A stretch of 22,362 nucleotides of DNA, taken from positions 1-22,362 of the IMG/VR virus record IMGVR_UViG_3300037343_000307. One strand, given 5' to 3'. Positions 1-22,362 of the stretch are shown here, piece by piece. A model generated the notes under the pieces. The model worked only from the letters and a program-made list of their open reading frames with translations. It had not been told where the DNA came from and did no database searches. This DNA is from a virus. The position numbers were made by a program, and so were the translations under genes. Each line of letters opens with the position of its first letter. Position 1 is the stretch's first letter.

Positions 1-797
1 ACGACGATGTCTGCCGTGTCGGCAATCGCATTCAGGTTCTCGGCAACGGTCGTGCCGCCAGCGCCGGGGGGTTTCTTGACCGGCGCGGTGGCATAACTGA
101 ACTCGCCGGAGGCCGGGATTAATGTCACCGCCTTCACCAGCCCCTCGGCGGTGTCGGCATCCGCCAGCGGCCGGAACACCTCAAAACTGATCTGCGGCAG
201 GCGATTGCCGAAACCACTGAGGTTCAGTTCCTCAAACACAACATAGGCAGTGCCGCGATAGGCGGGGGTGTTGGCCGCGCCCATCTTGGCTGCAATGAAC
301 GGATCGGGGCTCTGTGCCTCGTCGCCGGGATACCAGCGCCAGGTGACGCCGGTCATATCCATCGCCTTACCGTCGGCCCAGACGCGGCCGATGCCGGTGA
401 TCTCGCCCTCGCAAAGCGCCACGGCGAAGGAGGCATAGTACAAATATTCGGTCGTCTTGACTTTGCCGCCCCCGCCACCCTTGCCGCCACCTTGGGTCGT
501 GGTCTTCGTCTCCTCGCGGAAATCGGTGGCCCAGATGATATTGCCGCCGATGCGCATCCGGCCGTAGAGGCGCGGGATCACGGCCCCTTCGGTCGCGGAG
601 GTGATCCGCAGGCCGTCAAGGCGCGCGCCCTTGATGCGTTGAGCGGGAGCGAGGGAGGACACGATCCAGTTGTCGACCAGCGACCCCACGCTCGATCCGA
701 TAAAGCCGCCGATAGTGACGGCGCTTATGCCAAGCAGCCCGCCGCCGATGGAACCACCGATCGCGGAGCCAACCGCGCCGAGTACAAGAGATGCCAT
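1..797 (-). CDS. Megatron/baseplate multidomain tail-tip protein (GTA g15-like), N-terminal part only
   Basis: Open reading frame from ATG at 797 running off the left edge; 265 residues are visible and the C-terminus is missing. The first 45 residues are a glycine- and alanine-rich hydrophobic segment with repeated GG pairs. A region typical of Rhodobacterales GTA g15 and related prophage tip proteins follows: YGRMRIGGNIIWAT near residues 78-91, a glycine-rich loop, TEYLYYASFAVALCEGEI, GRVWADG, and later AYRGTAYVVFEEL. In that family the protein forms the central tail tip, and its missing C-terminal part carries the cell-envelope-facing domains. It lies 10 bases after the NlpC/P60 stop, the same neighbour as in the GTA cluster. 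The Shine-Dalgarno sequence is weak (AAGT upstream), suggesting translational coupling. Family identity is recognised from memory of the motifs. Confidence 0.88.
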   Translation of the reverse strand, partial: MASLVLGAVGSAIGGSIGGGLLGISAVTIGGFIGSSVGSLVDNWIVSSLAPAQRIKGARLDGLRITSATEGAVIPRLYGRMRIGGNIIWATDFREETKTTTQGGGKGGGGGKVKTTEYLYYASFAVALCEGEITGIGRVWADGKAMDMTGVTWRWYPGDEAQSPDPFIAAKMGAANTPAYRGTAYVVFEELNLSGFGNRLPQISFEVFRPLADADTAEGLVKAVTLIPASGEFSYATAPVKKPPGAGGTTVAENLNAIADTADIV

Positions 798-807
798 GTG
801 AGGACTT

Positions 808-1311
808 TCAGATCTTGCTGGAGCGTGGGAACAGGAAGGCGAAGGCGATGCGCCGCCGCCATGTCGGGGTCAGAATTTCCTCGACGACGCCAAGCCGTTC
901 ATAAGAATGGATGAAGCGGTCGGGCGCGGTCAGGATGCCGACATGCTTTGCAATGGCGCGTGGGGCCATGCGAAACAGGATCAATGCACCCTGACCGGCC
1001 TCGGAGTGGGCAACCTCGATCATCATGCGCTGTGCGCCGTCCGCCAGCACTTCGCATGGTCCTGTCTCGCCCCAATCCCGACTGTAGGGCGGGATCGGGA
1101 AAGGTTCGTTCCCGACCACGTCGCGCCAGACGCCGCGTGCCAGCCCGAGGCAGTCGCAGCCGATCCCGCGCAGACTCGCCTGATCGTGATAGGGCGTGCC
1201 GAGCCATGCCCGCGCTGTGGCGACAACGAGGACGGGATCAGCGATGGCTCTCGTGCATCGTGAGACGATGCACTGCCGCCCGCCGTTTCCAACAGAAACG
1301 TCGTGCATCAC
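808..1311 (-). CDS. NlpC/P60 family tail peptidase (GTA g14-like; analogous to lambda gpK)
   Basis: A 167-residue cysteine peptidase of the tail tip, expected to cut peptidoglycan peptides during DNA entry. Visible motifs are the family opening ARAWLGTPY, the catalytic Cys in GCDCLGLARG (Cys54), the catalytic His in AKHVGIL (His123) and a second His in FIHSY (about 135). PYSRDWGE and the C-terminal WRRRIAFAF also match g14-type proteins. The frame opens with GTG at 1311, directly followed by ATG at 1308; GTG-ATG overlaps the stop of the DUF2163 gene by four bases, so coupled reinitiation is likely and either codon could be used. The first 22 or so residues precede the conserved domain and look unconserved. 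Position between the hub and megatron genes supports the assignment. Confidence 0.9.
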   Translation of the reverse strand: MMHDVSVGNGGRQCIVSRCTRAIADPVLVVATARAWLGTPYHDQASLRGIGCDCLGLARGVWRDVVGNEPFPIPPYSRDWGETGPCEVLADGAQRMMIEVAHSEAGQGALILFRMAPRAIAKHVGILTAPDRFIHSYERLGVVEEILTPTWRRRIAFAFLFPRSSKI

Positions 1312-2192
1312 AGCACGCTCCCTTCATGGCCGCCGTCTTGGCTGGCATAGCGCAGAACTGCATCCTGCCCCGGGATGTTCGGGAACCCGCGAAAGTTGGC
1401 GGTGTTGGCGAACTTCGCGCCGCAGGTGGCGATGCGCTTGTCGCAGCCCGCCCGTGCGATGAAGCTGTCCCCCTCGGCGATTGCACGCACCGGGGCTTCC
1501 AAGAGGGTCAGGGTGGCGATGGCATCGGCCAATCCATGGGCCAGAACTTCGGTAATGCGTCCGGCATTGGCACCATTGGTCCAGGTGACCGTGCCAGAGG
1601 TAAACCAGCCTGCGTCAAACGCTAACAGGCCAGACACCATGCACGCCCGGTCGCGCAGCAGATCAGTGACCACGCCGAACCCTTTGTAGATGGCGTTTTC
1701 CAGATCGATCCCGCAGCGCGCATCGCCCAACGCCGCATCACACCCCGCCTGAAACGTCCGCCCGACGGTCTGGCCCAGCACATGCGCCAGCGACCGCACC
1801 TCGGCCACGAACGCCATGCGGCCGCGCCGGATTTGCCCCACTGCACCGCGCCGCAGCAGCACCCGCTGGCTGGTGTCGGCCCAGTTCACCCGCCACAGCT
1901 CGACCGCCGCATTGTCCCAGCGCCCATCGAGGATATCGGTTTCGGTGATCCGGTCCGAGGTCAGCACGCCACTTGCGTCCTGTGCATCGACGGCCAAATC
2001 AGAGCCGGAGCGAATTTCTGAGGCCGCAAACCCGCTTTCAGGCTCAAACTCGGTGCCATCGAAACTGAGGGCGCGATCATGATCGGTGAAGCCCAGCGTC
2101 ACCCCGTCCGCGCGAGAAATCCGCCAGCACCAAGACAAGGTGGTGGTGCCATCGTCCAGATGTGCCTGCAGCGCGGGAGAGAGGGATTTCAT
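1308..2192 (-). CDS. DUF2163 / phage BR0599-type tail hub protein (GTA g13-like, probable Fe-S protein)
   Basis: 294 residues. The N-terminal half is a DUF2163-type domain (LGFTDHDR near 33-40, DILDGRWDNAAVELW near 86-100). The C-terminal half has the BR0599 signature RAGCDKRIATCGAKF followed by NFRGFPNIPG. Four cysteines stand in two pairs, C151/C160 (CX8C) and C250/C257 (CX6C). In the homologous lambda gpL and in the RcGTA hub, paired cysteines hold an iron-sulfur cluster, so the same is inferred here. The role is the hub ring joining the distal tail protein to the megatron tip. It overlaps the upstream DUF2460 gene by the four bases ATGA and the downstream peptidase by four bases, consistent with coupled expression in fixed proportion. 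Confidence 0.92.
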   Translation of the reverse strand: MKSLSPALQAHLDDGTTTLSWCWRISRADGVTLGFTDHDRALSFDGTEFEPESGFAASEIRSGSDLAVDAQDASGVLTSDRITETDILDGRWDNAAVELWRVNWADTSQRVLLRRGAVGQIRRGRMAFVAEVRSLAHVLGQTVGRTFQAGCDAALGDARCGIDLENAIYKGFGVVTDLLRDRACMVSGLLAFDAGWFTSGTVTWTNGANAGRITEVLAHGLADAIATLTLLEAPVRAIAEGDSFIARAGCDKRIATCGAKFANTANFRGFPNIPGQDAVLRYASQDGGHEGSVL

Positions 2193-2818
2193 CTGCGGAT
2201 CTCCAGCAGTGGGATGGATGTGATCGATCCCAGCCGTTCGATATCGAGGGTGACATCAAGCGTGTCGGTGTCGAAGCGGACGGGCACATCGAATTCGAAG
2301 CCCGCAGTGATCGCGATGCCTGCACCCGGGGCGGCAGCGAAGGTGACGCTGCCGGTGGCGGTGTCGACGCTCCAGCCGGTCATCTGTTCGACGCCGTTCA
2401 GGGCGAGGCGGACAGAGCCTGCGACCGGCTTGGCGATGGCGCGGGTCCAGCTTTGCGCGCCGGAAGTGTAGCGCTTCAGAAGGCCGAAGGCGGTAACGGC
2501 ACCATTGCCGGTGCCGATGGGCTGGTCGGTCGGGGCCACGGCCTGCGACGGCAGACTGGACTTGTAGTCGGCCCAATCCTTGTACCGGAAGCCATGCAGG
2601 CGGCCGTTGTGCGTCTCGAAGAAGGCGACGACCAAAGCCAGATCATCGGCACGACGAATTCCATAGGCCACATCAAAGCGGCGACGCGAGTTGGCCCAGC
2701 TTGCGTTGCGTTCCTCGTCGCCGCTCGCCAGCTCGACAATCTGGGTGCGCCGTTCCGGTCCACCGCGAGCGCCACGGCTGATATTGTCGGGAAAGCGCAC
2801 CTCATGGAACGCCATCAC
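2189..2818 (-). CDS. DUF2460 distal tail protein (GTA g12-like)
   Basis: 209 residues. Family features are the opening MAFHEVRFPDNIS, the GPERRTQIVELASGDEERN stretch near 20-38, RRRFDVAYGIR, and FETHNGRLHGFRYKDWADYKS near 67-87. Together these are diagnostic of the TIGR02217/DUF2460 family of GTA and prophage distal tail proteins, which form the ring between the tail tube and the hub. The length agrees with the family. It is coupled to the tape measure gene by an ATGA overlap upstream and to the DUF2163 hub gene by another ATGA downstream. No anomaly is seen. Confidence 0.93.
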   Translation of the reverse strand: MMAFHEVRFPDNISRGARGGPERRTQIVELASGDEERNASWANSRRRFDVAYGIRRADDLALVVAFFETHNGRLHGFRYKDWADYKSSLPSQAVAPTDQPIGTGNGAVTAFGLLKRYTSGAQSWTRAIAKPVAGSVRLALNGVEQMTGWSVDTATGSVTFAAAPGAGIAITAGFEFDVPVRFDTDTLDVTLDIERLGSITSIPLLEIRR

Positions 2819-5262
2819 ATGCCCCTCCGACCGAGAGATACGGCGCGGGCGATGTCGGCCGCCACCTGCGTGCGCGATTGCCGGAAGCTTTCGGCGTCAC
2901 GGGACATGATGGTGACGGAGATATTCGGGGCGGCGCTCTGCCCTTGGCCATAGCCAGCAGCATCCCGGCGCGACAGAACCCGCTCACCCCGTTGCAGGAT
3001 CGCCGGAACCTCGTCTGGGCGCAGTCCCGCCCAGCCCCCAGAATGCATCCGTGGAGCGCCCGCGAAGGCCATGGCTGGAACCATGCGCCCCGAGCCCGGC
3101 GATCCGACCACGCCTCCGCCATGCAGGATATCCGCGAACAACCCACCCGCACCGCCCAGCGCGCCCGAGAGCGCATCGGCGATAGGCCCGAGGATGAAGC
3201 GCCGCGCCGCCAGCTTGGCCAGATCGGCGATCATCGACGTGACCAGATCGCGGAAGTCGAGCTTGCCGGTTTTGACGAAAGTAGCCACCGCGTCTTCGGC
3301 GCTTTGGAATGCACCGACCAGTGTCTGGCCGATATCGCCACCAATGTCGCGGGCCTTGGCGGCATAGTCGGCAAGCGCTGCGGTGACGGCAGCCCAACCT
3401 GTTGCCGCTGTTTGGGCAGCGGCGGCCGCTGCTGCCCCGGCATTGCGTGCGGCGGCTCCCGCACCACCGGCAGCGGCGGCAGTCTCGTCCAATTCCAGCC
3501 CGAGCGCATCCGCCGAGGCCGCAGCATCGGCCAGTGCGGCTTCAGCTTCAGTACCGGTGCCGGTCACGGCGGCGTGCAGCGCTTGCCAGCTGGTCAACGG
3601 TCGACCGGCGGCATCCGCCAGCATGCCTGCAGCCTCGCGATAGCCGTCGGCGCGGCTCCGCGCGTCATCAGCCATTGTGCCAAGACCGAGGTCAGGTGGT
3701 TCCAGATAGGTGCGCGACAGCGCGGCGGAGAAGGCATCGGCTGCGGCGGCCCCCGCTGCGGTTGCCGCACCCTCAAACGGGTTACCGATCCGCGTCAGGT
3801 CCACCGGATCCAGCGTGCCGATCCTGATGCCACCTTCACCCGTTGCCCATTCCGGCAGCAGCGCTAGCGCTGCGTTCAACCCGGTGATGAAAGTGTTGAT
3901 CCGGGTGACGACACCGTTCAGCATCGCCTCGACGCCGGAGATCAGACCGTTTGCGGCCTGAAAGGCAAAGTCACCGATGGCACCGGGCAGACTGCCCCAG
4001 ATCGCCACGGCTGCATCATAGGCCCCCTGGAAGATGGCCGCCGTCCGGTCGCCGAAGCTGATTACGCCCGCGATAGTGCTCTCAAGTGCTGTGAGACTTG
4101 CGGCCTTCAGCCCCTCCCAACCTGCCGCCATGCGAGCAAATGCACCATCGAGCGCCAGCCCCATCCGCGACCAGACCTCCTTGGCCAGATCGCCAAGCAG
4201 GCGAAACGCCTCTCCAACGCCGCCAACCCGGGTGACGAGTTGCGAGAATTGATAGACCAGCTCACCCGCGCCGACGATCAGCGCCCCGATCCCGGTGCGG
4301 ATCAGCGCCCCGCGCAGGAAGACCAGAGCGGTGGCAAGCCCACGCACCGACAGCGCCGCCGCCGCCATACCAGCCACCCAGCGCCCGGCCATGATGCCCG
4401 CGAACGTCGCGGCATAAGTGGTCAGCCGTCCGAGGTTGTCGAACAGAGCCTTGATCGCGATGCCCAGCGGCCCGGTGCGGCTGGCAATAGCGGCCATGGC
4501 GTTGGCCACTGCCTCCAACGCAGGCGCCGCAGCGACAGCAAGCTGGTTCGACAGCCCGCGCCAGATCAGGCCCAACCGTGAAATCGCGTCATTGGTGCGT
4601 TCGATCTGGTCAGCGTCAGCTTCGGAAACGACAACCCCGAAGGCAAGCACGTCCTCGGTCGCCTGGCGCAGTGTCGCAGTGTCGATCCGGGTGAACACCA
4701 GCGCCGCGCGGTCGCCGAAGAGCTGTGAGGCCACCGCCGCGCGTTCGGCTTCGGGGATAAACTGCCCCAGCGCCTCCTGAATGGCCGCGATGCGCGCATC
4801 GAGCGGCAGGCGCTGCAACTGCTCGGCCGAGAGGTGCAGGCGGTCCAAGGCATCGACCGCTGGTCCGGTTCCGGCGGCCGCCTGGCTCAGCCGCCGCGTC
4901 AGTTGTACGGTGGCTTGCTCGACCTGACCCATCGACACGCCCGCCAGATCGCCCGCCCGCTCCAGCACCTGAAGGCTGGCGACGGTCGTGCCGAGAGATT
5001 GCGCCATCTTGGCCTGCGCATCGACGGTCTGCAGGCCCGACCGGATCATCGCGACCCCCGCCGCCGCCAGCGCCGCAGTGGCAGCCGCTGCGGCAAGCGT
5101 GGCGCGGCGGGCAAAGGCGGCAACGCGCGCATTCGCCATGTCCATCTCGCGCGACAGCCGCCCGAACCCGCGCGCGCCTGCCTCGCCTACTCCTTCCAAC
5201 TCGGCGCGGACCTGGCGGCCGCCCTCCGCCACAAGGCGGACGGATACGCGTTTTTCAGCCAT
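2815..5262 (-). CDS. H: Tail tape measure protein (lambda gpH type)
   Basis: 815 residues, the longest gene here, as expected for a protein whose length sets siphophage tail length. The N-terminus carries MAEKRVSVRLVAEGG and GFGRLSREMD, then a hydrophobic stretch near 53-73. A long hydrophobic stretch covers about 283-340 and suits membrane insertion during DNA entry. Long alanine-rich, helix-prone stretches follow (about 500-640). The C-terminus has the lambda-type tape measure ending: GGVVGSPGSGRMVPAMAFAG, then MHSGGWAGLRPDEVPAILQRGERVLSR. The ATG at 5262 lies inside the last codons of the frameshifted chaperone product, whose stop is at 5255-5257. The order chaperone then tape measure is the near-universal siphophage arrangement. 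RcGTA has a much shorter protein at this position, so this part of the tail is phage-like, not GTA-like. Confidence 0.93.
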   Translation of the reverse strand: MAEKRVSVRLVAEGGRQVRAELEGVGEAGARGFGRLSREMDMANARVAAFARRATLAAAAATAALAAAGVAMIRSGLQTVDAQAKMAQSLGTTVASLQVLERAGDLAGVSMGQVEQATVQLTRRLSQAAAGTGPAVDALDRLHLSAEQLQRLPLDARIAAIQEALGQFIPEAERAAVASQLFGDRAALVFTRIDTATLRQATEDVLAFGVVVSEADADQIERTNDAISRLGLIWRGLSNQLAVAAAPALEAVANAMAAIASRTGPLGIAIKALFDNLGRLTTYAATFAGIMAGRWVAGMAAAALSVRGLATALVFLRGALIRTGIGALIVGAGELVYQFSQLVTRVGGVGEAFRLLGDLAKEVWSRMGLALDGAFARMAAGWEGLKAASLTALESTIAGVISFGDRTAAIFQGAYDAAVAIWGSLPGAIGDFAFQAANGLISGVEAMLNGVVTRINTFITGLNAALALLPEWATGEGGIRIGTLDPVDLTRIGNPFEGAATAAGAAAADAFSAALSRTYLEPPDLGLGTMADDARSRADGYREAAGMLADAAGRPLTSWQALHAAVTGTGTEAEAALADAAASADALGLELDETAAAAGGAGAAARNAGAAAAAAAQTAATGWAAVTAALADYAAKARDIGGDIGQTLVGAFQSAEDAVATFVKTGKLDFRDLVTSMIADLAKLAARRFILGPIADALSGALGGAGGLFADILHGGGVVGSPGSGRMVPAMAFAGAPRMHSGGWAGLRPDEVPAILQRGERVLSRRDAAGYGQGQSAAPNISVTIMSRDAESFRQSRTQVAADIARAVSLGRRGM

Positions 5263-5940
5263 CGCGGCTTCCTTCCATTTGTTCGTTCAATTTGCGGACC
5301 ATCACGGCCTCGATTTCTGGCAGCAGTTCGGCGGCGATCAGGGTGTTCACGCCCAGCGCCTGTGCGAGTGCGAGGGCCGCGCCCATGTCCCAGCCGAGGA
5401 CCGCGCCGGGGATCACCCGCAGCTGGCCACCAAGGCGACCGACCAGATCCCAGACCTGCCAGCCCTCCGGCGTTTGCGGCTGGTTCAGTCTTGCGGGGCA
5501 GTCGGGGCAGTTGCCCTCGCGGCCCTCGAAGGGTGGGCAGGCCGCGCAGTACCGATCGCCCCCGCCGAAGGACCACTCGGCGAGGGCGCGGAGACGTTTT
5601 TTTCCGCGTCCAGGATCAGGCCACGCGCAACGTATTGGGTCTGGAACGCCTCAAAGACCGGCCAGATTTCCAGAAGGGCATCGATGCCGTCGGGGGTGAC
5701 GGGTACGATATTGCCTGCGTCATCGCCGACACCTTCCCAATCCAGCACCGCGCGGCGGGCCACGGCCTTGGCCATGGCGAGGGCCAGTTCCTCTTGGGAA
5801 GCACCCTCAGACAGTGCCTCGATTGCCGGATCGGCGCGGGCCGAGACCATCAAGGCGGTGGTCAAAGGAGCGACCAGCAGGCGCAAACCGGGTGCCAAGT
5901 CCAGCCATTGTGGCGTGGCGGTCAGGTTCAAACGGATCAT
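5255..5940 (-). CDS. GT: Tail assembly chaperone G-T fusion made by programmed -1 frameshift
   Basis: Reading from ATG 5940 to the slippery AAC at 5598-5596, then stepping back one base so that the next codon is CGT (5596-5594), gives 115 + 113 = 228 residues ending at TGA 5257-5255. The downstream half looks like a real protein: RLRALAEWSFGGGDRYCAAC, a CxxC-x9-CxxC cysteine cluster, then EGWQVWDLVGRLGGQLRVI, GAVLGWDMGAALALAQALGV and LLPEIEAVMVRKLNEQ. This resembles a family I remember as DUF7697 from alphaproteobacterial prophages. The shifted frame has a stop upstream (TGA within TTT-GAG) and no ATG, GTG or TTG between that stop and GTG at about codon 66 after the shift, so it cannot be made whole as a separate gene. 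By lambda analogy the T-like half contacts the tape measure protein. It overlaps the tape measure start by eight bases. Confidence 0.85.
5485..5940 (-). CDS. G: Tail assembly chaperone, unshifted product (lambda gpG analogue)
   Basis: 151 residues from ATG at 5940, chosen over an in-frame ATG at 5979 because 5940 starts inside the stop of the tail tube gene (TGATG, one-base overlap), which is normal coupling. The body (MIRLNLTATPQWLDLAPGL..., LAMAKAVARRAVLDWEGVGDD, PVTPDGIDALLEIWPVFEAF) looks folded. After the slippery site at Glu113-Lys114-Asn115 the last 36 residues are low-complexity Ala/Pro/Ser/Arg, unlike a conserved domain. Known family role: the short form, in excess over the G-T fusion, coats the tape measure protein and recruits tail tube subunits. 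The gene lies between the tail tube and tape measure genes, exactly the lambda G position. The G assignment is by position and architecture; the sequence is not obviously like lambda gpG. Confidence 0.85.
   Translation of the reverse strand: MIRLNLTATPQWLDLAPGLRLLVAPLTTALMVSARADPAIEALSEGASQEELALAMAKAVARRAVLDWEGVGDDAGNIVPVTPDGIDALLEIWPVFEAFQTQYVARGLILDAEKNVSAPSPSGPSAGAIGTARPAHPSRAARATAPTAPQD
5557..5602 (-). promoter_or_regulatory. Programmed -1 ribosomal frameshift signal: slippery heptamer, spacer and hairpin
   Basis: On the minus strand, seven A's followed by C give the canonical heptamer A-AAA-AAC (5602-5596) exactly in phase with zero-frame codons GAA AAA AAC. A 7-nt spacer (5595-5589) follows, then a 12-bp stem: CGCCCTCGCCGA (5588-5577) pairs with TCGGCGGGGGCG (5568-5557) with one G-U pair and an 8-nt loop. 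A stem 5-9 nt beyond the slippery site is the standard geometry for -1 frameshifting. The element lies in the gene where dsDNA tailed phages conserve frameshifting. Confidence 0.88.
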
Positions 5941-6878
5941 CAGTATGCCTCGATATCGTTGATAAGGGTTGCGGTGCACATGCGAGCGGGGCTAGCGGCT
6001 TTCGCCGCTTGCCAGTCAAAGGTGGCCTGCACGCCCTGCGGCCCGGAAATCTCGATCCGGGGGCGCGGCAGGTAGACGGCGTGGACGGTGAAGGTGAAGC
6101 TATCCCCGGAGGGCAGGACATAGGCGAAGCTGATCTCGCAGGGATCGCCATTGATCGCCTGCGTCACCAGCGTGCTGTCGGCAAAACGAACCTCAATCCG
6201 GCCGGTCAGGGCGGCGATGGACGGGTCTGCCCCGTCTATCTTGCCGTCGCTGCGGATCGTTTCGATCCGGTCGAGGTTGTTCGCGTAGGTGATTTCGGCC
6301 GAGACCACGTTCCCGAGGGCGCTCCCGTTCCGGCTGATCGCGCCGTTGAAATGACCGAACCGCTTCAGCGCCAGTTCAGCAGGCGTGCCTGCGCTGGTCG
6401 TCGTGGCGATGGTCTCGCCTTGTGCCACCAGCCGTGCTGTGGCGGTCAGCAGGCCAGAGCGTTGCACCTGCCACGACAGCTGATCCAGCACGCAGCCGGA
6501 ATACATCGCAAAGCGCGGCACCTCAGGCATGCCGGTCTCGATCGACATCGATGGCAGGGTCCAGCCGCCCGAGCGGAACTCATGGGTGTATGGACCAGCG
6601 CCAGAGGTGATCGGATCCCCGAAGGCCGCCTTCAGCCAGAACCCGAAGGCTTCGGCATCAATCGGGACCATCACATCGCCATCAGCCGTCACCGCGTCCT
6701 TGATCGGGGCGAGAGGGTCGCGACCATAGCCAAGCAATTCGCTGTTCAGGAGCGGTTGTTCCGAGCCCAACGAAGTGCTGGCGAAGGGCATCTTCGTAAA
6801 CCCACTGACCGGCGGGGTGCCGTAAACCGTCTCATACGCGAGCGCCATCTGCGCCCGCGCGCCTTGCGCACGTGCCAT
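5940..6878 (-). CDS. V: Major tail tube protein (lambda gpV position)
   Basis: 312 residues, of the phage tail tube type I know as Phage_tube_2. Features are the start MARAQGARAQMALAYETVYGTPP, typical of this family in Rhodobacterales prophages, then FTKMPFASTSLG, LLGYGRDPLAP, GDVMVPIDAEAFGFWLKAAFGDP near 88-110, and a repeated beta-rich pattern. The C-terminal part (PSGDSFTFTVHAVYLPRPRIEI) resembles a final tube strand pair. The protein polymerises into the hexameric-ring tube around the tape measure. It has a good ribosome binding site (AGGAGAAAG about 6 bases before ATG). It directly precedes the chaperone gene with a TGATG overlap, and the tube-to-chaperone stoichiometry makes that coupling sensible. 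Confidence 0.87.
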   Translation of the reverse strand: MARAQGARAQMALAYETVYGTPPVSGFTKMPFASTSLGSEQPLLNSELLGYGRDPLAPIKDAVTADGDVMVPIDAEAFGFWLKAAFGDPITSGAGPYTHEFRSGGWTLPSMSIETGMPEVPRFAMYSGCVLDQLSWQVQRSGLLTATARLVAQGETIATTTSAGTPAELALKRFGHFNGAISRNGSALGNVVSAEITYANNLDRIETIRSDGKIDGADPSIAALTGRIEVRFADSTLVTQAINGDPCEISFAYVLPSGDSFTFTVHAVYLPRPRIEISGPQGVQATFDWQAAKAASPARMCTATLINDIEAY

Positions 6879-6903
6879 ATCTTTCTCCTAATTATACGGG
6901 GTG

Positions 6904-7326
6904 TCAGGCCAGAGGGCCGGTGGTCGTATAGTGCAAGACGACGGTGATCACCGCCGCCTTCAGCGCCGCCGCGCCCTCAATCGGTAGATCGACCGAGGCT
7001 GGGGCCTCCGGTTCAACCCAGTCGCAGAGACCGCCAAGCGTCCGGTCTGCTTCCAGCGCAGTGCCAATGGCTGCAATCAAGCTGTCGAATGCTATGGCGC
7101 GGCCATTCGGTGCCTGGACGACCACTTCCAGTTCGGCGCGGTGCTGGTAGTGGTAGCGAAAGGGCGACAGCGTCACCTCCGGCTCGCCCGGCTGGCCATC
7201 GCGCAGGATGATCAGCCCCGCCACCGGGATACGCTCGGGCAGTACTTCGTCACGCAAGGTGAGGGCGGCAAGCGGCTGTAGTCGCGCAAGCAGCGCGGCG
7301 AGGACGGTTTCGCGAAGGTAAGGCAT
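6904..7326 (-). CDS. U: Tail terminator / minor tail protein U-like
   Basis: 140 residues from ATG at 7326. The frame is open further upstream to 7425, but the extra residues lie on the end of the NERD gene and look random, while MPYLRETVLAALLARL is the usual start of this short family. Other features are LIILRDGQPGEP, YHYQHRAELEVVVQ near 69-82, FDSLIAAIGTALEADRTLGGL near 91-111 and VITVVLHYTTTGP at the end. Such proteins are sometimes automatically labelled acyl-CoA transferase without real basis. Position next to the tail tube gene matches lambda gpU, which caps the tail tube and joins it to the head; GTA g8 is comparable. The ribosome binding site is weak and the gene now lies just behind the inserted NERD gene (13 bases), so its native leader may have been displaced. 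Confidence 0.72.
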   Translation of the reverse strand: MPYLRETVLAALLARLQPLAALTLRDEVLPERIPVAGLIILRDGQPGEPEVTLSPFRYHYQHRAELEVVVQAPNGRAIAFDSLIAAIGTALEADRTLGGLCDWVEPEAPASVDLPIEGAAALKAAVITVVLHYTTTGPLA

Positions 7327-7339
7327 TGGATTTGGACAA

Positions 7340-8338
7340 CTAGCCTCTGACCATTCGGACAATCCGCCCGATTTCAATTTCTTCTGGCTTGGGTTCTCCA
7401 GCCTGATGGAAGAGAATCTTGTCACTTGGGCTGATCGGAACCGTGCTGAACGGCTGGCTGAGCGATATCAATGGCGATGAACCAAGCAGCGCTGAAAAGA
7501 ACAGTGCGATCTTGTTGCGGGTGCAAAGGACCTTTACCTCCGCACCGCTCGAAATTGACTTGAGTTGATGTCGGTCCTGACCGACACGCAGTTCAAGTAG
7601 GTCGCCAGACAGAACCCTGCCTCCAAAAAGCTCAATCTTATCAAATGTCTCAAGTGATGTGATTGCTTGCACAGCGGAAACGTAGTCACGCGATGGGACC
7701 GCTTTGAAGAAACCATCTGCAGCAATCATGCTGGCTTCTTGATCGAGGCAAAGTTCCAGAACCGATATAAGGAACCGCTCAGCGAATCCCGTCGCTTTTT
7801 GGTTGCCTAAGAATTTCTCAAGCTCGTGGTTCATTACAATTTCATCGCGCTTCGCCACTTCAAGGGGAACGTTCAGATTTTTATTCCAGAAGATGACCCT
7901 GCAGACCCTCGCATTCGGTACTTTAATATTCCGAGATTCGAGAAGTGAGCAAAGGCAGTCCAGCTTATCTTTATTCTTCGCCAAAGGGTTCTCATGGGAT
8001 ATCTCATTCCTGTTGCGCCTTTCCTGTACCCACCTCTCCCCGTCAATGCGCAGCCGCCCAGACCAATTCTTAATTTCGATGGCACTGATTTGTTTTGGAG
8101 AAATAACAATTAAATCAATTTCGTAACGACCTTTTCCACTGGGTTGAATATTTCGGGGTACACGTTTCGAATGGAATATGCTGGCAGTTTTCCATGTGAG
8201 GTGATTGGTGACCATCGATCTCAATGCTTGTTCCGCATCCCGTCCCGCGGCAACTTCTTCCAGTTCGACTTCTCGACTTGCAGATACGATTTCCCGCCAG
8301 GTCTCGAGTCGTTGCGCCTTGCTGCTTTGCCTGTTCAT
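7340..8338 (-). CDS. NERD (nuclease-related) domain protein, probable cargo (moron) gene
   Basis: 332 residues. Residues about 28-130 fit a NERD domain: GRDAEQALRSM (31-41), VPRNIQPSGKGRYEIDLIVI (60-79), ISAIEIKNWSGRLRIDGERW (84-103) and NPLAKNKDKLDCL (117-129). Asp75, Glu88 and Lys90 form the D-x12-E-x-K pattern of the PD-(D/E)XK nuclease fold. The C-terminal 200 residues are not recognised. Base composition is clearly lower in GC than the flanking tail genes and codon use is mixed, suggesting recent acquisition. It starts from ATG 8338 behind a clear GAGGAAA site and sits between the gpZ-like and gpU-like genes, where lambda has nothing. A structural role is unlikely; host defence, superinfection exclusion or another lysogenic benefit is inferred only. 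Confidence 0.78.
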   Translation of the reverse strand: MNRQSSKAQRLETWREIVSASREVELEEVAAGRDAEQALRSMVTNHLTWKTASIFHSKRVPRNIQPSGKGRYEIDLIVISPKQISAIEIKNWSGRLRIDGERWVQERRNRNEISHENPLAKNKDKLDCLCSLLESRNIKVPNARVCRVIFWNKNLNVPLEVAKRDEIVMNHELEKFLGNQKATGFAERFLISVLELCLDQEASMIAADGFFKAVPSRDYVSAVQAITSLETFDKIELFGGRVLSGDLLELRVGQDRHQLKSISSGAEVKVLCTRNKIALFFSALLGSSPLISLSQPFSTVPISPSDKILFHQAGEPKPEEIEIGRIVRMVRG

Positions 8339-8375
8339 CCAGTTTCCTCGTCCGTGTTTGCCCCTTCATAGCAAT

Positions 8376-8396
8376 CCTTTGCGCTTCTCGCAAAGG
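8376..8396. other. Perfect 8-bp inverted repeat (hairpin) between the gpZ-like and NERD genes
   Basis: CCTTTGCG (8376-8383), a 5-nt loop, then CGCAAAGG (8389-8396). In minus-strand RNA it begins one base after the TAG stop of the gpZ-like gene (8400-8398) and lies about 38 bases before the NERD start. No run of U follows, so it is not a standard intrinsic terminator. It could attenuate late transcription, protect mRNA ends, or be an operator or insertion scar. Confidence 0.7.
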
Positions 8397-8397
8397 T

Positions 8398-9030
8398 CTA
8401 TGACTGCTTCGTCTCCACCCAATTCGCCACGATCAGCCTTGGTACGCCGTCCACGGCCCGTTCCGCATCCCGCGCCAGATCCAGCCGCTTGCGCAGTTTG
8501 ACCTGCGGCACCAGCAGGAAGATCGGCACGGTCGCCAAGCCGCGTCCGGTTTTGGACTTTGACGCCACAGCCCGACCTTTCGAGTTCAGCCGCCCCTCCG
8601 CCACCAGCAGGCTTGGCCCCCGGCGGCGATAGATGAAACGCAGGCGCAACCCTGTGCGGCGTTCCCATTCGCTGGGTGTGATACGGCCGCCTTTGCTACT
8701 TTTGCCTGCTGCCGCAGTCGGGATCGCAAGCCAGAACCCGTTCTTGGACCGGATCAGTGGGCCGGTGTCATGCGCACTGATGATCACCGGGGCGTTGGAC
8801 CAGACCAGTGCCGCCGCGTTCAGGCTGTCGCTGGATTTGGGGAAGCTGGCCAGGCGGATGCTGTTGCCAAGCCTTATGCCCAGCCCAGCGCCGGTGATCT
8901 GTGTCCGCCAGGCGAATTTGAGACCGGTGCCAGCCTCTCGCATGGCGGCTGACACTGCCTTTTCACCGGCAGCGATTTCGGCCTGCATCAAAGCGGCGAT
9001 GTCGGGATTGATCTCGATCCTGAGCCTCAT
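8398..9030 (-). CDS. Z: Minor tail / tail completion protein, gpZ position (DUF6441-like)
   Basis: 210 residues from ATG at 9030, which overlaps the stop of the upstream gene as ATGA. A longer frame to 9276 exists, but its extra 82 residues are an Arg/His-rich out-of-frame reading of the joiner gene. Features are MRLRIEINPDIAALMQAEIA, AGTGLKFAWRTQITGAGLG near 36-54, FWLAIPTAAAG near 103-113, ITPSEWERRTGLRLRFIYRR, and a basic C-terminus (VPQVKLRKRLDLARDAERAV). I recall this as DUF6441, present in alphaproteobacterial prophages. Position after an FII-like joiner and before the gpU-like gene matches lambda gpZ, needed to finish the tail so it can join the head. Function is inferred from synteny. 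Confidence 0.7.
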   Translation of the reverse strand: MRLRIEINPDIAALMQAEIAAGEKAVSAAMREAGTGLKFAWRTQITGAGLGIRLGNSIRLASFPKSSDSLNAAALVWSNAPVIISAHDTGPLIRSKNGFWLAIPTAAAGKSSKGGRITPSEWERRTGLRLRFIYRRRGPSLLVAEGRLNSKGRAVASKSKTGRGLATVPIFLLVPQVKLRKRLDLARDAERAVDGVPRLIVANWVETKQS

Positions 9031-9341
9031 GTTGGCCGCAGGTCCAGCGTCCAGATCAGGCGTTCGCGATCCCGCATGGGTTCTCCTTGGATCGTAAAGC
9101 TGTCGGCCCCGATCACGATCAAGTCGCCAGAGCGGGGATCGGACAGGTCTGCGACGCGCACGTCCACCATCATGGTGTCGCTGACGAAGCGCCCAGCCCC
9201 GAATTCGGAGATGCGGTCCGGCGCGCGGCGGATGACACGGATTGGCGTTTCCTCTGACGTGGTGGCCGAGATCCACAGGGCTACCACCGCCATGGACGGG
9301 TTGGCATAGATGCGGTCCATGGCGACGACAAAGACGTTCAT
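9027..9341 (-). CDS. FII: Head-tail joining protein, gpFII-like
   Basis: 104 residues. The C-terminal half has the pattern of lambda gpFII: VRVADLSDPRSGDLIVIGADSFTIQGEP, a beta-strand-rich stretch with a Gly-Asp turn followed by a short strand reading of the attachment protein. Length is close to gpFII (117). It sits directly after the major capsid gene, where FII is expected, and no separate FI gene is present in between. ATG at 9341 is taken as the start; an internal ATG at 9320 (MDRIYANPSMAV) is a plausible alternative because the Shine-Dalgarno before 9341 is weak. The product would bind the head connector and provide the tail docking surface. Confidence 0.68.
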   Translation of the reverse strand: MNVFVVAMDRIYANPSMAVVALWISATTSEETPIRVIRRAPDRISEFGAGRFVSDTMMVDVRVADLSDPRSGDLIVIGADSFTIQGEPMRDRERLIWTLDLRPT

Positions 9342-9351
9342 GGCGGACCCG

Positions 9352-10374
9352 TCAGTTCGAGGTGTGAATGCGGATCGCGATGCGTGGCCGCTTGTTGACC
9401 GGCAGGATCGAGGCCTCTGTCATGAGATCAATCCAGCGGCCTTTCTCGTCGAGATGCTGGCGGGCATAGAGTGGCAGGCCCATGGTGTTGGCCGCCTCCA
9501 GCAGGTTGGCCGGGCCGCCATAGGTGGTGAAGGTGTCCATCGTGCCCAAGGGGAAGGCGATACCCTCGCTGGCTGGGACCAGCCGTTCGGTCGCCTTGGT
9601 GGAAAGGGTGACGGTGCCCGAATATTCCTCGAACACGATGCCAGCAAAGGGAAAGTTGCGGCGCACATCTTGGCGCAGGGGCTGCGCGCCCGTGGCGGCA
9701 TAGAACTTGTAGGCCTCTTCGGTCTTGGGGTGCGCGATCAGCTTGTCGAAGAATTCCCGGCTGACGAGGGCATGCACATCGTTCATGCTTTCGCCCAGCA
9801 GGTTGTCTTCCATCGCGCGCAGGACTTCGCGCACCTTGCCCTGAACATTGGTGCCAGCCGTGCCCAGCACGAAGTCCACCGAGATTTGCGCGAGACCAAA
9901 CTCGGTGAAGTAGTTGTAGAGCGTGGTGCCAGCGCCGTCTTTGACAATGCCGCGCAGCGCGTTCATCTCCATGTATTCGCGGGTCTGGGCGTGCTTGCGG
10001 CGCATCAACTGCAGCTTGCGGTTCATCACCTCGACCAGCGGATCGGCACCATCGAAGATGCCCAGCGCGGGTTGGCCTTGGATATCACCCGGCAGGATCA
10101 CGTCATCATGCGGGATCCACGGCAGGACGAAACTGCGCATGGACCGGCCCTCCCGAGTGCCGACAGTGGCGGGACCGCCCAGAGGCACCGAGGGCAGCAG
10201 GTTCAGCACGCCCTCGTATTGCTCGATGATCACCGAGCGCTGGCTGACACCCTCGAAGCGAAACAGGCCGATCTGGCCAAGGCGGGTGTAGAGGTTGGGC
10301 AGGATATTGATGGCCTGCGTCATCTCGGCCAGCGAATAGCCGCCAGCGTCGAAGGGGTTGCGGACAAGGGTCAT
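9352..10374 (-). CDS. E: Major capsid protein, lambda gpE family
   Basis: 340 residues from ATG at 10374, almost exactly the lambda gpE length (341). The frame is open to 10641, but the additional Pro/Ser/Arg-rich residues come from reading across the decoration gene in another frame. Features are MTLVRNPFDAGGYSLAEMTQ, INILPNLYTRLGQIGLF near 24-40, REGRSMRSFVLPWIPHDD, RKLQLMRRKHAQTREYMEMNALRG (the long alpha-helix region), VHALVSREFFDKLIAHPKTEEAYKFY near 215-240, and the C-terminal PLYARQHLDEKGRWIDLMTEASILPVNKRP. These are family hallmarks of Phage_cap_E, an HK97-fold shell protein. A GGAG site lies a few bases upstream. It follows the decoration protein by 52 bases, as in lambda D-E. Confidence 0.95.
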   Translation of the reverse strand: MTLVRNPFDAGGYSLAEMTQAINILPNLYTRLGQIGLFRFEGVSQRSVIIEQYEGVLNLLPSVPLGGPATVGTREGRSMRSFVLPWIPHDDVILPGDIQGQPALGIFDGADPLVEVMNRKLQLMRRKHAQTREYMEMNALRGIVKDGAGTTLYNYFTEFGLAQISVDFVLGTAGTNVQGKVREVLRAMEDNLLGESMNDVHALVSREFFDKLIAHPKTEEAYKFYAATGAQPLRQDVRRNFPFAGIVFEEYSGTVTLSTKATERLVPASEGIAFPLGTMDTFTTYGGPANLLEAANTMGLPLYARQHLDEKGRWIDLMTEASILPVNKRPRIAIRIHTSN

Positions 10375-10426
10375 GGGGTGCTCCGGGGGAAAGAGGGATG
10401 GATGTGGATGCGCCGCGCCGGTGGCG

Positions 10427-10807
10427 TCAGACGCCGTCGCGGGGGATGATCCCGACGGCGGCCAGCTGGCCGAGCTTGGTGGTGATCTTCGCGCCGTCAT
10501 CGACAGTGGCGTCGTAGGCGAGGCCTGCGCGCGACACGATTGAGGGACCGCGCGCGACCACAATGCCAGTGGCGTCGGCGAGCGTGGCGTCGACGGCATA
10601 GAGCAAGACGGCCGTGGCGGTTTGCGCACCGTCTGCGCCACCGCTGGTGGCCAGCTTGTATTTGCCGCTGGCTGTGATGCGCCCCAAGACCGAGCCGACG
10701 GGATACGGCATGCCGATTAACAGGGTGATCACCTCGCGGGTGTAGTTCGGGTTGACCTCATATTTGAGGACATCGCCCATGCTGGGCTGTTCCGTCAGGA
10801 CGGGCAT
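10427..10807 (-). CDS. D: Head decoration protein, lambda gpD family
   Basis: 126 residues; lambda gpD is 110. Features are MPVLTEQPSMGDVLKYEVNP, YTREVITLLIGMPYPVGSVLG near 22-42, TATAVLLYAVDAT near 63-75, VVARGPSIVSRAGL near 82-95 and a final LAAVGIIPRDGV, which matches the HDPD family ending. In lambda-type phages the trimer binds the expanded capsid and stabilises it against packaged DNA pressure. It has a GGAG ribosome site nine bases ahead of ATG and lies between the protease/scaffold gene and the major capsid gene, the lambda order. No anomalies. Confidence 0.93.
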   Translation of the reverse strand: MPVLTEQPSMGDVLKYEVNPNYTREVITLLIGMPYPVGSVLGRITASGKYKLATSGGADGAQTATAVLLYAVDATLADATGIVVARGPSIVSRAGLAYDATVDDGAKITTKLGQLAAVGIIPRDGV

Positions 10808-10849
10808 TGGTCAGTCTCCATTTTTTGGGTGAGGGAAGTGGGCGCTGGT

Positions 10850-11242
10850 TCAGCGCTTGGCGTCGGTTGCAGCCTTTTTGGCAGCTGCGATGATCGGGCT
10901 GTCTTTTGCAGCGGCTGCTGCCGGGGCGGTGGCGATGATGCCAGCGGCATCGCTGCGGGCGGCCAGATCGGCCAGGACGCGGGCGCGCAGGGCTTCGGGC
11001 TTCAAGCCACGCGTGACCGCGTCAGCCGCGTCGATTTGGACCCCGAGGCGGGCGGCCTGCGCACAGACCTGCGCGACCTCGGCTGCTTCGGCACGAACAG
11101 CGTCGGCGTTCATTGCCGTTGTGTCGGGTGCCACTGCAACCGACACAACGGGCATCGTTGGTGCGGCCGTCGTTGTCGTCTGTGTGGGATTGGTGACGGC
11201 TGTCGGTGCCGGGTTCGGGGTATCTGTGGGCGTGGTGGTCAT
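10850..11242 (-). CDS. Nu3: Nested scaffold protein from an internal start in the protease gene (lambda Nu3 analogue)
   Basis: An in-frame ATG at 11242 (Met314 of the protease) lies exactly at the switch from protease domain to Thr/Pro-rich linker and is preceded by AGAAAGGG about seven bases away, a plausible ribosome site. It would give a 130-residue protein that is Ala/Thr-rich and helix-prone in its second half, the profile of a scaffold. In lambda, Nu3 is made from an internal start in the same way. The start itself is inferred and not proven by sequence alone. Confidence 0.6.
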   Translation of the reverse strand: MTTTPTDTPNPAPTAVTNPTQTTTTAAPTMPVVSVAVAPDTTAMNADAVRAEAAEVAQVCAQAARLGVQIDAADAVTRGLKPEALRARVLADLAARSDAAGIIATAPAAAAAKDSPIIAAAKKAATDAKR

Positions 11243-12181
11243 CTGTGGACCCTTTCTGCTGGAGGGAGTAGTGCCGCGGGGTGCGGCGGAGAAGGAACGA
11301 AAGGCGGTGACGGGATCGGCGAGATCGTCGGCGAGACCGGCGGTGATGGCATCGGCCCCGCGAAACACAGCCGCTTCCGTGGAAAGTGCTGCTGCATGGG
11401 TCATCCTATCCCCGCGCCCTGCAGCAACGGTTTCCGCGAAGAGAAAGCGGACTACCTCCAATTCGCGCTGCATCTGGTCGTGTACAGCCTCGGGCAGGGG
11501 CTGGTACGGATTGGCATCGATCTTGTGGGCACCTGCGTGGATCAGCGTGATGGCAATGCCCTTTTGATCCAGCGCTCCGCTCATATCTGTGTGCAGAGCG
11601 ACCACGCCGATACTGCCGACCACCCCGGTGCGAGGCAGGACGATGCGGTCGGCCTGGGATGCCAGAACGTAGCCAGCCGATAGCGCATGTTCGGCGACAA
11701 AGGCGTGGACCGGCTTTTGCAATCGCGCCGCCCGAATGCGGTCGGCCAGATCGAAGGCGCCAGCGACCTCGCCACCGAAGCTGTCGATGTCCAACGCAAT
11801 GCCGCGCACGCCGGGATCGGCGATGGCCGCCTGTAATTGAGCAGCAATCCCTTCATACGAAGTCAGGCCGGAGGATTGCCCGATCCACGCGCCACGGTGC
11901 ACAAGTGTGCCCGCAATTTCGATCACGGCAATGCCGTCGATCAAGGCATAGGGTTGGCTGCCGTTGCGCTGGTGGCGCTGGGCGAGGTCATTTCCGAACA
12001 AAGAGGCGCGGGCAGGCATGGCGGCCGCTGTTTGATCTGAAACGTCGACTTCCAGCCCCTGGAAGGTGATTTCCTGCCCCGTGATGCGTGGGCCCAGCCC
12101 TGAGAGAAATGCCAGCGCTTTGGCCGGGTCGACCATTAGCGGCGTGTTGAAGGCGCGCTGGGCGATCTGGGCGTGGTACAT
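10850..12181 (-). CDS. C: Prohead protease, S49/SppA family with scaffold C-terminus (lambda gpC)
   Basis: 443 residues. The N-terminal two thirds is an S49 serine peptidase: YALIDGIAVIEIAGTLVHRG near 78-97, IALDIDSFGGEVAGAFDLAD near 128-147, the catalytic serine in HALSAGYVLAS (Ser168), VGSIGVV, and the probable catalytic lysine in GAHKIDANPY (Lys220), forming the Ser-Lys dyad. After about 310 the sequence changes to a Thr/Pro/Ala-rich linker and a helical Ala-rich tail ending AAKKAATDAKR, as in lambda gpC, whose C-terminus doubles as scaffold. It starts at ATG 12181, overlapping the portal stop by one base (TAATG). Expected role: scaffold removal and portal/capsid processing in the prohead. 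Confidence 0.93.
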   Translation of the reverse strand: MYHAQIAQRAFNTPLMVDPAKALAFLSGLGPRITGQEITFQGLEVDVSDQTAAAMPARASLFGNDLAQRHQRNGSQPYALIDGIAVIEIAGTLVHRGAWIGQSSGLTSYEGIAAQLQAAIADPGVRGIALDIDSFGGEVAGAFDLADRIRAARLQKPVHAFVAEHALSAGYVLASQADRIVLPRTGVVGSIGVVALHTDMSGALDQKGIAITLIHAGAHKIDANPYQPLPEAVHDQMQRELEVVRFLFAETVAAGRGDRMTHAAALSTEAAVFRGADAITAGLADDLADPVTAFRSFSAAPRGTTPSSRKGPQMTTTPTDTPNPAPTAVTNPTQTTTTAAPTMPVVSVAVAPDTTAMNADAVRAEAAEVAQVCAQAARLGVQIDAADAVTRGLKPEALRARVLADLAARSDAAGIIATAPAAAAAKDSPIIAAAKKAATDAKR

Positions 12182-13680
12182 TATACGCCCTCCTTGGGGT
12201 GGTCAGCCTTGTCTTCAGTATCTTCAGGCGCGTCGTCGCCTTCCGCGCCGTCCTGCTTGTCACCCTTGCCGCTGGCCGCGCCCGGCCCTTGGGCAGGGGA
12301 TCCTGGACGGCGGAAGTCGAGGCCCAGCGCCAATTCGCGTTTACGCTCGGCAGCAATCTCGCGGTCGACCTGTTCGGCGTCATAACCGCGCTCCGAGATC
12401 GCTTGGGTGCGGGATTTCAGACCGGACTCGATCTGCAGGATCTCGGCCGAGGCGTCCTTCATCGGATCGATCCAGTCCCATTTCGTCGGCAACCAGGCGC
12501 AGGCCTGATATTGCCGCCGCTGTTGATCATAACCGGGCAAGTCGATGGCACCGGACAGCACCGCCACATCCATCCAGCGGGACCACACCGCGCGGCAGAG
12601 CTGGAACACCAGCACGCCATGCTGCCAGGCCGAGATGCGACGGCGAAATTCGATCAGAGAGATGCGCGTGTTGGAGAAGTTGCCTTTGGCGGTGTCGCCG
12701 GTCAGATAGCCGTACGGAATGCCCAGCGCCGCCGCGACTTGCAGCAAGGTTCGGTATTGGAACAGTTCATAGGTGCCGCCGGAATCTGGCGTGGCTGGGG
12801 TTGAGACGTCTTCGCCGGGGTCCAGCCGCACCACCTGGCCGGGTTCAACCTCCAGATCGTCCTCGGTCGGTTCCAGCGGGGTTTCTGGGGCGGGCGAGGT
12901 GATGAACATCGCGAACATCGCCGCGATTTTCTTCCGCTCCAGCTCCGCGTCGTCGTAGAGGTCCAGCGTGAACAGCTTGACGATTGCGGCGGCAAATCGC
13001 GACACCCCGCGCAGTTGGCCCGCCTCGACCGGGTCTAGGACGTGGATCACATCTGCGGCTGGAACACGGACGGTTTCACCAGACAGCCCGGGATCGGTCA
13101 AATCGCCGGGGTGGCGACGCAGAAAATGATAGGCCACGCGGCGGCCGATCCCGTCGAACTCGATACCCTGCCGGATCAGCCCTGCGCCGGGCAGGGTGCG
13201 GTTCATGTCCAAGGGCAGCATTTCCGCAGGCAACATCTGCAATTGTAGCGGCACGGTCAGACCATCCTCCGCCCGGCGCGGCCTGATGCGGATGAAGACC
13301 TCACCAGATAGGAACACTTCGCGCGCCGCCCGGCGCTGCAGCCCATAGAAGTCTGTCAGCCCTTCCGCGTCAGCGTCATCCGTCCAGGCCAGCCACAGTG
13401 CCTGCAGCTCTTCCTTCTTTGCGGCATCGGCGATGGTCGACGAGGGTTTGATCCCATCGCCGACGACATTGCTGGCGAAGCTTTCTACCGCATTCGCCGC
13501 ATAGCCATTGTTCCGAACCAGCCAGCGGGCACGGGCGGTGATGGTGTCGCCCGAGGCTGCGATCAGAGTATTCACATGCGCGCGGCTGGCTCGGAACCCG
13601 CGCAGGCGACGATGCGCCTGCGCCGCATCAAACCCGCCAATGATGCTGCCGAGCCGCTGGCGGAATGCCTCGAATGCCAT
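12181..13680 (-). CDS. B: Portal protein, lambda gpB family
   Basis: 499 residues. Family features are the start MAFEAFRQRLGSIIGGFDAAQAHRRLRGF, ARARWLVRNNGYAANAVESFASNVVG near 49-74, GIKPSS, REVFLSGEVFIRIRPR near 118-133, LQLQMLPAEMLPLD, GRRVAYHFLRRHPGD, VPAADVIHVLDPVEAGQLRGVSRFAAAIVKL near 207-237, and ALGIPYGYLTGDTAKGNFSNTRISLIEFRRRI near 336-367. All agree with Phage_portal_2. It forms the dodecameric ring at one capsid vertex through which DNA enters and leaves. The C-terminal 50 residues are charged, low complexity (Asp/Glu/Lys/Gly). It begins three bases after the gpW stop and ends by overlapping the protease ATG. Confidence 0.95.
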   Translation of the reverse strand: MAFEAFRQRLGSIIGGFDAAQAHRRLRGFRASRAHVNTLIAASGDTITARARWLVRNNGYAANAVESFASNVVGDGIKPSSTIADAAKKEELQALWLAWTDDADAEGLTDFYGLQRRAAREVFLSGEVFIRIRPRRAEDGLTVPLQLQMLPAEMLPLDMNRTLPGAGLIRQGIEFDGIGRRVAYHFLRRHPGDLTDPGLSGETVRVPAADVIHVLDPVEAGQLRGVSRFAAAIVKLFTLDLYDDAELERKKIAAMFAMFITSPAPETPLEPTEDDLEVEPGQVVRLDPGEDVSTPATPDSGGTYELFQYRTLLQVAAALGIPYGYLTGDTAKGNFSNTRISLIEFRRRISAWQHGVLVFQLCRAVWSRWMDVAVLSGAIDLPGYDQQRRQYQACAWLPTKWDWIDPMKDASAEILQIESGLKSRTQAISERGYDAEQVDREIAAERKRELALGLDFRRPGSPAQGPGAASGKGDKQDGAEGDDAPEDTEDKADHPKEGV

Positions 13681-13683
13681 CTG

Positions 13684-13899
13684 TCACAGACCCTTTGAGG
13701 CGACAGTGCCCCAGCGCCGACGACGCGGGGCGCCAGAAGCGGCCGTGGCAATCCGGCCTTCCAGATCGCTGATCGCGTTCGCCAGTTCTGCGTCCGAGCC
13801 GTAGTTGATCGATTTACCGTCATAGCTGACAGAGCGAACGCCTGCGTAGCGCGCCTCCTGCAGTGCCGCCAGCAAGGCGCGCATCCGTTCCAGATCCAT
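13684..13899 (-). CDS. W: Head-tail joining protein gpW-like
   Basis: 71 residues; lambda gpW is 68. The sequence MDLERMRALLAALQEARYAG, then VRSVSYDGKSINYGSDAELANAISDLE has the gpW outline: helix, beta hairpin with a Tyr-Gly motif, second helix. The tail is basic (APRRRRWGTV). In lambda, gpW binds the portal after packaging and holds the DNA in before gpFII and the tail attach. It lies between large terminase and portal, the lambda A-W-B order. A GAGGGATTGAG leader, part of the terminase 3' end, serves as ribosome site, so the gene is translated right after the terminase (gap of one base). Confidence 0.88.
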   Translation of the reverse strand: MDLERMRALLAALQEARYAGVRSVSYDGKSINYGSDAELANAISDLEGRIATAASGAPRRRRWGTVASKGL

Positions 13900-13900
13900 C

Positions 13901-15940
13901 TCAATCCCTCATGAAGTTCGGTGTGTAAGCCCGGCGTTTTCGCCGTGGCGTCGTTGGTGTTCCGGCCTTTGGCGCGGTCGGAGCCTCTGATGGTGCCGGA
14001 GTTGCCAGAGGCATCTGATGCTTGGTCTCCACCCCGGCCTGTTCTTCCAGCCGTCGCCAGGTTGCCTCATCCCAGCGATCCGCGCCCATGATCCACGCCG
14101 CCGCCCGGGCATAAACCCGGCAGTCCAGCGCCTCGTTACGTTCGCGCATTTTCTGCCATTCGGGGTGGCTGTAACCGCGCTTGTTGCGCACGGTGACGAG
14201 CTGTTCGGCGACCAGCTGCTTCAACCATTCGGTGTCGATCCAGTCGGGCAGGTGGACGGTGCCGGGGGCATCGAGCGCACCCAGCGCCCGGTCCTCGTCC
14301 GAGGGCCGTTCCAGCCGCAGGAAGCGGTAGGTCTCGGTTTTGAAGGTTGCCGTCGCCACCGACCAGAGCCGCGCGCCCCGGCGCAGACGTTTGCCGCCGA
14401 TGGTGGCATCGACGAAGGTCGGGCCCGACACCGGCGTGGCTCGGTTGAACCCTTCCAAGCCCTTGATCGGCGAGACCTGGTCGAACCCTTGTTTTCTTGC
14501 CCATGCATAAACAGCCGGGGCCTCGTATCCAGTGTCGATGGCCAGCTTGGCGATCACCATCACCGCACCATTGGTGCAAGCCCACGTCTGCCCCAGCAGG
14601 GCCGTCAACTTATCCCAGCACTGCGGATCGTCGGGACCGCCCGCGATGACGATGTGATCGACCAGCCAGCTTGTCCTGTCTCGGCCCCAAGCCCAGACGT
14701 CGACCTCAATGCGGTCCTTCTGCACATCGACACCGGCAGTCAGGAACAGACCACCTTCGGGGATTTGCACCCCGCCATAGGCTTCGCGCCGTTCCGCCAG
14801 CCGCTGCCATTCCGGCGCATCGCCAGACTCGACCCATGTCTCGCCCAGCAGTGTGTTGCGCGCGGCGCGCAGCATCTCCTCGGAGCCTTGGGCAGCCAGC
14901 CAGTCCCGCGCGATCTGCTGCCAGCTTTTCCAGCCTAGCGGCGAATAGAGCGCCGAGATGTGGAAGCCGATGGAATGTGGATCAACTGAGGTCGCCGTCG
15001 CCCGCCACTCTCCTGCCGCCAGCATTTGCGTCTTGTGATGCTCGGCGATGGGCTTCTCGCACCCCTCGCAATGGTATGCCGCCGTGTCGGGCCGCCCCTT
15101 GTCCCAGCGCAGGCGCTCAAACTGCAGCCACTGCATTGCGCCGCAATTTGGGCAGGGCACGAAGTAGCGGCGCTGGTCCGATGCCTCATATTCGCGCTCG
15201 ATCCGGCTGATGCCCCGGATGGTCGGCGTCGAGACCATGAACACCTTGCGACGGTGCGAGAAAGTGGTGGTCCGCGCCTCCGCCAGCGTGACCGGATCGC
15301 CTTCCTCGTCGGCCGATGCGGGATAAGCATCGACCTCGTCGAGGAAAATGTAGCGCGCAGGCATTGAGCGCAGGCCGGTGGCGCTGTTGGCCCCGGTCAG
15401 CACCAGAATGCCGCCTTGAAATTCCTTCGACAGCATCGAGTTTCCCGCATCGCGCGACCGGGCGGGGTTGACCAGCGCACGCAGCACTGGGCTTTCCGAG
15501 ATCAGCGGGTCCAGCCGCCCGCGCGAGGTGCGTTTGGCCATTTCCACCGTGGGCAATACTGCCAACATCGGCCCTGGCGCGTGGTGGATCACAAAGCCGA
15601 TCCAGTTATTGCCAGCCTCTGTTGCGCCAACCTGTGCGGCTTTCATGAACGAGATGCGCTGCGCCGGATGGCGCGGCGACAGCGCATCCATGATTTCGCG
15701 CAGATAGGGCGCTCGCGCGGTGCGATATCGCCCCGGTTCGGCCGCAGTACGCGACGACAGCCAGCGATGCGCATCCGCCCATTCCGACACCGTCAGATCA
15801 GGATCCGTGCGCATGCCTTTGCGCCAGCTGCGCAAGATATCCTCGGCCCCATCAAACCCCAGATCGAGGTCTGCGGTCAGGTCATCGTTATCCGAGGCTG
15901 ACCCTGAGATCGGCGAGGGCTTCGAGGTGCTGTCTGACAT
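13901..15940 (-). CDS. A: Terminase large subunit, GpA family
   Basis: 679 residues from ATG at 15940. The frame is open to 15976, but those twelve residues lie deep in the small terminase gene. Domains: an N-terminal leader, VSEWADAHRWL (about 51-61), the packaging ATPase with a Walker A-like KAAQVGATEAG near 100-110 and Walker B YIFLDEVDAYP near 197-207 (Asp201-Glu202), a zinc-ribbon-like pair CPNC ... CEGC, and the C-terminal nuclease with AGVDVQKDRIEVDVWAWG and AIDTGYEAPAVYAW carrying candidate metal-binding Asp residues. Pfam GpA family, as in lambda. It docks on the portal, pumps DNA, and in lambda-like phages cuts cos ends. It overlaps the small terminase by 53 bases. The basic C-terminus (RRKRRAYTPNFMRD) probably mediates portal contact. 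Confidence 0.95.
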   Translation of the reverse strand: MSDSTSKPSPISGSASDNDDLTADLDLGFDGAEDILRSWRKGMRTDPDLTVSEWADAHRWLSSRTAAEPGRYRTARAPYLREIMDALSPRHPAQRISFMKAAQVGATEAGNNWIGFVIHHAPGPMLAVLPTVEMAKRTSRGRLDPLISESPVLRALVNPARSRDAGNSMLSKEFQGGILVLTGANSATGLRSMPARYIFLDEVDAYPASADEEGDPVTLAEARTTTFSHRRKVFMVSTPTIRGISRIEREYEASDQRRYFVPCPNCGAMQWLQFERLRWDKGRPDTAAYHCEGCEKPIAEHHKTQMLAAGEWRATATSVDPHSIGFHISALYSPLGWKSWQQIARDWLAAQGSEEMLRAARNTLLGETWVESGDAPEWQRLAERREAYGGVQIPEGGLFLTAGVDVQKDRIEVDVWAWGRDRTSWLVDHIVIAGGPDDPQCWDKLTALLGQTWACTNGAVMVIAKLAIDTGYEAPAVYAWARKQGFDQVSPIKGLEGFNRATPVSGPTFVDATIGGKRLRRGARLWSVATATFKTETYRFLRLERPSDEDRALGALDAPGTVHLPDWIDTEWLKQLVAEQLVTVRNKRGYSHPEWQKMRERNEALDCRVYARAAAWIMGADRWDEATWRRLEEQAGVETKHQMPLATPAPSEAPTAPKAGTPTTPRRKRRAYTPNFMRD

Positions 15941-16427
15941 GGGCTTCCAACACCCTCTGCAGGATCGCGGCCTCAATGATCACCGGTGTTCCGGTGTGTT
16001 TTTCCACTCCCAAAGCCACTTCCGCCGCCATCAATGCCGCCACCCTGCTGGGCCACGTCACCCATGTGTCGCGTTCCTGCCGCGCAAGGCGAAAGACCAG
16101 TGCCTCAGCCCGGGCGCGGTCGACCAACGTGCCCTTCTTCTTCTGGATGCCAAGTTGCTTGTCCTGCGCCTGGTAGACCGTCAGCGCGGTGCGGGCCTTC
16201 AGATAGGACGAGCTGTCGGCGGGGCCGCTGAAACTGCTATCGCCGCCGCCGGTGCTGCGCCGCTGCTGGTCGGGGTCGGTCATGTCGGCCCGCCGTACAT
16301 CGGACGCCGCCGCGTTGATCGACCCGTCGCTGTAGACCACCAGCCGACTGGCCTTGCGTGCCTTCTGGATCGCCCCGCGTGACAGGCCGGTATGGGCGGA
16401 ATACTCGCGTTCGGACATACCTTCCAT
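15888..16427 (-). CDS. Terminase small subunit, Nu1-like DNA recognition protein
   Basis: 179 residues. The N-terminus looks like a winged helix-turn-helix (MSEREYSAHTGLSRGAIQKARKASRL region, then a short wing VVYSDGSINAAAS), comparable in outline with lambda Nu1. The middle and C-terminus are helical (LKARTALTVYQAQDKQLGIQ, RAEALVFRLARQERDTWVTW, and the multimerisation-type helix ILQRVLEAHVRQHLEALADL). It is the first gene of the late operon and overlaps the large subunit by 53 bases. Start at ATG 16427 (Met1), with Met4 at 16418 as alternative; a GAGG sits about 15 bases before the first ATG, rather far. It would bind the packaging start site and direct the large subunit. Identity is by position and architecture. 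Confidence 0.82.
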   Translation of the reverse strand: MEGMSEREYSAHTGLSRGAIQKARKASRLVVYSDGSINAAASDVRRADMTDPDQQRRSTGGGDSSFSGPADSSSYLKARTALTVYQAQDKQLGIQKKKGTLVDRARAEALVFRLARQERDTWVTWPSRVAALMAAEVALGVEKHTGTPVIIEAAILQRVLEAHVRQHLEALADLRVSLG

Positions 16428-16567
16428 GACGATTGCATTAACCTCAAGATATTGTAATTAAATGGAAATAGCGATATTATTCAGTTGATTACACTCCGCG
16501 ATAGAGCGATTCATGGTGCGAGGCAAACGGGTGCATCGCACCCCTTACATGAGGATCGGAGGCCACC
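16428..16567. promoter_or_regulatory. Divergent AT-rich control region between late operon and plus-strand small genes
   Basis: 140 bases with no gene, conspicuously AT-rich between 16440 and 16495 in a GC-rich window. Both gene blocks start here, so promoters for both are expected. The minus strand holds TACAAT (16456-16451), a possible -10, without a good -35; on the plus strand TTGATT (16485-16490) lacks a good -10. A phage activator or operator site is possible. Since it borders the small terminase it may also contain the packaging start. Confidence 0.45.
16515..16542. repeat. Inverted repeat GGTGCGA ... TCGCACC
   Basis: Seven-base perfect arms GGTGCGA (16515-16521) and TCGCACC (16536-16542), with a further GGTGC (16530-16534) that can also pair with GCACC (16538-16542) over a 3-nt loop. 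It lies just upstream of the ribosome site of the first plus-strand gene. The position suits an operator, a leader hairpin, or a terminase-binding element. Confidence 0.6.
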
Positions 16568-16786
16568 ATGCGCGCACAGGAAAAGATGGGACACAGCTCG
16601 ATGAGCGACGGATGGCGGGGTCACACCAGTCCCGCGCAAGAGCGGGTGAACTGGGTGATGGATGAAGTCATGTCGGGGCGGATGAGCCAGGCCGACGGGA
16701 TGGTCGAGATGGCACGCGCCCACGAGATGATGCGCGAGGAAGCCTGCGCGCGCACGACCCACCCTGAGCACCGCTGGGAGGAGTGA
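16568..16786 (+). CDS. Small hypothetical protein, first gene of plus-strand cluster
   Basis: 72 residues, unrecognised. It is methionine-rich (ten Met), with a helical middle (AQERVNWVMDEVMSGRMSQADGMVEMARAHEMMRE) and no transmembrane segment; Cys60 is single. A strong ribosome site (GGAGG) precedes the ATG and codon use matches the high-GC phage genes, supporting that it is real. The repeated Met-spaced helical pattern suggests an amphipathic helix that could pack as a dimer. The next gene starts three bases after its stop. Function unknown. Confidence 0.72.
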   Translation: MRAQEKMGHSSMSDGWRGHTSPAQERVNWVMDEVMSGRMSQADGMVEMARAHEMMREEACARTTHPEHRWEE

Positions 16787-16788
16787 TC

Positions 16789-16998
16789 ATGGCGAGCCGT
16801 AAAGCCAACACGACCGCCGCCCGCGATGCGCTGATCCTTGAGATCGCCCAGCGCCGGTTCTTCATCGAGACGCTGGAGACCCGCAATCGCGACCGGCTCG
16901 ACTTCCACGATGTGGCCGTCTGGGCGATCCGCGATGCGCTGGAAGAGGCCTTTGAAGCTGGCCGCAGCACTGGCACTGGCGCCGCAACCCAACCCTGA
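16789..16998 (+). CDS. DUF6900-like small protein
   Basis: 69 residues from ATG at 16789; a GTG six bases upstream also opens the frame, but GGGAGGAG lies at the correct distance before the ATG. The stretch FIETLETRNRDRLDFHDVAVWAIRDALEEAFEAGR is the recognisable core of the DUF6900 family (ETLETRN-x-DxLDFHDVAVW), found in phages, plasmids and integrative elements and of unknown role. The N-terminus is a helix with basic residues. It is placed directly after the Met-rich gene and 12 bases before the next one. No catalytic motif is known; the invariant Asp-Phe-His-Asp suggests a binding surface. The family name is from memory. Confidence 0.8.
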   Translation: MASRKANTTAARDALILEIAQRRFFIETLETRNRDRLDFHDVAVWAIRDALEEAFEAGRSTGTGAATQP

Positions 16999-17010
16999 AA
17001 GGACAAGATC

Positions 17011-17226
17011 ATGACCACCACCACCATCCGCATCGACATCGCCACGCTGCCCGACCATCTGGACCGTTCGCGCCTGAACAGCGTCGCCGCCGGTATCGAG
17101 GACGCGCTCAAAGAGGCAGGCGTCCGCGCCGACTGCTCGGACATCTTCTCGCACATCAAGATCGACCTGCCGACTGCGCAACTGGCCGCCGCCAGCGCCG
17201 TGCTGGTCGAGCTGCAGCTGATTTGA
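17011..17226 (+). CDS. Small hypothetical protein
   Basis: 71 residues with good AAAGGACA ribosome site. The pattern is beta-alpha-beta-like: MTTTTIRIDIATLPDHLD, a helix SRLNSVAAGIEDALKEAGV, then DCSDIFSHIKIDLPTAQLA and a last helix AAASAVLVELQLI. No family recognised. It has a single Cys (Cys42), and is small, soluble and acidic. It ends 11 bases before the ATG chosen for the next gene, so all four first genes form one cotranscribed unit. Confidence 0.7.
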   Translation: MTTTTIRIDIATLPDHLDRSRLNSVAAGIEDALKEAGVRADCSDIFSHIKIDLPTAQLAAASAVLVELQLI

Positions 17227-17237
17227 CGGGGGGCGAT

Positions 17238-17534
17238 ATGAGCACCCGGGCGCAGATCGCCATCCAGACCGGGCCCGACGAATGGGCGCATGTCTATGTC
17301 CACTTCGACGGCTATCCCGCCCATATGCTGCCCGCGCTGGCGCGCTGGAAGCCCGAAGACATCCTCGCCGCCCGAGAAATCCGGCAGGTCACGGCCGACG
17401 CGCTGGACCGCTTCATTCCGCCCCGCGCCCCGCGCATGCTGCCGCGTCCGACGCAGGAGTTTGCCCATCTTTATATGTGGATCGGCTGCCAATGGGTGAA
17501 CGTGGTGCCGAAGGCAGATGCGGAGAGAGTATAA
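17238..17534 (+). CDS. Hypothetical protein with MSTRAQIAI / VYVHFDGYP motif
   Basis: 98 residues from ATG 17238, preceded by GGGGGGCG; a TTG at 17223 opens the frame slightly earlier. MSTRAQIAIQTGPDEWAHVY and VHFDGYPAHMLPALARW resemble a small phage/plasmid family whose members begin MxTRAxIAI and carry an HFDGYP motif; I do not know its function. Two Trp-rich segments near the end (FAHLYMWIGCQWVNVVP) suggest a compact beta domain. Some unrelated-looking proteins in large phages share this signature, so it may bind nucleotide or nucleic acid, but that is a guess. It ends before a 103-base gap. Confidence 0.72.
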   Translation: MSTRAQIAIQTGPDEWAHVYVHFDGYPAHMLPALARWKPEDILAAREIRQVTADALDRFIPPRAPRMLPRPTQEFAHLYMWIGCQWVNVVPKADAERV

Positions 17535-17637
17535 TCAGAAAGCACTGATATTGCTCGTTATTGCCTACACTAACCACCCCGCCAGAGCGATGGTGATTAC
17601 ACCAAAACGATGCAACTCACCGAAGGACGACCAAGCC
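17535..17637. other. Intergenic gap with short palindrome
   Basis: The only gap larger than 15 bases inside the first six plus-strand genes, with lower GC than its surroundings. It holds TGGTG-ATTA-CACCA (17591-17604), a perfect 5-bp arm palindrome which might be a protein-binding site for a second promoter. No convincing -35/-10 pair is seen. The base composition could also mark the junction of two acquired segments. Confidence 0.4.
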
Positions 17638-17865
17638 ATGACCACCCGCCGCGCGACCGACAACACCAAAGCCCTCGACGCCTTCATGACCACCAAGTCC
17701 CAGATCGACGCGATTCTGGAGCGGTTGAAGGCCCTGAGCGATGACCAGTTCAACACCCACCCCGGCGAGATCAATTGGGGCGACGTTGGCTCCCTGAACC
17801 ACTACGCCAGCTTGCTGAGCCAGATCACCGACAGCGCCTTCAAGGAGGGCGAACATGCCGCTTGA
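17638..17865 (+). CDS. Small hypothetical protein
   Basis: 75 residues from ATG 17638 with GAAGGACG ahead; the frame is open further back but only across the gap. The sequence is a pair of helices: NTKALDAFMTTKSQIDAILERLKALSDD, then a loop with THPGEINWGDVGSLNHYASLLSQITDSAF. The Asn-Trp-Gly-Asp-Val-Gly-Ser-Leu loop is the most distinctive part and resembles a recurrent short motif in alphaproteobacterial plasmid/phage proteins. No known family assigned. It overlaps the next gene by 11 bases, indicating coupled translation. Confidence 0.72.
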   Translation: MTTRRATDNTKALDAFMTTKSQIDAILERLKALSDDQFNTHPGEINWGDVGSLNHYASLLSQITDSAFKEGEHAA

Positions 17866-18079
17866 TCCCGCCCAGCGCCACCAGATCGAACAGGACGCGA
17901 TCACCGCCGCGTGGGAGGCCGAACGTCTCGTTGCCTGCGACGATGCCATCGCCTTGCTGCGCGAAATCGCCGATCTGGAACGCGACGACGATGGTGATGT
18001 GATCATCGGGACCGATGCCGATGGCCAGAATGACCTCATGTCCCGCATCACTGCTTTCCTTGCCACCCACGACCAATAG
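17855..18079 (+). CDS. Small acidic hypothetical protein
   Basis: 74 residues with an AAGGAGGGCGAAC leader, starting inside the previous gene. Helical first part (QRHQIEQDAITAAWEAERLVACDDAIALLREIADLE) then an acidic turn (RDDDGDVIIGTDADG) and a last helix. The Asp-rich turn could look like a calcium-binding loop, but this is likely coincidental. Unknown function. It lies between the previous small gene and the DUF3489-like gene with a 12-base gap carrying AGGAGG. Confidence 0.7.
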   Translation: MPLDPAQRHQIEQDAITAAWEAERLVACDDAIALLREIADLERDDDGDVIIGTDADGQNDLMSRITAFLATHDQ

Positions 18080-18091
18080 GAGGAACCTGCC

Positions 18092-18625
18092 ATGACGAAA
18101 CTCACCGAAACCCAGACTATCATCCTCAATGCCGGGGCCCAGCGCCCCGAGAACATTGCCCTGCCGCTGCCGAAGGGGTTGCACGGTGCAGCGGCGAAGA
18201 TGGCCGTCACCAAGATGATGGAACGCGGCTGGCTGCAGGAGGTCGACGCCAACCTGCGCCGGAATGAACCGCTCTGGCGCGAAACCGGCGATGGGCACGG
18301 CACGACGCTGGTGGTCACCGATGCCGGGTTGCTGGCCATCGGGATCGAACCGGTGGTCGTCAAGACCTTGGTCGCCATCCGCGAACATGCCGCAAAGGCA
18401 ACGCCACCGAAGCCGCCGACCCTGCGCCCCGGAACCAAGCAGGCGATGTTGATCGAGATGCTGCAGACCGATAAGGGTGCCACCATCGCCGAAATCGTCG
18501 CAGCGACCGACTGGATGTCGCACACGGCGAGGGGCGTGATTTCCGGGGTGCTGAAGAAGAAACTGGGGTTGGCGATCACTGCGACGAAGGTCGACGGCAG
18601 GGGATCGGTGTATCGGATCGGCTGA
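18092..18625 (+). CDS. DUF3489-domain protein with helix-turn-helix-like C-terminus, putative regulator
   Basis: 177 residues, ribosome site AGGAGGAA. N-terminal part (LTETQTIILNAGAQRPENIALPLP, then KMAVTKMMERGWLQEVDAN) resembles a winged-helix module. The C-terminal RPGTKQAMLIEMLQTDKGATIAEIVAATDWMSHTARGVISGVLKKKLGLAI has the DUF3489 layout, a winged-helix-like DNA-binding fold (ATIAEIVAATDW-x-HTARGVISG as the helix-turn-helix). The last residues VDGRGSVYRIG form a typical wing. In this position, at the end of a small-gene cluster with an inverted repeat in its control region, an autoregulator is a reasonable inference. The family has no proven function that I know of. Confidence 0.82.
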   Translation: MTKLTETQTIILNAGAQRPENIALPLPKGLHGAAAKMAVTKMMERGWLQEVDANLRRNEPLWRETGDGHGTTLVVTDAGLLAIGIEPVVVKTLVAIREHAAKATPPKPPTLRPGTKQAMLIEMLQTDKGATIAEIVAATDWMSHTARGVISGVLKKKLGLAITATKVDGRGSVYRIG

Positions 18626-18734
18626 GGTCGCGATGAGCTCGATGTGTCTGTGTTGTCGTGATGTCATTCATTTGCTATGAGACAATATAGCAGAACGCTG
18701 GGTCAACGGCGCTGCTTATCCGAAAGTTTTAATT

Positions 18735-18983
18735 ATGACACTTTTGAAGTTGGCTGCATATGAGCAGCCGCTTAAGTGGGCAGCCCTATTGCTAGGCCTG
18801 TTTAGCACGGTTTCCATCGTTCAGGATTGGCAATTGGCGGCTATGATGTTTGGCTTACCATTTTGCTTGATCTGGGTTTTCTGCGGCTGGCTCCGGACAG
18901 AGCCTCAGCTGAAACACATCAATGTAATCTTCTCAGCTCTCTATGTGTATGGGATATTTCGATACTTCTTCATCAACGCCTAA
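18735..18983 (+). CDS. Small membrane protein with about three transmembrane helices
   Basis: 82 residues, low-GC codon use unlike its neighbours. Hydrophobic segments at about 14-30, 34-53 (GLPFCLIWVFCGW) and 61-80 (HINVIFSALYVYGIFRYFF); short Arg/Lys-bearing loop between the second and third (RTEPQLK). No signal peptide cleavage site is visible. Length and topology would fit a holin, but no endolysin or spanin gene is adjacent. A small moron membrane protein affecting the host envelope is as likely. No clear Shine-Dalgarno; 109 bases separate it from the DUF3489 gene, so it may have its own promoter. Confidence 0.55.
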   Translation: MTLLKLAAYEQPLKWAALLLGLFSTVSIVQDWQLAAMMFGLPFCLIWVFCGWLRTEPQLKHINVIFSALYVYGIFRYFFINA

Positions 18984-19103
18984 CAGCGCCAGAGGCCGTA
19001 ACGCCCGATCTTCTGTTTGTTTGTCCGGTTTTGTAACTCAGGTTGCGCGAGGTAAAGGCCGCTTGGTCCGCACAGCAGACATCGGCGGTCTTCTTCAGCA
19101 GAG
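18984..19103. other. Convergent intergenic gap
   Basis: 120 bases between the end of the plus-strand cluster and the end of the methyltransferase gene on the minus strand. I see no gene and no convincing hairpin followed by a T-run in either direction. Its GC is intermediate. Overlapping terminators or transcript read-through between convergent units cannot be judged here. Confidence 0.4.
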
Positions 19104-20441
19104 TCACTTTGGGACGACCGTTGCCACCCTCCCCGTTGCCACCCTCCCCGTCGCCATCTCCCACCGGCGCACAGCGACGTCGCAATAGACCGGGTCCAGC
19201 TCCATCGCGAAACAGCGCCGTCCAGCGCGTTCTGCGGCGACCAGTTGGGTGCCGGAACCGCAGAACGGCTCATAGATCAGGTCGCCGGGATCCGAAAACG
19301 CCGTCAGCATTGCCTCGACTAGTGCAACCGGGAACACGGCCGGGTGCGATCCGGCTGCTCCCAGCCCACCCTTGTGGCGCATGATGCGGAAAACCGAGTC
19401 TGGGATGCGGTGGCTTTGGATTGCGTTGCCGGTGCCGGTTTTGGCGTGGACGGTGCCGTCGGCGCCGCGCAGCCCACCGCCGCCGAGGGTTTCGCCTGCG
19501 TGCTTGGACGGGACTGTCTTGTGCGGTTTGCGGGGCGCGCGGTTGAAGTGGAAAATGAACTCGTGCGACGGGGCCAGGCGGCCGTTCCAGTCTCCCGGCA
19601 AGCCCGGGCCCTGATCCCACACATACCAGCCAAAGCGTCGCCAGCCAGAGGTGCGCATCCATTCCACCCATCCTTCCCAATAGGGCTGCCATTCGCTGTC
19701 GCGGTGCACGAGGCCGAGATTGACCAACAGCTGTGCGTCGGTGGTGACCGGTGCCGCGGCGAACACGCCCTGCATCAGCGCATCCCAATCGCCGATCTTT
19801 TCCTTTGCCGCGCCGTAATCGCGCTGCTGGGCATAGGGCGGCGAAGTGAACATCAGCGTCGTTTGATCGCCCTGCATCAGCTTGGCCACGGCGGCGGCAT
19901 CAGTCGCGTCGCCGCAGCAAAGCCGATGCTTGCCCAGCGCCCAGATATCGCCCGGCTTGGTGATGGGCTCAGTAGGTGGTTCGGGGATCGCATCGGCGTC
20001 GTCGTCGGAAATCGCCGGGCGGTCGTCGGCGTCAGCCAGCAGGGCGTCCAGTTCATCCTCGGGGATGCCAATCAGCCCGAGGTCGAAATCCTCGGCCAGC
20101 AGCGCCTGCAATTCTTGCAGCAGCAGTGCCTCATCCCAGCCACCCAGCTCGGTAAGCTTGTTGTCAGCGATCCGGTAAGCCCGGCGCTGCGCTTCGGTCA
20201 GATGACCGAGCACGATGACAGGCGCTTCCGTCAGCCCTAGGTGAGCGGCGGCCAGGATGCGACCGTGCCCCGCAATCAACTCGCCGTCGGCCGCCACCAG
20301 CACCGGCACGGTCCAGCCGAACTCGGCCATGCTGGCGGCGATCTTGGCGACTTGGTCGGCGTCGTGGGTCTTGGCGTTGCGGGCGTAGGGCTTCAGACGG
20401 GCCAGGGGCCAGTGTTCGATTTGGCCGGGCGGCATGATCAT
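19104..20441 (-). CDS. DNA methyltransferase with ParB-like N-terminal domain, TSPPY type (predicted m4C)
   Basis: 445 residues from ATG 20441, chosen since it overlaps the upstream stop as ATGA. Domain 1 (about 5-95) is ParB/Srx-like: RLKPYARNAKTH, VAKIAASMAEFGWTVPVLV, DGELIAGHGRILAA, RRAYRIADNKLTELG. Domain 2 is the catalytic beta-type methyltransferase: motif IV TSPPY (199-203) precedes motif I EPFCGSGTQ (391-399). Motif TSPPY is most often seen in N4-cytosine enzymes, motif I in AdoMet binding. The end carries repeated GRVAT units. It is the last gene of a three-gene unit with an unknown gene and a second, DPPY-type methyltransferase. No restriction endonuclease is visible nearby, so a protective or regulatory orphan methylase is inferred. 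Confidence 0.92.
   Translation of the reverse strand: MIMPPGQIEHWPLARLKPYARNAKTHDADQVAKIAASMAEFGWTVPVLVAADGELIAGHGRILAAAHLGLTEAPVIVLGHLTEAQRRAYRIADNKLTELGGWDEALLLQELQALLAEDFDLGLIGIPEDELDALLADADDRPAISDDDADAIPEPPTEPITKPGDIWALGKHRLCCGDATDAAAVAKLMQGDQTTLMFTSPPYAQQRDYGAAKEKIGDWDALMQGVFAAAPVTTDAQLLVNLGLVHRDSEWQPYWEGWVEWMRTSGWRRFGWYVWDQGPGLPGDWNGRLAPSHEFIFHFNRAPRKPHKTVPSKHAGETLGGGGLRGADGTVHAKTGTGNAIQSHRIPDSVFRIMRHKGGLGAAGSHPAVFPVALVEAMLTAFSDPGDLIYEPFCGSGTQLVAAERAGRRCFAMELDPVYCDVAVRRWEMATGRVATGRVATVVPK
19121..19150. repeat. 15-bp tandem repeat in the 3' end of the methyltransferase gene
   Basis: TTGCCACCCTCCCCG at 19121-19135 repeats exactly at 19136-19150, followed by a degenerate third copy (19151 onward). 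On the minus strand it encodes repeated Thr-Gly-Arg-Val-Ala. As a multiple of three it keeps the frame, so copy-number change would only lengthen the C-terminus. Confidence 0.85.
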
Positions 20442-20938
20442 GACGCAGGTCCTGCCAGAGGCCTGCAAACGACCAGCGTTGTTCTGCCGGGGAGATACCA
20501 GCTCGGGAAGTCCTCGGGCCAGTTGACACGAAGCCCATAGATTGCCGCCGTGTCCTCAGTGTCCTGACGCTTCGCTGCATCGAAAGTGCCGTAGAGATGC
20601 GCGGCCACTGCGGCGGCTTTCCTGTCCTTGCGGTAGAAATAGCCGTGATCCACAAGCGCGCGCGGCCAGGGATCGACGTTATAGCCGCGCCCATTGAACA
20701 ACCCACGCCTCGCCAGAACCGAAGGCGAGAAGTCCGATCTGGACAGATGCCAGCCATGGCGTTCGCCGAACACCACGGCCAGTCGCTGGCGCGTGGCGTG
20801 CAGATCCTGTTGCAGGGCGTTGCTCCGGGGATAGCGTTGCGCGTCGCGCAGCTTTTCCTGGAACTCGGTCACTGTGTTGACAAGAGCGGCAACCTCGTCA
20901 CCGTGCAAATCGGCGGGCTGCATGTGGGGCGCGTTCAT
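20438..20938 (-). CDS. Hypothetical protein between two methyltransferases
   Basis: 166 residues from ATG 20938. A longer frame to 21310 exists, but its first 124 residues lie on the second methyltransferase and read as Arg/Gly/His-rich noise; 20938 also makes an ATGA overlap. Features are a helical start (DEVAALVNTVTEFQEKLRDAQRYPRSNALQQDLHATRQRL), then GERHGWHLSRSDF, LFNGRGYNV and a Tyr/Phe/Arg-rich middle (DHGYFYRKDRKAAAVAAHLY), ending with WPEDFPSWYLPGRTTLVVCRP. I do not recognise a family. Both boundaries overlap the methyltransferases by four bases, so it is translated with them and may be a partner protein. No nuclease motif is evident. Confidence 0.78.
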   Translation of the reverse strand: MNAPHMQPADLHGDEVAALVNTVTEFQEKLRDAQRYPRSNALQQDLHATRQRLAVVFGERHGWHLSRSDFSPSVLARRGLFNGRGYNVDPWPRALVDHGYFYRKDRKAAAVAAHLYGTFDAAKRQDTEDTAAIYGLRVNWPEDFPSWYLPGRTTLVVCRPLAGPAS

Positions 20939-22194
20939 GCTGCCAGTCTCCTCGACTTGGTGGCCGCGAAGGTTTCGCCGGTTTCCGCCAGCACAGCCTC
21001 CTGACCCGTGAAGGATTGCCAGCGCGCGATGGCCACATCGACATAGGCCGGGTTCAACTCGATCCCGAAGCACACCCGACTTGTGGTTTCGGCCGCGATC
21101 AGCGTGGTGCCGGATCCCATGAAGGGTTCGAACACCGCCTGACCCGGGCTGGAATTGTTCAGCATCGGGCGGCGCATGCATTCGACCGGCTTCTGGGTGC
21201 CATGGACGGTTGCCGCGTCCTGATCCTTGCCGGAGATATGCCATAGCGTCGTCTGCTTGCGATCTCCGGCCCAGTGGCCCTTGCCGGTCTTCTTGACGGC
21301 ATACCAGCAAGGTTCATGTTGCCAGTGATAGTCGCCGCGGCTGAGGACGAGGCGGTCCTTGGCCCAGATGATCTGCGACCGTACGGCGAAACCCGCCGCC
21401 AGCAGGCTCTCGGCGACGGTCGTGGCATGCAGTGCGCCATGCCAGACATAGGCGACATCGCCGGGGAACAGCGCCCAAGCCTCGCGCCAGTCGGCCCGGT
21501 CGTCGTTCAGCACGCGGCCTATGCGCTTGGTTTTGGCGGCCCCCGCCTGGTTGCGCCAAGACGGGTCATATTCCACGCCGTAAGGCGGGTCGGTCACCAT
21601 CAGCAGCGGCTTCACTTCGCCAAGAAGGTGCCCGACCACGTCCGCCGAGGTGCTGTCGCCGCAGATCAGCCGGTGCGACCCGAGTTGCCAGATGTCGCCC
21701 GCCACCGACACCGGCGTGACCGGAGGTTCCGGAATATCATCCTCGCCTTCGACCGCGCCGCCTTCCAGCTGATCGGGATCGCGCAATAAGGCATCCAGAT
21801 CCTCATCGGTGATGCCCAGCAGCGTCAGGTCGAAATCCTCGGCCAGCAGCCCCGCGATCTCGTCGCGCAACATCGCCTCGTCCCATTCGCCCAACTCGGT
21901 CAGTTTATTGTCGGCGATGCGGTACGCCCGGCGCTCCGCCTCGTCGAGGTGGCTGAGGCGGATCACCGGCACGTCCTTCAACCCGAGCATCGCAGCCGCC
22001 AGCACCCGGCCATGCCCGGCAATCAGCTCGCCGTCGTCGGCCACCATGCAGGGCACGGTCCAGCCGAACTTCGCCATGCTTGCTGCGATCTTGGCGACCT
22101 GGTCGGTGCCGTGGATCTTGGCGTTGCGGGCGTAGGGGCGCAGCCGGTCAATCGGCCACGTCTCGATCTGGCTCGGTGCAAAGACCAGGTCCAT
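20935..22194 (-). CDS. DNA methyltransferase with ParB-like N-terminal domain, DPPY type (predicted m6A)
   Basis: 419 residues. The N-terminal ParB-like domain (about 10-105: RLRPYARNAKIHG, DQVAKIAASMAKFGWTVP, DDGELIAGHGRVLAAA, RRAYRIADNKLTELGEWDEA) is very similar to that in the TSPPY-type gene. The catalytic part has motif IV TDPPYGVEYDP (DPPY 202-205) and motif I EPFMGSGTT (356-364), plus ELNPAYVDVAIARW at the end: an N6-adenine-type beta-class methyltransferase. The gene precedes the small unknown gene with a four-base overlap. Upstream 168 bases are non-coding; the ribosome site (GAGA) is weak. Likely role: modification of phage DNA to resist host restriction, or gene control; target sequence unknown. 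Confidence 0.93.
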   Translation of the reverse strand: MDLVFAPSQIETWPIDRLRPYARNAKIHGTDQVAKIAASMAKFGWTVPCMVADDGELIAGHGRVLAAAMLGLKDVPVIRLSHLDEAERRAYRIADNKLTELGEWDEAMLRDEIAGLLAEDFDLTLLGITDEDLDALLRDPDQLEGGAVEGEDDIPEPPVTPVSVAGDIWQLGSHRLICGDSTSADVVGHLLGEVKPLLMVTDPPYGVEYDPSWRNQAGAAKTKRIGRVLNDDRADWREAWALFPGDVAYVWHGALHATTVAESLLAAGFAVRSQIIWAKDRLVLSRGDYHWQHEPCWYAVKKTGKGHWAGDRKQTTLWHISGKDQDAATVHGTQKPVECMRRPMLNNSSPGQAVFEPFMGSGTTLIAAETTSRVCFGIELNPAYVDVAIARWQSFTGQEAVLAETGETFAATKSRRLAA

Positions 22195-22280
22195 GGGCAG
22201 TTCTCATTTAACGTAAGGCGGACGTGCCGATAGGCGCGGGCAACATGGCCAGCGACAGGATCGGGGTCCGCGATGTGGGG

Positions 22281-22316
22281 GAAACGAAAATGCCCGCGAG
22301 GGGATACCTGCGGGCA
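22281..22316 (-). terminator. Probable rho-independent terminator for a minus-strand unit entering from the right
   Basis: In minus-strand RNA, TGCCCGC (22316-22310) pairs with GCGGGCA (22297-22291), with extra AGG/CCT pairing inside the loop, followed by TTTTCGTTTC (22290-22281). A stem with a U-rich tail is the usual intrinsic terminator form. It lies upstream of the methyltransferase gene, whose promoter should therefore lie within about 22195-22280. Confidence 0.65.
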
Positions 22317-22362
22317 CTATTCTTCGATGATCAATAGGTAGGTCAAGGGGGGCAGCTTTGTC

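Follow-up and report, generated by a model that had tools for sequence, protein, structure and literature searches.

A probable programmed -1 ribosomal frameshift of the lambda G/G-T kind in a phage tail assembly chaperone gene, with a slippery heptamer and a hairpin conserved among relatives

Results and discussion

Frameshift element and gene neighborhood

We found, on the minus strand of a 22,362-base virus record (called the window below), that the gene of tail assembly chaperone G contains an element that very probably directs programmed -1 ribosomal frameshifting like that of lambda G/G-T. G runs from ATG 5940 to the stop at 5485. After the slippery heptamer, the -1 frame continues for 113 codons, termed the T domain here, to a stop at 5257-5255. 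An earlier sequence-only reading had proposed A-AAA-AAC in phase, a 7-nt spacer, a 12-bp stem with one G-U pair and an 8-nt loop, and every part of this anatomy was borne out, although the strand had not been stated. The same reading placed the end of the -1 frame inside the start of the tape measure gene, which agrees with the tape measure ATG at 5262: this gene overlaps the end of T, and the T stop lies within it. The predicted sizes of the two products, 151 and 228 residues for G and G-T, were also confirmed as open reading frames; the 228-residue protein itself would be made only if ribosomes change frame, as the arrangement of the gene leads us to expect. Coordinates are listed in Table 1.

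Table 1. Coordinates of the frameshift element, its reading frames and the flanking tail genes in the window
Feature	Positions	Strand	Support
Slippery heptamer A_AAA_AAC (0-frame GAA AAA AAC)	5596..5602	-	190/209 homologous sites identical
7-nt spacer GTCTCCG	5589..5595	-	no gaps among 33 same-clade relatives
Stimulatory hairpin, 12-bp stem with one U-G pair, 8-nt loop	5557..5588	-	folding, covariation, synonymous recoding
Tail assembly chaperone G, 0-frame, 151 aa	5485..5940	-	phrog_313 'Tail assembly chaperone', E 5.5e-26
T domain, -1 frame, 113 aa after the heptamer, and stop	5255..5596	-	AlphaFold2 mean pLDDT 87.7
C-terminal T fragment expected from gene calling at internal GTG 5416	5258..5416	-	roughly coincides with DUF7697/PHROG 11212
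Tail tube protein (Phage_tube_2), immediately upstream of G	5940..6878	-	PF18906, E 4.4e-58
Tape measure protein, immediately downstream of T	2815..5262	-	PF09718 Tape_meas_lam_C, E 3.7e-23; phrog_8462

The window carries a siphovirus-like structural operon on the minus strand, with genes for terminase (GpA_ATPase and GpA_nuclease), portal (lambda family), S49 peptidase, capsid E, DUF6441, tail terminator (phrog_4204), tail tube, chaperone, lambda-type tape measure, DUF2460, baseplate hub protein (Phage_phiJL001_Gp84_N) and NlpC/P60. The chaperone gene thus has the location expected for genes of the lambda G/G-T type, between tail tube and tape measure. Since the nearest homologues are mostly from Rhodobacteraceae and related alphaproteobacteria, judging from these sequences the host most likely belongs to the same group.

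The tail operon also contains a NERD-domain gene (7343-8338, minus; Pfam 6.9e-15), located between the genes for DUF6441 and the tail terminator and similar to the N-terminal part of the PglW/MkoA defence proteins of PADLOC. Compared with a GC content of 0.64 for the whole window, this gene has 0.49, and the records of 16 relatives did not show it; it has likely been acquired recently, as cargo or for defence. Two N6/N4 DNA methyltransferase genes (19107-20468 and 20938-22194, minus) are located near each other upstream of the structural operon, and both have the same best PADLOC model, PDLC03229.

The heptamer (5602-5596) has the form X_XXY_YYZ, is in phase with G and leads into T. The 5' arm of the stem, CGCCCTCGCCGA (5588-5577, minus), the loop GTGGTCCT (5576-5569, minus) and the 3' arm TCGGCGGGGGCG (5568-5557, minus) follow at a distance within the 5-9 nt that is standard for such elements (PMC5009743). 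Folding of the minus strand gave -30.4 kcal/mol (z -3.2 against dinucleotide shuffles), and an equally stable fold was obtained in one of 200 shuffles. By itself AAAAAAC is unremarkable, with 0.6 occurrences expected per window and at least one in 47% of shuffles; what goes beyond chance is the phase of the heptamer, its location in the chaperone gene, the hairpin at the standard spacing, and conservation in more than 200 relatives. The possibility that the hairpin is an intrinsic terminator of the opposite strand was rejected, since a scan of both strands found no terminator-like site at the element.

Conservation among relatives

With the T protein as query, viral contigs and genomes each gave 80 loci, and three distant queries added 42 more; a search with the fusion gave 15 deposited phage records, seven of which were retrieved. 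At the homologous codon of the 209 sites, which are partly redundant (for example, L006 and L090 are identical), we observed A_AAA_AAC in 190, G_GGA_AAC in 14 and A_AAA_AAA in two, so that the heptamer is canonical in 206. The other three have AGAAAAC (L079), AAAGAAC (L132, in a partly masked stretch) and GGGACAC (L209). After removal of near-duplicates, 54 loci remained, about 44 with A6C, nine with GGGAAAC and one with A7.

In nearly all relatives a stable hairpin begins 5-9 nt 3' of the heptamer. When 600 nt of each of the 54 non-redundant loci were folded in 36-nt windows, a single sharp minimum appeared at +5 after the heptamer (mean energy -23.0, against -10.1 overall; z -6.5). In the clade of the window (33 sequences, no gaps), 95.3% of the pair cells are standard and three pairs show double changes; no slid register of the stem exceeded 57% pairing, and RNAalifold recovered the identical stem independently. 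A single gapless 12-bp register applied to all 54 loci was rejected, with only 80% of cells paired. The poor fit arises because in a second clade (L088, L182-L210), which has a 5-nt spacer, the pairing register begins 2 nt earlier, and the signal is clear once the clades are separated.

Synonymous recoding of the -1 frame gave a mean energy of -14.9, so that the observed hairpins, at -23.3, are more stable than recoding predicts (p <= 0.05 in 48 of the 54 loci); part of the excess may reflect dual coding, as this control leaves the 0-frame protein free to vary. Synonymous variation is 0.17 in the first 10 codons of T as compared with 0.44-0.61 in codons 41-80, and dual coding could likewise contribute to this signal. 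In L171-L174, the G stop comes one codon past the heptamer and the heptamer is kept; of these, L172 and L174 retain strong hairpins (z -5.6 and -4.6), and that of L171 is weaker.

Products of the two frames

A match to phrog_313 relates G to known tail assembly chaperones, and 39 of 51 relatives share it. AlphaFold2 predicted an ordered domain for residues 1-115 of G (pLDDT over 90 across most of residues 11-110) that ends at the Asn codon of the heptamer, followed by a disordered 0-frame tail of 36 residues (116-151; pLDDT below 50 in much of it). This tail looks dispensable, because it is disordered and is nearly absent in L171-L174. For the G model, the top row of a second structural search was the HK97 chaperone 2ob9 (Z 4.6, rmsd 5.4, 93 residues aligned), a low Z, so that the likeness between the modelled G and 2ob9 is suggestive only.

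The T domain is conserved in the 54 non-redundant loci. Among viral protein structures, the best named matches of its model came from other siphophages and were 'tape measure chaperones' (E 0.04-0.3, probability 0.97-0.99), which suggests that T is homologous to these proteins; the second structural search gave only Z 3.2 or less for T. Among solved structures, no credible relative of either G or T emerged from a sequence search, and neither model had a significant Foldseek match in the PDB, an absence that proves nothing.

Family models cover T incompletely. PF24752 (DUF7697) matches only residues 61-111, the C-terminal half (E 1.1e-28; 99.3 bits against a gathering score of 27). In the alignment of T (n=54), DUF7697 matches 53 sequences and PHROG 11212 matches 48, the match for the T of the window starting at about residue 60. 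Both families were probably built from open reading frames called at internal starts. The half they miss holds the residues that are invariant in all 54 sequences: R1, W8, G11, G13, C17, C20, C30 and C33. The four cysteines (about 5550-5497 of the window, minus) are invariant among relatives down to 30% identity, and their CxxC...CxxC pattern looks like a putative zinc site. Near them the AlphaFold2 prediction is unsure (pLDDT below 50 at residues 23-26). No mention of DUF7697 was found in a literature search.

These truncated models touch on one alternative, in which T, or only its last 53 residues (DUF7697), would be translated as a separate protein from GTG 5416 or ATG 5386 with no frameshift. 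GTG 5416 has a Shine-Dalgarno-like match (-6.0) similar to those of the G start (-5.9) and the tape measure start (-5.5), two deposited phages are annotated with two coding sequences, and DUF7697 and PHROG 11212 begin there. However, a product initiated in this way would omit the first 60 residues of T, including the invariant R, W and G and the four cysteines, and would leave both the heptamer and the hairpin unexplained. The -1 frame around the site is open for 131 codons, beginning after a stop at 5653, and contains no ATG, GTG or TTG before GTG 5416 (T residue 61). Across the loci, no T start is present between the heptamer and T residue 30, and the first -1-frame start shifts among relatives from codon 30 to codon 78. 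An independent start for the second frame, which the sequence-only reading had named as evidence against frameshifting, is thus not found: no conserved start serves the whole of T. We regard separate initiation in place of frameshifting as very unlikely; an internally initiated T fragment may still be a minor extra product.

Ribosomal slippage and its alternatives

The window and most relatives have a run of seven A, on which RNA polymerase could add an A, so that some mRNAs would encode the fusion in frame. This transcriptional slippage would require the homopolymer to be kept in homologues, yet the 14 relatives with GGGAAAC, which have no slippable homopolymer, retain the same frames and the hairpin. 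The hairpin at 5-9 nt and the codon phasing are, moreover, features of ribosomal frameshifting. Tandem -1 re-pairing of tRNAs remains possible on both A6C and GGGAAAC while the homopolymer for polymerase slippage is gone from the latter, and thus their interchange favors ribosomal slippage. In our reading of these sequences, the switching between A_AAA_AAC and G_GGA_AAC is the strongest single argument for ribosomal (tandem tRNA) slippage, and we give transcriptional slippage only a very small chance.

That the true run is A8, and G-T an ordinary open reading frame broken by a homopolymer sequencing or assembly error, is next to impossible and, as far as the compared sequences go, already refuted as a general explanation: A8 does occur in Roseisalinus antarcticus (L006 = L090) and L264, where it would fuse the G and T frames outright, but a heptamer-independent survey, whose search pattern was confined to sequence 3' of the slippery A run, yielded 113 distinct sites, 111 of them with exactly GAAAAAAAC, drawn from numerous separate metagenomes and isolates, and in the GGGAAAC relatives the frames are broken in the same way with no long run present. 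The sequence-only reading had named raw reads with eight A's in the run, or homologues with continuous frames, as observations that would count against it; apart from A8 in these two genomes, the frames of the homologues are not continuous. An A6 run was seen in L168 (a MAG contig with 2.9x coverage) and L309, and damaged heptamers in L079 and L209. The A8, A6 and damaged-heptamer sites could reflect errors, prophage decay or genuine variation.

A programmed -1 frameshift, as the sequence-only reading had proposed for G and T, is therefore supported by the conserved heptamer and hairpin, by covariation, and by homologues annotated as joined coding sequences. On this mechanism, ribosomes translating G would reach GAA AAA AAC while the hairpin sits at the mRNA entrance. 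In a minority of them, the P- and A-site tRNAs would re-pair one base back (AAA/AAA), and these ribosomes would read on through CGT CTC CGC into T to give the 228-residue G-T, the others producing G of 151 residues. If the proteins act as in lambda, the tape measure protein would be coated by a large number of G and a small number of G-T molecules, and T would recruit the tail tube protein.

Both A_AAA_AAC and G_GGA_AAC are heptamers of low efficiency in E. coli (PMC4066793). The weak slippage on A_AAA_AAC counts against frameshifting, yet it suits a high ratio of G to G-T; lambda needs roughly 30 G per G-T (PMC5009743), and for fs-genes resembling an HK97 protein a frameshifting level of 6-7% was measured (PMC3711429). 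By comparison with these systems, a few per cent of ribosomes may shift here. A_AAA_AAG, which is far more shift-prone than A_AAA_AAC in E. coli (PMC5009743), was never seen at the homologous heptamer sites. Its absence need not mean selection on the rate of frameshifting, because the invariant Arg1 of T would change (CGN to GGN).

Taken as a whole, we consider it about an even chance that T represents a Cys4 domain of tail chaperones in its own right, probably zinc-binding, made only by frameshifting and widespread in alphaproteobacterial phages, that its first half was missed through truncated open reading frames, and that the frameshift is tuned by weak heptamers (A_AAA_AAC or G_GGA_AAC) combined with a strong hairpin.

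Annotation and significance

The sequence-only reading had also held that the second product is absent from annotation. This was true only in part: the pair is annotated as a joined coding sequence in isolated Rhodobacter phages, and the C-terminal half of T is modelled by DUF7697 and PHROG 11212, but the first 60 residues of T are missed by the models. In L084 and L085 (phages named for Nostoc, PP438413, and Synechococcus, OP858991), T is annotated from an internal start, with no fusion. The chaperone regions of these two records are identical and of alphaproteobacterial type, and their stated hosts may represent contaminated cultures. Two plasmid records say nothing about current annotation practice, because they are unannotated over the site.

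DUF7697 and PHROG 11212 thus appear to describe half of a frameshift-encoded tail chaperone, and recognition of this would allow many alphaproteobacterial prophages to be reannotated correctly. The relatives also provide an unusually complete natural series of bacterial -1 elements, with interchangeable heptamers at one codon position, a covarying hairpin, and variants with an early 0-frame stop or fused frames; the series would be suitable for testing how the ratio of G to G-T depends on the heptamer and the hairpin.

Comparison with known systems

Frameshifting in tail chaperone genes is classical, and the element described here is not novel in kind. The lambda G/G-T frameshift is said to have been described by Levin in 1993 and by Xu, Hendrix and Duda in 2004. 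As in lambda, the genes lie between those of the tail tube and tape measure proteins, the -1 shift occurs near the end of G at an X_XXY_YYZ heptamer, and T has no upstream start of its own. Unlike lambda, the heptamer here is A_AAA_AAC, a strong simple hairpin lies 7 nt downstream, and T has a conserved Cys4 motif. With the HK97 tail assembly chaperone, G has a weak structural match (2ob9) but no detected sequence similarity.

For the Acinetobacter phage Loki, AAAAAAC adjoining the gp12 stop was proposed as the tail chaperone slip site of gp12/gp13 (PMC5313236). The Loki chaperone is among the structural matches of T (TMq 0.63, E 6.8), a comparison that shows no sequence homology, and unlike G of the window it has no long 0-frame tail past the heptamer. 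Homologous G and T in the same gene order are present in the Rhodobacter capsulatus phages RcKai, RcFrancesLouise and RcKemmy (phages of PMC8601537 and later deposits), whose pair is about 45-46% identical to the fusion of the window over 98% of its length and was deposited as a joined coding sequence plus a short one. These phages share the 7-nt spacer and the hairpin, but their heptamer is G_GGA_AAC and their hairpin has an uninterrupted outer stem of 9 bp.
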